Shown here one piece after another: positions 1-64,000 of a stretch of 64,000 nt of DNA. Location of the stretch: NCBI GenBank assembly GCA_001899145.1, contig MKVF01000018.1:682001-746000 (forward strand). The letters run 5' to 3'. The notes beneath the pieces are model-generated. The model worked only from the letters and a program-made list of their open reading frames with translations, ran no database searches and was not told the origin of the DNA. Positions within the stretch are counted from its first letter, which is position 1. The number at the start of each line of letters is the position of its first letter. The position numbers and the translations under genes were made by a program. The stretch is from Flavobacteriia bacterium 40-80 (lineage in GTDB: Bacteria > Bacteroidota > Bacteroidia > Flavobacteriales_D > Crocinitomicaceae).

Positions 1-1543
1 ACGCATCATTCTGCGAACCTCCGAAATAAGTGGAGAATAAAAGCGTTGATAAATCGTTGCTTAGTTTGATGATCACACCATCCTGTCCGCCGCTTTTTGC
101 TGCCTGGATAGGATTGACCGTTGGAAAGTTTGATGAACGTGTAGAGGAAGCGATCAGGCAGTTTTCATTTTCATCCAGCATGATTTCACCGCGAAACTGG
201 TCACCATAGTTAACCGTAATGGAATCGTAAGCGCTGGCAGATCCATAATTGGAGCTCGCTCCGGTAACTGTATAGCTCAGACCGTCATTTCCGCTTCCGC
301 CGATATATGTTGAGCCTAACAGCTGATGGCCGTTACTGCTGAATTTAGCCACATAGATGTCAATTCCCTGATTGTGAAAGTTTGTCCCGTTATAGGAAAT
401 ATTCAGTGCGTTCCCGCCACCATGAACTGATTGAAAACCGTTAACAATCGGAATGTCAGCACTGGAAGTCGCGCCAAATAAGAACACATTATCCTGTTTG
501 TCGCAAATCAGACTATGGACGGTTTCTGTTCCCTGATTATTATTTCCGCCACCGAAGAAAGTAGTCCAGAGCATCTGTGTGCCATCCGTGGCATATTTGG
601 AAACAAAAATGTCCGTGCAGACAGAGTTCCCGACATTGGCAACCGTAAAGTTAGAGGAAACATCATACGCGTTCGGGTCCGGAGTCGGGTAGGAGTTGCC
701 ATAAATTGTTCCGCCGGAAATAGCAGAACCGTCATTTGCATAGGTAGCAGTCATTCCGAAATTATCGGTGACAGAGCCGGAGTATGTTGCAAAAATCAGA
801 ACGGGGTCAATGATGAGAGGAAGATTCTTGTTGTATGCTCCAAGCTCAAATGTGACCTGCGAATTACTGATTTTAAATTTATTGGGGATTTCTTTAATTT
901 TTCCGTTTACGATCTGGTAGGTGTAAGGTTTATTTTCAATGACTTTTCCTAAGCGTGTATCAATGACCAGCTGGCCTTCTTTGTCAATGCTTAAATCCTT
1001 TTGCCCTGTGATATCCAGGATGATTTGTGAGGGATCTGCATTCGGGGCGATATGGAACTCATATTTTAATTGTTCGGGCTCTTCTATGATTTTAAGGTCA
1101 ATTCCCGGGTAGAGATCTTTTAAAGTCGCCTCCGGATAAGATTTTACATCAGACTGCCATTTGCTTTTGTCGTTTCCGATGAAAAAGTTGTAGTAATGCT
1201 TGTAGGGAGTTGCTTTTTCAACGGAAGTGATTTTGTTGGAATGAACGAAGTTTACATTGACGATATGCTCTTCAAAATCCGTATTATCAATGGGCTTGGA
1301 AGGATTGGAATGTGCATATTGCAGCTTTGAGTAATCCTGAAGGTGAAACATAAGCTTGTTCTGTTCTACCCAAAGGTTTCCGCCAGGAAATCTGGATTTA
1401 AACAGAACATTTTGGTCCCATTGTCCTTTATTTTCGACAAACCCGTGATGAACAGAATGAGCATGACGGATTTCCTGCCCGAAAAGGCCAGTGAAGAAAA
1501 TGCTGCATCCGAGCAATAAAGTAAGTTTCACCAGTAGTTTCAT
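1..1543 (-). CDS. Large secreted surface protein with SBBP-type repeats (C-terminus outside window)
   Basis: The frame is open from ATG at 1543 to the window edge (about 514 codons visible), so the C-terminus is missing. Residues 1-23 form a signal peptide ending ..TGLFGQ. Next comes FVENKGQWDQNVLF, the usual N-terminal signature of large exported Bacteroidota proteins (DUF7948 type). From about residue 290 repeated blocks appear, each with a D-[IG]-[FYV]-[VI]-[AIS]-K core followed by S/T-T-[YF]-[FI]-G-G, e.g. DIYVAKFSSNG then STYIGG. These are SBBP (beta-propeller-like) repeats. Such proteins normally end in a T9SS sorting domain, which would lie beyond base 1; that is inference. Role unknown, probably cell-surface. 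It diverges from miaE across 77 bases. Confidence 0.85.
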   Translation of the reverse strand, partial: MKLLVKLTLLLGCSIFFTGLFGQEIRHAHSVHHGFVENKGQWDQNVLFKSRFPGGNLWVEQNKLMFHLQDYSKLQYAHSNPSKPIDNTDFEEHIVNVNFVHSNKITSVEKATPYKHYYNFFIGNDKSKWQSDVKSYPEATLKDLYPGIDLKIIEEPEQLKYEFHIAPNADPSQIILDITGQKDLSIDKEGQLVIDTRLGKVIENKPYTYQIVNGKIKEIPNKFKISNSQVTFELGAYNKNLPLIIDPVLIFATYSGSVTDNFGMTATYANDGSAISGGTIYGNSYPTPDPNAYDVSSNFTVANVGNSVCTDIFVSKYATDGTQMLWTTFFGGGNNNQGTETVHSLICDKQDNVFLFGATSSADIPIVNGFQSVHGGGNALNISYNGTNFHNQGIDIYVAKFSSNGHQLLGSTYIGGSGNDGLSYTVTGASSNYGSASAYDSITVNYGDQFRGEIMLDENENCLIASSTRSSNFPTVNPIQAAKSGGQDGVIIKLSNDLSTLLFSTYFGGSQNDA

Positions 1544-1598
1544 AGTCGTTAATTTTTGAAATACAGTCTAAAAACTTCAAAAGAATGTATGAATATAT

Positions 1599-1606
1599 TA
1601 ATTTTG
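1599..1606 (+). promoter_or_regulatory. Candidate -7 box (TAnnTTTG) for miaE
   Basis: TAATTTTG fits the Bacteroidota -7 consensus TAnnTTTG and lies 14 bases before the miaE ATG. I see no clear TTG at the -33 position, so this is only a candidate. Confidence 0.35.
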
Positions 1607-1620
1607 TTTGAAAAAAAATA

Positions 1621-2199
1621 ATGTTAGGGTTAAAATTACGTACAGACCCGCGTTGGGTAGAGCTCTGCCAATCAAATATTCAGGAAATTTTATCTGATCA
1701 TTTCTGGTGCGAGCATAAAGCGGCGACTAATGCCATGATGTTAGTTGTTCTTAATTCGGAAAAGGAAGAGCTGGTAACAGAAATGCTGCGGATTGCTCAG
1801 GAAGAAATGGAGCACAGTGTTATGGTTCACAATATTATTAAAGAGCGTGGATTGGAGCTGAATCGTGAGCGTAAGGACGACTATGTAGGAGAATTGTTCC
1901 GGTTTATGAAAAAAGACGGGAGCCGCGAACAGGCATTAACGGATCGTTTATTGTTTGCTGCTTTGATTGAAGCGAGAAGCTGTGAGCGTTTTCGTGTGCT
2001 AAGCGAAAATGTATCGGATAAAGAGCTTTCGGAGTTTTATAAGGAGCTGATGATCTCCGAAGCGAATCATTATACGGTATTTCTGAATTTTGCCCGGCAA
2101 TATGGTGTTGGCGATGTAAATGCCCGGTGGAAAGAATGGCTGGAATTCGAAGACGGGATTATCCGGAATTACGGAAAGAAAGAAACCATTCATGGTTGA
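1621..2199 (+). CDS. miaE: tRNA-(ms2io6A)-hydroxylase, MiaE family
   Basis: This is a ferritin-like diiron monooxygenase expected to hydroxylate the isopentenyl side chain of ms2i6A at position 37 of tRNAs reading UNN codons. Ligand-type residues are visible in the expected four-helix order: E31 (CEH), E62 and H65 (ExxH in EEMEH), E117 (EARSCERF), and E147/H150 (ExxH in SEANHY). The 192 residues match the usual size of about 190-200. The start is the only ATG before the conserved DPRW segment. It is a single-gene unit converging on the small reverse-strand gene at 2257, with a shared hairpin between them. Confidence 0.9.
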   Translation: MLGLKLRTDPRWVELCQSNIQEILSDHFWCEHKAATNAMMLVVLNSEKEELVTEMLRIAQEEMEHSVMVHNIIKERGLELNRERKDDYVGELFRFMKKDGSREQALTDRLLFAALIEARSCERFRVLSENVSDKELSEFYKELMISEANHYTVFLNFARQYGVGDVNARWKEWLEFEDGIIRNYGKKETIHG

Positions 2200-2208
2200 T
2201 ATGAAAAT

Positions 2209-2240
2209 AAAAAGGTTGTCGGAAGACAACCTTCTTTCTT
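2209..2240. terminator. Bidirectional intrinsic terminator between miaE and the Cys/Lys-rich protein gene
   Basis: A perfect 9-bp stem (2212-2220 with 2225-2233, AAGGTTGTC) closes a GGAA loop. It is flanked by an A-rich run on the left and CTTTCTTT on the right, so it can terminate both convergent genes. The U-tract is better on the reverse strand. Confidence 0.75.
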
Positions 2241-2256
2241 TATGTGTGTGAAATTG

Positions 2257-2556
2257 TTATTTCTTAGTGCTTGTAGCTGTTTTTGTTGTTGATGTGCTTG
2301 TAGTACCACCTTTCTGGCAGCAAGCTTTTTCAGTTGTTGAAGAAGCAGAAGCACCTGTTACAGGACAAACCGCACCTGAAGTAGCAGAACCGTGAGTTCC
2401 CTGTTTTGCCTGGCAGCAAGCTTTTTCTTCAGTTGCTTTTTTCTTTTTCTTGTCATCCTCATGCTTTTCAACAACATTCGTTGTTGCTGCGTATGTGGAA
2501 ACTGTATATGTTGCAGACATCAATGCAACAGCGAAAGCTAAAATTACTTTTTTCAT
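2257..2556 (-). CDS. Small exported Cys/Lys-rich protein of unknown function
   Basis: About 99 residues from ATG at 2556 (MKKVILAF). An upstream in-frame GTG at 2580 is less likely because it would precede a complete signal peptide. Residues 1-23 are a signal peptide cut after TYA. The mature part has an acidic/lysine patch (HEDDKKKKK) and two copies of an EKACCQ motif about 40 residues apart with a CPVTG between them, then a Ser/Thr/Lys-rich tail. Paired cysteines in a short exported protein suggest metal binding or disulphide pairing, but I recognise no family. It lies 34 bases downstream of psd and is read in the same direction. Confidence 0.6.
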   Translation of the reverse strand: MKKVILAFAVALMSATYTVSTYAATTNVVEKHEDDKKKKKATEEKACCQAKQGTHGSATSGAVCPVTGASASSTTEKACCQKGGTTSTSTTKTATSTKK

Positions 2557-2590
2557 AGTATTCAAATTTAATGTGACCAAATTACAATAA

Positions 2591-3256
2591 TTAATTTAAT
2601 TTACCTAATCGAGTTAAACGGCCTTTAACAATATCACCGATTTTAACATCAATTTGTGTTCCTAACGGAAGAAAGACATCAATTCTTGAGCCAAATTTAA
2701 TGAACCCGAATTCCTGTCCTGCCTCTGCTTTTTGCCCTTCTTTCACATAAAAGCAGATTCTTCTGGCTACAGCTCCGGCGATCTGGCGGAATAAAACTTC
2801 CTGCCCGGAAGGATGCTCAATAACAATTGTAGAACGTTCATTATCTGTGCTTGACTTTGGATGCCATGCTACCAAAAATAATCCCGCGTGATACCTCACG
2901 TATCTGATGATCCCGGAAATCGGGTTAAAGTTCGCATGAACATTTAACGGGGACATAAAGATAGAGATCTGAATGCGTTTATCCTTGAAATATTCTGTTT
3001 CAACAGCTTCTTCAATTACCACAATTTTTCCGTCAGCGGGGCATACAATTTCGTTATCTGTGTAAGACTCGTTGATATTCGGAACACGGAAAAACTGAAC
3101 AACCAGGTAAAAGAAAACCAGCAATGTCAAATTGATCAGCCAGAAAACAGCCGCAATGTCAATCGTTTTGTAGAGGAAAATATTTCCGATAAATAAGGCG
3201 CCTAAGATTAAAGCAGCCACTAAAATAATGGTATAACCTTCTCTGTGAATTTTCAT
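2591..3256 (-). CDS. psd: Phosphatidylserine decarboxylase, short family
   Basis: Converts phosphatidylserine to phosphatidylethanolamine at the inner membrane. It is a pyruvoyl enzyme that cleaves itself before a serine. The self-cleavage site is visible as G189-S190 in KFGSRIDVF. Two hydrophobic segments lie near residues 10-30 and 34-55, and conserved ADGKI and MSPLNVHANF segments follow. At 221 residues it is the short Bacteroidota/archaeal-type form rather than the ~320-residue E. coli form. Its ATG overlaps the cdsA stop by 4 bases (3253-3256), so the two are translationally coupled. CdsA makes the CDP-diacylglycerol that feeds this pathway. Confidence 0.9.
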   Translation of the reverse strand: MKIHREGYTIILVAALILGALFIGNIFLYKTIDIAAVFWLINLTLLVFFYLVVQFFRVPNINESYTDNEIVCPADGKIVVIEEAVETEYFKDKRIQISIFMSPLNVHANFNPISGIIRYVRYHAGLFLVAWHPKSSTDNERSTIVIEHPSGQEVLFRQIAGAVARRICFYVKEGQKAEAGQEFGFIKFGSRIDVFLPLGTQIDVKIGDIVKGRLTRLGKLN

Positions 3257-4065
3257 AACAGTGTAAAATAAATAATTAACCAGATTAAAAATACGGGAGC
3301 AGCAAACATCGCTGCATCAAAACGATCTAAAATTCCTCCGTGCCCGGGAATAATATTCCCGGAATCTTTTACATTTAAACTTCGTTTAATCAGTGATTCG
3401 AACAAATCGCCGAGTATGGCTCCAATGGCAATCAGCTGAGATGCTATCAGCCAGAATAACAGATCAATATCTGCAAATAAGTGAATGACAATTACACAGA
3501 TCCCGCTGAAAATAAGTCCGCCGAATGTTCCTTCCCACGTTTTTTTAGGCGAGATACGTTCAAACAGCTTCGTTCTGCCAAAGAACCTTCCGGTCAGGTA
3601 AGCGAAAGTATCGTTCGACCAGACAATCAGAAAGAAATAAAGTAAAGAATATTCAAATCCTGCTGTTGGTATTGCATTTATAAAATTCATCACAGAAAAA
3701 GGGACTACACAGTAAATGAGCCCGAAAGTGCTGTAAGTGATGCTCCGGAACGGATTTTCCTGTTTTCTCCAAAGTTCGGCAATCCAGGTAATGATGAAGA
3801 TTAAAAAAATAACAGCAAAACGTATTTCAGCTAAAAGAGTTGTATGTGGTAGCAGCAACAGGTAAATTAAACTACCTGCGATCAGCAGGAAAACGTTGTT
3901 GACCTTTACATTCTTGTCCTGAAAAAGCCGGGTATATTCAAAGAGCCCTAAAATGGAGAAGACTCCCAAACAGCTGTTCAGATAAGCGGAAGGCAGTAAA
4001 ATGCTTCCGATAATGATGGCAATGAAAACTGCTCCTGATATTGTTCTGACAACTATGTTACTCAC
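3253..4065 (-). CDS. cdsA: Phosphatidate cytidylyltransferase
   Basis: Makes CDP-diacylglycerol from phosphatidate and CTP, the branch-point precursor of phospholipids. It is a polytopic protein with about seven hydrophobic segments across 270 residues. The family signature S-x-x-K-R-x4-K-D-x6-P-G-H-G-G-x-x-D-R is intact near residues 225-250 (KRSLNVKD then PGHGGILDRFD). An SPKKTWEG motif precedes it. It is co-transcribed with psd by overlap. A strong terminator separates it from ftsH, so cdsA-psd probably have their own promoter or depend on read-through. Confidence 0.95.
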   Translation of the reverse strand: MSNIVVRTISGAVFIAIIIGSILLPSAYLNSCLGVFSILGLFEYTRLFQDKNVKVNNVFLLIAGSLIYLLLLPHTTLLAEIRFAVIFLIFIITWIAELWRKQENPFRSITYSTFGLIYCVVPFSVMNFINAIPTAGFEYSLLYFFLIVWSNDTFAYLTGRFFGRTKLFERISPKKTWEGTFGGLIFSGICVIVIHLFADIDLLFWLIASQLIAIGAILGDLFESLIKRSLNVKDSGNIIPGHGGILDRFDAAMFAAPVFLIWLIIYFTLL

Positions 4066-4074
4066 GAATAGAAA

Positions 4075-4105
4075 TAAAAAAACCCGTTTTAGTGCTAAAA
4101 CGGGT
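4075..4105 (-). terminator. Intrinsic terminator downstream of ftsH
   Basis: Read on the reverse strand, an ACCCGTTTTA stem pairs perfectly across a 4-base loop (about 4105-4082) and runs into seven T residues. It sits between the ftsH stop (4173) and the cdsA start (4065), partly isolating two genes usually considered one block. Confidence 0.85.
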
Positions 4106-4143
4106 CAAAGATACTTAAAGCTTTTTGTATAGAAAGTTATTAG

Positions 4144-4190
4144 TACAGAATTTCTGTATTATTTACCAGGTACTACAGAATTTCTGTATT
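4144..4190 (-). repeat. 30-bp in-frame tandem duplication at the 3' end of ftsH
   Basis: The 17-base unit TACAGAATTTCTGTATT occurs at 4144-4160 and 4174-4190, exactly 30 bases apart. Each unit is near-palindromic (7-bp arms around one base). The right copy encodes the last FtsH residues NTEIL plus TAG. The left copy, in the same frame after the stop, would encode YLVNNTEILY then TAA. Confidence 0.8.
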
Positions 4191-6218
4191 CGAAAAAGAA
4201 TCCGAAGGGTCCTGATTTTCCACATTGTGAGGTAAATTTCCTTCATAATTCGGAGGTTGGGTGTTGGTAAGGTTTTCAATCGTATCATTGGAAACTTCCC
4301 ATTGTCTTTTCCCAAAAATTTCCTCTAAATCTTCTTTAAAGATGACTTCTTTTTCCAGCAATTTGTTAGCCAGTAATGTCAGCTTATCTTTATTCTCCGA
4401 AAGAATAGCCAATGCCCGCTGATATTGCTCTTCAATCATTTTGCTTACTTCTTCATCGATCGCTCTTGCGGTATCTTCAGAATAAGGTTTTGTGAAGGCA
4501 TCTCTGCCCTGAGAATCGTAATAGGAAATATTCCCGATACGGTTATTCAGACCATACATGCTCACCATCGCATAAGCTTGCTTGGTTACTTTTTCCAGGT
4601 CGCTTAACGCTCCGGTAGAAATTTTTCCGAATATCAATTGCTCCGCAGCACGTCCTCCCAAAGCAGAACACATATCATCCAGTAATTGCTCTGTGGTAGT
4701 GATCTGGCGTTCTTCCGGTAAATACCAGGCAGCTCCTAAAGAACGCCCGCGGGGAACGATGGTTACTTTTACCAACGGATGTGCATATTGTAATAACCAG
4801 GATGTGGTTGCATGTCCGGCCTCGTGGAATGCAATCGCTTTTTTCTCGTCTTTGGTAATGATCTTGTCCTTTTTCTCTAATCCTCCGATGATCCGGTCAA
4901 CAGCATCTAAGAAATCCTGCTTGGAAACGTGTGTCTTTTGTTTTCTCGCTGCAATTAATGCCGCTTCATTACACAAGTTGGCAATATCTGCCCCGGAGAA
5001 TCCCGGAGTTTGTTTGGAAAGGAAATCAATATCTAAGTTTTCTTCCAGCTTCAAAGGCTTCAAGTGAACCAGGAAAATCTCTTTACGTTCGTTCAGATCC
5101 GGCATATCTACATAAATCTGACGATCAAAGCGCCCTGCACGCATTAGCGCGCTGTCTAATACATCTGCACGGTTGGTTGCTGCAAGGATAATGATCCCTG
5201 AATTTGTCCCGAAACCGTCCATTTCTGTTAATAGCTGGTTTAAGGTATTCTCACGCTCATCATTAGAGTTAAAGCCGTTGTGCTTTCCTCTGGCGCGGCC
5301 AATCGCGTCAATCTCGTCAATGAAGATAATTGCAGGTGCCTTTTCTTTTGCTTGTTTGAACAGGTCTCGTACACGCGAAGCTCCTACACCGACAAACATT
5401 TCCACGAAGTCAGAACCGGAAAGGGAGAAAAAAGGAACTTTTGCTTCCCCGGCAACAGCTTTTGCCAGCAAAGTCTTTCCTGTTCCCGGAGGTCCTACCA
5501 GCAATGCTCCTTTCGGGATTTTAGCTCCCAGCTCGGTATATTTGGAAGGATTTTTCAGGAAATCAACAATCTCCTGGATTTCTTCTTTTGCGCCGTGAAG
5601 TCCTGCAACATCATTGAATGTCACATTGGTGGAACGTCCTTTTTCATATACCTGAGCTCTTGATTTGCCGATGTTGAAGATCTGTCCGCCCGGCCCGCCT
5701 CCGCTACCGCCGGAAACTCTTCGCATCACAAAAATCCAGATGAGCACCAATACGATGATTGGCAATAAGAAATTTATGATGCTTCTAAGATAATCTACTT
5801 CTTCTACCGGTTTTACATCAATAGGCGTTTTTCCTGCAGCTTTGTTTTTTTCGTTGATTTTCTCAACGTTCGCTACGAAGTTGGAGGCGTCAGGAATAAC
5901 AATCTGAAATTCTGGGCTTCCTCCCGGATTTAAACGCTGCTCTTTTTCAAGAGACTCATTGATTACTTTGAATTTATCCTTGTTTGCCTGGATGAATTCA
6001 ACTCCTTCTTTGGTCAGCTTGAAGTCCACACGGCTGCGGTTTACCAGCTCTACATTTTCTACAAAGTTAGAATCCGCCAGCGAGTAAAACGTCTGTAATT
6101 TTACAGATGCTTTCGGTGTGGCAGTGTACATATAATTGATCGCTATCGCAGCAATGATGATCGCAATATATATCCAATAAAAATTAAACGGACTTTTCTT
6201 ATTATTTGAGTTCGCCAT
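4173..6218 (-). CDS. ftsH: ATP-dependent zinc metalloprotease FtsH
   Basis: A membrane-anchored AAA+ hexameric protease that degrades misfolded membrane and regulatory proteins. Order of parts: TM1 at residues 13-31, periplasmic region, TM2 at about 148-166, a Gly-rich linker, Walker A GPPGTGKT (242-249), Walker B IIFIDE (297-302), the SRH with ATNRADVLD and arginine fingers (about 347-366), and the zinc site HEAGH (465-469). The length of 681 is typical of Bacteroidota FtsH. The stop is TAG inside a 30-bp tandem repeat, and read-through would add ten residues. The rsfS stop lies 11 bases upstream of its ATG. Confidence 0.98.
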
Positions 6219-6229
6219 GGGAATTTGAA

Positions 6230-6625
6230 TTAATCAAGATTAGGAATATCAGTTCTTTTTGCATCCGCCCATAATTCTTCCAGGTCGTAAAATTTACGTG
6301 TTTCTTTGTGAAAAATATGGACAACTACGTCAATATAATCGAGCAGCACCCATTCAGAATTACTTTTTCCTTCCTGATGCCATGGTTTTTGCTGAAGCTC
6401 TTTTCTTGAAGTTCTTACAATGGAACTGCCGATACCTTCTACCTGTGTGGTAGAATCACCGGAACAGATGATGAAATAATCAGTTACTGCATTTTCAATA
6501 TGCCGGAGATCCAGGATGACAATGTCTTTCGCTTTGTTCTCCTGCATACCTTCAACGATACAGTCACATAAAGCATTTGAATCAGTAGATTTATCTTTTT
6601 TGTGCATTCTTGTTTTTATATCCAT
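6230..6625 (-). CDS. rsfS: Ribosome silencing factor RsfS (Iojap family)
   Basis: Binds ribosomal protein L14 on the large subunit and blocks subunit joining when nutrients are low. The RsfS core is visible: DIVILDLRHIENAVTDYFIICSG, shortened here to its conserved TDYFIICSG, then WVLLDYIDVVVHIF near residues 90-105, and FYDLEELW. The length of 131 matches the family. Two starts are possible, M1 at 6625 and M7 (MHKKDK) at 6607. A promoter -7 box ends only 3 bases before M1, which makes M7 plausible unless the message is leaderless. It is first in the rsfS-ftsH block. Confidence 0.93.
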   Translation of the reverse strand: MDIKTRMHKKDKSTDSNALCDCIVEGMQENKAKDIVILDLRHIENAVTDYFIICSGDSTTQVEGIGSSIVRTSRKELQQKPWHQEGKSNSEWVLLDYIDVVVHIFHKETRKFYDLEELWADAKRTDIPNLD

Positions 6626-6628
6626 CTA

Positions 6629-6636
6629 CAAATTTA
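6629..6636 (-). promoter_or_regulatory. Candidate -7 box (TAAATTTG) for rsfS
   Basis: On the reverse strand TAAATTTG ends three bases before the first rsfS ATG. This would place the transcription start on or just inside the annotated start codon. Confidence 0.45.
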
Positions 6637-6677
6637 GTTTAATATTTTAATTTTACTTTTCCAATTCGTGCAATAAT

Positions 6678-7412
6678 ATGTTATTATCCAAATTAGTGAT
6701 CCTTGATCAGGTAGATTCGACGAACAATTATACTGCCAATCTTATAAAAACCGGGGATATTCAGCACGGTACGGTAATATTGTCATATAATCAGCAGAGT
6801 GGAAGGGGGCAGAGAGGTACTGCATGGAGCAGCGATCCTTATAAGAACATCGCTTTCAGCATTTATCTGAAACATGTATACGCTACTTTGGGCAATTATC
6901 ACTTTCTGAGCTATGCAATTGCTCTGGCGGTTAAAGATTTGCTGGAAGAATATGGAATTGCACCTAAGATAAAGTGGCCCAATGATTTATTAGTTGAAGA
7001 TAAGAAGATCTCCGGAATATTGATTGAGAATCAGCTGTCGGGTAAGGACTGGATTTCGAGCATCGCGGGAATTGGAATAAATGTGAATCAGCGCTTTGAT
7101 TCAGAAACAGGCTTTGTAGCAACAAGCATGACAAAATTGCTGAACAGAGAACTGGATCTGGAAGCTCTGTCATATCAATTGGTGGAAAAAATAGACCGGA
7201 GGTATGAGCAGTTCAGGAAAGGAGAGTATGCGGATCTTTCAAGAGAATATGCTGACAGTATGTGGAGAATAGGGGAGCATACAGAAGCGGAGATTGACGG
7301 AGAGAGAAAGATTGTCCGGATCCAGGGAACAGATGAAAATGGTTTGTTGCTGCTGGAAATAGGTGATTCACTTTTTTCTTTTGACATAAAGGAAGTGAAG
7401 TTCTTTTATTAA
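6678..7412 (+). CDS. birA: Biotin-[acetyl-CoA-carboxylase] ligase
   Basis: Activates biotin with ATP and transfers it to the carrier lysine of biotin-dependent carboxylases. The biotinyl-AMP site is clear: STNNY near residues 14-18, GRGQRGTAWSS near 42-52, and KWPNDLL near 98-104, followed by KISGILIE. At 244 residues it has no N-terminal DNA-binding HTH, so it is the class I enzyme-only form and not a repressor. It starts at ATG 6678 and is divergent from rsfS with a 52-base gap. Confidence 0.95.
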   Translation: MLLSKLVILDQVDSTNNYTANLIKTGDIQHGTVILSYNQQSGRGQRGTAWSSDPYKNIAFSIYLKHVYATLGNYHFLSYAIALAVKDLLEEYGIAPKIKWPNDLLVEDKKISGILIENQLSGKDWISSIAGIGINVNQRFDSETGFVATSMTKLLNRELDLEALSYQLVEKIDRRYEQFRKGEYADLSREYADSMWRIGEHTEAEIDGERKIVRIQGTDENGLLLLEIGDSLFSFDIKEVKFFY

Positions 7413-7475
7413 ATCCCAAGATGAAATTTTAAAGCGGCAGTACGAGCTGTTGTGTCAGAATGATGAAGTGAAATA

Positions 7476-7502
7476 AAAAACGATGCCTTGAGCATCGTTT
7501 TC
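7476..7502 (-). terminator. Intrinsic terminator after the SRPBCC gene, possibly bidirectional
   Basis: An AACGATGC stem pairs with GCATCGTT around CTTGA. On the reverse strand it is followed by TTTTTT, nine bases after the SRPBCC stop. On the forward strand it lies downstream of birA with a weaker T-run. Confidence 0.8.
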
Positions 7503-7510
7503 TGATATAA

Positions 7511-7909
7511 TTATTGATATTTATCTTTCAGTTTTCTGGACATGTAATTGAAAAGATTGCCCAATGGTTTTTCCACCAGCATTTTCAAAAACATATTGAC
7601 ATCTCCGTCAAATTCAATATTTCCTTCTGTCCGCGTTGCGTCTATTTCTTTAAGATTGATATCCAGGTTGAAAGGGAAAGGTGTTTTTTCCCCGGATTTC
7701 AAATGGAGTACATTTCCTGTAATTCCGTTCTGAACCAAAGAGATTTCAAATCCTCCCTGTACTTTAAAAGAACACTGGCTGGGATCTGCCTTGAAGTCGG
7801 AAATATTGTCTTTAGGAAGTAGTTCATATAAATTTTCCGCATTTTTCAGGAAATCAATAATTACCGGAACAGATGCATTGACGATAACTTTGTCACTTTC
7901 TAATTTCAT
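7511..7909 (-). CDS. SRPBCC (START/Bet v 1-like) family protein
   Basis: A 132-residue soluble protein with the alternating hydrophobic pattern of small SRPBCC/polyketide cyclase-like domains. It begins with a VIVNASVPVIIDFLKNAENLYELLP-type opening (conserved 'F..d..n...llP' at residues 19-32) and ends with a long amphipathic helix (about 107-131). No enzymatic residues can be assigned, and proteins of this type bind hydrophobic ligands in a cavity. The gene is 7 bases downstream of pyrE and followed by a terminator, so pyrE and this gene form a two-gene operon. The functional link is unknown. Confidence 0.75.
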   Translation of the reverse strand: MKLESDKVIVNASVPVIIDFLKNAENLYELLPKDNISDFKADPSQCSFKVQGGFEISLVQNGITGNVLHLKSGEKTPFPFNLDINLKEIDATRTEGNIEFDGDVNMFLKMLVEKPLGNLFNYMSRKLKDKYQ

Positions 7910-7916
7910 AATCTTT

Positions 7917-8555
7917 TTATTTAGTCCAATCCTCCGGATTGTTTTTCCATTCTTTTAAAGTTTCCACCTGTGAGGCAGAGATATATTTTTTGTCGATGGC
8001 AACGTCCAGCAAATACTCGTAGTTTGTCAGTGTTGCAAAGCGGCAGTTTGCTTTTTCGAAATTCTGAACCGAAATGTCAAAGCCATAAGTGAAGATAGCT
8101 GCAAGGCCTTTTACGTTTAATCCTGCTTCTTTCAAAGCATCCACTGCCTGAAGGCTGCTTCCACCTGTGGAGATCAGGTCTTCAATTACTACTACAGTCT
8201 GATTCTCTTTATAATCGCCTTCGATCATATTTCCCAAACCGTGCTTTTTGGCGGTGCTACGAACGTAAACAAAAGGAACTCCCAAATCCTGCGCTACCAG
8301 AACACCGTGAGGAATTCCTCCGGTAGCAACTCCTGCGATGATATCCGGCTTTCCGAATGTATCCAGGATTTTCTGTGTGAAACACTGGCGGATGAAAGTT
8401 CTGACTGTTGGATAAGACAAGGTCTTTCTGTTGTCACAGTAAATAGGGGATTTGATTCCTGATGCCCATGTGAACGGATCATTAGGTTGTAGCTTTATCG
8501 CTTTTATTTGTAATAAAAATTCCGCAACTTTGAGTGCTATATCATCTTTTATCAT
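7917..8555 (-). CDS. pyrE: Orotate phosphoribosyltransferase
   Basis: Condenses orotate with PRPP to give OMP in pyrimidine synthesis. The PRPP loop VVVIEDLISTGGSS lies near residues 120-133. The dimer-loop residues RSTAKKHGLG and the KSPIYCDNR substrate segment are intact. I chose ATG at 8555 (MIKDD, 212 residues). A longer frame from 8570 (MYICAM) would run into the opposing NUDIX gene and through the -7 promoter box at 8561-8568. A 1-nt spaced divergent arrangement leaves no intergenic region. Confidence 0.96.
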   Translation of the reverse strand: MIKDDIALKVAEFLLQIKAIKLQPNDPFTWASGIKSPIYCDNRKTLSYPTVRTFIRQCFTQKILDTFGKPDIIAGVATGGIPHGVLVAQDLGVPFVYVRSTAKKHGLGNMIEGDYKENQTVVVIEDLISTGGSSLQAVDALKEAGLNVKGLAAIFTYGFDISVQNFEKANCRFATLTNYEYLLDVAIDKKYISASQVETLKEWKNNPEDWTK

Positions 8556-8560
8556 GGCGC

Positions 8561-8568
8561 AAATGTAC
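8561..8568 (-). promoter_or_regulatory. Candidate -7 box (TACATTTG) for pyrE
   Basis: Reverse-strand TACATTTG ends five bases before the pyrE ATG. This predicts a leaderless or nearly leaderless transcript. The box overlaps the first codons of the divergent NUDIX gene. Confidence 0.45.
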
Positions 8569-9168
8569 AAAGTTTTTATTCAAAATAATTCATTGTCGTT
8601 TATTGATTCGAATCAAATTAACGATTTTAATGGTATTTTCTTGTTCGAGCAGCTTGCTGTCTCCCGGAAAGAGTATGTTTTTGAGCTCCTGCACGTTCCT
8701 TCAGAAGCCGCTGATTTTTACATTATCACGGATAAGCCTTTGCAGCTTATGGAACGTTTTTTTTTAGATTATGAGCAGGTTATGGCGGCTGGCGGTATTG
8801 TGGAGTGTGGGGGAGAAGTGCTGCTGATTAAACGGCATGGAAAATGGGATTTGCCAAAAGGAAAGATCGAAAAAGGAGAAACGGTTGAAGCTGCGGCGAT
8901 TCGTGAAGTGGAGGAAGAAACATGCTGTAAAGGATTGGAAATCGTTGAACAACTGGAAAGTACTTTTCATACCTATAATACGTATGGTCCTGATTCCATA
9001 AAGAAAACACACTGGTTCCGGATGAAAACAGATCAGAAAACAGAATTGCTGCCCCAGCAGGAGGAAGGTATTACAGAGGTTAAATGGGTGAATAAAGAAG
9101 AAGTGATGGCTTATCTGGAAAATTCCTATGGAAGCTTAAGGGCATTGATAAAAGATTATCTGAAATAA
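8563..9168 (+). CDS. NUDIX hydrolase
   Basis: Hydrolyses a nucleoside-diphosphate-linked substrate, but the particular substrate cannot be read from sequence. The NUDIX box is intact: G(x5)E(x7)REVxEE, seen as GKIEKGE then REVEEE, near residues 104-127. About 75 residues precede the catalytic domain (KVFIQNNSLSF, then a region with EAADFYIIT), a layout common in Bacteroidota NUDIX proteins. The start could be ATG 8554 (MAQMYK) or 8563 (MYKVF). I prefer 8563 because 8554 overlaps the pyrE start codon. It ends in a shared terminator with the convergent T9SS gene. Confidence 0.88.
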   Translation: MYKVFIQNNSLSFIDSNQINDFNGIFLFEQLAVSRKEYVFELLHVPSEAADFYIITDKPLQLMERFFLDYEQVMAAGGIVECGGEVLLIKRHGKWDLPKGKIEKGETVEAAAIREVEEETCCKGLEIVEQLESTFHTYNTYGPDSIKKTHWFRMKTDQKTELLPQQEEGITEVKWVNKEEVMAYLENSYGSLRALIKDYLK

Positions 9169-9182
9169 AGCTGTATCTAACT

Positions 9183-9215
9183 AAAAAGCCGGTTCAAAAC
9201 AGAGCCGGCTTTTTG
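9183..9215. terminator. Bidirectional terminator between the NUDIX and T9SS genes
   Basis: An AAAAAGCCGG(T/C)TC stem pairs with GAGCCGGCTTTTT around AAAACA. It has A-tract and T-tract on both sides, and lies between convergent stops at 9168 and 9231. Confidence 0.88.
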
Positions 9216-9230
9216 ATATAAATATTGATC

Positions 9231-12089
9231 TTACCGTACTATGCTGATGACCCCGTTGCAATTCGGTCCTCCGATACCATTTTTACATCCGAACTTTTCT
9301 GATGTGATAATGTAGAAGTAAACACCATCGGAAAGTTCTTTTCCATCGGACATTTTTCCTTCAAATTTTATTGAATTCTGATCCATCTGGTAAACGGTGT
9401 TTCCCCAGCGATTGATGATCAGCATGGATAAGTCCCCACAATTAAAAAGTCCAGGATTCAGCTCGAAATTGTCATTGATTCCATCTTTATTTGGAGTGAT
9501 AACATTGGGAATTTTTAATAAATCAGCGAATGAATTTTCTGAAAGTTCAATGGTCTGCTGAACAGTCACGGAACATCCTTTGCTGTCAGTGACCGTGATA
9601 TCAACAGGGTAGATGCCATTACCATCAAATTGAACTGACGGATTCTTAGCAGTTGAATGGCCTTTTTCTTTAAAATCCCAATAATAAGTATAGGCAGCAT
9701 TTCCGGTATGGAAATTTACTAAGTAATTACATGATTTTTCATACATGATGTCCGGCGAAATTTTCTCAGTGATAGTATAAGTGTCTGTCCGACTGGATGT
9801 ACAACCGTATGAATCGGTGTAAGTATAAGAAACAGAATGCGGACCTGGAACAGCATTTTCCAGGTGCAGTGTTGTGCCCGTTAAATATTCACCGGAAGCA
9901 GTTCCTCCGGCAGGGGAAAACTGGATATTGACTGCCGCGCTTCCGTGGCAGTATTCTGCCGCAAGATTATTTGAAAGAACCGGCAGCTGTCTGATTTCTA
10001 CCGACTGATTAGCCGTGAACAAGCAACTGTTTTCAGATACTGCGTAAGTGATCGTGTATGTTCCGGGATTTAATACGGACGGATCAATCACCGTAATAAC
10101 TGTATTATTACTGGTAAATTCTCCTCCTGCAGGTGTGGCGCTTAATGTGATGGCAGGATCATTTTTACAAAGATGTGCCGGCAAACTGAAATTAATGGTA
10201 GTATTAGGGCTGTCCAGCGTAATGGTTATGGACTGGGTTTGCAGGTCACCACAGTTATTTTGTGCTGTAACGGTTAAAACACCTCCGCTTGTGGCATTTA
10301 AAGTAATTGAATTCGTACCGTTTCCAGTGATAGTTCCGACCCCTGAATAACTCCAGTTATAGGTAACATCAGGTAAGGAATTAACCGAATAATTCCCGGT
10401 TGCACCGCCGCATGGAATGAGTGTATTTCCCTGGATAGGCTGGAGCGAAACAGTGGATTGATCGATGGTTATTTGTGTGGAAACCGTATTTACAGTTCCG
10501 CATGAATTTGTAGCTGTAACTGTAAGTGTTCCTCCCGTTGTAGCGTTTAAAGTAATTGAATTTGTGCCATTTCCGGTAATAGTTCCATTTCCGGAATAGC
10601 TCCAGTTATAAGTTACATCTGATAACGCATTTACTGAATAGCTTTCTGTTCCGCCACCGCATGGAAGTAGCGTGTTCCCCTGGATAGGCTGAAGTGTAAA
10701 AGTGGATTGACCAATGGTTATCTGTATAGAGTTTGTACTTCCTGATCCGCATGAATTGGAAGTGGTTACTGTAAGTGTTCCTCCGGTAACAATATCTAAA
10801 GTGATTTCATTTGTACCGTTGCCGGTAATTGTACCGTTTCCGGAATAAGTCCACGTGTAAATGGTATTTGGAATGTTGTTGGCAGTATAGGTATGTTGTG
10901 TTCCTGTACATGCTATCTGTGTTGGTCCGGTAATGGTTACGGGAGTAGTGGGAGGTATATCAGTGGTGATATTAATTGTTCTTGAAGGGCCGTTACCACA
11001 TGCTCCGGCAGGAGTGACAGTTATGGTTCCTCCTGTTGTTGCTGTGAGTGTAGCTGTGTTCCCATTGCCGGTAATTGTACCGCTTCCTGAATAGCTCCAG
11101 GTGTAAGTAACTCCGGGTTCGTTCACAATGGAATAATTTTCCGTTCCGCCACCACAGGGTAAAACCGTATTTCCTGAAATTACCGATGGTTGAGAGGGAA
11201 GTGCTCCATCCGTTACATATTCAATAATTACAGCGCCGCTGGCACCATCACCACCGTTTGCCAGCACCCATTGATTAGTCCAGTTGCTAATATGTATTCC
11301 CGCACCACTGCCTCCGCCTCCATACGGTGAACCAGCGTTTCCATCCTTATTATGTTTACTTGCAATATTATTTTTTATCCCATCTGCTCCTTTTCCTCCG
11401 TCGTTAACTCCTCCAGTACCTCCGTTCATCGCGGCATTGTGAGGACAGCCTCCTATTTGTTGTCCGTTGGAGCCATTTCCTGTAGTTCCTGCACCACCTC
11501 CGCCAGCACCGCTGATATCGGCACAGCTCGCGCTATGGCTGCCATCAGAAGCATTTCCTCCGGTAAAAATAGTTGTTCCGTTCGCTCCGGTTCCTCCGAT
11601 TCCTCCAGTACCGTTAGAGCCAATATGATGATTGCCCGTATTGTTATTATATGCTGTTGCGCCACCTCCACCTGTTCCTCCAAATCCTGTCAGAGCACCA
11701 AAAGGAGTTGTTGCAGGTCCTGAAAATGTGCTTGTTCCTCCTGTAGCACCTGCTACAGCTGTACTATTTGCTCCGACACCGCCAGCTCCGCCAGCTCCAA
11801 CAACAATGGAATAGATTTCGCCGGGAGTTACAGCGTAAGTTCTTGTGGCAAATCCGCCGCCGCCGCCTTGTGTGCATGCCTCTTCATCTTTGATGGTGTG
11901 TTTTGATGAAGTTCCACCACCACCACCACCACCACCCCATACTTTTACAGTAATGGAAGTGACACAGGGAGGTACAGCCCATGTGTAAGTTCCGGGTTGG
12001 TTAAATGTTTCAGGCGACTGGGAAAACAGAACAAAATTGAAAAACAGGAAGTAAAAACCGAAAAAGTACTTACGTAAAGAATATAGCAT
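9231..12089 (-). CDS. T9SS type B sorting-domain surface protein with glycine-rich N-terminus and Ig-like repeats
   Basis: A 952-residue secreted protein with a signal peptide at residues 1-24 (ends LFSQ). Residues about 45-290 are very glycine-rich, with runs of 5-7 Gly and many GGTGG units. About residues 300-640 hold four related ~80-residue repeats, each with a PCGG(G/A)T motif, a TY.WSYSG.GTITGNG core and a C(G/N) near the end, an Ig/PKD-like pattern. A PKD-like segment (YYWDFKEKGHST) follows near 800. The final ~90 residues are a gliding-motility-type C-terminal domain: IPNVITPNKDGINDNF near 870, then IINRWGN and DGVYFYII. Role is probably adhesion or surface coating; that is inference. 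Confidence 0.92.
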   Translation of the reverse strand: MLYSLRKYFFGFYFLFFNFVLFSQSPETFNQPGTYTWAVPPCVTSITVKVWGGGGGGGGTSSKHTIKDEEACTQGGGGGFATRTYAVTPGEIYSIVVGAGGAGGVGANSTAVAGATGGTSTFSGPATTPFGALTGFGGTGGGGATAYNNNTGNHHIGSNGTGGIGGTGANGTTIFTGGNASDGSHSASCADISGAGGGGAGTTGNGSNGQQIGGCPHNAAMNGGTGGVNDGGKGADGIKNNIASKHNKDGNAGSPYGGGGSGAGIHISNWTNQWVLANGGDGASGAVIIEYVTDGALPSQPSVISGNTVLPCGGGTENYSIVNEPGVTYTWSYSGSGTITGNGNTATLTATTGGTITVTPAGACGNGPSRTINITTDIPPTTPVTITGPTQIACTGTQHTYTANNIPNTIYTWTYSGNGTITGNGTNEITLDIVTGGTLTVTTSNSCGSGSTNSIQITIGQSTFTLQPIQGNTLLPCGGGTESYSVNALSDVTYNWSYSGNGTITGNGTNSITLNATTGGTLTVTATNSCGTVNTVSTQITIDQSTVSLQPIQGNTLIPCGGATGNYSVNSLPDVTYNWSYSGVGTITGNGTNSITLNATSGGVLTVTAQNNCGDLQTQSITITLDSPNTTINFSLPAHLCKNDPAITLSATPAGGEFTSNNTVITVIDPSVLNPGTYTITYAVSENSCLFTANQSVEIRQLPVLSNNLAAEYCHGSAAVNIQFSPAGGTASGEYLTGTTLHLENAVPGPHSVSYTYTDSYGCTSSRTDTYTITEKISPDIMYEKSCNYLVNFHTGNAAYTYYWDFKEKGHSTAKNPSVQFDGNGIYPVDITVTDSKGCSVTVQQTIELSENSFADLLKIPNVITPNKDGINDNFELNPGLFNCGDLSMLIINRWGNTVYQMDQNSIKFEGKMSDGKELSDGVYFYIITSEKFGCKNGIGGPNCNGVISIVR

Positions 12090-12192
12090 AGAATTGATTA
12101 ATTTATAAATCCCCCGCGAATTTAATGATAAAAACGAATTTTAATACGAATATTGGTTTTGTAATTGAGGATTTAGCAGGTAGATTAAAAAT

Positions 12193-12222
12193 AAAAAGCC
12201 GGAAGTAATACTCCCGGCTTTC
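12193..12222 (-). terminator. Intrinsic terminator of rpsA
   Basis: Reverse-strand AAAGCCGG pairs with CCGGCTTT around an 11-base loop and is followed by TTTTTATTTTT. It lies 19 bases past the rpsA stop. Confidence 0.85.
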
Positions 12223-12240
12223 CGTATGATTGAAAATCAA

Positions 12241-14001
12241 TTATTTATTTTCGTCCATTGACTTTTTCAATGCTGTTAAAGCATCTAAATCACCTAAAGT
12301 AGATTTCTCGATGTTCTGAGCTACTTTGTTAGGAGCTTTTGCTTTAGAAGCAGCTGCCGGCCTTTGGTCATCATCTTCAAAAGTTCTTGTGTGAGAAACA
12401 ACGATCTTTTTAGCATCTTTATTGAACTCAATTACTTTGAAGTTTAATGTTTCCTCCACTTTTGCTGTAGAACCATCTTCTTTTTTCAGGTGTTTAGCAG
12501 GGCAGATCCCTTCAACACCGTAAGGTAAAGAAACGATACCGGATTTATCTTTTGTTTCGATAATTGTACCCTGGTGCTCAGAACCTTCTGTGAAAACAGA
12601 TTCAAAAACATCCCATGGATTTTCTTCCAGCTGTTTGTGACCTAAAGAAATACGACGGTTTTCTCTGTCAATTTCCAATACAACAACTTCCATTTCTTCC
12701 CCGATTTTGCAGAATTCAGATGGATGTTTGATTTTCTTTTGCCAGGACAAGTCAGAAATATGGATCAACCCGTCAACACCTTCTTCCAATTCAACGAATA
12801 CTCCGAAGTTAGTGAAGTTTCTTACTTTTGCTTTGTGCTTGCTTCCTACAGAGTATTTAGACTCGATATCAGCCCACGGATCTGGCATCAATTGTTTGAT
12901 ACCTAGAGACATTTTTCTTTCTTCACGATCCAATGTAAGGATTACTGCCTCAACAGTATCTCCTACATTCATGAAATCCTGAGCAGAACGTAAATGTTGA
13001 GACCATGACATTTCAGAAACGTGGATCAGTCCTTCCACTCCCGGAGCGATTTCGATGAATGCACCGTAGTCAGCCAATACAACAACTTTTCCTGAGACTT
13101 TGTCACCAACCTGAAGGTTACCGTCTAAAGAATCCCATGGATGTGGTTGTAATTGTTTCAGACCAAGAGCGATACGTTTTTTGTCATCATCAAAGTCTAA
13201 GATAACTACTTTCAGTTTCTCGTCTAATTGAACGATTTCTTCCGGATGATTTACGCGGCCCCAAGATAAGTCTGTGATGTGGATAAGTCCGTCAACGCCA
13301 CCCAAGTCGATGAATACACCGTAAGAAGTGATGTTTTTAACGATTCCTTCCAATACCTGACCTTTTTCAAGACCAAGGATGATTTGTTTTTTCTGTTCTT
13401 CTAATTCAGCTTCGATCAATGCTTTATGAGAAACAACTACGTTACGGAATTCCTGGTTAATCTTAACCACTTTGAACTCCATGTTTTTACCTACGTAAAT
13501 ATCGTAGTCACGGATCGGCTTAACATCGATCTGAGAACCTGGTAAGAATGCTTCAATACCGAATACATCAACGATTAAACCACCTTTAGTTCTGCATTTA
13601 ACATAACCTGTGATAACTTCACCTGTTTTAAGCACTTCGTTTACTTTCAACCATGCTTTGTGCATTCTTGCAGTACGGTGGGAAATTACCAGCTGTCCTG
13701 TTCTGTCTTCCTGACAATCAACATATACGTCAACTGTATCTCCGACTTTTAAATCAGGATTATAACGGAACTCAGAAATCGGAACTACTCCTTCAGATTT
13801 GTAACCGATATTGATTACCGCTTCTCTTTTTGTTAATACAACGACAGTGCCTTCAATTACTTCTTTTTCGTTGATAGAAGATAACGTCTGCGCGTATTTG
13901 TCTTTTAATTCAGCACGTTCTATTTTGGAATAACCATCCAGTTCAAGTGCTTCCCAGTCAAAATCAGGTGTGCCCTGATCGATAATTTTGTTTTCTGCCA
14001 T
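12241..14001 (-). CDS. rpsA: 30S ribosomal protein S1
   Basis: An RNA-binding ribosomal protein built of repeated S1 (OB-fold) domains. Six S1-type repeats can be followed across 586 residues; clear ones begin near GxVLEGIVKNITSYGVFIDLGG, VSGKVVVLADYGAFIEI and HKAKVRNFTNFGVFVELEEG, each ending in a DGLIHISD/EGLIHVSE motif. The first two domains diverge, as in other S1 proteins. The Lys/Ala-rich tail ends with DENK. It is a single-gene unit with a well-formed promoter about 100 bases upstream and a terminator, giving a 5' leader of about 90 bases. Bacteroidota lack strong SD use, so S1-mRNA contact matters more; this is known for the group. Confidence 0.97.
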   Translation of the reverse strand: MAENKIIDQGTPDFDWEALELDGYSKIERAELKDKYAQTLSSINEKEVIEGTVVVLTKREAVINIGYKSEGVVPISEFRYNPDLKVGDTVDVYVDCQEDRTGQLVISHRTARMHKAWLKVNEVLKTGEVITGYVKCRTKGGLIVDVFGIEAFLPGSQIDVKPIRDYDIYVGKNMEFKVVKINQEFRNVVVSHKALIEAELEEQKKQIILGLEKGQVLEGIVKNITSYGVFIDLGGVDGLIHITDLSWGRVNHPEEIVQLDEKLKVVILDFDDDKKRIALGLKQLQPHPWDSLDGNLQVGDKVSGKVVVLADYGAFIEIAPGVEGLIHVSEMSWSQHLRSAQDFMNVGDTVEAVILTLDREERKMSLGIKQLMPDPWADIESKYSVGSKHKAKVRNFTNFGVFVELEEGVDGLIHISDLSWQKKIKHPSEFCKIGEEMEVVVLEIDRENRRISLGHKQLEENPWDVFESVFTEGSEHQGTIIETKDKSGIVSLPYGVEGICPAKHLKKEDGSTAKVEETLNFKVIEFNKDAKKIVVSHTRTFEDDDQRPAAASKAKAPNKVAQNIEKSTLGDLDALTALKKSMDENK

Positions 14002-14099
14002 CTGGCCTTTTATTTACTTGTATTTCATTGAATTCCGGGACAATGAAAGAATGAAACATAACTGCACAAACCGGAATTAACAGTTAGAATTTTGAGGTG

Positions 14100-14129
14100 C
14101 AAATTTACGCAACTTTTCGTTCACTGCAA
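14100..14129 (-). promoter_or_regulatory. rpsA promoter (-33 TTTG, 19-bp spacer, -7 TAAATTTG)
   Basis: On the reverse strand TTG at 14129-14127 and TAAATTTG at 14107-14100 are separated by 19 bases, matching the Bacteroidota primary sigma consensus. The predicted start is near 14094, leaving an rpsA leader of about 90 bases. Confidence 0.75.
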
Positions 14130-14206
14130 AATATTTTATACTTTTAAATCAAAGAAATAAGCCGCATACTGACATGCAGAGCCAAAAATCAATGATAACC
14201 GGTAGT

Positions 14207-14602
14207 ATGAGTTCGAGAAAATTAACAATAGCAGTAGATTTTGATGGGACGATGGTGGAAGAAAATTATCCTGATATAGGAAAACCGGTGGAAGATGCTT
14301 TTGATGTATTGATCCGTCTTCACAACGACGGACACCGGTTGCTTTTGTGGACCTACCGGCACGGAAAAAGATTGCAGGAGGCAGTAGATTTCTGTAAAAG
14401 CCGTGGAGTGGAATTTTATGCCGTAAATAAAAATTTTCCGGAAGAGGAATATGACGGCTCTGTTCCCAGGAAATTACTGGCGGATGTCTATATCGATGAC
14501 AGAAATATCGGGGGAATGAAATCCTGGGAAGAGATTTATCTGCTGATCACCGAGAAATCATTACCCAAGAAAGTTAAAAAATCAAAATTTTTCCCATGGT
14601 AA
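14207..14602 (+). CDS. HAD-superfamily hydrolase of the small BT0820-like type
   Basis: HAD motif I DFDGT is at residues 11-15 when the start is ATG 14207 (MSSRKLTIAVDFDGT). Motif II Thr is in LLLWTYR, and motif IV is the acidic DVYIDDRN near 105-112. A cap domain is missing, so at about 131 residues it is a minimal HAD. Upstream ATGs at 14174 and 14192 are in frame, but family members begin close to motif I. Probably a phosphatase with unknown substrate. It overlaps corA by 7 bases and the two form an operon. Confidence 0.8.
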   Translation: MSSRKLTIAVDFDGTMVEENYPDIGKPVEDAFDVLIRLHNDGHRLLLWTYRHGKRLQEAVDFCKSRGVEFYAVNKNFPEEEYDGSVPRKLLADVYIDDRNIGGMKSWEEIYLLITEKSLPKKVKKSKFFPW

Positions 14603-15618
14603 AGCCTTGTCAATTATACCAGTATAATCCGGAAGGATACCATTTTCAGGAAGGAGATGAAGCCTATTTTCGGGAATATTTTCCAAAAATGGTAGCCGAT
14701 AAAAATATTTACTGGCTGAATTATCATCGAATTACAGATTCGGATAATATTTCGGGATTATTAGAAGCGGTGCATCTGGATAAAACCCTGATAGATGAGA
14801 TTCAAAGCGAATTTTCGAGGGCGAAGCTGGAAGAATTTGAAAATTATATGTATTTCAAAATCAAATCCGTTCTTCCTCAAAAACACCAATCCCGTTTATC
14901 GGAGGAAAAGCTGTCTTTTATTCTGGGAGAAAACTATGTATTGTCTTTTCAGGAACGAAGCTCGGATCACTTCCCGGATGTCCGCCACCGGATTGAGAAC
15001 AAAATAGGTAAGATCCGGGTAAAAGGAGCGGATTTTCTCCTTTACAAGCTGCTGGATGCCATTGTAGAGAATTATTTTGAAGCGCTTGAAGCTATTATTG
15101 AGGAGGTTGAAAAACTGGATCATTTGATATCCGCCAAGAAAAGATCGCCTGTAATGATGCGTGAGTATTTACGGCTGATTGAAATCCAGAAGCGAAGGCT
15201 GATCCAGCTGCGAAAGATTGTTTCTCCTTTGAGAGATGTCGGCGGTCAGATTCAGAGATTACAAGTTTCCATGATAAAAAAAGAGAACCGCCTGTATTTT
15301 TCAAAAATCAATGAATCCTGCATGTGGATTTTAGAGGAGATAGATGCGAATAAACAGATCCTGGAAGGGTTGACAAATTTGTATTACTCCATTAATGAAC
15401 AGCGGATGAATGAAGTAATGCGCCTGCTGACTGTTGTCAGCACTATCTTTATTCCGCTCACATTTATTGTTGGAGTGTATGGTATGAATTTCAGATATAT
15501 GCCGGAACTGGAATATAAAAATGCTTACTGGATCGTGTGGGGAATTATGATATCAGTTGCTATAGGGATGATCATCTATTTCCAGCGGAAAGGCTGGCTG
15601 AAGAAAGATAATCGTTGA
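14596..15618 (+). CDS. corA: CorA-family magnesium/divalent cation transporter
   Basis: A pentameric inner-membrane channel for Mg2+ (also Co2+/Ni2+). A large N-terminal cytoplasmic domain with long helices (about residues 150-270) precedes two C-terminal membrane helices. The diagnostic YGMNF motif is at residues 295-299, with GMN at 296-298, and the second helix ends in a basic tail (QRKGWLKKDNR). The length of 340 is typical. The ATG overlaps the end of the upstream HAD gene. Confidence 0.93.
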   Translation: MVKPCQLYQYNPEGYHFQEGDEAYFREYFPKMVADKNIYWLNYHRITDSDNISGLLEAVHLDKTLIDEIQSEFSRAKLEEFENYMYFKIKSVLPQKHQSRLSEEKLSFILGENYVLSFQERSSDHFPDVRHRIENKIGKIRVKGADFLLYKLLDAIVENYFEALEAIIEEVEKLDHLISAKKRSPVMMREYLRLIEIQKRRLIQLRKIVSPLRDVGGQIQRLQVSMIKKENRLYFSKINESCMWILEEIDANKQILEGLTNLYYSINEQRMNEVMRLLTVVSTIFIPLTFIVGVYGMNFRYMPELEYKNAYWIVWGIMISVAIGMIIYFQRKGWLKKDNR

Positions 15619-15625
15619 GTTACGT

Positions 15626-15653
15626 TTCTGAATTTTGAATTTTGATTTCAGAA
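15626..15653. terminator. Weak hairpin between convergent corA and LpxL-like genes
   Basis: TTCTGAA (15626-15632) and TTCAGAA (15647-15653) form a 7-bp inverted repeat around an AT-rich loop. There is no clear T-tract, so terminator function is uncertain. Confidence 0.3.
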
Positions 15654-15703
15654 TGAAGAATGATTACACGTATCAAATTTCCTGAATTTTTGCAGTCCGT
15701 TAC

Positions 15704-16630
15704 TTATAAGTTTCGCTTAAAACGTTCTTCAAATTTTCTTTTTTGTTCTGATCTTAAAGCTTGCAGGTCTTTCGGAAGTTCCCTTTTCCAGCGCTTATGT
15801 GACCATAACCAGTAAGCAGGTTCTTCCCGGATCACTTTTTCCAGCAGATGTGTATGCGCTTCTGTGATTTCTCCCCATTCGCAGGTTTCCGGGTTTTCTG
15901 TAATCGTCTGTAATGTCATCTCATAATATCCGCGCTTTACTTTTTTTAAATGGTAAAATACAACTGCATGATTGTACTGATGTGCCAGTTGCTCACAACC
16001 GAAAATCACGGCTGTCTGCTGATGGAGGAAATTCATCCAGTAGGATCTGTTCGTATCGCCGGGCGACTGATCGCTGAGAATCAGTGTCGCAATACACTTT
16101 GCAGATAAATTATTAAAAACAGTGTGCACTTCTTTTGCGTGAGTGATAACCATCCCGAAACGTCCTCTTTGCTTATTGACTTTTTCGTCCCAGAATTTTT
16201 GGGAAAGAGGCATTCCTATTCCTACAGCCTGATGGGGAAATAAAAGATTCAGGGAAGTAATCACCCATTCCCAGTTGTTGTAATGTCCGGAAACCAATAA
16301 TACGCTTTTATCTTTGGCATGCAGCCCTTTCATTATTTCGGGATTGCTCACTTTTATGCGTTTCAGTAACTCGTCTTTTGAAACAGAAAGATTTTTTATG
16401 CTTTCAGCGAGCAAGTCTGCAAAGTGTCTGTAGAATTTTCTGCGTATTGCTTTTATTTCCTTTTCGGTTTTATCGGGAAATGATCGCCTGAGGTTGTTGT
16501 CAACTACTTTTCGTCTGTAGGGAAAAACGGTCAGAAGTAAAACATAAAGCGCATCCGAGAGCAGGTAAATAACCCGTAAAGGAAGGAGTGATAAGGGATA
16601 TACCAAAAGATAATACGCGACAGCTGCCAT
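15704..16630 (-). CDS. Lysophospholipid acyltransferase family protein (LpxL/HtrB-like)
   Basis: Probably adds a secondary acyl chain to lipid A or a related lipid at the inner membrane. The catalytic HX4(D/E) motif is H116-x4-E121 in SGHYNNWEW. An N-terminal hydrophobic segment (residues 5-37) and the late DQSPG and YWLWSHKRWK segments are typical of HtrB/LpxL proteins. The length of 308 agrees with the family. Its ATG shares one base with the rarA stop (TAATG), so translation is coupled to rarA. Confidence 0.9.
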   Translation of the reverse strand: MAAVAYYLLVYPLSLLPLRVIYLLSDALYVLLLTVFPYRRKVVDNNLRRSFPDKTEKEIKAIRRKFYRHFADLLAESIKNLSVSKDELLKRIKVSNPEIMKGLHAKDKSVLLVSGHYNNWEWVITSLNLLFPHQAVGIGMPLSQKFWDEKVNKQRGRFGMVITHAKEVHTVFNNLSAKCIATLILSDQSPGDTNRSYWMNFLHQQTAVIFGCEQLAHQYNHAVVFYHLKKVKRGYYEMTLQTITENPETCEWGEITEAHTHLLEKVIREEPAYWLWSHKRWKRELPKDLQALRSEQKRKFEERFKRNL

Positions 16631-17913
16631 TATTTGTACTTATTTTTCCAGTGAAAATCAATGAACTGCTTTGTTTCCTGTTCTTTTTTGCTGCTTCCCG
16701 GCTCAAAAAAGTTAGTTCCTTTTATTTCTTCCGGTAAAAACTCCTGATCTGCAAAATTTCCGGGATAATTGTGGGAATATTTATAGCCGTCACCATATCC
16801 GAGCTCATTCATCAGCTTGGTAGGCGCATTCCGTAAATGAAGCGGAACCTGCAGATTTCCTGTTTTTTCCACCAGCGACTGTGCTGTATTGATGGCCATA
16901 TAAGACGCATTTCCTTTCGGAGAAGTGGCGAGGTAAATAGCACACTGTGATAAAATAATACGACCTTCCGGCCAGCCGATCTTTTCGACTGCCTGAAAGG
17001 CTGCATTTGCTATAAGTAAAGCGTTGGGATTAGCCAGTCCGATGTCTTCGCTGGCTAAAATAATCAGCCGACGGGCAATAAATTTAGGATCTTCGCCTCC
17101 TGCAATCATTCGCGCTAACCAGTAAACAGCTCCGTTCGGATCGCTGCCCCGGATGGATTTTATGAAAGCGGAAATAATATCATAATGTTGCTCTCCGTCT
17201 TTATCGTAAATGGCCAGCGATTTTTGTGCGACTTTCTGCACTAATTCGTTGGTAATTATAACTTCCTGTGAATTCGTATTGACATTCACAATGATTTCAA
17301 AAACATTCAGCAGCTTTCGGGCGTCTCCTCCTGAAATAGCCAGTAAGGCTTCTGTTTCTTTTAAAACGATCTGTTTTTCTGAAAGAAGCTTGTCCTTTTC
17401 GATGGCTCTTTTCAATAGCTTGGTTAATTCTTCTTTGGTATGGTGCTTGAGCACATATACCTGGCACCGGGAAAGCAAAGCGGAAATAACTTCAAACGAA
17501 GGATTTTCAGTTGTTGCGCCAATCAGTGTCACGGTCCCTTTTTCCACGGCACCGAGGAGCGAATCCTGCTGTGATTTGGAAAAACGGTGAATCTCATCAA
17601 TAAAAAGTATCGGGCTGTTCTGTGAAAAAATGCTGGATTGCTCCACCTTTTGTATGATTTCGCGAACATCTTTTACGCCTGATGAAATAGCGGAAAGTGT
17701 GAATATTTCCCTGTCAAGTGTTGCAGCGAGTAAACGAGCAAGTGTTGTTTTGCCTACACCCGGTGGCCCCCAGAGAATCATGGACGGAATCATTCCCGCG
17801 TTCAGTGCAACACGCAAAGACGCATTTTCATCCAGCAGGTGCGACTGGCCGATATATTCATCCAGTGTGTTCGGGCGCATTCGCTCTGCTAATGGTGTAC
17901 GTGCTTGCTGCAT
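16630..17913 (-). CDS. rarA: Replication-associated recombination protein RarA (MgsA)
   Basis: An AAA+ ATPase related to clamp-loader subunits that acts at stalled replication forks. Walker A GPPGVGKTT lies near residues 49-57 and Walker B LFIDEIHRF near 103-111. Sensor 1 GATTENPSFE is near 134-143, followed by the RarA-specific C-terminal tetramerisation region (SEDIGLANP, YLATSPKGNASY). The length of 427 is normal. Nothing regulatory is evident in the 131 bases before the start. Confidence 0.95.
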   Translation of the reverse strand: MQQARTPLAERMRPNTLDEYIGQSHLLDENASLRVALNAGMIPSMILWGPPGVGKTTLARLLAATLDREIFTLSAISSGVKDVREIIQKVEQSSIFSQNSPILFIDEIHRFSKSQQDSLLGAVEKGTVTLIGATTENPSFEVISALLSRCQVYVLKHHTKEELTKLLKRAIEKDKLLSEKQIVLKETEALLAISGGDARKLLNVFEIIVNVNTNSQEVIITNELVQKVAQKSLAIYDKDGEQHYDIISAFIKSIRGSDPNGAVYWLARMIAGGEDPKFIARRLIILASEDIGLANPNALLIANAAFQAVEKIGWPEGRIILSQCAIYLATSPKGNASYMAINTAQSLVEKTGNLQVPLHLRNAPTKLMNELGYGDGYKYSHNYPGNFADQEFLPEEIKGTNFFEPGSSKKEQETKQFIDFHWKNKYK

Positions 17914-18044
17914 TTTACTTAAATATGTTTATGTAAAATTATAAAATTTTAAGCCCGGAGTGTTGTTATAAATTTTGAAAGAATGAAAAAATATCAGAAA
18001 AATTGTTTTTAGCAACAGGTAATATAATTCAATAATAATCTTTA

Positions 18045-19427
18045 TTAAAATTCATACGCACCGATGTCCGGAGCGCTCATATTTCTCGGAGTTCCCTCAA
18101 TGTCATAAGGAAGAGCATAGGAGCTGCTGCCGCGGTCTGAAAGGGATGAGCCGGGCAGTGGCTTGAAATCTCCTTCACTGGTAGATGTGAATTTCGGATC
18201 TTCGTTAAAATAAACACTGTTCTGGAACATGGGGTGATTTGATCCATCCTTGTATCTGATGACACAATTATTAAAGTTCAGATTAATCAATCCGGCTGTA
18301 TTGCTCGGATTGACTGTGTCCAGTGCGATTTCGTAATTTTGAGGCCCGTAGATGACTGTATTTTTGAAATTCCCGAAAGGAATATTCGAAGCAATCCCAT
18401 CAAAGTAATTCATGATGCCGACAGCAGCACTTTTGCTGGATCCGTATCCGACAATATCGCAATGAGTAAAATCAAAGCTTGCACCTCTCAGTACAAATAG
18501 TGAGTGAACACCGTTTTTGGAAATGATGCAGTTTTCCGCTTTTAGCTTACCTCCGTCGTAAAGAAAAAAACCATAATTTGCATTATTTGTAAGAATGGAA
18601 TTAGTGATGGTAAGATTATAATCAGATGGTGAATTAAACGGGTTGTTCCCTGTTATATGTACACCTGATGAACCGTTTTTCTGAATCAGATAATCAATGG
18701 TACAGGGACGTGATTCGTGCAGGTAGATTCCGTAATACTGGCCGGAAACATTTTTATAAAATTCCTCAAGGCGGTCTCCCAGCATTTGCACTTCTCCTCC
18801 TTTTTCTCCGTTGATCTGCAATGTTCCTTTATAAACGAACAGCATGGAATTTTTGTGCAAATGTATTTTTGTATTTTTCTGAATGACAAGTGTTTTGGAG
18901 GAATCAACGTAAGCAGCTCCGTAAATTACGTGCGGTTTATCGTTCGGCCAGGTACCTTCGTTCAGATCTTTATAATGAAAATAAGCATCTTGCCCCCAGA
19001 CGGCCAGCTTCAGAAACTGATCTTTTCCATTTGTTCTGAACCGGATTGAATCTTCTACGATCATCGGAAGGATCTGGTTGTTTATACCCAGCGTTACTTC
19101 CACAAAACCATACAGACTGTCCTTGGCAAGCATTTCAATGCTCTTATGTGAAATGTCTGATATTCCGTCAATATTGATCCGGAAAGGAGAATTTTTTCCT
19201 CCCATTAGCTCAATCTCCTCGATTAACAGCTTTTTATTGTCGTTATTGTAGAATTTAAAATTTTGAGTGGTAGAACCGATAGTTGTGAAAATAGTATCAA
19301 ATACCACCGTGTCAACAGAAAAAGACAAATTTCCCTTTGAATAAAACTGCTCTTTTTTGCAGGAATTTGTCATGAGTAACAAGCCAGCAAAAAACAGAAA
19401 TATGAAAGAAAGAAATGCGGACTTCAT
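18045..19427 (-). CDS. Lipoprotein with right-handed parallel beta-helix domain
   Basis: A lipobox MTNSC puts the acylated cysteine at residue 23. An N-terminal beta-sandwich-like region (about 30-150, including DTIFTTIGSTTQNF) is followed by pectate-lyase-like beta-helix repeats from about 180 to 440. These show stacked motifs such as GVHITGN, NYGFFLYDGG and NCIISKNG, and the protein ends with the common APDIGAYEF tail. This family in Bacteroidota is usually annotated as right-handed beta-helix repeat-containing protein. The substrate is unknown, and it may bind or cleave polysaccharide. It is monocistronic. Confidence 0.82.
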   Translation of the reverse strand: MKSAFLSFIFLFFAGLLLMTNSCKKEQFYSKGNLSFSVDTVVFDTIFTTIGSTTQNFKFYNNDNKKLLIEEIELMGGKNSPFRINIDGISDISHKSIEMLAKDSLYGFVEVTLGINNQILPMIVEDSIRFRTNGKDQFLKLAVWGQDAYFHYKDLNEGTWPNDKPHVIYGAAYVDSSKTLVIQKNTKIHLHKNSMLFVYKGTLQINGEKGGEVQMLGDRLEEFYKNVSGQYYGIYLHESRPCTIDYLIQKNGSSGVHITGNNPFNSPSDYNLTITNSILTNNANYGFFLYDGGKLKAENCIISKNGVHSLFVLRGASFDFTHCDIVGYGSSKSAAVGIMNYFDGIASNIPFGNFKNTVIYGPQNYEIALDTVNPSNTAGLINLNFNNCVIRYKDGSNHPMFQNSVYFNEDPKFTSTSEGDFKPLPGSSLSDRGSSSYALPYDIEGTPRNMSAPDIGAYEF

Positions 19428-19570
19428 TTAGAATAAAACTTAATCTGTTTTACAAACATAGCTATTAATTGTTGTTTTAAACGTAAAATGCGGCGGGTTA
19501 TTTTGTTGAGTATGCCAGATTTTCAAACGGGAAACAAAAAGGCTGTCTGTGAATGACAGGTTATCTGAAA

Positions 19571-19590
19571 AATACGTCAAGATACGTATT
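19571..19590. repeat. Inverted repeat upstream of the two-component cluster
   Basis: AATACGT and ACGTATT (7-bp arms, 6-base spacer) lie in the 254-base gap between the beta-helix lipoprotein and the small membrane protein gene. It could be a transcription-factor site or a small hairpin. A second short stem (CTGTC/GACAG) lies at about 19543-19559. Confidence 0.4.
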
Positions 19591-19682
19591 GCCGCACTTT
19601 TTTTATTATACGAATTTTGCAGGGAAGCTAATGCTTTATTGCTGAAATAAATTTGGACGACATCGCCTAAATATACAGAAGG

Positions 19683-19958
19683 ATGACAGAAACCTATTTT
19701 ATGTTTGCGCTTTTACTGCTGGCAACGACGGTGGCTGCTTTGATTTTTCATATCCGGGGATTGAAGAAGAAACACCAGGAAAAACTTCGTTTGCTTTATC
19801 AATATCTGACGGATCTGAACGAAAAGCTGAAGCAGGCGGACGGTAAGATCGCGATAGAAACAAATTATAAAAAAAGCCTGAATGATGCCCGCGCCAGATT
19901 GAATAAGGAAATTTTCGATTTGCAGATGTCCGTTTTTGAAGAAAAGTATGGTAAATAA
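19683..19958 (+). CDS. Small membrane-anchored coiled-coil protein
   Basis: A 91-residue protein with one N-terminal membrane helix (residues 5-24, FMFALLLLATTVAALIF) followed by a basic boundary (RGLKKKHQ). A long charged helix (about 30-88) with heptad-like spacing indicates a coiled coil facing the cytoplasm. No family is recognised. It lies 59 bases before a response regulator in the same direction, so it may be part of that signalling unit. Confidence 0.6.
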   Translation: MTETYFMFALLLLATTVAALIFHIRGLKKKHQEKLRLLYQYLTDLNEKLKQADGKIAIETNYKKSLNDARARLNKEIFDLQMSVFEEKYGK

Positions 19959-20017
19959 TCCGCTTATTTGGATTTATATTGCTAATTTTCACGGTTAAAA
20001 GGATAAAAAAGAGGGAA

Positions 20018-20665
20018 ATGGTGCGAATAGCAATTGCGGAAGATAACTATTTTTTAGCTAAGGCCGTACAGGAAAAATTGTCTTTTTTTGACCAGTTTAA
20101 GGTGAAATTTATCGCGGAAAACGGGAAATTAATGCTGGATAAGCTCGATATTGACAATAGTGTAGACCTGATTCTGATGGATATTGAAATGCCGGAAATG
20201 AACGGAATCAAGGCAACAGAGCTGATCAAAAACCGATATCCCCAGATTAAGATTCTTATCCTTACTGTATTTGACAATGATGAAAATATATTTAATGCAA
20301 TTAAAGCAGGTGCAGATGGTTATCTTCTGAAAGAAACCTCTCCGGATGAATTGCATAAAGGAATTCTTGAAACGCTGGAAGGAGGTGCGGCGATGAGTCC
20401 TTCGATTGCATTCAAAACCTTGAAGCTGTTGCGGAATCCGCAGGATTTTAAAGAAAAGGAGGCAACACAGGAAATTAAGCTAAGCACAAGAGAAGTAGAG
20501 GTGCTGGAGCAATTAAGCAAAGGGTTGAGCTACAATATTATTGCGGATAATTTGTGCCTGGCTCCCGGAACGATCCGCAAGCATATCGAGAATATTTATT
20601 CTAAATTACAGGTTCATAATAAATTAGAGGCAATCGAAAAAGCGAAAAACAACCGGATTATTTAA
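20018..20665 (+). CDS. Response regulator, NarL/FixJ type with LuxR HTH
   Basis: A two-component DNA-binding regulator. Receiver domain: acidic pair E8-D9, phosphoacceptor D55 in LILMDIEMPEMNG, conserved T/K later (LTVFDND, YLLKETSPDE). The C-terminal LuxR-type HTH spans about residues 150-212 (LSTREVEVLEQLSKG, TIRKHIENIYSKL). I chose ATG 20018 (MVRIAIAEDNY) because an upstream in-frame start at 19979 adds a lysine-rich stretch not expected before a receiver. It is 16 bases upstream of the first of two kinase genes, and both are its likely partners. Confidence 0.92.
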   Translation: MVRIAIAEDNYFLAKAVQEKLSFFDQFKVKFIAENGKLMLDKLDIDNSVDLILMDIEMPEMNGIKATELIKNRYPQIKILILTVFDNDENIFNAIKAGADGYLLKETSPDELHKGILETLEGGAAMSPSIAFKTLKLLRNPQDFKEKEATQEIKLSTREVEVLEQLSKGLSYNIIADNLCLAPGTIRKHIENIYSKLQVHNKLEAIEKAKNNRII

Positions 20666-20681
20666 TTAACTGCTTTTGCTT

Positions 20682-22427
20682 ATGAAGAACATCCTGTTCT
20701 TGTTCTTGTTTTTTCCAATGTTCATAAAATCTCAGACGGAACGCCAACTGGATTCTATCCGGAACCTTGGTATGAACGCAATACAGACAAAGACCCGTGA
20801 AATAATTCCCCTGTTGAAGAAGAACATTAAAAGCGCAAGGGAACATAAGAATAAAGCGACAGAAGCAAAGGCCAACAGCCTTCTCTCCCTGACGATGTAT
20901 TATGCCGGAGATTATGAAGCAAACCGGGAATATGCGCTTGCAGCCATCCGGCTTTATGAAGAATTAAATGATTTTGAAAGCCTCGCCTCCGAATATGGAG
21001 AATTAGGCTTTCGTCTGAAGGATACCGACCTGAAAAGTGCGGAGCAATTTATGTTGAAAGGTCTTTTAATTGCCGAAAAATCCGGGTTTAAAAGACCTTT
21101 ACAGAGTATTTACAATAACTACGGAGTAATAAAATTAAAGATGTCCCAACAGGATAGTGCTTTACTTTATTACAAAAAAGGAGTGGATGTAAAGCTGGTA
21201 ACGCTGGATAGTGTGGGGTTACCGTATAGTTATAACAATATCGGGGATTTGTACCTTCGGCAGAAAAAGCACAAACAGGCAAAGCATTATTTTGATGAGG
21301 CTATGAAGATCCGTTTGCGTTTGAACGATCAGTATGGAATTTCCGATAATTATGCTTATTCGGGAGATTTATTTCTGGATCAGCGATTGTATGACAGTGC
21401 TATTGTTGTATATCTGAAATCATTGGAAATTGCAGAGAGGCTTCGGATTACAAACCTGATGCTTCATGATTATAAAATGCTGACTAATAGCTATGAAGGA
21501 ACCGGAGATTTTATGAATGCGCTGAAATTTGCGAACCGTCGTCAGGAGTTCGGTGATAGTTTGCTGAATATTGAAACGAATGCTAAAATAGCGGAATATC
21601 AGATTCAATTTGAAACTGCCGAAAAGGAAAAGCAGTTATTACAGCATCAGCTATTAGAAAGAAAGCGAAAAACCACCATAACGATTTTATTGCTTTTGAT
21701 TAGTTCCGGTCTATTGATCGGGTTTTTGATTGTCAGGGCTTTGCGTCTGAGAAATAAGCAGCAGCGGCAGGAGTTTGAGCTGAAGGAGGCGATCACTACT
21801 ATTGAGACACAAAATAAGCTGCAGGAACAACGCCTTGCAATTTCAAGAGATCTGCATGATAACATCGGAGCGCAGCTGACGTTTATCATTTCCGCTGTCG
21901 AAACGCTGAAATATGCTTTCAGAATCACGGATGAGAAGATCAATAACAAGCTGCTATCAATTGCAGGTTTTGCAAAAGAAACGATCACGGAGCTTCGCGA
22001 TACTATCTGGGCGATGAACCATTCGGAAATTGATTTTGGAGAAATACACGGGCGTATTTTTAATTTTGTTGAAAAAGCAAGAAAATCCAATGAGCAGATT
22101 ACATTTAGCTTTGAAGTGGATGAACAGCTGAAAACCATTGTTTTCTCTTCAGTAGAAGGTATGAATATTTACCGGATTATTCAGGAATCAGTAAATAATG
22201 CGCTGAAATATGCAGAGGCCAAAAGCATTGAGATCAGCGCTAAAAGGATAAAAAATGAAATTTATATCGTTGTTCATGATGACGGGAAAGGATTTAATCC
22301 ATTGACCGCTGACTTTGGAAATGGTTTGCAGAATATGAAAAAGCGCGCTGTGGAAATAGCAGCGGAATTTGAGGTTCGTTCCGGGACAGGAGAGGGAACA
22401 GAAGTGATTTTGATTATTAACCGGTAA
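20682..22427 (+). CDS. TPR-containing sensor histidine kinase (first of tandem pair)
   Basis: An exported or periplasmic sensor part of tetratricopeptide repeats (about residues 30-310) follows a signal sequence (LFLFLFFPMFIKSQ). A membrane helix lies near 328-350, then a HisKA_3 dimerisation domain with phospho-acceptor His in ISRDLHDNIGAQ, and a HATPase_c domain with G-boxes HDDGKGFNP and GNGLQNMKKRA. ATG at 20682 is preferred over the in-frame TTG at 20676. From the membrane helix to the ATPase domain it is nearly identical to the next gene, but the TPR parts have diverged. It belongs with the NarL-type regulator just upstream. Confidence 0.93.
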   Translation: MKNILFLFLFFPMFIKSQTERQLDSIRNLGMNAIQTKTREIIPLLKKNIKSAREHKNKATEAKANSLLSLTMYYAGDYEANREYALAAIRLYEELNDFESLASEYGELGFRLKDTDLKSAEQFMLKGLLIAEKSGFKRPLQSIYNNYGVIKLKMSQQDSALLYYKKGVDVKLVTLDSVGLPYSYNNIGDLYLRQKKHKQAKHYFDEAMKIRLRLNDQYGISDNYAYSGDLFLDQRLYDSAIVVYLKSLEIAERLRITNLMLHDYKMLTNSYEGTGDFMNALKFANRRQEFGDSLLNIETNAKIAEYQIQFETAEKEKQLLQHQLLERKRKTTITILLLLISSGLLIGFLIVRALRLRNKQQRQEFELKEAITTIETQNKLQEQRLAISRDLHDNIGAQLTFIISAVETLKYAFRITDEKINNKLLSIAGFAKETITELRDTIWAMNHSEIDFGEIHGRIFNFVEKARKSNEQITFSFEVDEQLKTIVFSSVEGMNIYRIIQESVNNALKYAEAKSIEISAKRIKNEIYIVVHDDGKGFNPLTADFGNGLQNMKKRAVEIAAEFEVRSGTGEGTEVILIINR

Positions 22428-22440
22428 CAGATTTATTGAT

Positions 22441-24300
22441 ATGATAAGTATTTTGAGAAACATAACAGGAATTACATTATTACTGCTTTTGTGTAATGTG
22501 GTTTATTCGCAGACAGCCGAAGAGCTGAATACGAGAGCAGAAAAAGTACTGACGACCGATCCGGAGAAAGCTTACGCTTTTCTTCTGGAAGCACGTGAGA
22601 AAAATAATTCGGAAACGCTGTCAGAAAAAATATCCATGAATTTTGCAATTGTAAAGCGAATAAAAGGAGAATACCGGGAATCGATCCGTTTATCTGATGA
22701 GGTATTGAAAAAAGCAAAATCAGAGGATATAAAGGCCAGTGCATATAATAATCTTGGGGCAGCATATAAACGTGTCGGTGAAAATGAAAAGGCGATCAAA
22801 AACTATATTTCGGCTCTGTCTATTTATGAGAAGACCAAGAATCTGATGGATGCCGCTACTGTCGAAAATAATGTGGGATTGCTTTATCAGTCGCTTGAAG
22901 ACTTCGGAAAAGCGAAAGAATATCATGAGAGTGCATTGAAACATTTTTCGCTGATTAAAAATCAGGAAGGAATTTCAAAAAGTTATAACATGCTGGGAAT
23001 TGTCCTTGCGAATCAGGAAGATCTGGAAGGGGCATTGGGCTTTTTCAGGAAAAGCTATGAGATAGAACAGCGTCTGAATAATAAAGTCGGAATTTCAGAA
23101 GCAGTGAACAATATCGGAGGAATTTATTTCTACCTGGGAAAAATAGATTCTGCCTTGGTTTATTTTGAGAAGTCTCTGCAGATCGACAGGGAAAATAAAG
23201 ATTATTCCAATTTAGCGGACGGCTTGAATAATCTGGCGGAAGTTTATATGAATTCCGGCGATTACAGAAATGCGAGATTGAATTTAGATTCTTCCATTTA
23301 TTACTCAACGAAATTTAACTATGCAAACGCTTATCTTCATTCTCTGGAAACTTACAGCTATTTATTTGAGATGGAAAATAACCTGAGGTCATCTATTGAC
23401 TATCTTAGAAAATATCATGCTGCAAAGGACAGCGTTGAACAAATAAGCAACAGGGAAAACATCAACGAGCTGGAAAAAAAATATCAGACAGAAAAGAAAG
23501 AACGCCTGCTTTTGCAAAAGGAAATCGAGCTGAAGAGGAAAACAAATCTGATAACGATTATATTTACTGTCCTCTTTTCATTTGTGATCATTGCAGTATT
23601 GATTTATCGTTCTTTACGTTTGAGAAATAAGCAGCAACGGCAGGAATTTGAATTGAAAGAGGCAATTGCGACTATTGAAACGCAAAACAAGCTGCAGGAA
23701 CAGCGTCTTGCGATTTCGCGAGACTTGCACGATAATATCGGAGCGCAGCTGACATTTATTATTTCATCTGTTGAGACGCTGAAATATGCTTTCAGAATCA
23801 CGGATGAGAAGATCAATAATAAGCTACTTTCAATTGCAGATTTTGCAAAAGAAACGATCACGGAACTTCGTGATACCATCTGGGCGATGAACCATTCGGA
23901 AATTGATTTCGAAGAAATACACGGACGAATATCCAATTTTGTTGAAAAAGCCAAAAAATCCAGTGAACATATTGTGTTCAATTTCGAAGTGGATGAATTA
24001 CTTAAAAATGTTGTTTTCTCTTCTGTAGAAGGAATGAATATTTACCGGATCATTCAGGAAGCGGTGAATAATTCACTGAAATATGCAGATGCAACCAGAA
24101 TTGATATACATGCTGAAATGGCGGGGAATGAGATTCAGCTTTTTATTCGTGATAACGGAACCGGCTTTAATCTTTTGACAGCTGATCTGGGCAATGGCTT
24201 ACAGAATATGAAAAAGCGAGCAGCGGAAATAATGGCAATATGCGAAATTAACTCTGAAGCAGGATCGGGAACGGAAGTAATTTTAAAAATGAAAAAATGA
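22441..24300 (+). CDS. TPR-containing sensor histidine kinase (second of tandem pair)
   Basis: Same architecture as its neighbour: signal peptide (residues 1-24, ends VVYSQ), about seven TPR units (AYNNLGAAYKRVGENEKA type, about 30-320), a membrane helix near 370-390, HisKA_3 with LAISRDLHDN, and HATPase_c with RDNGTGFN. It is 619 residues, longer than its paralog in the sensor. It begins 13 bases after the upstream kinase stop. The cytoplasmic halves share almost every residue over about 150 positions, so it is a tandem duplicate. Both probably feed one response regulator. Confidence 0.93.
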   Translation: MISILRNITGITLLLLLCNVVYSQTAEELNTRAEKVLTTDPEKAYAFLLEAREKNNSETLSEKISMNFAIVKRIKGEYRESIRLSDEVLKKAKSEDIKASAYNNLGAAYKRVGENEKAIKNYISALSIYEKTKNLMDAATVENNVGLLYQSLEDFGKAKEYHESALKHFSLIKNQEGISKSYNMLGIVLANQEDLEGALGFFRKSYEIEQRLNNKVGISEAVNNIGGIYFYLGKIDSALVYFEKSLQIDRENKDYSNLADGLNNLAEVYMNSGDYRNARLNLDSSIYYSTKFNYANAYLHSLETYSYLFEMENNLRSSIDYLRKYHAAKDSVEQISNRENINELEKKYQTEKKERLLLQKEIELKRKTNLITIIFTVLFSFVIIAVLIYRSLRLRNKQQRQEFELKEAIATIETQNKLQEQRLAISRDLHDNIGAQLTFIISSVETLKYAFRITDEKINNKLLSIADFAKETITELRDTIWAMNHSEIDFEEIHGRISNFVEKAKKSSEHIVFNFEVDELLKNVVFSSVEGMNIYRIIQEAVNNSLKYADATRIDIHAEMAGNEIQLFIRDNGTGFNLLTADLGNGLQNMKKRAAEIMAICEINSEAGSGTEVILKMKK

Positions 24301-24309
24301 CAAGCGATG

Positions 24310-24972
24310 CTATTTTTTTAGTTGAATAATATAAAATGTTCTTTCAACAGAAGTTCCTATTTTACTGATGGCATTTTCCTTTTTTTCCATAATCCTTTCG
24401 ACGGTGAAACCTGCACTTGTTGCCAGATTTTCTACATCTGAAAGTGTATAAAGGGTAAAGCCAAATTTCGAAAAAGCCAGCTTTTCTAATGTTTCCTTTG
24501 AAGTAAAGGTTAATAACAATGAACCATCCGGTTTTAAAGCACGGTGAATTTCCGTCAGTAATTTTTCAGGTTTTTCCCAAAAATAAATTGTATTGACAGA
24601 AAACACACAATCGAATTGATTGTGATTGAAAGGAATATCCGTTCCGTTGTAAAGTCCGAAAAATATATTTCCGGTTTCGGTCAGCGATTTGTTCAAAGAA
24701 AATGCCTCTGCCTGCATCGCTTCGGAAATTTCCAGTCCGTAATATGAAATCTCTGTCTTTTTTGATAAAAGAAAAGCTAAATGCGAGCAATTACCGTGAC
24801 CAAGCTCAAGTATAGAACTGACTTTTGAAAATGGTATGGATTCAATGGTTTCGCTGATCATCGAAGCATTGCTGCTATTCATATTTTGAGCCACAAGAAT
24901 TCCTTGTTCTCCGTTAGGACAGCGAAGCTGATCCGCAAGTTCTTTCAGCTCTTCTTCAGATAATTCCGGCAT
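24310..24972 (-). CDS. Class I SAM-dependent methyltransferase
   Basis: The Rossmann-fold SAM site begins SSILELGHGNCSHLAFLL (motif I E-x-G-x-G near residues 56-62). Acidic motif II is in YYGLEIS, motif post-I in FDCVFSVNTIYFW (near 114-126), and LKPDGSLLLTF near 145. The length of 220 fits a small-molecule or quinone-type methyltransferase, and the substrate cannot be told. It sits 3 bases downstream of a DUF1304 gene, and the two are cotranscribed. Confidence 0.85.
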   Translation of the reverse strand: MPELSEEELKELADQLRCPNGEQGILVAQNMNSSNASMISETIESIPFSKVSSILELGHGNCSHLAFLLSKKTEISYYGLEISEAMQAEAFSLNKSLTETGNIFFGLYNGTDIPFNHNQFDCVFSVNTIYFWEKPEKLLTEIHRALKPDGSLLLTFTSKETLEKLAFSKFGFTLYTLSDVENLATSAGFTVERIMEKKENAISKIGTSVERTFYIIQLKK

Positions 24973-24975
24973 AAA

Positions 24976-25347
24976 CTAAAATTTGTAAGCAAACAGAAGC
25001 ACGGTTAATGCGAGTATGGCAGGTGCTGCCTGCGTGAAAAAGATTTTTCTATCAGCAGTTATTGCTCCATATATTCCGGCAACTATAACACACCCGAGAA
25101 AGAACGCTGCAACATTGAATGACCAGCTTACATCAGAGATAAAAAAAGACCAGACCAGCCCTGCAACTAAAAATCCGTTGTAAAGTCCCTGATTAGCGGC
25201 AAGCGCCTTTGTCGGCCTGAATAAATCTCCTGGAATGGATTTGAATGTTTTCTTTCCGATGGTTTCCCATGCGAACATCTCAAAGTAAGCAATATAAAGA
25301 TGCTCTAACGCCACAAATGCGATGAGTATTTTAGCAATTATTTCCAT
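24976..25347 (-). CDS. DUF1304 family integral membrane protein
   Basis: A 123-residue protein with four membrane helices (about residues 4-20, 49-68, 75-95, 103-121). The DUF1304 pattern HLYIAYFEMFAWET is followed by the conserved LAANQGLYNGFLA-like segment (here ALAANQGLYNGFLVAGL). Function is unknown for the family. I chose ATG 25347 (MEIIAK); the longer frame uses a TTG three codons earlier. Confidence 0.85.
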   Translation of the reverse strand: MEIIAKILIAFVALEHLYIAYFEMFAWETIGKKTFKSIPGDLFRPTKALAANQGLYNGFLVAGLVWSFFISDVSWSFNVAAFFLGCVIVAGIYGAITADRKIFFTQAAPAILALTVLLFAYKF

Positions 25348-25483
25348 GAAATTCAATTTACAGATTCAGTTACAAGGATAAGCTAAAAAAAGGAATTCAA
25401 CAATTTTTTAATTACTGTTTTTTCGGAATCGTAAAAAATACATCAGTGTAACTTATGCTACAGAAAAAGTATTTTTCTTCCTT

Positions 25484-25491
25484 TATTTTTG
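25484..25491 (+). promoter_or_regulatory. Candidate -7 box (TATTTTTG) for the rhodanese pair
   Basis: TATTTTTG lies 57 bases before the first rhodanese ATG. A short frame at 25496-25525 (MKLNNGLTS) falls inside the predicted leader. No convincing -33 element. Confidence 0.35.
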
Positions 25492-25548
25492 CTTCATGAA
25501 ATTAAACAACGGTTTAACAAGTTGAACGATTAATTAAATTGGAAGATC

Positions 25549-25809
25549 ATGGAAAACAGGGATTTTATAGTAGTAGATGTCCGCACAAAAGAAGAATATA
25601 TGGGTGGCCACGTTGCAGGTTCTGTTAATATTCCGTTGCAGGAAATAGTGGACAGGGCATCTGAATTGGAGCAAATGAAAAAAACGATTATTTTTTGCTG
25701 TGCAAGCGGAGGAAGAAGCGGTCAGGCAGCAGCTTATTTCAAACAACAGGGATTGGAGTGTGAAAATGGTGGTTCCTGGCTGGACGTTAATTATAAACTG
25801 AATCAATAA
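25549..25809 (+). CDS. Single-domain rhodanese-like sulfurtransferase
   Basis: An 86-residue rhodanese domain: DVRTKEEYMGGHVAGSVNIPL (core DVRxxEE..GH..GSVNIPL at residues 10-30) and an active loop C50-C51-ASGGRS, catalytic C51. No signal peptide, so cytoplasmic. Such domains carry persulfide sulfur. Its stop overlaps the start of a second rhodanese gene (TAATG at 25807-25811), so both are made together. Confidence 0.93.
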   Translation: MENRDFIVVDVRTKEEYMGGHVAGSVNIPLQEIVDRASELEQMKKTIIFCCASGGRSGQAAAYFKQQGLECENGGSWLDVNYKLNQ

Positions 25810-26117
25810 TGGGATTTTTATCAAAATTATTCGGAAGTGCTCCAAAAGCAGATTTTAAGGAGCTGATAAAGCAAGGTGCGGTAATTATTGATGTACGCAC
25901 GCCGGGAGAATTTGCCGGAGGGCATATTAAAAATTCGGTTAATATTCCGTTGCAATCACTGCAAAATAGTTTGTCGAAAATCAAAAAAGACAAACCGGTA
26001 ATTACCTGCTGTGCTTCCGGAATGCGAAGCGCGTCTGCAAAAAACATTCTGAAGGCAAAAGGTTATGAGGTTCATAATGGAGGAGGCTGGGCCTCTTTAC
26101 AATCGAAGATACGTTAA
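25809..26117 (+). CDS. Single-domain rhodanese-like sulfurtransferase (second copy)
   Basis: 102 residues: DVRTPGEFAGGHIKNSVNIPL core at residues 28-48 and catalytic loop C67-C68-ASGMRS with C68 as sulfur carrier. It is longer than its neighbour by an amphipathic N-terminus (MGFLSKLFGSAPK). The two are clearly paralogous in the core and loop. It ends in an intrinsic terminator. Confidence 0.93.
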   Translation: MGFLSKLFGSAPKADFKELIKQGAVIIDVRTPGEFAGGHIKNSVNIPLQSLQNSLSKIKKDKPVITCCASGMRSASAKNILKAKGYEVHNGGGWASLQSKIR

Positions 26118-26155
26118 GGTCAGATTTGTTTGAGAATGGATGTTTTTTTATGAAG

Positions 26156-26187
26156 CCGTTTCTCTCAGGAAACGGTTTTTGTTTTTA
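26156..26187 (+). terminator. Intrinsic terminator of the rhodanese pair, inside the opposing gene end
   Basis: CCGTTTC (26156-26162) pairs with GAAACGG (26169-26175), followed by TTTTTGTTTTT. The right arm and T-tract overlap the last codons of the convergent epimerase gene (stop at 26165). Confidence 0.8.
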
Positions 26188-27079
26188 GTAAATCATCAAA
26201 AGCAGCAGAAAGATTACTGTATTTAAAGGAAAAACCTTCCCGTTGTATTTTGTCTGCGCTGATTTTTCTTCCTTCCAGTACAATGCAGGCTGCTTCACCT
26301 AACAACAAACGGATCAGAAAAGCCGGGATTCTCGGAAAAAAGAACGGTTTTTGGAGTGTTTTGGCAAGGGTGCGTATGAATTGTTCATTGGTACAGAATT
26401 CAGGCGCGACAGCATTATAGGTTCCCTCTATTGCCGGATTTACAACAGCTTCTGTATAGATTGCACAGAGATCATCTATATGGATCCAGGGAATAAATTG
26501 TTTTCCTGTCCCTAAAGCGCTTCCTATTCCCAGCTTTACAGGAAATTGCATTTTCTTTAGGGCGCCGCCTTTGGGACCTAATACAACACCGCTTCTTAAT
26601 TTTACTACCCGTTCTGCGACTCCTTCCGTGAGAAAGAGATCCGCTTCGCTTTCCCATTGAAAAACAACATCGCTTAAAAAATCAGTTCCTTTTGTATCTG
26701 TTTCTATTGCTGCCGAAGTTAAATGCTGATCATAAAAACCGACAGCAGAAGCGGAAATAAAACTTTTAATCTTATGATCCTTTCTTCTTAATGTTTCCAG
26801 GATCAGCCTGGCGGAATTGGTCCGGCTAAGGATGATTTCCTGTTTTCGTTGTTCTGTCCATTTCCTTTCAGAAATATTTGCTCCTGCAAGGTGAATAATG
26901 TGCGTCACGTCAGAAAGTGCATTTTCATCTATTGTCCCGGCAGCGATATCCCATTGGAATTCATTATTCCGGGCAGGTGTACGTGTTAAGAAACGAATAT
27001 CATATTTTGGCTGGAGCAGCAAAGCTAATTTTTGTGCGACCATTCCGCCGGCTCCTGTTATGAGTATGATTTCCTTCAT
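26165..27079 (-). CDS. TIGR01777-type NAD(P)-dependent epimerase/dehydratase
   Basis: A 304-residue extended short-chain dehydrogenase-like protein. The N-terminal cofactor motif is TGAGGMVAQ (GxxGxxA variant), near residues 8-16. HIIHLAGANISERKW near 61-75 is the signature of the YfcH/SulA subfamily (TIGR01777), and RSGVVLGPKGGALKKM follows near 161-176. A C-terminal DUF1731-like segment (residues 250-298, FPRIPAFLIRLLLGEAA) is present. Substrate unknown. It is 11 bases downstream of the ABC exporter and likely cotranscribed. Confidence 0.9.
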   Translation of the reverse strand: MKEIILITGAGGMVAQKLALLLQPKYDIRFLTRTPARNNEFQWDIAAGTIDENALSDVTHIIHLAGANISERKWTEQRKQEIILSRTNSARLILETLRRKDHKIKSFISASAVGFYDQHLTSAAIETDTKGTDFLSDVVFQWESEADLFLTEGVAERVVKLRSGVVLGPKGGALKKMQFPVKLGIGSALGTGKQFIPWIHIDDLCAIYTEAVVNPAIEGTYNAVAPEFCTNEQFIRTLAKTLQKPFFFPRIPAFLIRLLLGEAACIVLEGRKISADKIQREGFSFKYSNLSAAFDDLLKTKTVS

Positions 27080-27090
27080 AAGTGCTCAGG

Positions 27091-28911
27091 TTAAGATCTC
27101 AATTCCTGTAATTGAATTAATTTCTGATAAGTGCCATTTTCTATGTTCATTAAATCCTCATGCGTTCCCTGCTCTTTGATTTCTCCTTTGTCCAGAACGA
27201 TGATCTGATCGGCATTTTTAACGGTGCTCAAACGATGGGCAATGACAATAGATGTCCGTCCTTCCATCAGATTGTTCAGCGCGTTTTGAACAAGCTTTTC
27301 GGATTCTGAATCCAGTGCGGAAGTCGCTTCGTCAAGAATTAAAATTGCCGGATTCTTCAAAATCGCTCTTGCAATTGCAATACGTTGTTTCTGACCTCCG
27401 GACAACTGTATTCCTCTGTCACCGACAGTGGTATTTAAACCTTCGGGAAAAGAGCTGATGAAATCCCAGGCATTTGCTTTTTTTGCTGCTTCGATCAATT
27501 CAGCTTCGGAAGCGTTTGTTTTCCCGAATCGTATATTTTCAGCTATTGTTCCTGCAAAAAGGAGAACTTCCTGAGGAACGTAGGCTATATGTCGACGTAA
27601 ATGGTTGACATCTATGTTATTAATATTATTCTCTCCGAATAGAATACTTCCTTTATTTACAGAGTAGAAATGCTGGATCAGTGCGGCAATAGTGGATTTT
27701 CCAGCGCCGGACGAGCCTACTAAGGCAAAGCTTTGATTTTGTCTGACTTCAAAAGAAATATTGTTTAAGACTGTGACCTCCGGTCTGTTTTCGTAATGAA
27801 AATGAACATTTTTGAACTGAATAGCTCCGTTGATTACCGGTTGCAGCTTTCCATGATAGATTTCTTTTTCAACAGGTTCATCGATAATTTCCATCAGGTG
27901 GGCCGTTGATCCTATGGATTTCTGAATATTGGAGTACATTTCCGGGAGTGAACCGATAGAACCTGCGATCATTATAGTGAGCAGAATAAAGGAATAAAAA
28001 TCCCCGGAAGAAATCTCGGGCCTTTCTCCCTGTGTCATAAGTAATCCCTGCCATATTACAAATACGATCGAGCCAAATATTGAAAGCACAATGAAGGAGA
28101 CGAATAATCCTCTCCAGCGACCGCTTTTTAAATTCAGCAGCCGGATATTTTCAATAAGCACCCGGTATTTTTCGGATAAGAACTGTTCGTTTGTAAACGC
28201 TTTTACATTGGTAATTCCCATAAGGGCTTCCTCCACAACAGAATTGGATTTTGCAGTTTCCGTTTGTGCATCTTTTGCCAGCTTTTTGATGTATTTTCCG
28301 AAAACAACGGCTGCGATCGCCATGATTGGAACGGTGGAAAGCATGATCAGCGATAGTTTCCAGGAAATGACGGCGAGAAAGCAGACGCCACCGATCACGA
28401 TTACTGTGGAGCGGAAAAATTCTCCAAGTGTAAAACGAAGTGTTTCATTAAGCTGACTGATATCGGATGTCATCCGGGAGGTTAATTCTCCGGTGGTATG
28501 GTTATGGAAGAAAGAAAAAGGCTTGTTGATCAGACGGTTGAATGAATCTTGCCTGACGTCCCGCATAACCCGTTCAGTAAAATCGTTGAAAACAATTATC
28601 TTCAAAAATGAAAACACTGCCTGAATCCCGAAAAGAATAAACAGCGCTACTGCAGCAGTTGAAATATTATCCGTGTTAATCAGGTGGATGGCATCCTGCA
28701 TGTTTGATGCCTGCGCGTTTCCGCTTCCGAGCAGCTGTCCCAGTATTAAAGGAAAAATTAGTCCGATGGAAGTTGTGATAAGTAGTAAGAACCATCCGAA
28801 AGCAAACTCAAGTGTGTACGGTTTGATATAAGAAAGTAATTTCTTTGATTTATTTACCTGATCTTTTGAAAGTTTTATTTTTTCGCGTGTACCTTTTTTC
28901 GGAGCTAACAT
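27091..28911 (-). CDS. ABC transporter, fused permease/ATPase (MsbA-like exporter)
   Basis: A half-size exporter of 606 residues: six membrane helices in the first ~330 residues, then the nucleotide-binding domain. Walker A GSSGAGKST lies near 388-396, Q-loop YVPQEV follows, signature LSGGQKQR near 497, Walker B ILILDEATSALD, and H-loop IAHRLST. It would act as a homodimer exporting a lipid, drug or other hydrophobic substrate; the cargo cannot be inferred. It is divergent from rpmH. Confidence 0.92.
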   Translation of the reverse strand: MLAPKKGTREKIKLSKDQVNKSKKLLSYIKPYTLEFAFGWFLLLITTSIGLIFPLILGQLLGSGNAQASNMQDAIHLINTDNISTAAVALFILFGIQAVFSFLKIIVFNDFTERVMRDVRQDSFNRLINKPFSFFHNHTTGELTSRMTSDISQLNETLRFTLGEFFRSTVIVIGGVCFLAVISWKLSLIMLSTVPIMAIAAVVFGKYIKKLAKDAQTETAKSNSVVEEALMGITNVKAFTNEQFLSEKYRVLIENIRLLNLKSGRWRGLFVSFIVLSIFGSIVFVIWQGLLMTQGERPEISSGDFYSFILLTIMIAGSIGSLPEMYSNIQKSIGSTAHLMEIIDEPVEKEIYHGKLQPVINGAIQFKNVHFHYENRPEVTVLNNISFEVRQNQSFALVGSSGAGKSTIAALIQHFYSVNKGSILFGENNINNIDVNHLRRHIAYVPQEVLLFAGTIAENIRFGKTNASEAELIEAAKKANAWDFISSFPEGLNTTVGDRGIQLSGGQKQRIAIARAILKNPAILILDEATSALDSESEKLVQNALNNLMEGRTSIVIAHRLSTVKNADQIIVLDKGEIKEQGTHEDLMNIENGTYQKLIQLQELRS

Positions 28912-29007
28912 TGAAGTTGTTTTTTGTGCGAAGTTACACTCTGAGTATGAAAAATCGTCTTAATTTTGTCATAATCTGAATTCTTTTGCAAAATTCTTTT
29001 CGAATAC

Positions 29008-29037
29008 TTGTAATTGTAGAAATATTCGCTATCTTTG
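29008..29037 (+). promoter_or_regulatory. rpmH promoter (-33 TTG, 19-bp spacer, -7 TATCTTTG)
   Basis: TTG at 29008-29010 and TATCTTTG at 29030-29037 are spaced by 19 bases, an excellent match to the Bacteroidota consensus. The predicted start is near 29043, giving a 40-base leader. Confidence 0.85.
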
Positions 29038-29082
29038 CAAACCAATTTTAGAAGAAAATAAGCTATTAAATAAATATTAGTC

Positions 29083-29244
29083 ATGAGTAAAAGAACGTTT
29101 CAGCCGTCAGTTAGAAAAAGAAGAAATAAGCACGGTTTCCGTAGCCGAATGGCAACTAAAAATGGACGTAAAGTTTTAGCTGCTCGTCGCGCTAAAGGAA
29201 GAAAGAAATTAACAGTATCCAGCGAGCCATTCCACAAACGTTAA
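29083..29244 (+). CDS. rpmH: 50S ribosomal protein L34
   Basis: A 53-residue highly basic protein beginning [19 protein letters not shown] and containing [19 protein letters not shown], the L34 family signature. It is too short to be caught by a usual ORF length cut-off. It has a well-formed promoter and its own terminator, so it is monocistronic here. No rnpA follows, unlike the common rpmH-rnpA arrangement. Confidence 0.98.
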
Positions 29245-29270
29245 TTCATTAATGTTTGAATACATATTTT

Positions 29271-29300
29271 AAGCCGATTCTTATAAGAGTCGGCTTTTTT
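29271..29300 (+). terminator. Intrinsic terminator of rpmH
   Basis: An AAGCCGATTC stem pairs with GAGTCGGCTT (one wobble) around TTATAA, then a T run. It lies 27 bases after the rpmH stop. Confidence 0.88.
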
Positions 29301-29365
29301 AGCTTATGTGAAATAAAATATCGGGTTTTGATGGTGCCTTATTCTCCCCGAAGGAACGACATAAA

Positions 29366-30274
29366 TTAAAGTTTCACTTTCAGTATTTCAAAAGGTTGCT
29401 GATCCAGTTCTGAATGTATTCTCAACGAGTCTTTATAATTGAAAACCTGTCCATCTTCTTTTACTATTTTCAAAAGCGATAAATCCAGTTCCTGAATATG
29501 AAGTAAAGCCTTGTTATGTTCGCTTTCAGAAATGATTCCCGTGTCGGGAAAGTTCTTATCAGGAGTAGCGTAACAGGCAGCGTAACCAAAGTTAATATCG
29601 ACTGCCGGCGACCATTCGGCATTTAACACAGTTTGAGAGACGGCTGTGTAACATTGGTTTTCCATTGCTCTTGCTCTTGCTCCAATGTGAACGCGGGTGG
29701 CACCTTTCAATGTTTCTGTGCAACTCGGCGCGAAAATGATTTCAGCTCCGTTTTTAGCCAGTTGGTGAGATGCGATTGCAAACTCATTATCGTAACAGAT
29801 TTGAATTCCGAAGGCTCCATATTCACTTTCGAAAATGGTGATTGTGTTTCCGTTACCTGAAATTCCCCATTCTTCAGTTTCAAAGCGGGTCATGAAGATC
29901 TTATCCTGATGACCGATAAGCCCGTCTTTCGGAGAGAATACATAAGCTCTGTTGACAAATTTATTCAGATCACCCAGCCACAGCGGAAAAGAAGGGGCAA
30001 TTGCAATGAGATTGTATTTTCGGGATAATTTGGTAAATGTTTCTGTAAAAGGGATCAGCAAACGCTGCATCTCCCGGATTTGTCTTTTCAGATCAGAGCG
30101 AATATCTGATGAAAATGCACTCACCAGATCCATACTTCCGTATTCCGGAAAGCAGATGAAATGTGAATTCTGATCAGTGGCTTGTTGAAACCAGGTTTCT
30201 ATGTATTTTTTCCATTCATTCAGGTTGGAATGCTCTAAAATGGGATATTGTACAAGTGCTATTTTTGTTTTCAT
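29366..30274 (-). CDS. Carbon-nitrogen hydrolase (nitrilase superfamily)
   Basis: The Glu-Lys-Cys triad is visible: E44 in FPEYGSMDL, Lys in GHQDKIFMTRFE (near 140), and Cys in GIQICYDNEFA (near 175). The protein has 302 residues and no signal peptide, so it is a cytoplasmic amidase/nitrilase-like enzyme. Its ATG overlaps the stop of the upstream GNAT gene by 4 bases. The same two domains occur as one fused polypeptide in other bacteria (GNAT plus carbon-nitrogen hydrolase), so the two probably act in sequence on one metabolite. The substrate is not known. Confidence 0.93.
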   Translation of the reverse strand: MKTKIALVQYPILEHSNLNEWKKYIETWFQQATDQNSHFICFPEYGSMDLVSAFSSDIRSDLKRQIREMQRLLIPFTETFTKLSRKYNLIAIAPSFPLWLGDLNKFVNRAYVFSPKDGLIGHQDKIFMTRFETEEWGISGNGNTITIFESEYGAFGIQICYDNEFAIASHQLAKNGAEIIFAPSCTETLKGATRVHIGARARAMENQCYTAVSQTVLNAEWSPAVDINFGYAACYATPDKNFPDTGIISESEHNKALLHIQELDLSLLKIVKEDGQVFNYKDSLRIHSELDQQPFEILKVKL

Positions 30275-30867
30275 CAGAGTGATTTATGCCAAAAGACTAA
30301 TTCTTTATTAGATTCTTCTTGTTCATCAATATCTTTCCATGACATTTTACATATTAAACCAGGAACTTTTTTGTAGTTTCTTTTTGTCCAGAAAATGTCA
30401 TTCGGGTGATAATCAATGGGCTTTAAAGGATGTTTTTCCTGTCGGATTACAGAGCAAAAATAGGCGTCCGAATAGATTCTGAATGAAGCCGCATGTTTTT
30501 CCCGTTCGTCAAAAAAGCGATGCCCTATTCCCAGGCCACGATAAGATTTCATCAAAAGACTTTCCCCGAAATAAAAAATAGTTTCAATCGGAAGATGTTT
30601 TTCAATAAACGGCTTCTGAACTTCTTCCGTTTCTTCTGTCAATGGAATACAAGTGCACGCGCCAACCATTTGATTGTCATCCCAAACAGTAAATACAAGC
30701 GCTTTCTCTGAATTTACATAGGTTTGGAGATAGTGCATCTCATATTCGTGCGTTCCTTCATATAAATAAGGGAAATCACGAAATATTGTAATGCGTAAAT
30801 CGGAGAGGGGAGAAAGAATTTCTTCAATCTCCCTGCCTTTATATTTCTTAAATTTCAGTGCATCCAT
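30274..30867 (-). CDS. GNAT family N-acetyltransferase
   Basis: A 197-residue acyl-CoA-dependent acetyltransferase. The acetyl-CoA loop RGLGIGHRFFDER (Q/RxxGxG/A type) lies near residues 110-122, after a beta-strand segment with FYFGESLLMKSY. I chose ATG 30867 (MDALKFKKY), which overlaps the upstream SnoaL-like stop by one base (TAATG). The longer frame to 30891 would run inside that gene. It is the middle gene of a three-gene operon with the nitrilase. Confidence 0.87.
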   Translation of the reverse strand: MDALKFKKYKGREIEEILSPLSDLRITIFRDFPYLYEGTHEYEMHYLQTYVNSEKALVFTVWDDNQMVGACTCIPLTEETEEVQKPFIEKHLPIETIFYFGESLLMKSYRGLGIGHRFFDEREKHAASFRIYSDAYFCSVIRQEKHPLKPIDYHPNDIFWTKRNYKKVPGLICKMSWKDIDEQEESNKELVFWHKSL

Positions 30868-31271
30868 TATTCTGATACCAGGCGAATCCACAAATCAAGA
30901 TTGTAATAAGTCGTGATCCGTGCGATTTTTCCGTTTTTCACTTCCAGAAAAGCTCCTGCGGGCAAGACATATTTCTGGCCTTTTGCCTCTGGTAATCCCG
31001 GCTCACTTATTTTGTAAATTCCATTTACAGTAAATTCTGTTGCTATTCGAGAAGTATCGTCTTCAGAAGTGAAGAATACCTGATTGGTGAGTGTCTCCTG
31101 ATAGGCGGTGTCCATCTTGTTAAGAAATGCTTTAAATGGTTCCGTTCCGATTCTGGCTTCTCCCTCGTTGGGCTCATGCCGGATATCATCGCTTACCAGA
31201 CTGAGCATGCCTTCCCAGTTTAATTCATTGAAATACTTATAGTACTGCTTTACAATTTCTAATTCGTTCAT
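30867..31271 (-). CDS. SnoaL/NTF2-like protein
   Basis: A 134-residue cone-shaped NTF2-like fold, recognisable from the N-terminal helix IVKQYYKYFNELNWEGMLSL and the sheet segments with GTEPFKAFLNKM and IARITTYYNLDLWIR. Family members are ketosteroid-isomerase-like or polyketide-cyclase-like, and no catalytic residues can be assigned with confidence. It is first of the operon, overlapping the GNAT start. Confidence 0.85.
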   Translation of the reverse strand: MNELEIVKQYYKYFNELNWEGMLSLVSDDIRHEPNEGEARIGTEPFKAFLNKMDTAYQETLTNQVFFTSEDDTSRIATEFTVNGIYKISEPGLPEAKGQKYVLPAGAFLEVKNGKIARITTYYNLDLWIRLVSE

Positions 31272-31336
31272 TTTAAATTTAATTTTCCGCTACTAAAATA
31301 CTCAAAAATGACAGCTTGGAAATTAATTTTATAGAA

Positions 31337-31394
31337 TACATTTGTTAAAAAATGATTTTATAATCGGAAAATAACCGTTTAAATAGTATATTTG
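31337..31394 (+). promoter_or_regulatory. Two TAnnTTTG boxes upstream of the AbiE pair
   Basis: TACATTTGTTA at 31337-31347 and TATATTTGTTA at 31387-31397 are near-identical, 50 bases apart in an AT-rich gap. The second lies 16 bases before the abiEi-like ATG and fits a -7 box. The repeated sequence could also serve as an antitoxin operator. Confidence 0.4.
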
Positions 31395-31410
31395 TTACAA
31401 TATATAAGAT

Positions 31411-32049
31411 ATGAATACCCGGAGAAAAATAAAACCATATACTATTGCACCAATTGCACATCATGTTGTTATGGAAGCCCTCCATGAATATCGCAGGCCG
31501 AATGATAAAATAAGCGAGATGCTTAAAAATGGCGAATTGCTTTCTTTGAGAAGAGGCATGTACGTTCCCGGTCCTGAATTGGATTTGCAAACACCCGATT
31601 TATTCCTGATTGCTAATCATCTGAGAGGGCCAAGCTATGTTTCTATGGAGTCAGCTTTATCTTATTGGGGAATGATTCCCGAACGTGTTTATGAAATAAG
31701 CTCTGTCACATTGAAAACAACTAAAACATATTCAACACCTTTAGGAAGGTTCAGTTTTCAGCATCTGGCTTCTCCCTACTATTCTTTCGGGATTACACGC
31801 CAGGAAATGGCAGACAATCAGATTGCCATGGTAGCAAGCAGGGAGAAAGCACTTTGTGATAAAATTATCGTAACTTCAGGAGTTTTACTTAGAAGTGTTG
31901 TTCAGACAATGGATTTTTTAATTGAAGATATGCGCATCAGCGAAGATCAGTTACAGACACTGGATATTGAGATGATCCGTTCATGGATAGAAGATGCACC
32001 AAAATCAAGTAGCTTGTCTATGCTGATCAAAACGCTTGAACGACTATGA
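31411..32049 (+). CDS. AbiEi-like antitoxin/transcriptional regulator
   Basis: A 212-residue protein of the AbiEi antitoxin type. It has an N-terminal winged-helix-like part (VVMEALHEYRRPNDKISEML, then the LRRGMYVPG wing at residues 49-57). A central segment LIANHLRGPSYVSMESALSYWG and a PERVYEISSVTLK segment are typical of the family. It overlaps the nucleotidyltransferase gene by 4 bases (ATGA at 32046-32049). In characterised type IV systems the antitoxin represses the operon and does not bind the toxin. Confidence 0.85.
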   Translation: MNTRRKIKPYTIAPIAHHVVMEALHEYRRPNDKISEMLKNGELLSLRRGMYVPGPELDLQTPDLFLIANHLRGPSYVSMESALSYWGMIPERVYEISSVTLKTTKTYSTPLGRFSFQHLASPYYSFGITRQEMADNQIAMVASREKALCDKIIVTSGVLLRSVVQTMDFLIEDMRISEDQLQTLDIEMIRSWIEDAPKSSSLSMLIKTLERL

Positions 32050-32897
32050 TAAAAGAATGGATATCAGAATATGCTCCTCAAAATGAGGAAGAAACTTTAG
32101 CAGCTGTGCGTGAGATAATGCAGGAAATAGTGCTTGCAGGATTATCACGTACAGATTTTTTTCAGAAAGCGGCTTTTTACGGAGGGACGGCGCTCCGGAT
32201 TTTTCACGGATTGGACCGTTTTTCAGAAGACCTGGATTTTTCATTGAGAGCTTGTGAACCTGAGTTTTCACTGGAACCTTATTTTTCTGCTATTATTACT
32301 GAATTCGAAGCTTTGGGAATGAGAGTTGATGTCCGGGAAAAGGATAAAAAACAGCAGACCGCTATTGAGTCTGCGTTTCTGAAGTCTGAAACAATATGGA
32401 AAGAGCTGGTGCTGGAAGATGTCATCAGGCAGGCAGGCATCCGTTCCAATAAGAGTGTGAAGATAAAAATAGAAGTGGACCGCCAGCCGCCTTTAGACTT
32501 TGAAACGGAAGAAAAACTGCTTTTGCGTCCGTTTTCTTTTTATGTGAAGTGTTTTACGTTGCCTTCTCTTTTTGCAGGAAAGCTACATGCGTTATTATTC
32601 AGAAAATGGAAAAACCGGATCAAGGGAAGGGATTGGTATGACCTGGAGTGGTATATAAGAAAAAAAGTGCCGCTTGATTTAGATCATTTTTTCAGCCGTG
32701 CGAAGGATACGGGTGACTGGAATGAAGAGCAGATAAGCCCAAAGCAGGTAAAAGAGTTGCTGCTGAAAAAAATTGACAGTGTGTCATTTGACAATATACG
32801 TGAAGATGTTGTCCGCTTTATCAAGGATGATGAAAAACTGAAAATCTGGAGCCCGGATTATTTCAGGGATCTAATTGAAAAAATGAAGTTCTCTTGA
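32046..32897 (+). CDS. AbiEii-like nucleotidyltransferase toxin
   Basis: A 283-residue DUF1814/AbiEii protein. The nucleotidyltransferase motif GGTALRI...DRFSEDLDFSL gives the GG-x(11-13)-DxD signature (residues about 44-63). The conserved K-L-H-A segment (LFAGKLHALLFRKW) and GRDWYDLEWYI follow near 180-205. In tested homologs this enzyme arrests growth or blocks phage by modifying a nucleotide or tRNA target. Coupled to the upstream antitoxin; both lack neighbouring mobility genes. Confidence 0.88.
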   Translation: MIKEWISEYAPQNEEETLAAVREIMQEIVLAGLSRTDFFQKAAFYGGTALRIFHGLDRFSEDLDFSLRACEPEFSLEPYFSAIITEFEALGMRVDVREKDKKQQTAIESAFLKSETIWKELVLEDVIRQAGIRSNKSVKIKIEVDRQPPLDFETEEKLLLRPFSFYVKCFTLPSLFAGKLHALLFRKWKNRIKGRDWYDLEWYIRKKVPLDLDHFFSRAKDTGDWNEEQISPKQVKELLLKKIDSVSFDNIREDVVRFIKDDEKLKIWSPDYFRDLIEKMKFS

Positions 32898-32915
32898 TTT
32901 TTTCTGTTTTTCAAA

Positions 32916-33512
32916 TTACTTCTCTAAAGTATAATGGGTAACGGTTGTACTTTTCGTAGAGTTACCAGAACTTTCTGTTGTGACTTCCAGTTCCATTTTT
33001 TTTCCTTTGGAAGATACGACCTTATAGAGAATAGGTGAATTTTGAGAACCATAATTTGATTCGTAATTCTCTAAAGTTGTTGTTCCGATGGTTTTGTTAT
33101 ACTTCATGTATGTGATTACCAGATGAATCAACTCATGTGTTCCGATGTCATTTTTAGAAGATTTCTCTGCGAAGTACCAAATTCCCGATTCTTCAGATTT
33201 AATAACTTCACTCACGTCATTCTGAATATTGAAAAGACGTTTAAAGCTTCCGTCTTTGCTAAATTCAAACTGGTCCAGTTTTATCTGATAGGTCTTGCTA
33301 AAAGTGCTGTCGCTGTTTTTTTCCGTCACTACATATTTTACACCGTCGTGCTTTATAGTTCGTGACATATTAAATTGACTGTTGGAGGAAGTGTAAGTAT
33401 AAACCTGTTCATAGCTGGTCACGTTCCAGGTACCGGAAAGTTTGGAAGTGCTGATTTTCCCGCAGGAAACTAAAACAGAAGAAACAAAAAGAAATATAAG
33501 AAGCTGTTTCAT
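32916..33512 (-). CDS. Lipocalin-like lipoprotein of unknown function
   Basis: Residues 1-18 are a lipoprotein signal with lipobox VLVSC (Cys about 17). After it LSGTWNVTSYE resembles the opening strand of small lipocalin-like domains (G-x-W motif). The rest is beta-rich (GVKYVVTEKNS, SGIWYF, TTVTHYTLEK). ATG 33512 is chosen because it begins the signal peptide; the frame opens 8 codons earlier. Function unknown. Confidence 0.7.
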   Translation of the reverse strand: MKQLLIFLFVSSVLVSCGKISTSKLSGTWNVTSYEQVYTYTSSNSQFNMSRTIKHDGVKYVVTEKNSDSTFSKTYQIKLDQFEFSKDGSFKRLFNIQNDVSEVIKSEESGIWYFAEKSSKNDIGTHELIHLVITYMKYNKTIGTTTLENYESNYGSQNSPILYKVVSSKGKKMELEVTTESSGNSTKSTTVTHYTLEK

Positions 33513-33542
33513 AAAATGATAAGTTAAGATGTTCAAATTTAA

Positions 33543-34037
33543 TTAATCTTTATGAATAGAATGAATGTCGTTGTGATTTTCTTCGATTTGATTTTTGATG
33601 CGATTGATGGTCTTGCAAAGCAGGAATATATCTTCTGAACTGTTGCTGATCAGCCATTCCCAACCTTTTTTGTCGTTGTCAATTGCCAGTGCCATATAAA
33701 ACAGCTGTTCAAAGCCGTGTGCATTCAGCCATTTCCCTGCACTCTCATTTCCTTCTGCTGCATTGATAAAGGCCATTAAATGCGGATAGCCGTTTTCCAT
33801 CAGCCAGCTTCTTGCTTCATCCCGCAGATAAACAGCCGACGATGCCATGACAATTTCCCGGTAATTATTTTCAAGCAGCCAGTTTGTAACTTCCTGGTTA
33901 CCATTGAGGCATTCTACCCAGGCAAGAATTATTTTAGGATGATAATCAATCGGTTTCATTGCGATTCCCGCTTGCTTTCCTGATGGCAAAGAAGATTTGC
34001 CTGTAATCAGGTTTTTTACTTTTTTCCACCAATTCAT
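33543..34037 (-). CDS. Hypothetical protein with helical repeat-like pattern
   Basis: 164 residues, no signal peptide or membrane segment. Related units of about 35 residues recur, each with an NxW/AxxW..L...G/N pattern: QEVTNWLLENNY, EARSWLMENGYPHL, SAGKWLNAHGFEQL, KKGWEWLISNSSED. This suggests an all-helical repeat fold. I do not recognise a family. Its start overlaps the SpmAB gene stop by 4 bases, which ties it to that membrane protein. Confidence 0.65.
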   Translation of the reverse strand: MNWWKKVKNLITGKSSLPSGKQAGIAMKPIDYHPKIILAWVECLNGNQEVTNWLLENNYREIVMASSAVYLRDEARSWLMENGYPHLMAFINAAEGNESAGKWLNAHGFEQLFYMALAIDNDKKGWEWLISNSSEDIFLLCKTINRIKNQIEENHNDIHSIHKD

Positions 34038-35272
34038 GATTTACTGAAGAATAAATAAGCAACAAAAATTCCGACAATCAGTCCGATCAAATCGGCAATC
34101 AATCCTCCAATGGCTGCATAACGTGTATTCTTTATATTTACTGCTCCGAAATAAACCGCCAGCACGTAAAAGGTCGTCTCTGTGCTTCCCTGGAAAGTCG
34201 CAGCTAATTTTCCGGCGAAGCTATCAACTCCGAGTGAGTTCCATGTATCGATCATTAAAGCTCTGGCACCGCTTCCGGAGAATGGTTTCATAAATGCAAC
34301 AGGTAAAGCGTCTACAAATTCGACAGACCGGATCCCGATCTCAATGAACAGGAAACGAATTCCATCCATCAGAAGGTCCATGGAACCACTTGCCCTGAAG
34401 ACAGCAATAACACATAACATTGCTACCAGATAAGGGACGATGGTAATGGATACCTGAAAGCCTTCTTTTGCTCCTTCGATAAAGCTGTCGTACACATTTA
34501 CCTTCTGCCGCATCGCCATGACTATAAATGTAGTAATGATCCCGAAAAGTAAAAGGTTACTGCCAATCATTGAAAATGAATCAATATACTGCGGATAGTT
34601 TAACAGAAAGGTAAGCAAACTGACGATGAGTGCCGTTAATGCTCCCAGGTAAATCAGGATATTTTTCTGAAATAAGCTGATTCGCTGCCTGATGCAGACG
34701 TAGATCAGCGCGCCAAGTGTAGAAAAATAAGTAGTGATTAATATCGGAAGGAAAATATCAGTTGGATTGGCTGCGCCGTTTGATGCACGAAGCGCCAGAA
34801 TAGAAACCGGAATCAGTGTTAAACCGGAAGCGTTCAGCACCATAAACATAATTTGGGCATTGGACGCAGTGTCTTTGTCAGGATTCAGCTCCTGCAGATC
34901 ATTCATGGCTTTCAGTCCGAGTGGAGTAGCTGCATTGTCCAGTCCGAGCAGATTGGCGGAGATGTTCATAACCATTGAGCCCATTGCAGGATGCTCAGCA
35001 GGAACTTCAGGGAAAATTTTTGTGAAAAATGGGGAAATTAACCGGGTAATTGCTTTAATTGCCCCTGCTTTTTCTCCGACTTTCATGATCCCAAGCCAGA
35101 AACAGAGCGCACCGGTGAGGTATAATGCGATTTCGAAGGCGGTTTTGGCAGCATCGAATAGAGCATCCATCATGATTTTGAAAATTTCCAGCTCCTGTGC
35201 CCAGATTAAGCGGTATAAGCCGGTTGCCATAGCAATCAGGAACATTCCTATCCAAAGTCGGTTCAATAACAT
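34034..35272 (-). CDS. Fused SpmA/SpmB nucleoside-recognition-domain membrane protein
   Basis: A 412-residue polytopic protein with about nine hydrophobic segments. The N-half matches SpmA (ALCFWLGIMKVGEKAG then NISANLLGLDNAATPLGLKAM), and the C-half matches SpmB (MKPFSGSGARALM, FQGSTETTFYVLAVYFGAVN). In spore formers these are separate proteins needed for spore dehydration; in non-sporulating Bacteroidota the fused form is common and its transport role is unknown. Overlaps the 164-residue hypothetical by ATGA. Confidence 0.9.
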   Translation of the reverse strand: MLLNRLWIGMFLIAMATGLYRLIWAQELEIFKIMMDALFDAAKTAFEIALYLTGALCFWLGIMKVGEKAGAIKAITRLISPFFTKIFPEVPAEHPAMGSMVMNISANLLGLDNAATPLGLKAMNDLQELNPDKDTASNAQIMFMVLNASGLTLIPVSILALRASNGAANPTDIFLPILITTYFSTLGALIYVCIRQRISLFQKNILIYLGALTALIVSLLTFLLNYPQYIDSFSMIGSNLLLFGIITTFIVMAMRQKVNVYDSFIEGAKEGFQVSITIVPYLVAMLCVIAVFRASGSMDLLMDGIRFLFIEIGIRSVEFVDALPVAFMKPFSGSGARALMIDTWNSLGVDSFAGKLAATFQGSTETTFYVLAVYFGAVNIKNTRYAAIGGLIADLIGLIVGIFVAYLFFSKS

Positions 35273-35298
35273 ATTGTAAAAATTGGAAATTATTTAAT

Positions 35299-35868
35299 TT
35301 ATTCTTGTTCGAAGCGTTCGCAGATATTAACAAAGTTATTAAATAATAAGCTTCCTAAATTTCCTGAAACTTCCGGATGGAACTGAACACCGTAGAGTGG
35401 TTTTTCTTTATGTTTCATCACTTCATTGATACAGGCATCGGACACGCCCAGATGTATAAAGTTGGGTGGAATGGAAACTGTTTCACAATGGTCTTCCATC
35501 ATTTCAAATTCCCTTGGGAATTTATCAAATAACGGATCTTCCTGAAGAATTTCAATTGTTTGCCAGTCACGATCTTCTTTTTGTCTTGAGACAGTAGCAC
35601 CAAAGGTCAATCCAAGAATCTGATGTCCGAAACAAATGCCCAAAAATGGTTTCTTGTATTGTTTTAGCCATACGGTTTTTTCCAGATAAGGAGCCGGATC
35701 TGTTTCAGAGAGCAGGATAGGGGCGCCGGAAAAAACAATACCGAGGTAATCATCGGGATTTATAGTTTCAAGTTCACTGAACTTTACGAACGTAACGTCC
35801 ATATATTCATCAATAAATTCAGAGATGAACGGAGCTTTAGCTGAACCAAAATCGACTACGAGGATCAT
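35299..35868 (-). CDS. Stand-alone class I glutamine amidotransferase (GuaA-like domain)
   Basis: A 189-residue protein consisting only of a GATase1 domain. Nucleophile C79 is in GICFGHQ, with H164 and E166 in QFHPE completing the triad. The GuaA synthetase part is missing, so it must pass ammonia to a partner or act as a hydrolase on a small gamma-glutamyl compound. ATG 35868 is preferred over the TTG at 35877. It lies 1 base after the TsaC-like stop, and the two are coupled. Confidence 0.85.
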   Translation of the reverse strand: MILVVDFGSAKAPFISEFIDEYMDVTFVKFSELETINPDDYLGIVFSGAPILLSETDPAPYLEKTVWLKQYKKPFLGICFGHQILGLTFGATVSRQKEDRDWQTIEILQEDPLFDKFPREFEMMEDHCETVSIPPNFIHLGVSDACINEVMKHKEKPLYGVQFHPEVSGNLGSLLFNNFVNICERFEQE

Positions 35869-35869
35869 C

Positions 35870-36487
35870 CTAATCAATTAATTCACCAATACCCTGACGA
35901 ATAATTTCGATGCTGCCATTGGAGCAATCAACGACCGTGGAGGCGTATAAATTCCCGATACCTCCATCAATGATTAAATCCACTTTATCGTCCAGTCGTT
36001 CATAAATTTCTCCCGGATCGTTCAGGTATTCCATGATTTCATCTTCATCATCCGCGAGTGATGTGGTTGCGATGGGTTTTCCGAATTCTTCCGCGATTTT
36101 TAAAATAATAGGATTGTCAGGAATACGGATCCCGATTTCACGACGGTTAGAATCAAAAAGGCGGGGAATTTCGTTGGTTGCATTCAGAATAAACGTAAAC
36201 GGCCCGGGAAGGTTCTGCTTCATTACTTTGAAAACCGGGCGGTCAATTTGCTTGACATATTTTGATACTTCGCTCAGATTCGGGCAAATGATCGAAAACT
36301 GGGCTTTGCTTAATTTGATACCTTTGTATTTCGCCAGATTTTCCAATGCTTTTTTATTGTATAGATCGACACCTACCGCATAAACAGAGTCAGTGGGAAA
36401 TACCAGTAATCCGCCTTTTTTTAGTACATCAACCGCTTGCTGAATCAGGCGGTCATCCATATTATAAGGATTGATTTCAATAATCAT
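35870..36487 (-). CDS. L-threonylcarbamoyladenylate synthase family (YciO/TsaC/Sua5)
   Basis: Proteins of this fold make threonylcarbamoyl-AMP for t6A37 tRNA modification or are close relatives (YciO). The N-terminal GLLVFPTDSVYAVGVDLYN and K-R/K-x(2)-K segments bind ATP and threonine, and LPGPFTFIL near residues 92-100 and IGIRIPDNP near 117 are conserved. The length of 205 corresponds to the short TsaC/YciO form, lacking the Sua5 C-terminal domain. Which of the two it is cannot be decided without comparison. Confidence 0.88.
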   Translation of the reverse strand: MIIEINPYNMDDRLIQQAVDVLKKGGLLVFPTDSVYAVGVDLYNKKALENLAKYKGIKLSKAQFSIICPNLSEVSKYVKQIDRPVFKVMKQNLPGPFTFILNATNEIPRLFDSNRREIGIRIPDNPIILKIAEEFGKPIATTSLADDEDEIMEYLNDPGEIYERLDDKVDLIIDGGIGNLYASTVVDCSNGSIEIIRQGIGELID

Positions 36488-36557
36488 AAGGTCATATTTA
36501 ATGCTATAAAGTTACGATTTTTGAAAGAGCTATGAAAATCGCAGCAACATTGAACAT

Positions 36558-37454
36558 TTAAACGTCCTGCTTCTTATGCTCATAAGCAGGCTCTATATGA
36601 ATGAGCACGTCTGCAATTTCAGAATATTTTGACATCAGCAGGTCTTTAAAATCATGAGAGATTTCATGTCCTCTGCGGACGCACATATTCCCGTCCACTT
36701 CAATGTGCATATCGATATAGAAGTAAATACCAACTTTGCGGATGTGGCATTTCTCTACTAGTAAAATTTCAGGTAGGGTCGCTGCATCATTAATGATCTC
36801 CTGCTTAAAATCTTCATACGTGTTTTCGTCCATTATTTCACCCCATGCGGGCCTGAAAATTTTATAAGCATTGTAGGCAATGAAAAAGCTGGCGACCAAT
36901 GCAGCGATATCATCCATAAACTCATAGCCTTTACCAAGTGAGACAGCTAATAATATCCCGATAAATGCCGCTAAAGAAGTGATCGCATCGCTTCTGTGAT
37001 GCCAGGCTTCTGCGCGCAATGTGCTGCTTTTTAGTTTTTTGCTTTTTCTTAGAATGATCTGATAGGAAGTCTCTTTCCATAGAATAATAATTCCGACTAC
37101 AATAAGTGTCCATATTTCAGGGGCCTCATGTGGTGTGAAAATATTAATGATACTTTGATAGGCAATGAGATTTGCTGAAAGTATCATCAGTCCCACAATG
37201 AAAAAGGTAATAATCGGTTCGATCCGCCCATGACCGTACGGGTGGTCTTCATCTGCGGGTTTATTCGCATATCTCAGGCCGAGGAAAACAAAGAAGGAAG
37301 AAATAATATCGATGCTGGATTCTATCGCATCTGCTATAAGTGCATAGGAGTTTCCCAAGAGGCCTGCAACCCATTTTGCAGCAGCCAGAAGAATAGTGCT
37401 GAAGAGACTGAATATAGTCGCTTTTTTTACACTTTCCTGTCGCTCACTGCTCAT
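36558..37454 (-). CDS. Cation diffusion facilitator family transporter
   Basis: A 298-residue divalent metal exporter with six membrane helices. Metal-site residues appear as DAIESSID (helix II, around residue 41-48) and HHRSDAITS (helix V, H/D pair near 150-156). A YANKPADEDHPYGHGR loop is typical of the family. The cytoplasmic C-terminal domain with HIRKVGIYFYIDMHIEV is present. Which metal (Zn, Fe, Mn, Co) is moved is not evident. Confidence 0.93.
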   Translation of the reverse strand: MSSERQESVKKATIFSLFSTILLAAAKWVAGLLGNSYALIADAIESSIDIISSFFVFLGLRYANKPADEDHPYGHGRIEPIITFFIVGLMILSANLIAYQSIINIFTPHEAPEIWTLIVVGIIILWKETSYQIILRKSKKLKSSTLRAEAWHHRSDAITSLAAFIGILLAVSLGKGYEFMDDIAALVASFFIAYNAYKIFRPAWGEIMDENTYEDFKQEIINDAATLPEILLVEKCHIRKVGIYFYIDMHIEVDGNMCVRRGHEISHDFKDLLMSKYSEIADVLIHIEPAYEHKKQDV

Positions 37455-37484
37455 AGTTGTCTATTAACAAGATTTAAGTATGGT

Positions 37485-38273
37485 TTACCATTTTCCTCCG
37501 GCACCACCACCACCGAATGAGCCGCCGCCAAATCCCCCGAATCCGCCTGAGCTTCCGGAAGAACCGTAACCACCGCCTGAGCCTAAAATAGCTCCCAGTC
37601 CTGATCCGATGAATGAACCCCATCCCGATCCTCCTCTCGGTGGTCTCTGGTTTTTATTTTTAATAGCCAGCCAGATAAAAAAAGCGATTATGCCAAAGAA
37701 TATCAGCAGGACAATACCTGCATCTTCGTCTTCATTGCTTTTTTTTGCATATTCTTTACTGTCGATTTCACCTTTAGCCAGTGCCATCAGTACATTTGTA
37801 GTTCTGTCCAGCGCTTCATAGTAATTTCCTGATTTCAGATAGGGAAGCAGTTCTGATTCCTGAACTCTCTTAACTGCCAAATCGGGAATCGCACCTTCTA
37901 ATCCGTAACCGACAGCAATATAATAATCACGGTTTCCTTCTCCACCTCCGAGGCTGAGCAAAATGATAATTCCGTTATCCAGCTTCTTTTGTCCGACACC
38001 CCACTTCTGGCCAAGTTCAGTAGCATATTCATTGGCGGTTAAACCGTTCAGATCATCCACTACGACAATAGCGATCTGATTTGATGTCGAATCACTGAAC
38101 GCTACTAATTTTTGTTCCAGCACACTGATTTCTCTTGCATTTAAAAAAGGTTGCCTGCTGAATATATTCACCATTCTCTGAGGATGAGGACGGTCAGGAA
38201 CTTCCAGCTCGGCAGCGAATAACTGAGAAATCGCCGGACAGATCAGAAAGAAGAAAAGGAGTAATTTGTTCAT
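37485..38273 (-). CDS. TPM-domain membrane protein with glycine-rich tail
   Basis: Signal peptide at residues 1-20, then a TPM (DUF477) domain about 30-160 (VVDDLNGLTANEYATELGQKWGVG), a membrane helix near 190-207, and a tail rich in Gly/Ser (residues 215-262). This is the YgcG-like architecture. TPM proteins have been linked to photosystem or metal-related functions, but no role is established in Bacteroidota. Third gene of a lemA-tpm-tpm operon, 3 bases after the preceding TPM gene. Confidence 0.85.
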   Translation of the reverse strand: MNKLLLFFFLICPAISQLFAAELEVPDRPHPQRMVNIFSRQPFLNAREISVLEQKLVAFSDSTSNQIAIVVVDDLNGLTANEYATELGQKWGVGQKKLDNGIIILLSLGGGEGNRDYYIAVGYGLEGAIPDLAVKRVQESELLPYLKSGNYYEALDRTTNVLMALAKGEIDSKEYAKKSNEDEDAGIVLLIFFGIIAFFIWLAIKNKNQRPPRGGSGWGSFIGSGLGAILGSGGGYGSSGSSGGFGGFGGGSFGGGGAGGKW

Positions 38274-38276
38274 GTC

Positions 38277-38717
38277 TTAATCTCCGAATGAAATTTCGTC
38301 AACAAGTTCATTTATGTCATCCGATTGATATGGAAAGAAGGTTTTTAACTTTGATCCGCAGCATTTTATACCTTCGGTCAGCCCTTCAATGAAATTACCT
38401 TGTTTAAAGCTGGATATGACAAGGTCTTTGACCTCGTCCCAGAAATTTTCCGGCACAAGGTCATTGATCCCTTTATCGCCTATAATGACAAAATCTCTTG
38501 TGTCAATTGCTAGATAGAAAAGTACGCCGTTCTGAAGCTTTGTCCGGTGCATATTCAGATTATTGAATACTTCCAATGCGCGTTCAAAGACATTTTTATC
38601 ACATGAAGCATCCAGATGAAGCCGGATCTCTCCGGAAGTTTCAGTTTCTGCTTCCCGAATCGCATCAATAAGCAATTGCTGCTGTCCGGTGGTGAAAAAA
38701 TTACGTACGTTTCCCAT
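38277..38717 (-). CDS. TPM-domain protein, soluble form
   Basis: 146 residues with a complete TPM fold (IREAETETSGEIRLHLDASC, then VLFYLAIDTRDFVIIGDKGI and a helical end with FKQGNFIEGLTEGI). It lacks signal peptide and membrane helix and is therefore cytoplasmic, unlike its downstream neighbour. It begins 1 base after the lemA stop. Confidence 0.85.
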   Translation of the reverse strand: MGNVRNFFTTGQQQLLIDAIREAETETSGEIRLHLDASCDKNVFERALEVFNNLNMHRTKLQNGVLFYLAIDTRDFVIIGDKGINDLVPENFWDEVKDLVISSFKQGNFIEGLTEGIKCCGSKLKTFFPYQSDDINELVDEISFGD

Positions 38718-38718
38718 A

Positions 38719-39312
38719 TTACATCCCTTTTATATCCGGAGCCTGGTCAGCCCCTGTTGCGGCTTTGAAATATCCTTTTTCAGAGAAGCCGAAAAGTTTC
38801 GCCATCAATGATCTCGGGAAAGTCACAATAGATCTATTAAATGTTTCTACTTCTATATTGTACCTTTTTCTTTCAGTAGAGATTCTGTTTTCCATTCCTT
38901 CATATTGAGTCTGGAAATCTCTGAATGCATCTACTGATTTTAATTCCGGATAATTTTCAGCTACAGCCATTAATCTGCCTAAAGATTGACCGAATTGATC
39001 CTGAGCCTGTTGGAATTTCTCTATGTTTTCAGGAGTTAATTCATCGACATTTAATTGGACACTTGTTGCTTTTGCTCTTGCTTCAATGACTTCCTTCAGT
39101 GTCCCTTTTTCAAAATTTGCCGCTTTTTCTACAATGGCAAGTAAATTTTTCGTTTTGTCCATACGTGACTGATACGTTTCTTCCACCTGCGCCCATTGTC
39201 TTTTTACAGATTGTTCGGACTTAGCCATAGAGTTATAGGAGGAACAACCATAAATTCCAAGAATAGCAATTACTGCTATCCAAACTGCTTTACCTTTAAG
39301 TAAATTTCCCAT
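38719..39312 (-). CDS. LemA family protein
   Basis: A single N-terminal membrane helix (residues 8-22) with GCSSYNSM just after it (possible lipobox Cys 23), then long coiled helices carrying the LemA pattern: WAQVEETYQSRMDKTKNLL, VIEARAKATSV, LMAVAENYPELKS and FN. 197 residues as expected. Found next to TPM genes in many Bacteroidota; the joint function is unknown. First gene of the operon. Confidence 0.93.
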   Translation of the reverse strand: MGNLLKGKAVWIAVIAILGIYGCSSYNSMAKSEQSVKRQWAQVEETYQSRMDKTKNLLAIVEKAANFEKGTLKEVIEARAKATSVQLNVDELTPENIEKFQQAQDQFGQSLGRLMAVAENYPELKSVDAFRDFQTQYEGMENRISTERKRYNIEVETFNRSIVTFPRSLMAKLFGFSEKGYFKAATGADQAPDIKGM

Positions 39313-39425
39313 GTTAGTTAATGTTTATTTTCGAGATTAAATTTAATAGTAAAATTTAAAAAGTGTCTCATTATACTAATGAATTTCTGATTAAATTTTA
39401 TGACAAGTACAATTAAGGAAATTCA

Positions 39426-39977
39426 TTATTCCAGGGAAAGCCTTAAAAGCTCTTTCTGGATGCTTTCTCCCTTATCTGCATTATACCATTTCTGCAAGGC
39501 TGTTTTCATTGTTTCAAAATCCGCGTTGTCTGCTTTTAAATGGTCGAATACTTCCTGACATTTTTCAGGTCGCGGTCCCCAAACTGCCAGATCTTCATCT
39601 TTTTCATTTCTGATGATTAGTTTCGGGATGGATTTTCCTCCGTTTGTGAGGTAATTATCTATCTCGGAACCGTTGTCCCGAAGCTGGATTTCCAGTTTTA
39701 TTAAAGGATTCTTGTCCGCGAGGATTTTGATAAAAGGTACGGAATGGGCTGCATCTCCACACCAGGGTTCAGTGATTAAAACCCATTTTGTCGCGATCTT
39801 AAGAGATTTGATTTTTTGCTCAAGTTCCGGATTGATGCTGCCGGTTTTAAACCAGCGGTTCATTCTTGACCAGTTCAGCTTCGTATAGTCCAAAAAATGC
39901 GGGTCGTTATAAGGAGCATTGGGATCTTCATTGGAGAGAATCTGCTCGAAGTGGTTTAAGTAAGACTGAAAATTCAT
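39426..39977 (-). CDS. Thioredoxin-fold protein with single active-site cysteine
   Basis: 183 residues. A thioredoxin fold is seen from WVLITEPWCGDAAHSVPFI (residues 65-83) and the cis-Pro loop KSIPKLII. The usual CxxC is reduced to C73-G-D-A, so it cannot form the normal internal disulphide. In Bacteroidota such proteins are a recurrent family annotated as thioredoxin-like, possibly monothiol or glutathione/bacillithiol-like in action; that is inference. No signal peptide. Confidence 0.85.
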   Translation of the reverse strand: MNFQSYLNHFEQILSNEDPNAPYNDPHFLDYTKLNWSRMNRWFKTGSINPELEQKIKSLKIATKWVLITEPWCGDAAHSVPFIKILADKNPLIKLEIQLRDNGSEIDNYLTNGGKSIPKLIIRNEKDEDLAVWGPRPEKCQEVFDHLKADNADFETMKTALQKWYNADKGESIQKELLRLSLE

Positions 39978-40032
39978 TTTTTGTTTTGAAATTAATCATT
40001 TCAGGTGAAAATGATAATGGAAAACTTCTTGT

Positions 40033-40206
40033 TCACAAATCAATAACTTTTTTAAAATTGTTGAGATAATCAATAGCGAAAAGATGCTGTTCACAAACCG
40101 CCTGCTCATAAATCCTGTCAATTCTTTCGAGCAGCTCCGCCCGACATGAAATTCGATTGAAATTTAAATCTTCCAGTAATTCCGCAATGTTAAGATCTGT
40201 CATCAT
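40033..40206 (-). CDS. Small hypothetical protein (57 residues)
   Basis: An open frame from ATG 40206 (MMTDLNIAELL) to TGA at 40033, below a usual length cut-off. It looks like an amphipathic helical peptide rich in Leu and Glu with two Cys. Upstream on the reverse strand CATCTTTG resembles a -7 box with one mismatch. There is no homology evidence available here, so the call rests on the frame, the codon pattern and the position between two reverse-strand genes. Confidence 0.4.
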   Translation of the reverse strand: MMTDLNIAELLEDLNFNRISCRAELLERIDRIYEQAVCEQHLFAIDYLNNFKKVIDL

Positions 40207-40331
40207 TGTATTGTTTTTACAAAGATGAGCTGGGATGAGCGTAATCTATTTATGGTTAAAAACAGAAAAAAATCTTTGGAATTTAGTCTTTGGCTTGTAT
40301 AGGGGAGTCACAAAATTCAGATAAGAAAAAA

Positions 40332-40425
40332 GGGCAGGCTACCACATCGCACCGCTCAACCTCTTACCTTTGCTACGTTTCCGTCCTGGAGGATTCAGAA
40401 GGAGCTGGTCGTATAGAGCCTACCC
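40332..40425 (-). ncRNA. ffs: Signal recognition particle RNA (4.5S-like, small bacterial type)
   Basis: On the reverse strand the core reads CAGGACGGAAACGTAGCA, the apical GGAA tetraloop with the asymmetric loop bound by Ffh. The ends pair as GGGTAGGCT with AGCCTGCCC (one G-U). The opposite-strand 5' end lies 6 bases after the -7 box TACTTTTG. The end stem runs straight into TTTTTTCTTAT (40331-40322), giving an intrinsic terminator. The RNA directs membrane and secretory proteins to the translocon with Ffh. Confidence 0.88.
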
Positions 40426-40430
40426 AAGCG

Positions 40431-40461
40431 CAAAAGTAATGGTTTTTTTTAGGAAAAGCAA
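40431..40461 (-). promoter_or_regulatory. SRP RNA promoter (-33 TTG, 20-bp spacer, -7 TACTTTTG)
   Basis: Reverse strand TTG at 40461-40459 and TACTTTTG at 40438-40431, followed by a start at about 40425, matching the RNA's paired 5' end. It confirms the direction of the RNA gene. Confidence 0.78.
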
Positions 40462-40576
40462 GAAGGGGACGAAAAATTAAACGAATTGTCTTACTCTCAG
40501 AAAACAAAAATTAAAATTTATGCCTATTTTTACAATAAGTCGGCTTCATTTATTGTTTAGCTAAAAAACAGATACT

Positions 40577-41326
40577 GTGAAATATCCTATTCTGCTTGCG
40601 CTTTTATTTTCCGCATTGCTTTTCTCCTGTAAAAAAGAAAAAGTAAAAGCGACTGATCCGGAGGCAATTTTTGAGCTGCATCTGCAACCTTATTATGGCA
40701 ACCAGCTTTTTCAACTGGATTCTGCCTGTGTTTTGCCTAATGGTCAGCTGGTGAAAATATCGAATATTCGCTTTTATGCAAGTAATTATTTATTTTCCAA
40801 CGGAATAAATATTAAAACCACATTGTATAATCTGAGAGAAAACGGGACAAAATTGTTTTCTACCAATCAGGATATTTCGACTTCTGCATCCGTAAATTTC
40901 TATTTCGGAATTGATTCTTTGACGAATCATTCCGATCCTTCTGTTTATGGTTTGGATGATCCTTTGAATATTTTAAATGCAAATGATATGCACTGGTCCT
41001 GGAATCCCGGATATATTTTCCTGGTTGTCCAAGGCATTGCAGACACGACAGGCTCGGGAGCAATGTTTAATCAGCCGGTATTATTTCATATCGGAAAAGA
41101 CTACAATTACCGTTTGATTTCGGCGGAGAATCTTCAGTGGAACACTGAGATCACAGGTTCCGGAAATAAGCTCACCAAGGCTGTATTGTGTCTGGAAGTA
41201 AATAAATTATTTGAAAATATTGATTTGAAAACACAGAATATGTGCCATTCAGATGTGGATGAACAGGTATTAAGCTTACAGATAGGAGCGGCTTTCGTAT
41301 CAGGAATCAAGAAATGTGATGAATAG
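40577..41326 (+). CDS. MbnP-like copper-binding lipoprotein
   Basis: A 249-residue lipoprotein (lipobox LLFSC, Cys 18; GTG start). The body has the MbnP-family layout with ISNIRFYASNYLF near 57-69, HWSWNPGYIFLVV near 138-150 and VLFHIG near 168. The methanobactin-linked MbnP family binds Cu(I) through an oxidised tryptophan (kynurenine) made by MbnH, and HWSW carries candidate tryptophans. It overlaps the start of the next gene (a diheme MauG-like protein), forming the same MbnP-MbnH pair. No methanobactin precursor gene is seen nearby. Confidence 0.8.
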   Translation: MKYPILLALLFSALLFSCKKEKVKATDPEAIFELHLQPYYGNQLFQLDSACVLPNGQLVKISNIRFYASNYLFSNGINIKTTLYNLRENGTKLFSTNQDISTSASVNFYFGIDSLTNHSDPSVYGLDDPLNILNANDMHWSWNPGYIFLVVQGIADTTGSGAMFNQPVLFHIGKDYNYRLISAENLQWNTEITGSGNKLTKAVLCLEVNKLFENIDLKTQNMCHSDVDEQVLSLQIGAAFVSGIKKCDE

Positions 41327-42383
41327 CAAAATAGCTTTTTTTCTTATTGTATTGTCGGTATTCATTTTTTCCTGTAACAAATGGAAAAATGAAGCCTTAA
41401 CTCCTTATACATTAAAAATTCCATCTCATTTTCCGCAAATGCCGGTTCCGTCCGATAATCCGATGACAGTGGAAGGAGTTGCTTTAGGTAAAAAATTATT
41501 TTATGATCCACGTTTGAGTAAGGATAATTCTATTTCCTGTGCATCCTGTCATCGCCCGGATCATGCTTTCTCAGATCCGAATGTTATTTCTGCCGGAGTA
41601 GGGGGCACGTTGGGAAGGCGCCAGGCAATGCCACTGTTTAATTTGGGATGGCAGCAGTTCTATTTTTGGGACGGGCGTGCAAAAACACTGGAAGAGCAGA
41701 TTTTATTTCCTGTGCCTGATCCGGTGGAGATGCACCAGTCATGGGAAGAAACTATTGAAAAATTAGCAGAAGATAAAGAATATAAAAAAGCGTTTCAACA
41801 TTATTTTAAGGAGAAAGGAATCGATAAATATAAGGTGGCGAAGCTGATTGCCCAGTTTCTCCGAACGCTGATCTCCGGAAGTTCTAAATATGACATCATG
41901 TATAAAACGGAAAATAATCTGGCATTGAGCTCTGAGGAATCTGCGGCAGTGATTACGCCGGAAGAATGGGCCGGATATGCTTTGTTTAAAGATATGAACG
42001 GAGCGGATTGTATCCATTGTCATAATGGTGTGTTGATGCAGATCCAGGCATTCAGCAATAATGGGCTGGATGATGAGTTCACTGATCAGGGCAGGGCGGA
42101 AGTGACAAAATCAGCCGCGGATATGGGGAAGTTTAAAGTTCCGAGCCTTCGGAATATCGGATATACGGCGCCCTATATGCACGACGGGCGTTTCGCGACC
42201 ATTGATGAAGTTATCAATCATTACTCATTTAATGTAAAGACTTCTTCTTCAATTGATCCGCTGATGGAATTCGCTTTTCAGGGAGGAGTTCAGCTGACAG
42301 AAGAACAGAGAGCTTATCTGAAGGCTTTTCTTAAAACGCTGGATGATGAGAAATTTGTTGCAAATCCGGAATTCCGGCCCTGA
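41319..42383 (+). CDS. MauG/MbnH-like diheme cytochrome c peroxidase
   Basis: A 354-residue lipoprotein (lipobox FIFSC, Cys 19) with two heme-c motifs: CASCH at 74-78 and CIHCH at 231-235. The intervening and C-terminal sequence (FYDPRLSKDNS, FWDGRAKTLEEQ, PSLRNIGYTAPYMHDGRF) is that of cytochrome c peroxidase/MauG proteins. Proteins of this group either reduce H2O2 or carry out post-translational oxidation of a partner. The adjacent MbnP-like gene favours the latter (inference). ATG 41319 follows an in-frame GTG and overlaps the MbnP-like stop. Confidence 0.9.
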   Translation: MNSKIAFFLIVLSVFIFSCNKWKNEALTPYTLKIPSHFPQMPVPSDNPMTVEGVALGKKLFYDPRLSKDNSISCASCHRPDHAFSDPNVISAGVGGTLGRRQAMPLFNLGWQQFYFWDGRAKTLEEQILFPVPDPVEMHQSWEETIEKLAEDKEYKKAFQHYFKEKGIDKYKVAKLIAQFLRTLISGSSKYDIMYKTENNLALSSEESAAVITPEEWAGYALFKDMNGADCIHCHNGVLMQIQAFSNNGLDDEFTDQGRAEVTKSAADMGKFKVPSLRNIGYTAPYMHDGRFATIDEVINHYSFNVKTSSSIDPLMEFAFQGGVQLTEEQRAYLKAFLKTLDDEKFVANPEFRP

Positions 42384-42466
42384 TAGCCTTGAATATTGAT
42401 TTATTTTTCCCAAAAAGTTGATTTTATTACAAATAAAAGCTAAATTCATCTCTCAAAATTACAGTT

Positions 42467-43471
42467 GTGAGGAGAAAAATACTACTGTTGCTGCTTATTC
42501 TTGGTTATCAGCTGAAACTTGTCGCTCAGGATATTCACTGGTCCCAGTTTAATGATAATCCGATCTTTCAGAATCCGGCTAATAGTGGTCGTTTTTCCGG
42601 TACTTACCGTTTTTATGCGAATTACAGAGATCAGTGGAGAAGCGTAACCGTACCGTTCCAGACACTGTCAATCTCTGCGGATACAAAGTTTGAAAAAGTT
42701 AAAAACCTGTCTTTGGGTATTTTGTTTTTTCATGATGCTGCCGGTGATGGCCGTTTCCGGACGATCGAGCTGCAGGTCTCACCTTCTTACAATTTAAAAT
42801 TAACTTCAGATTCATTGCATAATCTGCGCTTTGGTGTTCAATTCGGAATGAATCACCGGCAGATGATCTTTAACAACTATTACTGGGATAATCAGTTTGA
42901 CGGTGTTCAGTATAATCCTTCCCTGGCGTCAAATGAGAACTATCAGACACAGAAGAAAACGAATGTTTCCGTAGGTGTCGGAGCAGTTTATGAGTGGGCG
43001 GTGAGTAAACGAAAACGAATCGCTGCGGGAATCGGGTTTTTTAATATAAATGCCCCGAATCAGGGCTTTTTAGGAACGGTTATTAAACGGGACAGACGTC
43101 TTAATTTTTTTGCTCAGGGGCAGTTTCGCTTAAATGACGAATGGGATATTTTACCAACGGTTCAGCTGAATTTCCAGGGAACATATAACGAAATTATTTT
43201 CGGATCAAATGTCCGCTATATACTGAAAGAGCGTCTCGATCAGTACATGGCTTTATATTTCGGAGGTTTTTTCCGTAATAAAGATTCGGGATATATCTCT
43301 GCCGGTCTGGATTACAAAGACTGGTTTGCAGGTATCAGCTATGACCTGAATTTTTCAAAGCTGGTTCCGGCGAGCAGGGTTCGGGGAGGAATCGAGCTGA
43401 GCCTTCGCTATATTGTAAACAGAGTAAAACCTAAAAATATTTTTCATCGCGTATGTCCAGATTATATTTAA
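42467..43471 (+). CDS. PorP/SprF-family outer-membrane protein
   Basis: 334 residues. The signal peptide (residues 1-21, ends VAQ) is followed directly by DIHWSQFNDNPIFQNPANSGRF, the N-terminal signature of PorP/SprF. The rest is a beta-barrel-like pattern of amphipathic strands (YRFYANYRDQW, FFHDAAGDGRF, IAAGIGFFNINAPNQ). PorP/SprF proteins attach to T9SS trans-envelope parts or to type-B cargo. The start is GTG, with no ATG at the correct distance. It overlaps the next gene by 19 bases. Confidence 0.93.
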   Translation: MRRKILLLLLILGYQLKLVAQDIHWSQFNDNPIFQNPANSGRFSGTYRFYANYRDQWRSVTVPFQTLSISADTKFEKVKNLSLGILFFHDAAGDGRFRTIELQVSPSYNLKLTSDSLHNLRFGVQFGMNHRQMIFNNYYWDNQFDGVQYNPSLASNENYQTQKKTNVSVGVGAVYEWAVSKRKRIAAGIGFFNINAPNQGFLGTVIKRDRRLNFFAQGQFRLNDEWDILPTVQLNFQGTYNEIIFGSNVRYILKERLDQYMALYFGGFFRNKDSGYISAGLDYKDWFAGISYDLNFSKLVPASRVRGGIELSLRYIVNRVKPKNIFHRVCPDYI

Positions 43472-45690
43472 TTGCTGTGCTGTTGTTTGCCTCTTTGGCG
43501 GCCTTCGGACAAAAAGAGCTGGATGTTTTACTGAAAGCGGGTGAGGATCAGTATAAGAAAGGAGATTATGTATATGCCCTTTCCTTTTACGAACGTGCAA
43601 TGGAAGTCGATTCAAATATTGTGAATGTCCTGTGGCAGTATGCTGAAACATTGAGAGCTTATAAAGATTATCGCAAGGCAGAATACTATTACGGGAAAGT
43701 TTATGAAAAGGAAAATACGAAGATGTTCCCTGCCAGTATCCTGATGTATGGACTGATGCAGAAGCAAAACGGAAAGTATGAAGCTGCGCTGAAAACATTT
43801 AAGCAGGCTGCTAAAAAATACAGTAAGGATAAGAAAGGATATTTATATCTGAAAGCAAAGAAAGAAATCGAATCCACTACCTGGGCGCTCAGCAATGTGA
43901 AATTTGAAGATCATGTAATTATTGATCTTTTGCCGGAAGAGGTGAACACACCAAATTCGGAATTCGGGCATACAATTTATGACAATCAGCTGTATTTTTC
44001 TTCCCTGAGAGGAGATTCCGTTTCCCAGAATGAAGAAGTATATGCAACAACATATAAAACAAAAATTTATGCTTCGGAGCTGAGAGATGAAAAATACCAG
44101 AAAGACACATTGGTGGAAATTTTTTCGTTCAAGAACCTGAATTCCGGAAACGGAGCCTTTTCATTAGACGGCAAGCGTTATTATTTCAGTATCTGCTCCG
44201 ATGAAAGCTTTAAATATAAATGTAAAATAGCTGTTGCAAACTATAATAATGGTACGTTCACCGATATTGATACGCTGGGAGATATTATCAATGAACCGGA
44301 TGCAAATACTTCTATGCCGTGCATTGCTAACCTCGACGGAAGAGAAGTGTTGTTCTTTTCCTCAGACCGGAATAAGGATCAGCGGATGAACATCTATTAC
44401 AGCTTCATCAAAAATGGGAATCAGTTTGGTCCTGTATTAAGCCTCGATGTGGCGAATACTATTGAAGATGAGATTTCACCGTTTTGGGACGATAAGAAAA
44501 AAAGGCTGTATTTTTCTTCCACCTGGCACAATGGATTTGGAGGTTTTGACGTGTTCTACTGCCAGTACGAGGCAAATCGTTTTGCCGAACCTGCCAATGC
44601 CGGGAAGCCCACCAATTCTCCTGCAAATGATAATTACTTCTTTATATATAGAGACTCTTCTTACGTTTCAAGTAATCGCCTGGGAGTAAATTACAGTAAG
44701 AACCCGACCTGCTGCAGCGATATTTTTGTGATGTATTCTCCGATCCGTTATGTGAAAACGCCAAAAGAAACGCTTGTTGATCTGAACAAACGTCTTCCGG
44801 TAACTTTGTATTTTCATAATGACTGGCCGGACCCGAAGACAACAGTAACAACAACTAAAATTGATTATATTGACAATTACCGCGATTACCGTGCGCTGCT
44901 TCCGACTTACAAGAAAGAGTATTCGAACGGACTGACAGGCGAGAAAGCGGAAGAAGCGACAGAGGATATTGAAAGTTTTTTTGTGGAATATGTGGATCAG
45001 GGAGTGAAAGACCTGGAACTGTTCCGCGATCTGATGCTGGAAGAGTTGGATAAAGGAGTTTCGTTGGAGCTGACGATTAAAGGTTTTGCGAGTCCTCTGG
45101 CGAAAACGGATTATAATGTGAACCTGACGAAAAGAAGGATCTCTTCTTTGAAAAATTACCTGGCAAATTACGATGGAGGTGTTTTCAGGAAATACCTGAA
45201 CGGAACCGCTCCGAATGGTGCTGCTATCCGTTTTAAAGAAATTCCTTTCGGGGAATATACTGCGCAGACGTTGGTGAGCGATAATCTGAATGATTTGAAA
45301 AATTCCGTTTATTCAAGAGCAGCTTCCCTGGAACGGAAAATTGAAATTCAGAGTGTAAGCATTATTTCGAAAGACTCTTCGAATGTGATAGATACGGATC
45401 TGCCGATCAGACATTTTGGTAAAATAAACGGAACGGATAAAGTGACGGCTGTGTTCAGGATCACAAATGTGAGCGACGGAGAAGTGAATTTCCAGAAAGC
45501 GGAGATTGAATGCAGTTGTATTACCCTTGAATATTCGAAGGAAGTGCTGAAGCCGGGAGAAGTTTGCGAGCTGAAAGTTATTTTGGATCCGAAAGGAAAA
45601 GCAGGAAATCTGGTTCAGGCTGTCCAGCTGAAAACCATAGAGTCGAATTTGAAAGAGAAATTGGTGATTACGGCAGAAATAAATCCGTAA
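43453..45690 (+). CDS. PorE-like protein: TPR, beta-propeller, OmpA-like, DUF1573-like tail
   Basis: A 745-residue protein with a signal peptide (residues 1-19, ends FGQ). TPR units lie at about 25-145. A PD40/WD-like propeller spans about 160-430, with repeats of the ..LYFSSLRGD / YYFSICSDES / LFFSSDRNKDQRMNIYYS type. An OmpA-like peptidoglycan-binding part is near 535-620 (LTIKGFASPLAKTDYNVNLTKRR), and a C-terminal DUF1573-like Ig domain (FRITNVSDGEVNFQKAEIECSC) follows. PorE tethers the T9SS to the cell wall; this one is paired with PorP/SprF. The OmpA part is degenerate and the extra DUF1573 tail is unusual. Confidence 0.88.
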   Translation: MSRLYLIAVLLFASLAAFGQKELDVLLKAGEDQYKKGDYVYALSFYERAMEVDSNIVNVLWQYAETLRAYKDYRKAEYYYGKVYEKENTKMFPASILMYGLMQKQNGKYEAALKTFKQAAKKYSKDKKGYLYLKAKKEIESTTWALSNVKFEDHVIIDLLPEEVNTPNSEFGHTIYDNQLYFSSLRGDSVSQNEEVYATTYKTKIYASELRDEKYQKDTLVEIFSFKNLNSGNGAFSLDGKRYYFSICSDESFKYKCKIAVANYNNGTFTDIDTLGDIINEPDANTSMPCIANLDGREVLFFSSDRNKDQRMNIYYSFIKNGNQFGPVLSLDVANTIEDEISPFWDDKKKRLYFSSTWHNGFGGFDVFYCQYEANRFAEPANAGKPTNSPANDNYFFIYRDSSYVSSNRLGVNYSKNPTCCSDIFVMYSPIRYVKTPKETLVDLNKRLPVTLYFHNDWPDPKTTVTTTKIDYIDNYRDYRALLPTYKKEYSNGLTGEKAEEATEDIESFFVEYVDQGVKDLELFRDLMLEELDKGVSLELTIKGFASPLAKTDYNVNLTKRRISSLKNYLANYDGGVFRKYLNGTAPNGAAIRFKEIPFGEYTAQTLVSDNLNDLKNSVYSRAASLERKIEIQSVSIISKDSSNVIDTDLPIRHFGKINGTDKVTAVFRITNVSDGEVNFQKAEIECSCITLEYSKEVLKPGEVCELKVILDPKGKAGNLVQAVQLKTIESNLKEKLVITAEINP

Positions 45691-45729
45691 AGCACCTGCT
45701 TTTTTCTCTAATTCGGATATCTTTGTTCC

Positions 45730-47154
45730 ATGAGCAAATCAAAACGCATTTTATTTTTGGATTTTATGCGCGTTTTAGCGCTGCTGATGATGATTCAGGG
45801 ACACACGACGTATGATTTCCTTGATTTATCCATTCGTGACGGAAACAGTCTGGGTATTCAGGTCTGGTCAAGCCTGAGAGGTTATACGGCACCGTTTTTT
45901 ATGATGGTTTCGGGTGCTGTTTTCTGTTTTCTCATGATCAGTCAGGAGCAGCCGGATGGCTCAAATCCGAGGGTAAAAGCAGGAACAAAGCGAATTATTA
46001 CTTTACTGTTCTGGGGATACTTATTAAATTTTCCTATTTATGTTATCGGGAAGATCTTTACAAGAGACGGACTGGATCGTTTTCTGAATATCCGGGTAGG
46101 AGAAACTTTGATTACCATTTTTGGAATTGCTGTTGCTTTGTTTATTTATAAATCCTTGCAGTCGGATGAAGAAGAAGCTGCAAATGAACGGGCTTATATC
46201 CGTCATTTGTTCAAAAGAGGAGGATTCAATAAAGATATTGCACTGAAGGCGAGATTGCTGAACAGAAGATTTCTTAGAAATGAGGAACATAAAAAACGCC
46301 TGTTTTCATCTTTCTTTTATTCTGTTCTTATCAGTGTGCCGTTTCTCATCATTTCTTCATTGCTTTCCGTTGAGGAAAAGCTGAGGGCGCTTCGTGTGGA
46401 TGTGCTGCATATTATCGCATTGGGATTGCTCACGATCATGCTTGTGTATTTTGTTTCAGGAAAAAGGAGAAAATTAATGGCGCTGATCTATTTTGTGCTG
46501 ATCCTGCTGTTTGTAGGAATTTATCCTATTGTAAATAATGTGGATTTTTCCAATCTCCCGATTTTCCTTTCTTCTTACCTGAATAATTTTGAAACAAGAT
46601 CCATGTTTACGATTACACCATGGTTGTCGTTTATTTTTGCAGGAGCTTTGATGGGATTGTGGCTGGCATTTGAAATAAAGAGAGATAATTTTGAAAAAAT
46701 CATCGGGTTTAAGCTGCTGGGGATAGGTCTTGTTTTGCTGCTACTTTCTTACTTCGGAGATAAATTTGAAATATATTATTACGGCAGAAGCTATTATTGG
46801 CATGATAGCCCGAATCTGGTTTATCACCGGATGGGAATCGTGATGTGCGTAGGTTCGTTTATGGCTTTTCTAAGTTTGTTTATAAAGGATTTGCCCCTGT
46901 TTTTAAAGCAGATGAGCCGTAATACGTTGTGGTTGTATGTCGGGCATCTGGTGATCATTTACCAGATCGTTAAACCTATCATCGGCTACAGGACCCGTTT
47001 CGATGTTCCGATTGTCTTGGTTTTTGTTATTACGATGTATTTTCTGATGTATTTACAGACCCGGGTTATTATCTACGTTCAGAAAAACGGAGGTTATACG
47101 GCACTTTTTAAGAAGTGGGTGCTTCGCCGTAAAAGTAAACCGGCTGATAATTAA
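45730..47154 (+). CDS. Polytopic acyltransferase (heparan-alpha-glucosaminide N-acetyltransferase-like, DUF1624/5009 type)
   Basis: 474 residues with about ten membrane helices. The first helix carries FLDFMRVLALLMMIQGHTTYDF, with a catalytic-type His in the QGH motif (residue about 24). An acyltransferase-3-like fold follows, with APFFMMVSGAVF. A large charged loop lies at about residues 160-210, and a near-C-terminal LWLYVGHLVIIYQ helix holds another His. It probably transfers an acyl group to a sugar on the outer face of the membrane. It overlaps the convergent lipoprotein by 4 bases at its stop. Confidence 0.82.
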   Translation: MSKSKRILFLDFMRVLALLMMIQGHTTYDFLDLSIRDGNSLGIQVWSSLRGYTAPFFMMVSGAVFCFLMISQEQPDGSNPRVKAGTKRIITLLFWGYLLNFPIYVIGKIFTRDGLDRFLNIRVGETLITIFGIAVALFIYKSLQSDEEEAANERAYIRHLFKRGGFNKDIALKARLLNRRFLRNEEHKKRLFSSFFYSVLISVPFLIISSLLSVEEKLRALRVDVLHIIALGLLTIMLVYFVSGKRRKLMALIYFVLILLFVGIYPIVNNVDFSNLPIFLSSYLNNFETRSMFTITPWLSFIFAGALMGLWLAFEIKRDNFEKIIGFKLLGIGLVLLLLSYFGDKFEIYYYGRSYYWHDSPNLVYHRMGIVMCVGSFMAFLSLFIKDLPLFLKQMSRNTLWLYVGHLVIIYQIVKPIIGYRTRFDVPIVLVFVITMYFLMYLQTRVIIYVQKNGGYTALFKKWVLRRKSKPADN

Positions 47155-47786
47155 TATTCGGTCACTAACGTAATCGTATCAAAAGCAACTGTATTTTGCT
47201 GCATGGTCCCAATTAATGCAGTATTACCCAGCTCGTAGAAATATGCAAAAGGCTTATTTCCGTCAGTCATGCAATAAAAGACAGTATCGGTGGCACCGTA
47301 GAAGTGTAATGCTTCTCCTGTCGGGCAGCAGGCTGCACAGTCTGCTTTTCCCTGTGTTTTTTTATAAATAAAATCATCGTAGTCGTTGACTTCATCTACA
47401 TTTTTTAAATGGATCTTTACCCAGCTGTACGCCGTTGTCCCAAAATTATATTCTATGGATTTCTTCGGATCCAAGGCGCTGTAAAGAATCTGGTATTCTT
47501 TGTCAAAATAATGATCTTTCTGGATAACGACCTTGTAATTTTCCACACGGTTTCTGGGAAATGAAATGCTGTATTTTCCTTCTGAGTCCGTTGTTACTCT
47601 TCCTATTTCCTGATAATTAAAATTGGCGATCGGCTTTTCATAGACAATGACGGTTGCATTTGCCAGGCCTGTATTGAAAGATTCATCCGTTACTGTCCCG
47701 TTGATGGCAAATTGCAGATTGCCGTCCTTTTTACAGGAGAAAACGGTGAAAATCAACAGGCTTAGAAATAATGCTGTGTTTTTCAT
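47151..47786 (-). CDS. Lipoprotein with carboxypeptidase-regulatory-like domain
   Basis: 211 residues with lipobox TVFSC (Cys 18). An Ig-like CarboxypepD_reg/CNA-B fold is seen at about 25-115: GTVTDESFNTGLANATVIVYEKP, then a GRVTTDSEGKYSISFP strand pair. A second part contains a CAACC cluster (near 150-154) and continues to a beta-rich end. Function unknown, surface-located. It is located downstream of dnaX with 10 bases between them. Confidence 0.75.
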   Translation of the reverse strand: MKNTALFLSLLIFTVFSCKKDGNLQFAINGTVTDESFNTGLANATVIVYEKPIANFNYQEIGRVTTDSEGKYSISFPRNRVENYKVVIQKDHYFDKEYQILYSALDPKKSIEYNFGTTAYSWVKIHLKNVDEVNDYDDFIYKKTQGKADCAACCPTGEALHFYGATDTVFYCMTDGNKPFAYFYELGNTALIGTMQQNTVAFDTITLVTEY

Positions 47787-47796
47787 ATCCTAAACA

Positions 47797-48426
47797 TTAA
47801 AGTTCAACATCAAGGTTAAATATTTTTTGTAAAGTAATGAGATTGATATTCTTTTTGGCTAATTGTTCAAACCGGTCTTTTCCTGTCAGGGAACGAATCA
47901 TTTCATCATGATTTTCAACAATTTTCACTTCCAGTGTTATTCCCCAGTTGTTTAATTTAGAGCGGAGGAACTGAACCAGCTCATCGCCAAAATTATTCAT
48001 CATAAGCTCGTGCATTACGAGGTTATCCACTTCGTATAATACATGCAGATCGTCTAATTTCGGATCTTTCTTGGTCATGATGCTGAATACCGTTTCCGCA
48101 CCACTTTTTTCCAGTCGTTTTATTTCATAGGCAAACGAACGCCATTGCATTTTTAGCTGGTCATGCGTAAAAGGAGTCCGTGGTTTCTGAGAAATATCTT
48201 CAGTAGAAACTTTTGCCTGCTCTATCGTTTTCCGCTTTAATTCTTCTATTGAAAGGATTTCTGAATTGAGCTGGCCTGTTGGAGCAGATAATACTTTTGC
48301 TTCTTTCTTTAATGAAAAATTAGCCGAAGGAGAGGCCGGACTGGTTGTTGCAGGTGTTTTTTTGACATTGTCCCGGAGTGATTGCCCCGGATAATCGATG
48401 ATCTTTACCGGATCAGTCAGTCGTTT
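47797..48426 (-). CDS. dnaX: dnaX tau-type C-terminal extension in -1 frame
   Basis: This frame continues without a stop from the A10 run to 47797 (about 209 residues). It starts RLTDPVKIIDYPG right after the run, then has a Pro/Ser/Ala-rich linker. Its C-terminus has WRSFAYEIKRLEKSGAETVF, then DELVQFLRSKLNNWGITLEV and a TLQKIFNLDVEL end. This is the normal C-terminus of full-length Bacteroidota DnaX (tau), needed for contact with the polymerase and helicase. The ATG-initiated ORF at 48150 is only part of it and is not a separate gene. Confidence 0.85.
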   Translation of the reverse strand, partial: KRLTDPVKIIDYPGQSLRDNVKKTPATTSPASPSANFSLKKEAKVLSAPTGQLNSEILSIEELKRKTIEQAKVSTEDISQKPRTPFTHDQLKMQWRSFAYEIKRLEKSGAETVFSIMTKKDPKLDDLHVLYEVDNLVMHELMMNNFGDELVQFLRSKLNNWGITLEVKIVENHDEMIRSLTGKDRFEQLAKKNINLITLQKIFNLDVEL

Positions 48427-49532
48427 TTTTTTTCAAGCTCCGATTTAACCGAACTTATCTGCATCAACGCTAATTCCACTAACAGACGCTGGTTCTTAGA
48501 GGATTTATAATCTACGTCCGCTTTACTCAGCACGCCAAGACAGCGTAAAATATAGCTGGCATCCAATAATTTTGCCTGTTCGATAAAACGTTGCTCGATT
48601 GTTTCGCTGACTTCTAATAATTTTGCTGTGCGAACATCTTTGCAAATCAGCAGGTTCCTGTAATGCCCGGAAAGACCTACAATAAAATTATGCCCGTCAA
48701 AACCTTTTTCAATAATGTCATTGAAAAGCAGCAATACGGCAGGAATATCCTCTTTGTAAGCACTTTCGACTATTTTAAAGAAATAATCGTAATCAAGTAC
48801 GTTCAGATTTTCCAGTACAGCGTTCAGTGTGATCGTATTTCCGGCAAAGCTTACGATCTGGTCAAAAATAGACAAAGCATCACGAAGCGCCCCGTCCGCT
48901 TTTTGAGCGATTAGGTGAAGCGCGTCAGGATCAGCAGTAATACCTTCTTTTACGGCGATCTGTGCCAGGTGATCAGAGATATCTTTTACCTTGATTCTGT
49001 TGAAGTCAAAAATCTGACAACGGGACAGAATCGTTGGAATAATTTTGTGTTTTTCGGTTGTTGCGAGTATGAAGATCGCGTGTGCAGGCGGCTCTTCAAG
49101 CGTTTTAAGAAATGCGTTGAATGCCTGTGTGGACAGCATGTGTACCTCGTCGATGATATACACTTTATGTGTTCCAAGCTGAGGTGCGATACGTACCTGA
49201 TCGATCAGATTACGAATGTCATCTACGGAGTTGTTAGATGCAGCGTCCAGCTCATATACATTCAAAGAAGCTCCTTCGTTGAACGATTTACATGACTCGC
49301 ATTGGTCACATCCTTCAATCTGTTCTGTTCTGTTCGTACAGTTGATCGTTTTTGCGAGAATACGTGCAGTTGTCGTTTTTCCCACACCACGGGAACCACA
49401 GAAAAGAAATGCCTGCGCGAGATGATTGTTTTTTATTGCATTTTTTAACGTAGAAGTAATGGACTTTTGTCCCACGACAGTATCGAAGGTCTGCGGTCTG
49501 TATTTACGTGCCGATACAATAAAATCTTCCAT
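48417..49532 (-). CDS. dnaX: DNA polymerase III subunit gamma/tau (dnaX), gamma-length product
   Basis: A clamp-loader ATPase of 371 residues in the zero frame. Walker A GSRGVGKTT at 46-54, four zinc-type Cys (INC, CDQCESC, near 65-82), DEVHM (near 125), sensor 1 ATTEKHK and SRC. The collar domain follows to residue 368. The frame ends EKKND at TGA immediately after ten A residues. The tau C-terminus continues in the -1 frame to 47797, so a 578-residue tau needs slippage. The promoter box lies 6 bases upstream of the start. Confidence 0.9.
   Translation of the reverse strand: MEDFIVSARKYRPQTFDTVVGQKSITSTLKNAIKNNHLAQAFLFCGSRGVGKTTTARILAKTINCTNRTEQIEGCDQCESCKSFNEGASLNVYELDAASNNSVDDIRNLIDQVRIAPQLGTHKVYIIDEVHMLSTQAFNAFLKTLEEPPAHAIFILATTEKHKIIPTILSRCQIFDFNRIKVKDISDHLAQIAVKEGITADPDALHLIAQKADGALRDALSIFDQIVSFAGNTITLNAVLENLNVLDYDYFFKIVESAYKEDIPAVLLLFNDIIEKGFDGHNFIVGLSGHYRNLLICKDVRTAKLLEVSETIEQRFIEQAKLLDASYILRCLGVLSKADVDYKSSKNQRLLVELALMQISSVKSELEKKND
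48424..48441 (-). promoter_or_regulatory. dnaX slippery site: A10 run with GGAG and downstream hairpin
   Basis: On the reverse strand ten A residues (48433-48424) precede CGAC. GGAG, Shine-Dalgarno-like, lies 4 bases upstream (48441-48438). A weak 5-bp hairpin (TGATC/GATCA, 48415-48399) starts 8 bases after the run. These are the elements used by the E. coli dnaX -1 frameshift, or the A run alone for transcriptional slippage as in Thermus. Confidence 0.7.
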
Positions 49533-49537
49533 AGGAG

Positions 49538-49545
49538 CAAATTTA
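49538..49545 (-). promoter_or_regulatory. Candidate -7 box (TAAATTTG) for dnaX
   Basis: Reverse-strand TAAATTTG ends 5 bases before the dnaX ATG, again implying a very short or absent leader. No good TTG at -33. Confidence 0.4.
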
Positions 49546-49621
49546 CAAAACTATATTCGATTTTGCTATATTTTTTGATTCGAAGATTGATAAAATTAAA
49601 AGATTTGAAAATTAGAAAATA

Positions 49622-49672
49622 GAAGATTAAAAATTAATGCAGTGAATTCACATTCTGCAATTTTTAATCTTC
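49622..49672. repeat. Long AT-rich inverted repeat between dnaX and the aminotransferase gene
   Basis: GAAGATTAAAAATT at 49622-49635 is matched by its exact complement at 49659-49672 (14-bp arms). A further TGCAG/CTGCA pair lies inside, with a two-base bulge. Downstream of the aminotransferase stop (49700) it could act as terminator; the following bases on that strand are only partly T-rich. Confidence 0.6.
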
Positions 49673-49699
49673 CAAATCTTCTCAATTCTCAATTTCTGA

Positions 49700-50896
49700 T
49701 CACTTCCTTCCCGGATATACTTTCAATGCCTCTTCCAGACACTTCACCGCCGCTTCCAGCGCGTCCTGATTCAGTACATAAGCCAGTCGGGCTTCATCTT
49801 TTCCGGCGCCCGGTGTTGCGTAAAATCCGTTGGCCGGCGCCATCATTACTGTTTGTCCTTCGTATTCGAAATCTTCCAGCAGCCATTGACAGAATTTCTC
49901 CGCATCATCTACCGGGAATTTGGCAACGGCATAAAACGCACCTTTAGGCTTAGGGCAAAAGACGCCCGGAATCTTGTTCAATCCTTCTACTAAAATATCC
50001 CTTCTGACAACGTATTCATTCACTACGTTTACGAAGTAGGAGATTGGCGTGTCGATAGCCGCTTCTGCTGCTACCTGATCTACTGTCGGCGGAGACAGAC
50101 GCGCCTGACCGAATTTCAGGGCAGCAGCCATTACTTCTTTATTTTTAGTAATCAATGCACCAATCCTCGCTCCGCACATGGAGTAGCGTTTGGAAACGGA
50201 GTCGATCATAATTACATTATTTTCAATTCCTTCCAGATTCATTACGGAGAAAGGCCTGTTTCCGTCGTAACAGAATTCACGATATACTTCGTCTGCGAAT
50301 AAAAACAGATCGTGCTTTAATACTATCTCCTTCAATTGCTCCAGTTCTTCTTTGGAATACAGATAACCCGTTGGATTTCCAGGATTACATATAACAATCG
50401 CTTTTGTTCTCGGTGTGATTTTCTTTTCAAACTCCTCTACTGATGGCAATGCGAAACCATTTTCAATGGAAGAAGTAACAGGAACAACATTTAGCCCCGC
50501 ATACGTTGCAAAACCATTGTAATTCGCGTAAAACGGCTCCGGAATAATTACTTCATCACCGGGATTACAAGTAGTCATAAAGCCAAAAATCAATGCTTCA
50601 GAACCTCCTGTGGTGATTAAAATATCTTCGGTAAGTACAGGAATACCTTCTTTTTGATAGTAAGCAGCCAGCTTTGTCCTGTAGGATTCAAATCCCGCAG
50701 AATGGCTGTATTCAATTACCTTATCGTTATAATTTTTTATCGCGTTCAGGGCAACATCAGGTGTTGCGATGTCAGGTTGACCAATATTTAAGTGGTAAAC
50801 AATTTTCCCTTTTTTCTTAGCTTTTTCAGCAAAAGGAACCAGTTTTCGAATAGGGGAAGCCGGCATAGCCAGCGCTTTTTCTGAAATTTTTGGCAT
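49700..50896 (-). CDS. PLP-dependent class I/II aminotransferase
   Basis: A fold-type I aminotransferase of 398 residues, AspC family. The cofactor lysine is in DSVSKRYSMCGARIG (near 235), PLP-phosphate contacts are in TTGGSEALIF (near 92-101), and the Asn/Asp/Tyr set is in NPGNPTGYLY and FADEVYREF. The family transfers the amino group between an amino acid and a 2-oxo acid; aspartate or aromatic substrates are plausible but not shown by the sequence. Confidence 0.92.
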   Translation of the reverse strand: MPKISEKALAMPASPIRKLVPFAEKAKKKGKIVYHLNIGQPDIATPDVALNAIKNYNDKVIEYSHSAGFESYRTKLAAYYQKEGIPVLTEDILITTGGSEALIFGFMTTCNPGDEVIIPEPFYANYNGFATYAGLNVVPVTSSIENGFALPSVEEFEKKITPRTKAIVICNPGNPTGYLYSKEELEQLKEIVLKHDLFLFADEVYREFCYDGNRPFSVMNLEGIENNVIMIDSVSKRYSMCGARIGALITKNKEVMAAALKFGQARLSPPTVDQVAAEAAIDTPISYFVNVVNEYVVRRDILVEGLNKIPGVFCPKPKGAFYAVAKFPVDDAEKFCQWLLEDFEYEGQTVMMAPANGFYATPGAGKDEARLAYVLNQDALEAAVKCLEEALKVYPGRK

Positions 50897-50915
50897 ACTC
50901 TGATTTTTAGTGCAG

Positions 50916-50923
50916 CAAATGTA
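50916..50923 (-). promoter_or_regulatory. Candidate -7 box (TACATTTG) for the aminotransferase gene
   Basis: Reverse-strand TACATTTG followed by GC lies 19 bases upstream of the ATG, with a predicted leader of about 14 bases. The -33 element is not obvious. Confidence 0.45.
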
Positions 50924-51036
50924 ACCAAAAGTTTTTGAGTGTTGGTTTTCAAAATCGGAAAAATGAACATGGAATTTTTTATGATTTTTCTCTGTCGGTT
51001 CTCACTGAGTTTTTACCTTTATAAAAAATTGAAACG

Positions 51037-51675
51037 ATGCAGATAGAAGATATTTTCAGGAATAATGAAAAATGGGTTGCAGAACGATTAGAAGCAGATC
51101 CGGAGTACTTTAATCAACTATCACAGGGGCAAAATCCAAACTATTTATACATTGGATGTTCTGACAGCCGTGTTACAGCGGAAACGCTGATGGGAGCGAA
51201 GCCCGGAGAAGTTTTTGTGCACAGGAATATTGCTAATCTCGCTCCTAATAATGACTTAAATGTATTGTCTGTTATCAATTTCGCGGTAAATCATTTAAAA
51301 GTAAAGGATGTCATTGTTTGTGGTCATTATAAGTGTGGCGGTATTAAATCGGCGATGCAGGCAAAAGATGTTGGTCTTTTGAATCCGTGGCTGCGGAATA
51401 TCCGGGATGTTTACCGCCTTCACAAGGAAGAACTGAATGCTATTTCTTCTGAAGTAGAACGATATGACCGTTTAGTGGAACTGAATGTTATTGAGCAATG
51501 TATCAATGTGATTAAAACCCGTGACGTTCAGAACGCTTTGCTGGAGAACAGAATTAAAATTCACGGTTGGGTTTTTGATATGAGAACTGGTAAACTGATT
51601 GATTTAAAGATTGATATTGATAAAGTCATGCAAGAGATTATGGATGTTTACAGATTGTTTGATCAGGAGGACTGA
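51037..51675 (+). CDS. Beta-carbonic anhydrase
   Basis: Interconverts CO2 and bicarbonate. Zinc ligands C41, H97 and C100 are present (GCSDSR and VCGHYKCGG), with the catalytic D43-R45 pair. The length of 212 is normal for the class. It supplies bicarbonate for carboxylases such as those biotinylated by BirA. Next to it, 7 bases downstream, is an FAD monooxygenase. Confidence 0.95.
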   Translation: MQIEDIFRNNEKWVAERLEADPEYFNQLSQGQNPNYLYIGCSDSRVTAETLMGAKPGEVFVHRNIANLAPNNDLNVLSVINFAVNHLKVKDVIVCGHYKCGGIKSAMQAKDVGLLNPWLRNIRDVYRLHKEELNAISSEVERYDRLVELNVIEQCINVIKTRDVQNALLENRIKIHGWVFDMRTGKLIDLKIDIDKVMQEIMDVYRLFDQED

Positions 51676-51682
51676 AGTTATT

Positions 51683-52819
51683 ATGGGAGCATCAGTAGCG
51701 GTAATCGGAGCAGGACCGGGCGGCCTGACAACTGCTCTTTTTTTTAAAAAGAACGGTTTGAATGTGACAGTTTATGAAAGTGCTGAAGAGATCAAACCGG
51801 TTGGAGCCGGAATTGTGATGGCTGGAAATGCAATGCAGATTTTCAGGGAATTAGGGCTGCAGGAAAAGGTGGAGCAATCCGGAAACAAAGTTTCCAAGAT
51901 GAAAATAACGGATGAACAGTACCGGTTGCTTTCTGAGATGGATCTGAGCTTATTTGAGCAAAAATATAACGTTCATAATGTCGCTGTTTACCGTGCAGAT
52001 TTACAAAGAATACTGGCTGAAACGCTTGGTTATGAGCATTTATGTTTAGGTAAGAGATTATCGAAAATAGAGCGGAAGGAAAACGTTTTCAGATTGATGT
52101 TCAAAGACGGTTCTGAAGCAGAGCATGATTGTCTGATCGGGGCAGATGGAATAAGATCAGTAGTCCGGGAACAATTGTTCGGAACGCATGAAATCAGGAA
52201 TACAGGGCAAGTTTGCTGGAGAGGTTTATGTGAAAAGGATTTTTCGGAAAAATACAGGAATGAAGCTTATGAATTATGGGGAAGAGGAAAACGCTTTGGT
52301 TTTGTTCAGATCAATTCCCGGCAAGTTTACTGGTATGCAGTTGTGAATGCACATCTTGTGACAGATGAACTGTCTTTACCTGATTTATTCAGCGATTTTC
52401 ACCCGGAAATCCGGGAATTGATAAAAATAACTTCAGCAGATACTATTATAAAAAATGAGATCATTGATCTGAAGCCGATGCAGAAGTGGTTCACTAAAAA
52501 TGTTTGCCTGATCGGAGATGCAGCCCATGCAACCACACCGAATATGGGGCAAGGTGCCTGCCAGGCGATAGAAGACGCATATGCTATCGGGCAACTGCTG
52601 CAAAAGGGCAAATCATTAAATGAAACTTTTAAGCTGTATGAGCAATTAAGAAAGAGCAAGGCTCATGGAATTGTGAACAATAGCTGGAAATTAGGTAAAA
52701 TCGCGCACTTTGAAAGCTGGATTGCAGTTAAATTCCGTAATTTTTTATTTAAAATAGTACCGGCCGCAGCAAATAGAAAGCAGTTAGAAAAAGTGTTGGA
52801 TATCAGCTATTTGAAATAG
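51683..52819 (+). CDS. FAD-dependent monooxygenase
   Basis: A 378-residue class A flavoprotein hydroxylase. GxGxxG dinucleotide motif AVIGAGPGGLTTALF lies near residues 5-19, the DG motif (CLIGADGIRSVV) near 152-163, and the GD motif LIGDAAHATTPNMGQGACQA near 275-294. The start is ATG 51683 (MGASVAVIGAG), since the longer frame overlaps the carbonic anhydrase. Similar proteins hydroxylate aromatic or quinone-type substrates; this one's is unknown. The VanX-like gene begins 4 bases later. Confidence 0.92.
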   Translation: MGASVAVIGAGPGGLTTALFFKKNGLNVTVYESAEEIKPVGAGIVMAGNAMQIFRELGLQEKVEQSGNKVSKMKITDEQYRLLSEMDLSLFEQKYNVHNVAVYRADLQRILAETLGYEHLCLGKRLSKIERKENVFRLMFKDGSEAEHDCLIGADGIRSVVREQLFGTHEIRNTGQVCWRGLCEKDFSEKYRNEAYELWGRGKRFGFVQINSRQVYWYAVVNAHLVTDELSLPDLFSDFHPEIRELIKITSADTIIKNEIIDLKPMQKWFTKNVCLIGDAAHATTPNMGQGACQAIEDAYAIGQLLQKGKSLNETFKLYEQLRKSKAHGIVNNSWKLGKIAHFESWIAVKFRNFLFKIVPAAANRKQLEKVLDISYLK

Positions 52820-52823
52820 AGGG

Positions 52824-53585
52824 ATGAAAAATCGGATTTTATTTATTTTATTATTTTTCCTCCTGTCGGCGTGTACTTTTCCGAAGTCTACTTCCGGTGA
52901 TCAGAATCTGCCGTTGGAGAAGGATGTTCAGGAGGAAAAGCAAAGCATATCTGAATCGAAGGAAGTTGTTCCTGTGAAGTATGATTTAACTTCCAGGTAC
53001 CCGACTTTAGTAGATATTCAATCGGTAGATTCTACTATCCATATTGAATTGAAATATGCGACCACAGATAATTTCATGGGAATTGTCTTATACGATTCAA
53101 TTGATCGTTTGTATGTTCAAAAAGATGTAGCAGTAAAGTTAAAGAAAGCACAGGAAATATTGAAGAAAAGCTATCCTGAGCTGAGCTTGTTGATCTATGA
53201 CGGCGTTCGTCCTCTAAGTGTTCAGCAGAAAATGTGGGATGCGCTGGATACTATTCCGGTGAAGGACCGGACGAAGTTTGTATCAAATCCTAAAAATGGA
53301 AGTATCCATAACTACGGAGCTGCGGTAGATCTTACGATCTGTGATGAAAGCGGAATTCCGTTGGATATGGGGGCAGGTTATGATGATATCCGTAAAATTG
53401 CCTATCCTTCACTGGAAAATGAATTTTTGCAAAAAAGAGAATTAACAGAACAGCATGTCCGTAATCGAAAACTGCTGAGAAGTGTTATGGCACAGGCCGG
53501 ATTTTACAACATTCCGACAGAATGGTGGCACTTCAATTCCTGCACGCGGGAACAGGCAAAGCGGAAATATCAGCTGGTAGAGTAG
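52824..53585 (+). CDS. D-alanyl-D-alanine dipeptidase-like lipoprotein (VanX family)
   Basis: A 253-residue lipoprotein (lipobox LLSAC, Cys 17). The VanX zinc site is intact: SIHNYGAAVDLTI provides His and Asp (near 163-170), and TEWWHF provides the catalytic Glu and second His (near 233-238). The arginine-containing YDGVRPLSVQ is also typical. It would cleave D-Ala-D-Ala or other muropeptide dipeptides in the periplasm. In this lineage it is usually linked to cell-wall recycling rather than vancomycin resistance; no vanHA or vanRS genes are present. Confidence 0.93.
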   Translation: MKNRILFILLFFLLSACTFPKSTSGDQNLPLEKDVQEEKQSISESKEVVPVKYDLTSRYPTLVDIQSVDSTIHIELKYATTDNFMGIVLYDSIDRLYVQKDVAVKLKKAQEILKKSYPELSLLIYDGVRPLSVQQKMWDALDTIPVKDRTKFVSNPKNGSIHNYGAAVDLTICDESGIPLDMGAGYDDIRKIAYPSLENEFLQKRELTEQHVRNRKLLRSVMAQAGFYNIPTEWWHFNSCTREQAKRKYQLVE

Positions 53586-53639
53586 GTGTTTTTTATCTGA
53601 ATACCAGATTCTGTGATCCGAAATTTTACATCACTGCTT

Positions 53640-55184
53640 TTATTGAATAATTATTTTTACCGGTAAAAATTCCGATTCCGATATTACTTGCAGGATGTAT
53701 GTTCCTGCAGAAAAAGATTTAGCATCAAACAGCAATTGATTTGTACCGGATTGAAATACCGTTCTTCTTTCAGAGATCATTTTTCCTGAAATATCCAGTA
53801 ATATCACCGCCGCTTCTTCTTGTTGCGGAACTGATACTTCCAGTGTGAACTGCTCGTTTGCCGGATTCGGATAGATTGTAATTGGGCTGCTTTCCTTTTG
53901 TCCGCCGCAATTTGTGCTGACAGGAGCATATTCTTTTCTGTCTCCGTTCTGATCGATAAGCACTAAACGGTAATAAACAGTTCCCGGCCAGTTACGCTCA
54001 TCAGAAAATTGATAATTTTTTGTTTGGTTGCTGTTGCCTGCCGCTGTAACTTCTCCTGCAACATTCCAGTTTTGATAGTCGCGGCTTTTTTCAATAACGA
54101 ACCGGCTTGAATTTAATTCACTTGCTGTTGCCCAGCGGATCACAATATTGTTGTAGTCACAGTTTATGGAAAAATCAGTTAGTGTTACGGGAAGCGGGGC
54201 ATAGGTTAAAGCGGTCGTCAATACAAACGTGGAGAAATCCGTTACGTTTGTTGCCGTAACGTTTCCAACTCCTGTCGTCACTCCCGGGCCGCTTCCCTGC
54301 TGTGGTTCCCAGTATCCGTTCCAGCGCTGTATAGCGAAAGTTCCTACCGGAGATGTTGTGGTCGTGTTTTCAGAACCCTGATAGGATAAGGTAAGATTGG
54401 CTGTTAACGGATCAGAAGGTAGGATTTCCCACCAGCGATCAATAGCTGTTTCTTCACTGGCATCGGGAATGGAAAGTTCTATGGAAGTCATGTTTGTCAC
54501 GCCTGACGGCCACGGTGTATTATTATTGGAAGTTGTGGCACGTGTCGCCACTGAAATATTACTGGCATTTGTGCTTGTTTTATCAAGTATAACAGGTATG
54601 TAATTTCCCGAAGTACCGAAAGGAAAACTATAAGTTCCTGCGTTAGCTCCCGTATTCCATTGGATAATGCTTGGATTGGTTGCTGCATTCGTTTCGCTGA
54701 TGATATACCCGTTTGTACGTGTAAATGCTGTTGTTGAAGGGTTGGTGATTTCTAAGGTGTGATGGTTTAAATCCAACGGGCGATCGTTGAGCGCGACAAC
54801 TCCTGTCATAGTGGAACTACCACCTGCTTTGGTATTGATATCCAGTGTTTTCGTTCCGGAACCCGAAAACGACAGGTTGTAAAATGTTGTTGAATTTGTT
54901 CCGCCGATAGTTTGGTTTGTACCGTTTAATTCGGTAGTGATGCCGTCGTTGGAAAACGCAGTATTAGCTGCATTGTTGACCCAGTTTCCTTTGAGCTTCA
55001 TCGTTCCGTTTCCTGTGCCTGCTGTCAGCAGCCCACCATTTTGGCTCGTGTAATTTCCTGCTGTTCCGTCAATTACTATATTCGTGCTGTTGGAAAGAAC
55101 AATATATGAGCCGTTGTTCACAAGGCCTTGGGCGAACGTACCTGATGATACTAGTAAGCTCAACAAAATCAGTTGCTTTCTCAT
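53640..55184 (-). CDS. T9SS type A sorting-domain secreted protein
   Basis: 514 residues with a signal peptide at 1-18 (ends TFAQ). The first two thirds are beta-rich with many Ser/Thr/Gly/Asn. A segment with PLPVTLTDFSINCDYNNIVI followed by RWATASELNSSRFVIEKS is the common fibronectin-like bridge that precedes the sorting tail. The final ~75 residues (from ITIYPNPANEQFTLEV) match the type A C-terminal domain that directs export and anchoring. Function of the body unknown. It lies downstream of the collagen-like gene, 33 bases apart, and could be cotranscribed. Confidence 0.92.
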   Translation of the reverse strand: MRKQLILLSLLVSSGTFAQGLVNNGSYIVLSNSTNIVIDGTAGNYTSQNGGLLTAGTGNGTMKLKGNWVNNAANTAFSNDGITTELNGTNQTIGGTNSTTFYNLSFSGSGTKTLDINTKAGGSSTMTGVVALNDRPLDLNHHTLEITNPSTTAFTRTNGYIISETNAATNPSIIQWNTGANAGTYSFPFGTSGNYIPVILDKTSTNASNISVATRATTSNNNTPWPSGVTNMTSIELSIPDASEETAIDRWWEILPSDPLTANLTLSYQGSENTTTTSPVGTFAIQRWNGYWEPQQGSGPGVTTGVGNVTATNVTDFSTFVLTTALTYAPLPVTLTDFSINCDYNNIVIRWATASELNSSRFVIEKSRDYQNWNVAGEVTAAGNSNQTKNYQFSDERNWPGTVYYRLVLIDQNGDRKEYAPVSTNCGGQKESSPITIYPNPANEQFTLEVSVPQQEEAAVILLDISGKMISERRTVFQSGTNQLLFDAKSFSAGTYILQVISESEFLPVKIIIQ

Positions 55185-55217
55185 AATTACTTTTTAAAAC
55201 TCTGAACTTTTAGTAAT

Positions 55218-56021
55218 TTAATTACTTAATTTTAAAGCTATGATTCTTGCCTGCCCCACTTTTGCAGTTGAGCTTGCGTTATAGGCTGCAATTCGAATTT
55301 TGACGGTAGTTGATGTGGAGTATGTTTTCACAAATGTATGAGAAAAATTTTCAGGAGCATTCAGAACGGTGCTCCATGCTGTAAGAATGTCGCTACCATC
55401 ATTAACATTTAGTTTTGCATAAGAACTACTGACAGATGAATAGAAAATTCCTGACACAAAAATCATCCACGTCCCCGCTGGAACACTAAGAGTCAATTTA
55501 TCACTATAGGACGTTCCTGTTTGTGAAACTTCTGCTACCTGTTCTGCTATTAAATATGTAGGGGTCCAGGGATCCCCTTGTGGTCCTTGAGCTCCTGTTG
55601 CTCCGGTAGCTCCCGTTGCACCTGTCGGCCCTTGTGGTCCTGTTGCTCCCGTTGCACCTGCTGGTCCCTGTGGTCCTGCTGCGCCCGTTGCGCCTGCCGG
55701 CCCTTGAATTCCTTGTGGTCCCTGAGCACCAAGCTGTATCCATTTGTTACCTGCTGTATTCCAGTAATAAAATCCGGGTATAACATCGCTGATTGTTTGT
55801 GTATTGTAAACTAATAATGCATCTGCCGGCGAAACAACCGGAGCGGCGACAAGTGTTGAGGTAAGCTGTACGCGTGGAACTAAAACACCTTTATCGGTAA
55901 AATTAACATCTAAACCTGCGCTTGCATCAGGAGTTACACCTGTTGCATTGATACCGACATTTTGCGCGCTAAGATTAGTAACAGTAAAAAACACTAAAAT
56001 AAATAGCGGTAAATATTTCAT
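55218..56021 (-). CDS. Secreted collagen-like (Gly-X-Y) repeat protein
   Basis: 267 residues. Signal peptide 1-19 (ends LSAQ, ATG 56021), then a head domain common in Flavobacteriales ([43 protein letters not shown]). Residues 98-153 are uninterrupted G-X-Y triplets rich in GAT, GPQ and GPA (collagen-like). The tail is a beta-sandwich-like domain (154-267, [14 protein letters not shown]). The triple helix would make a rigid stalk on the cell surface; function is not known. No T9SS tail is seen. Strong palindromes lie just upstream. Confidence 0.88.
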
Positions 56022-56030
56022 AAATAATAG

Positions 56031-56053
56031 TTTATAGTTATTAAAACTATAAA
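56031..56053. repeat. Inverted repeat in the leader of the collagen-like gene
   Basis: TTTATAGTT pairs with AACTATAAA around ATTAA (9-bp arms). It lies 10 bases upstream of the collagen-like start codon, where it could form a translation-affecting hairpin or an operator. Confidence 0.5.
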
Positions 56054-56084
56054 TTAATGAAAAAACTGTTAATAAATACATTAC

Positions 56085-56100
56085 TTAAATAGCTATTTAA
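56085..56100. promoter_or_regulatory. Perfect 16-bp palindrome upstream of the collagen-like gene
   Basis: TTAAATAGCTATTTAA is its own reverse complement and lies about 64 bases before the start codon. It has the symmetry of a homodimeric repressor site; the AT-rich composition makes chance possible. Confidence 0.4.
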
Positions 56101-56173
56101 CTATTTAATAACATTTTAAAAGAATGTTTTTTACTATTAAATATTTTGAATTTTATCGATTTTTCCAAGAGTT

Positions 56174-56359
56174 TCAAACGTTCTTCCAGCTTTCTTCAGT
56201 TCGCATTTCTTCATTCAGCTCCTGAATGGTTTTACCCTTACTTTTAGATGGAAAATCGTTATGGTGTTCATTAAGAATCTGTTCTCCTGAAAAGAGAGCA
56301 GCACTTAAAATTCCTGCAATCGATCGGGTGAGTTTCGTACCACTCCTGAAATTGTAGTT
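56174..56359 (-). pseudogene. Possible gene remnant without start codon
   Basis: The stretch 56054-56423 between the collagen-like gene and moxR holds no intact gene. On the reverse strand a frame of 61 codons from after TAA (56360) to TGA at 56174 contains coding-like sequence (LTRSIAGILSAALFSGEQI, then KGKTIQELNEEMRTEESW). It has no ATG/GTG/TTG at the front. It may be the C-terminal remnant of a lost gene, or chance. Confidence 0.3.
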
Positions 56360-56423
56360 TTAGTTAGCGGTTTTTTGTAAGCTGTATGGTGGTAAATCGG
56401 GTGTTTTTCAGATGGAAAAAATC

Positions 56424-57377
56424 CTAAAGTAGTTCTCTGATGATTCTCTCAATCGTATAGCCTTCTGCTTCCGCACGATAATTTCTTACTATACGATGTC
56501 TCAGAATTGGTAACGCCACCGCTTTTACATCTTCAATATCCGGAGAGTATTTACCTCGTAAAACAGCATGCGTTTTTGCTCCGATGATCAGGTATTGAGA
56601 AGCTCTTGGACCAGCTCCCCAGGAAATGAAATTTTTAGTAACTTCAGGGGCTCCCGGGCTGTCCTTTCTTGTTTTATTAATCAGCTTAACCGCATATTCG
56701 TACACATTGTCCGGAACAGGAACTTTACGAATAACGTCTTGATACGCAAGAATCTGTTCTTCGGTTAAAATTCGCTGTAACTCAACATGATAATTGGAAG
56801 TGGTATTTTTGACAATCAGCATTTCTTCTTCGAAGGTTGGATATCCCACCCAGATATTGAACATAAAACGGTCGAGTTGTGCCTCCGGTAACGGATAAGT
56901 ACCTTCCTGCTCAATCGGGTTTTGTGTTGCCAGTACGAAGAATGGCTGAGGTAAAGTATAGGTTTTTCCTGCTGCGGTCACACGCTTTTCCTGCATTGCC
57001 TCCAATAGCGCTGATTGTGTCTTCGGTGGTGTACGATTGATCTCGTCAGCCAGAAGCAAATGACTGAAAACAGGACCTTTTACAAATTTAAAGTTTTTTG
57101 TATCGTCCAGGATTTCCGATCCGATAATATCGGAAGGCATTAAGTCCGGTGTAAACTGGATACGGTTGAATGTCAAACCTAAAGTTTGTGCAATTGTATT
57201 TACCAAAAGTGTCTTGGCTAACCCGGGCACACCTACCAGAAGGGTATGTCCCTTGGAAAAAATGGAAATCAGCACCTGATCGACCACTTCATCCTGACCG
57301 ATGATTACTTTATGGATCTCGTTCTTTAATCTTTTATAATCTTCAATTAGCTGATCAATTGTTGCTACGTCTGACAT
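56424..57377 (-). CDS. MoxR-family AAA+ ATPase
   Basis: 317 residues: Walker A GVPGLAKT near 45-52, Walker B LLADEINRTPPKTQ near 109-122, sensor 1 FVLATQNPIEQEGTYPLPEAQ near 149-169, arginine finger DRFMF. MoxR ATPases act as chaperones that mature or remodel partner complexes, often with a DUF58/VWA protein (not present in this window). It begins 3 bases after a SurA-like chaperone gene and the pair is a known neighbour in Bacteroidota. Confidence 0.95.
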   Translation of the reverse strand: MSDVATIDQLIEDYKRLKNEIHKVIIGQDEVVDQVLISIFSKGHTLLVGVPGLAKTLLVNTIAQTLGLTFNRIQFTPDLMPSDIIGSEILDDTKNFKFVKGPVFSHLLLADEINRTPPKTQSALLEAMQEKRVTAAGKTYTLPQPFFVLATQNPIEQEGTYPLPEAQLDRFMFNIWVGYPTFEEEMLIVKNTTSNYHVELQRILTEEQILAYQDVIRKVPVPDNVYEYAVKLINKTRKDSPGAPEVTKNFISWGAGPRASQYLIIGAKTHAVLRGKYSPDIEDVKAVALPILRHRIVRNYRAEAEGYTIERIIRELL

Positions 57378-57380
57378 ATT

Positions 57381-58727
57381 TTATTTTTTTATCCATTCAT
57401 TCATAAAATCACAACTTTTGTAGTTGTCATCTATGCGAATATAGGCACTTTTGATTTTATTTGTTGTCCATTTTTTGATGATTTCCTGCTTTTTCCAGTT
57501 TTTGGTTGCGTCCTGTATCATGCCGTAATCATCTTCTAAATTCGCACGGTGTGGCTTTGTTCTGTCCATCACCCTCACAATCCGGATCCCCTGTTTTCTT
57601 TCTGTAATATCAAAGTAAAGAGCCGGAGCAGAAAAATCACCAATCTGCATTTTGTCAATTAGCAGGAAAACCTGTTGGTCCACCTGGTTCAGGTCTTCCA
57701 TTTTCCAGTACTGATCTCCCGAGTACGGGTTCGTGATAATACCTCTGTTGAATTTGGTGTTCTCGTCATTGGAATATTTCAGAACTGCATCATCCCATGT
57801 AATTTCATTGCGTTTTAATTTCTGATAAGCTTCCTCAATCAGGTTGTTGGAAGAGATCAGCTGTTCCCGGCTGAAGGTAGGAATGATAAGGATGTGAGAA
57901 CAGATATAATCATTTCCGTTACGTTTCAGCAATTTGGCAATATGATACCCGAATTCCGTTTCGAATATTTCACTTACCTGGCCTTCTTCCAGAGACATCA
58001 CCACATTTTCAAAAGCGGGAACCATCATGCCGACAGTTGCTTCCATAATTCCTCCTCTTGAAGCGCTTCCGGGATCTTCAGAATGAAGCTTTGCCTGCGT
58101 TTCAAAACTTTTTCCGTTGATGCGGATGTCATCAAGGATACTTTGCAGCTTTCTGCGGGCAATCAGCTTGTCCTCATTGGTGATTTCAGGGAAGATGGTG
58201 ATTTGCTGAAGCTTTATTTCAGAGCTGATTAACGGTAAGCTGTCAAATGGAATATTCTGATAATAAGCTTTGATTTCGTCCGGAGTAACATGTAGATCAT
58301 TTGTAATCTTGCGCTCCATCTCTTCTACAATTAAGCGGCGGCGGATTACATCTCTGAATTCATTTTTGATCTGAGATACCGTTTTTCCATAAAATTCTTC
58401 TAATTTCTGACGGCCTCCCATCTGCTGCTCGATGACACGGATCCGGTTTTCCATTTCAGCGTCCACCTGGCTGTCGGGAATGGTAACACTGTCAATATCT
58501 GCCTGAAGAAGTAAAAGATTCTGATAGAGAAGCTCTTCCATGACTTCGCATTCAAAATTCTCTCCGATAGTTATTTCTGCCAGCTTTGCCTGTTGCTTTT
58601 GTGTTTCCAGATCTGATAATAGAACGTCATAGTCACCTACTTGTGCAATGACCTTATCAATGATTTTTCTTTGCCCGAAAAGAGTGAAACCGATTAACAG
58701 GCAAAAAACAGATAGATAGAATTTCAT
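57381..58727 (-). CDS. SurA-like periplasmic peptidyl-prolyl isomerase
   Basis: A 448-residue outer-membrane protein chaperone with a signal peptide (residues 1-18, ends LFGQ). A SurA-N-type segment (VIAQVGDYDVLLSDLE) runs to about 170, followed by two parvulin domains. Motifs in the first are LHSEDPGSASRGGIMEATVGMMVPAF (ending FGYHIAKLL near 262) and in the second KYSNDENTKFNRGII. It carries unfolded beta-barrel proteins to the BAM complex. Its stop and the moxR ATG are 3 bases apart. Confidence 0.93.
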   Translation of the reverse strand: MKFYLSVFCLLIGFTLFGQRKIIDKVIAQVGDYDVLLSDLETQKQQAKLAEITIGENFECEVMEELLYQNLLLLQADIDSVTIPDSQVDAEMENRIRVIEQQMGGRQKLEEFYGKTVSQIKNEFRDVIRRRLIVEEMERKITNDLHVTPDEIKAYYQNIPFDSLPLISSEIKLQQITIFPEITNEDKLIARRKLQSILDDIRINGKSFETQAKLHSEDPGSASRGGIMEATVGMMVPAFENVVMSLEEGQVSEIFETEFGYHIAKLLKRNGNDYICSHILIIPTFSREQLISSNNLIEEAYQKLKRNEITWDDAVLKYSNDENTKFNRGIITNPYSGDQYWKMEDLNQVDQQVFLLIDKMQIGDFSAPALYFDITERKQGIRIVRVMDRTKPHRANLEDDYGMIQDATKNWKKQEIIKKWTTNKIKSAYIRIDDNYKSCDFMNEWIKK

Positions 58728-58815
58728 GAAAAATCTTCTTTTTGAAAAAGTGAACGTAAAATTAGTAAATATCGTATAAGTATGGTTATCCGATTCTAAA
58801 ATACCGATAAGGAAT

Positions 58816-60600
58816 CTACTTTTCCGGTGATTTTTTTCCCAGAATTCTGAATAATGTCACTTCAACAGATTTAATCTCGATGTCTTTCGGGTCTTTTCTC
58901 CAGACCTGGACACGAAGTTTGTCTTTTTTTGTTCTCAGATTAAGTAAAACATACTTCATTGTAAAAGTATTTTCCTCAATATTTTGAGATAAATCCGGGT
59001 TTCCCGGTTCTGCTCCGCGCCAATCATATGTTTTGTTTTTATACATGATTGCCATATTAGGCACCAATCCTTCCAGCCCCTTAAAAGAAGCCTTTTCATA
59101 AGTCCATGTTGCTGTTACAAGGTATAATGTTTGCGGCTGGTAATAATCGGACAGATCAATTTCGATATTTTCTGTGAACCAGTTTTGCTCGTTTAATACA
59201 CCTTGTTTGAGAGGAGCTTTCCATGTATGGAGAGGTAGAAGTTTTATCTGATCAATATCACGGTCAAAATAGTCAAAGTAGTCCAGTTCCAGCAGTTCTT
59301 TTTGCGCTTCGGTTGCAGGTGCGAGCTGTCCAAATGTTGAGAAATAATATTCTTTTGTCATTTGTGACATAGAGATAATACCTTTTTTGTATTGTATAAA
59401 CTGGAAGATATTCAACAGTAACAGAGGAACTGAAATAATTAAAACCAGTTTTCTTTTGCCTGTACTTAATAATATTCCAAAACCAATTGCTAAAACAGGA
59501 TAGCTGTCGATCATTGCACGGGAAGAAAAGCTTCCGGCGTACCACCACGTTGTCCAGCAGGATGCGACATACAGGAAGATAAAAAACGTGATGGTAAGTA
59601 TAAGACCATTTTCTTTTTTAAAAGGCAATCTTACAAGTCCTATAATAGCAAGAATAGCTATAGGAGTGTAGATAAACCAGCCCTTTTTGAAGCTGAATAA
59701 AAACTGGTAAGTATAAGGATGAAACCAGTCAAATCCTTCTCCCGGATTGTTGGCATAACTGTCGATTAAAAATTTTCCGGATGTAATTTTCCAGAAAATA
59801 AACTGGATACTTATGAACAGTATGAACCCAAGGAAAACCGCAATAATCTCTTTCAGGTGATTGTTTTTAAAGAAGATCATTTTGTGTTTAAAACCGTTCA
59901 GTCGGTTTACATTCCAGAACAGAGGAATTAATCCGAAGAGTAAATCAGGAAAGCGGATCAATCCAAGAATAGCTAATGATGCACCTAATAAAAAACCATT
60001 CTTTATAGTGGGGAACTGGTGAAATTTTATTGTTTTCCAGATCAGAATTGCTAAAAACGTAAAAGAGAAAGTATGCGTAAATGCTCTGCCGCCAGTGGCA
60101 TTCAGTAAGAAATTTGTTCCGAAAACTAACAGAACGATCGTCCACATTGTTGTTTTTTCATCAAAAAAATGCAGAAGTACTTTTCTTAAATAGAATAAGC
60201 CGAGAATTGCATAAAAGATGCAACCAATGCCAAATGCTATCGAGTAGGGTAGAGAATAACCGTCAGGAGGATAATTAAAAATGAGAGCAAAAATATGGCC
60301 TGCAATGAAGAAAGGAGCTGAAAGTAAAGCCAGACCACAAGTGTATTTGGTTGCAGCAACGTCATTAAAAATGTTAAATTGATATAGAGTGCTTGAAAAT
60401 TGATAGGTATTATTCAGTTCATCAAAATGACTTAAAGGAACCGTGAGATCCCGATCAATAAAAAAGGATGGAAGGTAGCAATATTGCCCGAATGTATCCC
60501 ACGAGATGATATTTTTAAATCCAAACAGAACGAATAGAAAGATTATTAATACTGAGATTAAAATAACAAGATGCCGGGATTTAAAAAGTATTGGTTTCAT
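58816..60600 (-). CDS. Polytopic membrane protein, possible GT-C-type glycosyltransferase
   Basis: 594 residues with about eleven membrane helices in the first 410 residues, then a soluble C-terminal domain of about 180 residues. The first extracytoplasmic loop (WDTFGQYCYLPSFFIDRD) carries acidic residues in a position like GT-C mannosyl/arabinosyl-transferases. A hairpin DSYPVLAIGFGIL follows near 375. It has no close recognised family here, so only a polyprenol-phosphate-sugar transferase role is suggested. Monocistronic; a terminator of the DUF3127 gene lies just upstream. Confidence 0.7.
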   Translation of the reverse strand: MKPILFKSRHLVILISVLIIFLFVLFGFKNIISWDTFGQYCYLPSFFIDRDLTVPLSHFDELNNTYQFSSTLYQFNIFNDVAATKYTCGLALLSAPFFIAGHIFALIFNYPPDGYSLPYSIAFGIGCIFYAILGLFYLRKVLLHFFDEKTTMWTIVLLVFGTNFLLNATGGRAFTHTFSFTFLAILIWKTIKFHQFPTIKNGFLLGASLAILGLIRFPDLLFGLIPLFWNVNRLNGFKHKMIFFKNNHLKEIIAVFLGFILFISIQFIFWKITSGKFLIDSYANNPGEGFDWFHPYTYQFLFSFKKGWFIYTPIAILAIIGLVRLPFKKENGLILTITFFIFLYVASCWTTWWYAGSFSSRAMIDSYPVLAIGFGILLSTGKRKLVLIISVPLLLLNIFQFIQYKKGIISMSQMTKEYYFSTFGQLAPATEAQKELLELDYFDYFDRDIDQIKLLPLHTWKAPLKQGVLNEQNWFTENIEIDLSDYYQPQTLYLVTATWTYEKASFKGLEGLVPNMAIMYKNKTYDWRGAEPGNPDLSQNIEENTFTMKYVLLNLRTKKDKLRVQVWRKDPKDIEIKSVEVTLFRILGKKSPEK

Positions 60601-60611
60601 TTATATAGAAT

Positions 60612-60641
60612 AAAAAAAGCTATCCGAAGATAACTTTTTTA
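60612..60641 (-). terminator. Intrinsic terminator of the DUF3127 gene
   Basis: Reverse-strand AAAAAAGTTATC pairs with GATAGCTTTTTT (one mismatch) across a TTCG loop, and continues TTTATT. It is 25 bases past the DUF3127 stop. Confidence 0.82.
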
Positions 60642-60665
60642 TTTAAATATGTATGAATTCTCATT

Positions 60666-61061
60666 TCAGAATGGTAAATCATCATCCTCCTTTTCAACAG
60701 TGAACTCTGCTGTTTCCGGAGTGATTGCCGGTTGTTGCGGAGCAGCAGCTTGTGTATTGAAATTATTTGGGGCAGCAGCTCCGTTAGATCTGTCCACACG
60801 CCACGCATCCAATGTGTTGAAATACTTTTTCTCTCCCTGAGGTGAAATCCATTCACGTCCGCGAATGTTAAAAGAAACGTCCACCTGGTCGTTTACATTA
60901 TATCCTTCAACCAAAGTACATTTGTCCTGTGTTAATTGAAAAAGGATGTCCTGAGGATACATACCTGATGCATCTGTGATAACAAATTCTCTTTTTTTAA
61001 AACTATCGGATACTTGTACGGTATCCATAATGGTTTTTATTGTTCCTGTGATTTTAAACAT
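60666..61061 (-). CDS. DUF3127 OB-fold-like protein with SSB-type acidic tip
   Basis: 131 residues. The N-terminal ~85 residues (GTIKTIMDTVQVSDSFKKRE then VSFNIRGREWISPQGE and KKYFNTLDAWRVD) are DUF3127, an OB-fold-like domain. A Q/A/P-rich linker (about 95-115) leads to a terminal KEDDDLPF. This end resembles the tip of single-stranded DNA-binding protein (DDDIPF), the docking peptide for many repair and replication proteins. Function is not established. A flavin reductase gene lies upstream in the same direction (15 bases). Confidence 0.88.
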   Translation of the reverse strand: MFKITGTIKTIMDTVQVSDSFKKREFVITDASGMYPQDILFQLTQDKCTLVEGYNVNDQVDVSFNIRGREWISPQGEKKYFNTLDAWRVDRSNGAAAPNNFNTQAAAPQQPAITPETAEFTVEKEDDDLPF

Positions 61062-61076
61062 GTCACTTATAATTTA

Positions 61077-61970
61077 TTAGTTATTAAATGCCAGAAGGGT
61101 TTTCCAGGCCTCTTCCAGCTTATTATCGTTTAGCAATTCTTTCGCATGCAAGTGTAAAACTTCTTCTAATTTTACCGGCTCGTTTTCTAAAGATAGGAAT
61201 AAATCACTTAATTCCAAAAGTTTAAATTCATTTACGCTGGTTTCGTCCGGGATTTCCAGAATGCCCGCTAATTTGCCCAAATCATTTCCGGAAAGAATTT
61301 TTGAATTCAAAATGTCTTCCGGAATGTTAGGGAAGCCGACACCAACGGTGGTAACAGGCTTAGCGATTTCAAACATGGACTGTTCGTTCGCATGGCAATA
61401 CCAGTTTCCGCCCATTCTTGCCACTAAATTTATTTTCTTCTGATCAATCATTCCGTTTTCGTCCAGAAGATCTTCTCTTACATGTATCTTCACTACTTCG
61501 CAGATCACAAGGTTTCCGGCAGCGCCTTCTGTTCCGAGCTCTCTTACTTCGAGCACTTTGCATTCGAACTGAACAGGCGATTCTTTTACCCGTTTAGGCC
61601 GGATCAGGTCGGAATCAAGCGGAGTAAAACCTGCTTCTTTGAACTCATCAACTCCTTTCGGGTAAGGAGAACTGGCAAGACTCATCTGCTCAACGATATC
61701 ATAATTAACAATATTGATAACTACTTCAGGAACGATTTTAATGTTCTCATAAGTATCTTTTGTTGTGTTTGTCCTGCCGTTTCTCGCAGGAGAGAAAATA
61801 ATAATCGGAGGATTTGCGCTGAATACGTTAAAAAAGCTGAACGGAGAGAGATTGTTCGTTCCATTCTCATCAACTGTTGAAGCAAAAGCTATAGGTCTTG
61901 GACCGATGGCTCCAAGCAGCAGCTGGTGAACTTTTGGTACTGGCAGTTCCTTTGGATTGTATGTTATCAT
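61077..61970 (-). CDS. Flavin reductase-like domain protein
   Basis: 297 residues. FMN-binding split-barrel: GAIGPRPIAFASTVDENGTNNLSPFSFF near residues 21-48 is the family signature, followed by NTTKDTYENI. Residues 210-297 form a helical C-terminal extension typical of the longer form. Such enzymes reduce FMN with NADH or NADPH for partner monooxygenases; no partner is beside it. Substrate not determined. Confidence 0.9.
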   Translation of the reverse strand: MITYNPKELPVPKVHQLLLGAIGPRPIAFASTVDENGTNNLSPFSFFNVFSANPPIIIFSPARNGRTNTTKDTYENIKIVPEVVINIVNYDIVEQMSLASSPYPKGVDEFKEAGFTPLDSDLIRPKRVKESPVQFECKVLEVRELGTEGAAGNLVICEVVKIHVREDLLDENGMIDQKKINLVARMGGNWYCHANEQSMFEIAKPVTTVGVGFPNIPEDILNSKILSGNDLGKLAGILEIPDETSVNEFKLLELSDLFLSLENEPVKLEEVLHLHAKELLNDNKLEEAWKTLLAFNN

Positions 61971-62197
61971 TAATTAGATGACTTTTGGACTACAAAAATA
62001 CATCAATTCACACTAATTATTCAATGGGTAAGCGTGAATTTATCAAGAATTATGAACAAAATGAAAAGGAAAGCTTCTATCTGAACAATTAAATGTTTCT
62101 TTATTTTTCAGCTGAATATTTTGAAAAAGAAGAGTTATGAAAAATCCTGAATTCAGAGCCGTAAAACTTTATTTTCAGATCATTTTGGCTTAAAATA

Positions 62198-63559
62198 TCA
62201 ATTGATGATAAGTTTGACAGTTTCTCCATCCATCTTAAGAAAATATAAGCCGGGTTGTAAAAGAGAAATATCAAGCAATGAGCTATTGTTGTCCGCACTT
62301 ATAAGGCTGATCTCCGTTGAAACATTTTTACCTGAGATGTTATAAACGGCCAGATTTCCGGTATTACAATTAAAGCCTTCTATTGTCAGGTAATTATCCG
62401 CCGGATTTGGAAAAACACGGATTTGAGGATTGGTATCATCCAAATTTACAGACACGATGTTTTTAAATGCTTTTGTCGTTCCGTCAAAATCTGTTTGAGA
62501 GAGACGGTAATATGAAATTCCCGGATATGGCGTATTGTCGGTTGCTGTATATATTGTTTCAGTAGAGGTGTTTCCAATAGCATCTTTTGCTAAGACTACT
62601 TCCCAGTTCTTCCCATCAACAGATTTTTCAATCGTGAAGAAATGATTGTTTTTTTCAGAAGCAGTAATCCATTTCAAATCAATATTTCTGTTGTTTTTGA
62701 TTGCTTCAAAACTTTTGAATTCCACAGGAAGAATAGTAATAGACCGCTTGTTATAAGCTGCAAAAGCCTGATCGCTCGTTCCACTCAAAGTGTGAATAAA
62801 TTTTGCAACTTCGGTGTAATTATCCTGTGTGATACCGAAATCACTGAACTCATAGGTTACAATCCTTATGATCCGTGTTCCCGCAACGCCGGCCTGATAA
62901 GAAGGTGTCGCACCGGATGAGTAAAACTTCCAGCTTGCTGTTCCGATTCCCGGTACACTGGACATATTGATCGAGCGTTCAGAACCGATAACTTTTCCTG
63001 ATGCATCTATAAATTTGAATTTATCAAAACTTCCGTTGGAAGGATCTCCCATTTGTGTAACAAAGATATCGGGTATTCCGTCTCCGATAGATGCCGGATT
63101 CAAAGTGGGAACAGTATAGATGATTGTGCCGCTTGAGTTAAATACAGCTGTTCCCAGATCAAGCCCGTGGTTCCCGTCAGACAGATAATAAGCGGCGTTA
63201 TTTGTAACAGGAACAGGAGTTACGTTTCCGGCACCTCCGTAATTATATCCAACACCGATATACTGATAATTGACAGTATATGTGGTTGCCATAGCCTCAA
63301 TGTCCTGAGGAATGAAAGTAATTCCATTTGTTGTTAATAAAGCATCGTTTACTCCGGTAGAATAAGTTTTATTATTGACCTGAAAAGCAAGAAGATGATG
63401 TGAATTGTCAGGAATAACACTGGTCATGTCTGTTGTCCACCAGCCTTTATAATCGGTATAAATTTTTTGTACAGGTAACTGAGAAAAAATAGAAGTGGTA
63501 ATCAGTGAAGTAATAGCAAATAGAATAAACTTGCTATGAGTTAAGTATTTAATTTTCAT
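62198..63559 (-). CDS. T9SS type A sorting-domain secreted protein
   Basis: 453 residues with signal peptide 1-26 (ends IFSQ). The body (about 27-290) is beta-rich and is interpreted as a cell-surface domain. A bridge with PVEFKSFEAIKNNRNIDLKWITASEK and SYYRLSQTDFDGTTKAF is followed by the type A tail (VFPNPADNYLTIEGFN .. GLYFLKMDGETVKLIIN). Function unknown. The 227-base gap 61971-62197 before the flavin reductase holds no recognisable gene. Confidence 0.92.
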   Translation of the reverse strand: MKIKYLTHSKFILFAITSLITTSIFSQLPVQKIYTDYKGWWTTDMTSVIPDNSHHLLAFQVNNKTYSTGVNDALLTTNGITFIPQDIEAMATTYTVNYQYIGVGYNYGGAGNVTPVPVTNNAAYYLSDGNHGLDLGTAVFNSSGTIIYTVPTLNPASIGDGIPDIFVTQMGDPSNGSFDKFKFIDASGKVIGSERSINMSSVPGIGTASWKFYSSGATPSYQAGVAGTRIIRIVTYEFSDFGITQDNYTEVAKFIHTLSGTSDQAFAAYNKRSITILPVEFKSFEAIKNNRNIDLKWITASEKNNHFFTIEKSVDGKNWEVVLAKDAIGNTSTETIYTATDNTPYPGISYYRLSQTDFDGTTKAFKNIVSVNLDDTNPQIRVFPNPADNYLTIEGFNCNTGNLAVYNISGKNVSTEISLISADNNSSLLDISLLQPGLYFLKMDGETVKLIIN

Positions 63560-63592
63560 TAATTTCGAGTGAATAAGTCGTTATTTTGGATG

Positions 63593-63600
63593 CAAATGTA
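63593..63600 (-). promoter_or_regulatory. Candidate -7 box (TACATTTG) for the 63559 T9SS gene
   Basis: Reverse-strand TACATTTG followed by GC lies 33 bases before the ATG; predicted leader about 28 bases. No clear TTG at -33. Confidence 0.45.
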
Positions 63601-63745
63601 ACATAACAGTATTAATTAGGAAGTGAATGAATCTGAATTTAACATTTATTTTATTAAGAATCTTAGCATTTTTTAGGAGTTATGACGTAACCTCCTTTCT
63701 TGAAGACCGTATATTTACAACTTATTTTAGGTTTTTATTCAAATT

Positions 63746-64000
63746 ATGATTTTCGTTTATTTAACACTAATTGTTTGGGGTTTTTGTTTCCCTATTTTTT
63801 CCCAAACAGGACCAGGCGGAGTAGGAAATTCAACTACAAATGTTCTATGGCTGAACCCCAATTATGGAATGATTATATCAGGCAGTAATGTTACCGGATG
63901 GAATGATTTGTCGGGGAATGGGAATAATGTTTCCCAGTCTAATGTGGCAAGGTATCCTGTACTTCATACTTCCGATTTTAATGGTAATCCCTCGGTTGCA
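63746..64000 (+). CDS. Secreted protein (5' end only; continues beyond window)
   Basis: 85 codons from ATG 63746 to the window edge. Signal peptide 1-21 (VYLTLIVWGFCFPIFSQ), then TGPGGVGNSTTNVLWLNPNYG, residues 22-42, and VTGWNDLSGNGNNVSQ. This is a pattern found at the start of LamG/concanavalin-like T9SS proteins of Flavobacteriales. The C-terminal sorting domain would lie beyond the window. Diverges from the 63559 gene; 186-base spacer. Confidence 0.75.
   Translation, partial: MIFVYLTLIVWGFCFPIFSQTGPGGVGNSTTNVLWLNPNYGMIISGSNVTGWNDLSGNGNNVSQSNVARYPVLHTSDFNGNPSVA

Follow-up and report, generated by a model that had tools for sequence, protein, structure and literature searches.

An A10 run and an upstream hairpin in a split dnaX gene: probable RNA polymerase slippage as the source of gamma and tau

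The dnaX gene of Flavobacteriia bacterium 40-80 is divided between two frames that part at a run of ten A residues, which raises the question of how a gene interrupted in this way could supply the cell with both gamma and tau. The locus lies in a 64,000-nucleotide stretch of genomic DNA (hereafter the window), and a first interpretation made from its letters (the sequence-only reading) had proposed that slippage on the A run is programmed and yields both products. That proposal stands as the best reading, and the comparative data favor a specific form of it: with a probability of about three in four, judging from sequence comparisons, gamma and tau arise through hairpin-assisted slippage of RNA polymerase on the A10 run.

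The frame junction and its conservation

On the minus strand, the junction reads GAGCTTG-A10-CGACTGACTGATCC (Table 1). From the ATG at 49532, the genome (zero) frame encodes gamma and is closed by a TGA separated from the run by four bases; the sequence-only reading was right about this stop but had placed it 10 bases after the run, whereas it begins 5 bases past the last A. Its other statements about the frames held on direct reading: the split at the A10 run with the tau part in the -1 frame, the openness of that frame down to a TAA at 47797, and product sizes of 371 residues for gamma and 578 for the joined tau that results if one A is added to the run. The clamp-loader domains reside in the first ORF, in which the Pfam DNA_pol3_gamma3 (domain III) match extends to residue 367, whose codon contains the start of the run. 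The gamma ORF matches positions 1-368 of the NCBIfam model PRK14971 with 679.8 bits, just under the 685-bit whole-protein cut-off, and the tau-part ORF, in which no Pfam family was matched, covers positions 435-613 of the 614 in this model. That each ORF alone falls below the whole-protein cut-off is expected of the halves of one protein.

Table 1. Coordinates of the dnaX features in the window.
Feature	Position	Strand	Remarks
gamma, the genome-frame dnaX ORF	48417..49532	-	371 aa; Pfam DNA_pol3_delta2, DNAX_ATPase_lid, DNA_pol3_gamma3
A10 slippage run	48424..48433	-	Direct read; A9-A13 run in 226/254 distinct loci
RNA hairpin immediately 5' of A10	48434..48457	-	7 bp touching the first A, plus one inner pair
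TGA closing gamma in the genome frame	48417..48419	-	Direct read; all 88 gamma-default family loci have a zero-frame stop at most 6 codons from the run
tau-specific C-terminal ORF (linker and C-terminal domain), -1 frame	47797..48426	-	Open to TAA at 47797

Upstream of the gene, an AT-rich inverted repeat was seen by eye at about 49575-49690 of the window, between dnaX and an aminotransferase gene.

Runs of this kind are rare in this DNA. A10 occurs once in the window, compared to 5.06 expected from shuffles, and the whole 3.52-Mb genome contains four places with at least ten A or T. Two of the other three lie within open ORFs and one (A12) lies close to an ORF start, so that none of them visibly breaks a frame.

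Conservation was assessed in 254 distinct dnaX loci, including the one in the window, after five duplicates had been dropped; the 28 loci without a run of at least 9 A were left out of run-based counts. The family sample covered 200 genomes of 24 genera, from which 85 distinct loci were read (30 family loci taken first as the top matches, then 60 more hand-picked among the matches listed). A set of named loci comprised the best 80 of 592. "Family" denotes group f1 together with seven named loci (L035-L041), each of which either duplicates an f1 locus or is placed among the f1 loci by the tree. From a phylum sample of 296 genomes, the loci of all 70 class members and of those belonging to the family or the order were read, along with those of 17 out of 223 more distant genomes that stood highest in the table.

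The sequence-only reading had looked to relatives for a check, and what they contain is the A run with the same two frames rather than an uninterrupted dnaX without it. Of 93 family loci (85 distinct sampled loci, the window's own and the seven named), 90 have the tau part open in the -1 frame, and in most family loci tblastn matches it in frame 2. In the remaining three, tau lies in the genome frame in two (L036 and L155, both A11) and in the +1 frame in one (L167, A9). In 92 of the 93, the tau frame stays open for at least 100 codons or until the contig ends; L119, one of the 90 with the -1 relation, has only 71 open codons. This relation is retained in 14 of the 16 family loci with A11, where the extra A must therefore have come by substitution beside the run and not by insertion. 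Codons were counted in 91 of the 93 family loci (without L039 and L040), minus L159 and L162, in which the run is shifted by 3 and 6 nt; K368 and K369 are both encoded by AAA in all 89 of these standard-geometry loci, with 66.6 expected.

Individual family members deviate in other ways. L036 and its near relative L122 (tree distance about 0.01) carry A11 and A10, respectively, so that one A turns the default product from gamma to tau; these are draft assemblies, and an error is possible. In L165 (genome G003), an in-frame TAA at codon 261 lies inside the gamma part, with a run and tau frame that look intact.

A hairpin directly upstream of the run

The RNA immediately 5' of the A10 run can fold into a hairpin of -6.9 kcal/mol (shuffle z of -2.44; 4 of 200 shuffles as good). 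To compare loci, the best hairpin abutting the run was computed for each row and set against synonymous shuffles. In 24 family rows, consisting of one per f1 genus and the seven named loci, with a few genera represented more than once, the mean energy was -4.85 compared to -1.91 for shuffles, the best of 20 shuffled group means being -2.82. Outside the family, each genus contributed one row, as did each record that gives no genus. The 72 tau-default rows, in which the genome frame encodes tau, averaged -5.76 (shuffles -3.97, best -4.45), and the 26 gamma-default rows averaged -4.95 (shuffles -3.85), which is not beyond the best of 20 shuffles at -5.0. A hairpin 5' of the run thus exceeds synonymous shuffles in two of the three groups. 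Not every locus conforms, since 4 of 24 family, 33 of 72 tau-default and 12 of 26 gamma-default rows fail to rank with the best quarter of the shuffles made from them, and 50 of 226 loci lack a run-abutting hairpin of -3 kcal/mol or better. The hairpin ends at the run or a few bases from it, and a positional energy profile is strongest at the run, although downstream windows in this profile are shorter close to the run, which lowers their energies. When 105 columns of a 23-row family alignment (L036 left out) were submitted to RNAalifold, the 5' stem was the sole structure predicted.

The stem also shows covariation in the family. In the 23-row alignment, 92.2% of its cells are paired, and the covariation score is 0.360 (versus 0.234; none of 500 shuffles as high, and slid versions of the stem at 0.130 or below), whereas further pair types and pairs changed on both sides were not above shuffles in these rows (379 and 500 of 500). 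When the 86 distinct rows were used, none of 1000 shuffles matched the paired cells or the both-side changes, and pair types were not above shuffles (639 of 1000). It is important to note that shuffle tests of covariation are inflated by relatedness; a tree-based sign test found four independent pairs on supported branches and, with a median p of 0.125, lacked power. In Flavobacteriaceae, where the stem has 8 bp in many loci and a few paired changes, one row per genus was hardly beyond shuffles (share paired, 34 of 1000 as high; both-side changes, 264 of 1000), a weakness attributable to a stem that hardly varies there.

The only pair that varies on both sides links two third codon positions, so that covariation is seen between synonymous sites. 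Among rows with Gln at residue 364, all 15 with U at codon 361 use CAA and all 13 with C use CAG; in 6 of the 34 Gln rows, codon 361 has A or G and the pair is not formed. Over all family rows, the pair is formed in 73 of 93 and unpaired in 20 of 93. A neighboring position behaves similarly: codon 365 is GAG in 80 of 89 family loci, compared to 20.9 expected, with a G capable of pairing to either U or C at codon 360; when A replaces this G, 8 of 10 distinct rows have U opposite. This codon had been read as part of a Shine-Dalgarno (SD)-like element. The GGAG indeed ends 4 bases before the run, as the sequence-only reading stated, but a stimulatory role of the E. coli type, together with a downstream hairpin, is not supported; the GGAG sits in the 3' arm of another, conserved hairpin upstream of the run. 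Codon 365 fits that arm, and it may have an SD role as well. A second strong synonymous constraint in the gene lies at codon 129 (49146-49148, minus strand), the Glu of an IIDEVH motif; GAG is used there in 87 of 89 family loci, with 20.9 expected.

A conserved downstream stimulatory hairpin was considered for the family and rejected, as single-sequence folding gave a mean z of -0.05, no better than shuffles, and none appeared in the RNAalifold alignment. The single sequence of the window does allow the downstream hairpin described in the sequence-only reading (z of -1.5), but this hairpin is absent from the family consensus.

Polymerase slippage and its alternatives

A simple model would have RNA polymerase slip on the A10 run and produce a mixture of mRNAs that differ in their number of A residues. 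Faithful A10 mRNA would be translated to a stop just past domain III, giving gamma of 371 residues; mRNA with 11 A (or 8 or 14) would join the second ORF and give tau of 578 residues; and other lengths would also terminate at once and give gamma-like products. The nascent-RNA hairpin just upstream of the run has the geometry of an intrinsic terminator, a hairpin followed by a one-base hybrid of 9-10 bp, and would promote slippage. The sequences themselves show the run, the frames, their conservation, the closure of the unused frames, and the conservation and covariation of the hairpin; slippage by the polymerase instead of the ribosome, an effect of the hairpin on the polymerase, and synthesis of both products at any ratio are inferred from them.

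The frames that tau does not use bear on which machine slips. Because polymerase slippage makes several run lengths, every frame but that of tau should end at once under this model; -1 ribosomal frameshifting requires closure of the -1 frame only. At the locus in the window, both non-tau frames stop near the run. Among the 83 tau-default loci outside the family, a stop is found within 6 codons in the -1 frame of 82 and in the +1 frame of 67. Taken one per genus or record (n = 72), the -1 frame is closed within 6 codons in 71, the +1 frame in 58 and both in 58, whereas a control drawn from the same linkers closes both in a mean of 8.6 and a maximum of 18 over 2000 draws. In gamma-default loci, the third frame also stops within 6 codons, in 87 of 88 cases in the family and in 44 of 53 elsewhere.

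Programmed -1 ribosomal frameshifting on A AAA AAA or A AAA AAC, through which tau would come from faithful A10 mRNA, is an unlikely alternative that nonetheless has several observations in its favor. Both heptamers are contained in the run (A AAA AAG is not, as C follows the run), and the 30 best of 39 tRNAs include no tRNA-Lys other than tRNA-Lys(UUU). For gamma-default loci, the -1 frame carries the tau part in 87 of 88 within the family and in 51 of 53 outside it. The 16 nt upstream of the run are enriched in SD-like 4-mers in all three groups (28/93 versus 8.1, 31/50 versus 4.0 and 35/83 versus 8.1), albeit within the hairpin arm, to which enrichment the preference for GAG at codon 365 may be added. 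Frameshifting at prfB with an SD-like element is common in Bacteroidia, being described for 523 of 726 genomes by authors who suggest that the anti-SD may come free at a paused ribosome (PMC8710568), and a reversed arrangement relative to E. coli dnaX, with suspected -1 frameshifting, is described for Chlorobium phaeobacteroides (PMC5009743). Finally, tau-default loci outside the family fold slightly better downstream than control windows (z of -0.53 versus -0.10, 45 loci per group); the corresponding values for gamma-default others are -0.37 and -0.36.

Several features do not agree with this alternative. The family lacks the downstream structure, both in single-sequence folding and in its consensus. 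SD sequences are described as not recognized by Bacteroidia ribosomes (PMC9976891), and Flavobacterium johnsoniae as poor in frameshifting at prfB (PMC12421855). The position of the 5' hairpin would be covered by a slipping ribosome. Ribosomal frameshifting also leaves unexplained the closure of the +1 frame and the three gamma-default loci in which tau is in the +1 frame (L167, L102 and L211), features that slippage by RNA polymerase would accommodate.

That polymerase slippage and ribosome sliding on the A run both contribute to tau is improbable, albeit in keeping with a sequence prone to either, with the SD-like enrichment and with the sliding of ribosomes along poly-A lysine stretches (PMC4363877).

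Still less credible is DNA phase variation, in which replication slippage would toggle between gamma-only and tau genotypes. A 10-base homopolymer inside a coding frame invites this explanation, as do the occurrence of both default states within three genera and the single A that distinguishes L036 from L122. On the other hand, 90 of 93 family loci retain the -1 relation, among them 14 of the 16 with A11, most A11 runs having reached this length by substitution, and a hairpin and closed frames would be unnecessary for a genetic switch. dnaX is, moreover, essential in well-studied bacteria.

An assembly or sequencing error, or a decayed gene, can be set aside, for although the genome is a draft in 32 contigs and homopolymers are error-prone, the same split recurs in the 90 family loci, among them the one-contig genomes G095, G058 and G069, the tau frame remains open in 92 of 93, and no frame is visibly broken at the other long A/T places of the genome. 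On these sequence grounds, error is excluded for the dnaX split here and refuted as a general explanation; single-base doubts persist for the exceptions L036, L155 and L167.

Breadth in Bacteroidota and comparison with known systems

At the scale of the phylum, a run of 9-13 A occupies this site in 226 of the 254 distinct loci, whereas its place, codon phase and default product vary. It is present in 66 of the 70 class members of the phylum sample, with the genome frame giving gamma in 33 and tau in 33, and absent in all three loci named Bacteroidaceae and in 10 of the 17 more distant loci. Gamma is the default in group f1 (85 of 86 loci), genus g30 of f6 (17 of 17), f5 (6 of 6) and f8 (7 of 7); tau is the default in f4 (10 of 10) and in 11 of the 12 other f6 loci. 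On a quick single-gene tree of 184 rows, which carries long-branch warnings, the default product switches at least 16 times, and supported branches alone require at least 8 changes of the gamma label. The balance of this evidence tilts toward the view that, in much of the Bacteroidia, a terminator-like slippage module is built into an essential replication gene. The module would consist of a nascent-RNA hairpin and, after it, a run of hybrid length, and the default would have flipped many times while the module was retained. On the same reading, the genome frame would be nearly free to drift, since the mRNA pool holds both frames.

Other arrangements were seen in Bacteroidales loci without an A run. 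In two uncultured members (L098, 2788-2790; L112, 3599-3601), gamma ends at an in-frame TAG and tau continues in the same frame; the stretch past the TAG is alike in both and, by eye, could form a small hairpin, as in a possible case of stop readthrough. One exact pattern for this variant was found in 0 of 395 class genomes. In L089 (3650-3652), the zero frame stops after 383 codons and tau lies in another frame.

Judging from the survey, the production of both gamma and tau may well be an old trait of Bacteroidia. In practical terms, gene callers may report truncated or split dnaX genes in Bacteroidota genomes that are sound. The choice between polymerase and ribosome is directly testable, for example in Flavobacterium johnsoniae, whose ribosomes are reported to be blind to SD sequences.

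Among known systems, the closest is the set of 17 two-ORF dnaX genes described by Antonov et al. (2013; PMC3711429), of which 12 have A7-A10 at the junction, nine of them A10, and for which transcriptional realignment was proposed. Here as there, the N- and C-terminal parts lie in two adjacent ORFs, gamma is in the genome frame, tau is in the -1 frame and poly-A forms the junction. The remark in the sequence-only reading that no report existed for this lineage accordingly needs care, as the two-ORF A10 type was already in print. The 5' hairpin, the repeated flipping and a Bacteroidota-wide survey are not part of that work as described. A search of open-license literature, mostly titles and the starts of abstracts, found no report of a hairpin 5' of the dnaX run or of repeated default flips; within that scope, both features would be new.

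In E. coli, dnaX uses a -1 ribosomal frameshift at A AAA AAG with an SD-like element and a 3' stem-loop (PMC3711429, PMC5009743). In both cases one gene with an A-rich site encodes gamma and tau; in the present locus, in contrast, the roles of the frames are reversed, the AAG heptamer is missing and no 3' stem-loop is conserved in the family. The reversed arrangement is described as seemingly present in many fewer bacteria than that of E. coli, with one base being able to reverse the roles (PMC5009743). The dnaX gene of Thermus thermophilus, with transcriptional slippage on A9 (Larsen et al. 2000, described in PMC1088944 and PMC5009743), shares a run of at least 9 A (A9-A10), the coding of gamma and tau, and the closure of both non-tau frames near the run. 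In Thermus, tau is in the genome frame, as in the 83 tau-default loci outside the family, whereas the locus in the window has gamma there; the descriptions of Thermus dnaX in these two sources mention no 5' hairpin, which is predicted here. A hairpin in this position has a precedent in the IS630-type transposase of Roseiflexus, where slippage is enabled by a stem-loop lying immediately 5' of its site (Penno et al. 2015, described in PMC5009743). The two systems have this stem-loop in common but differ in that Roseiflexus slips on U5C5, in one direction and in a mobile element, whereas dnaX has an A run in a housekeeping gene and a hairpin that looks weaker. With the described hairpin example belonging to a mobile element, dnaX of Bacteroidia would offer a cellular case of hairpin-assisted RNA polymerase slippage.
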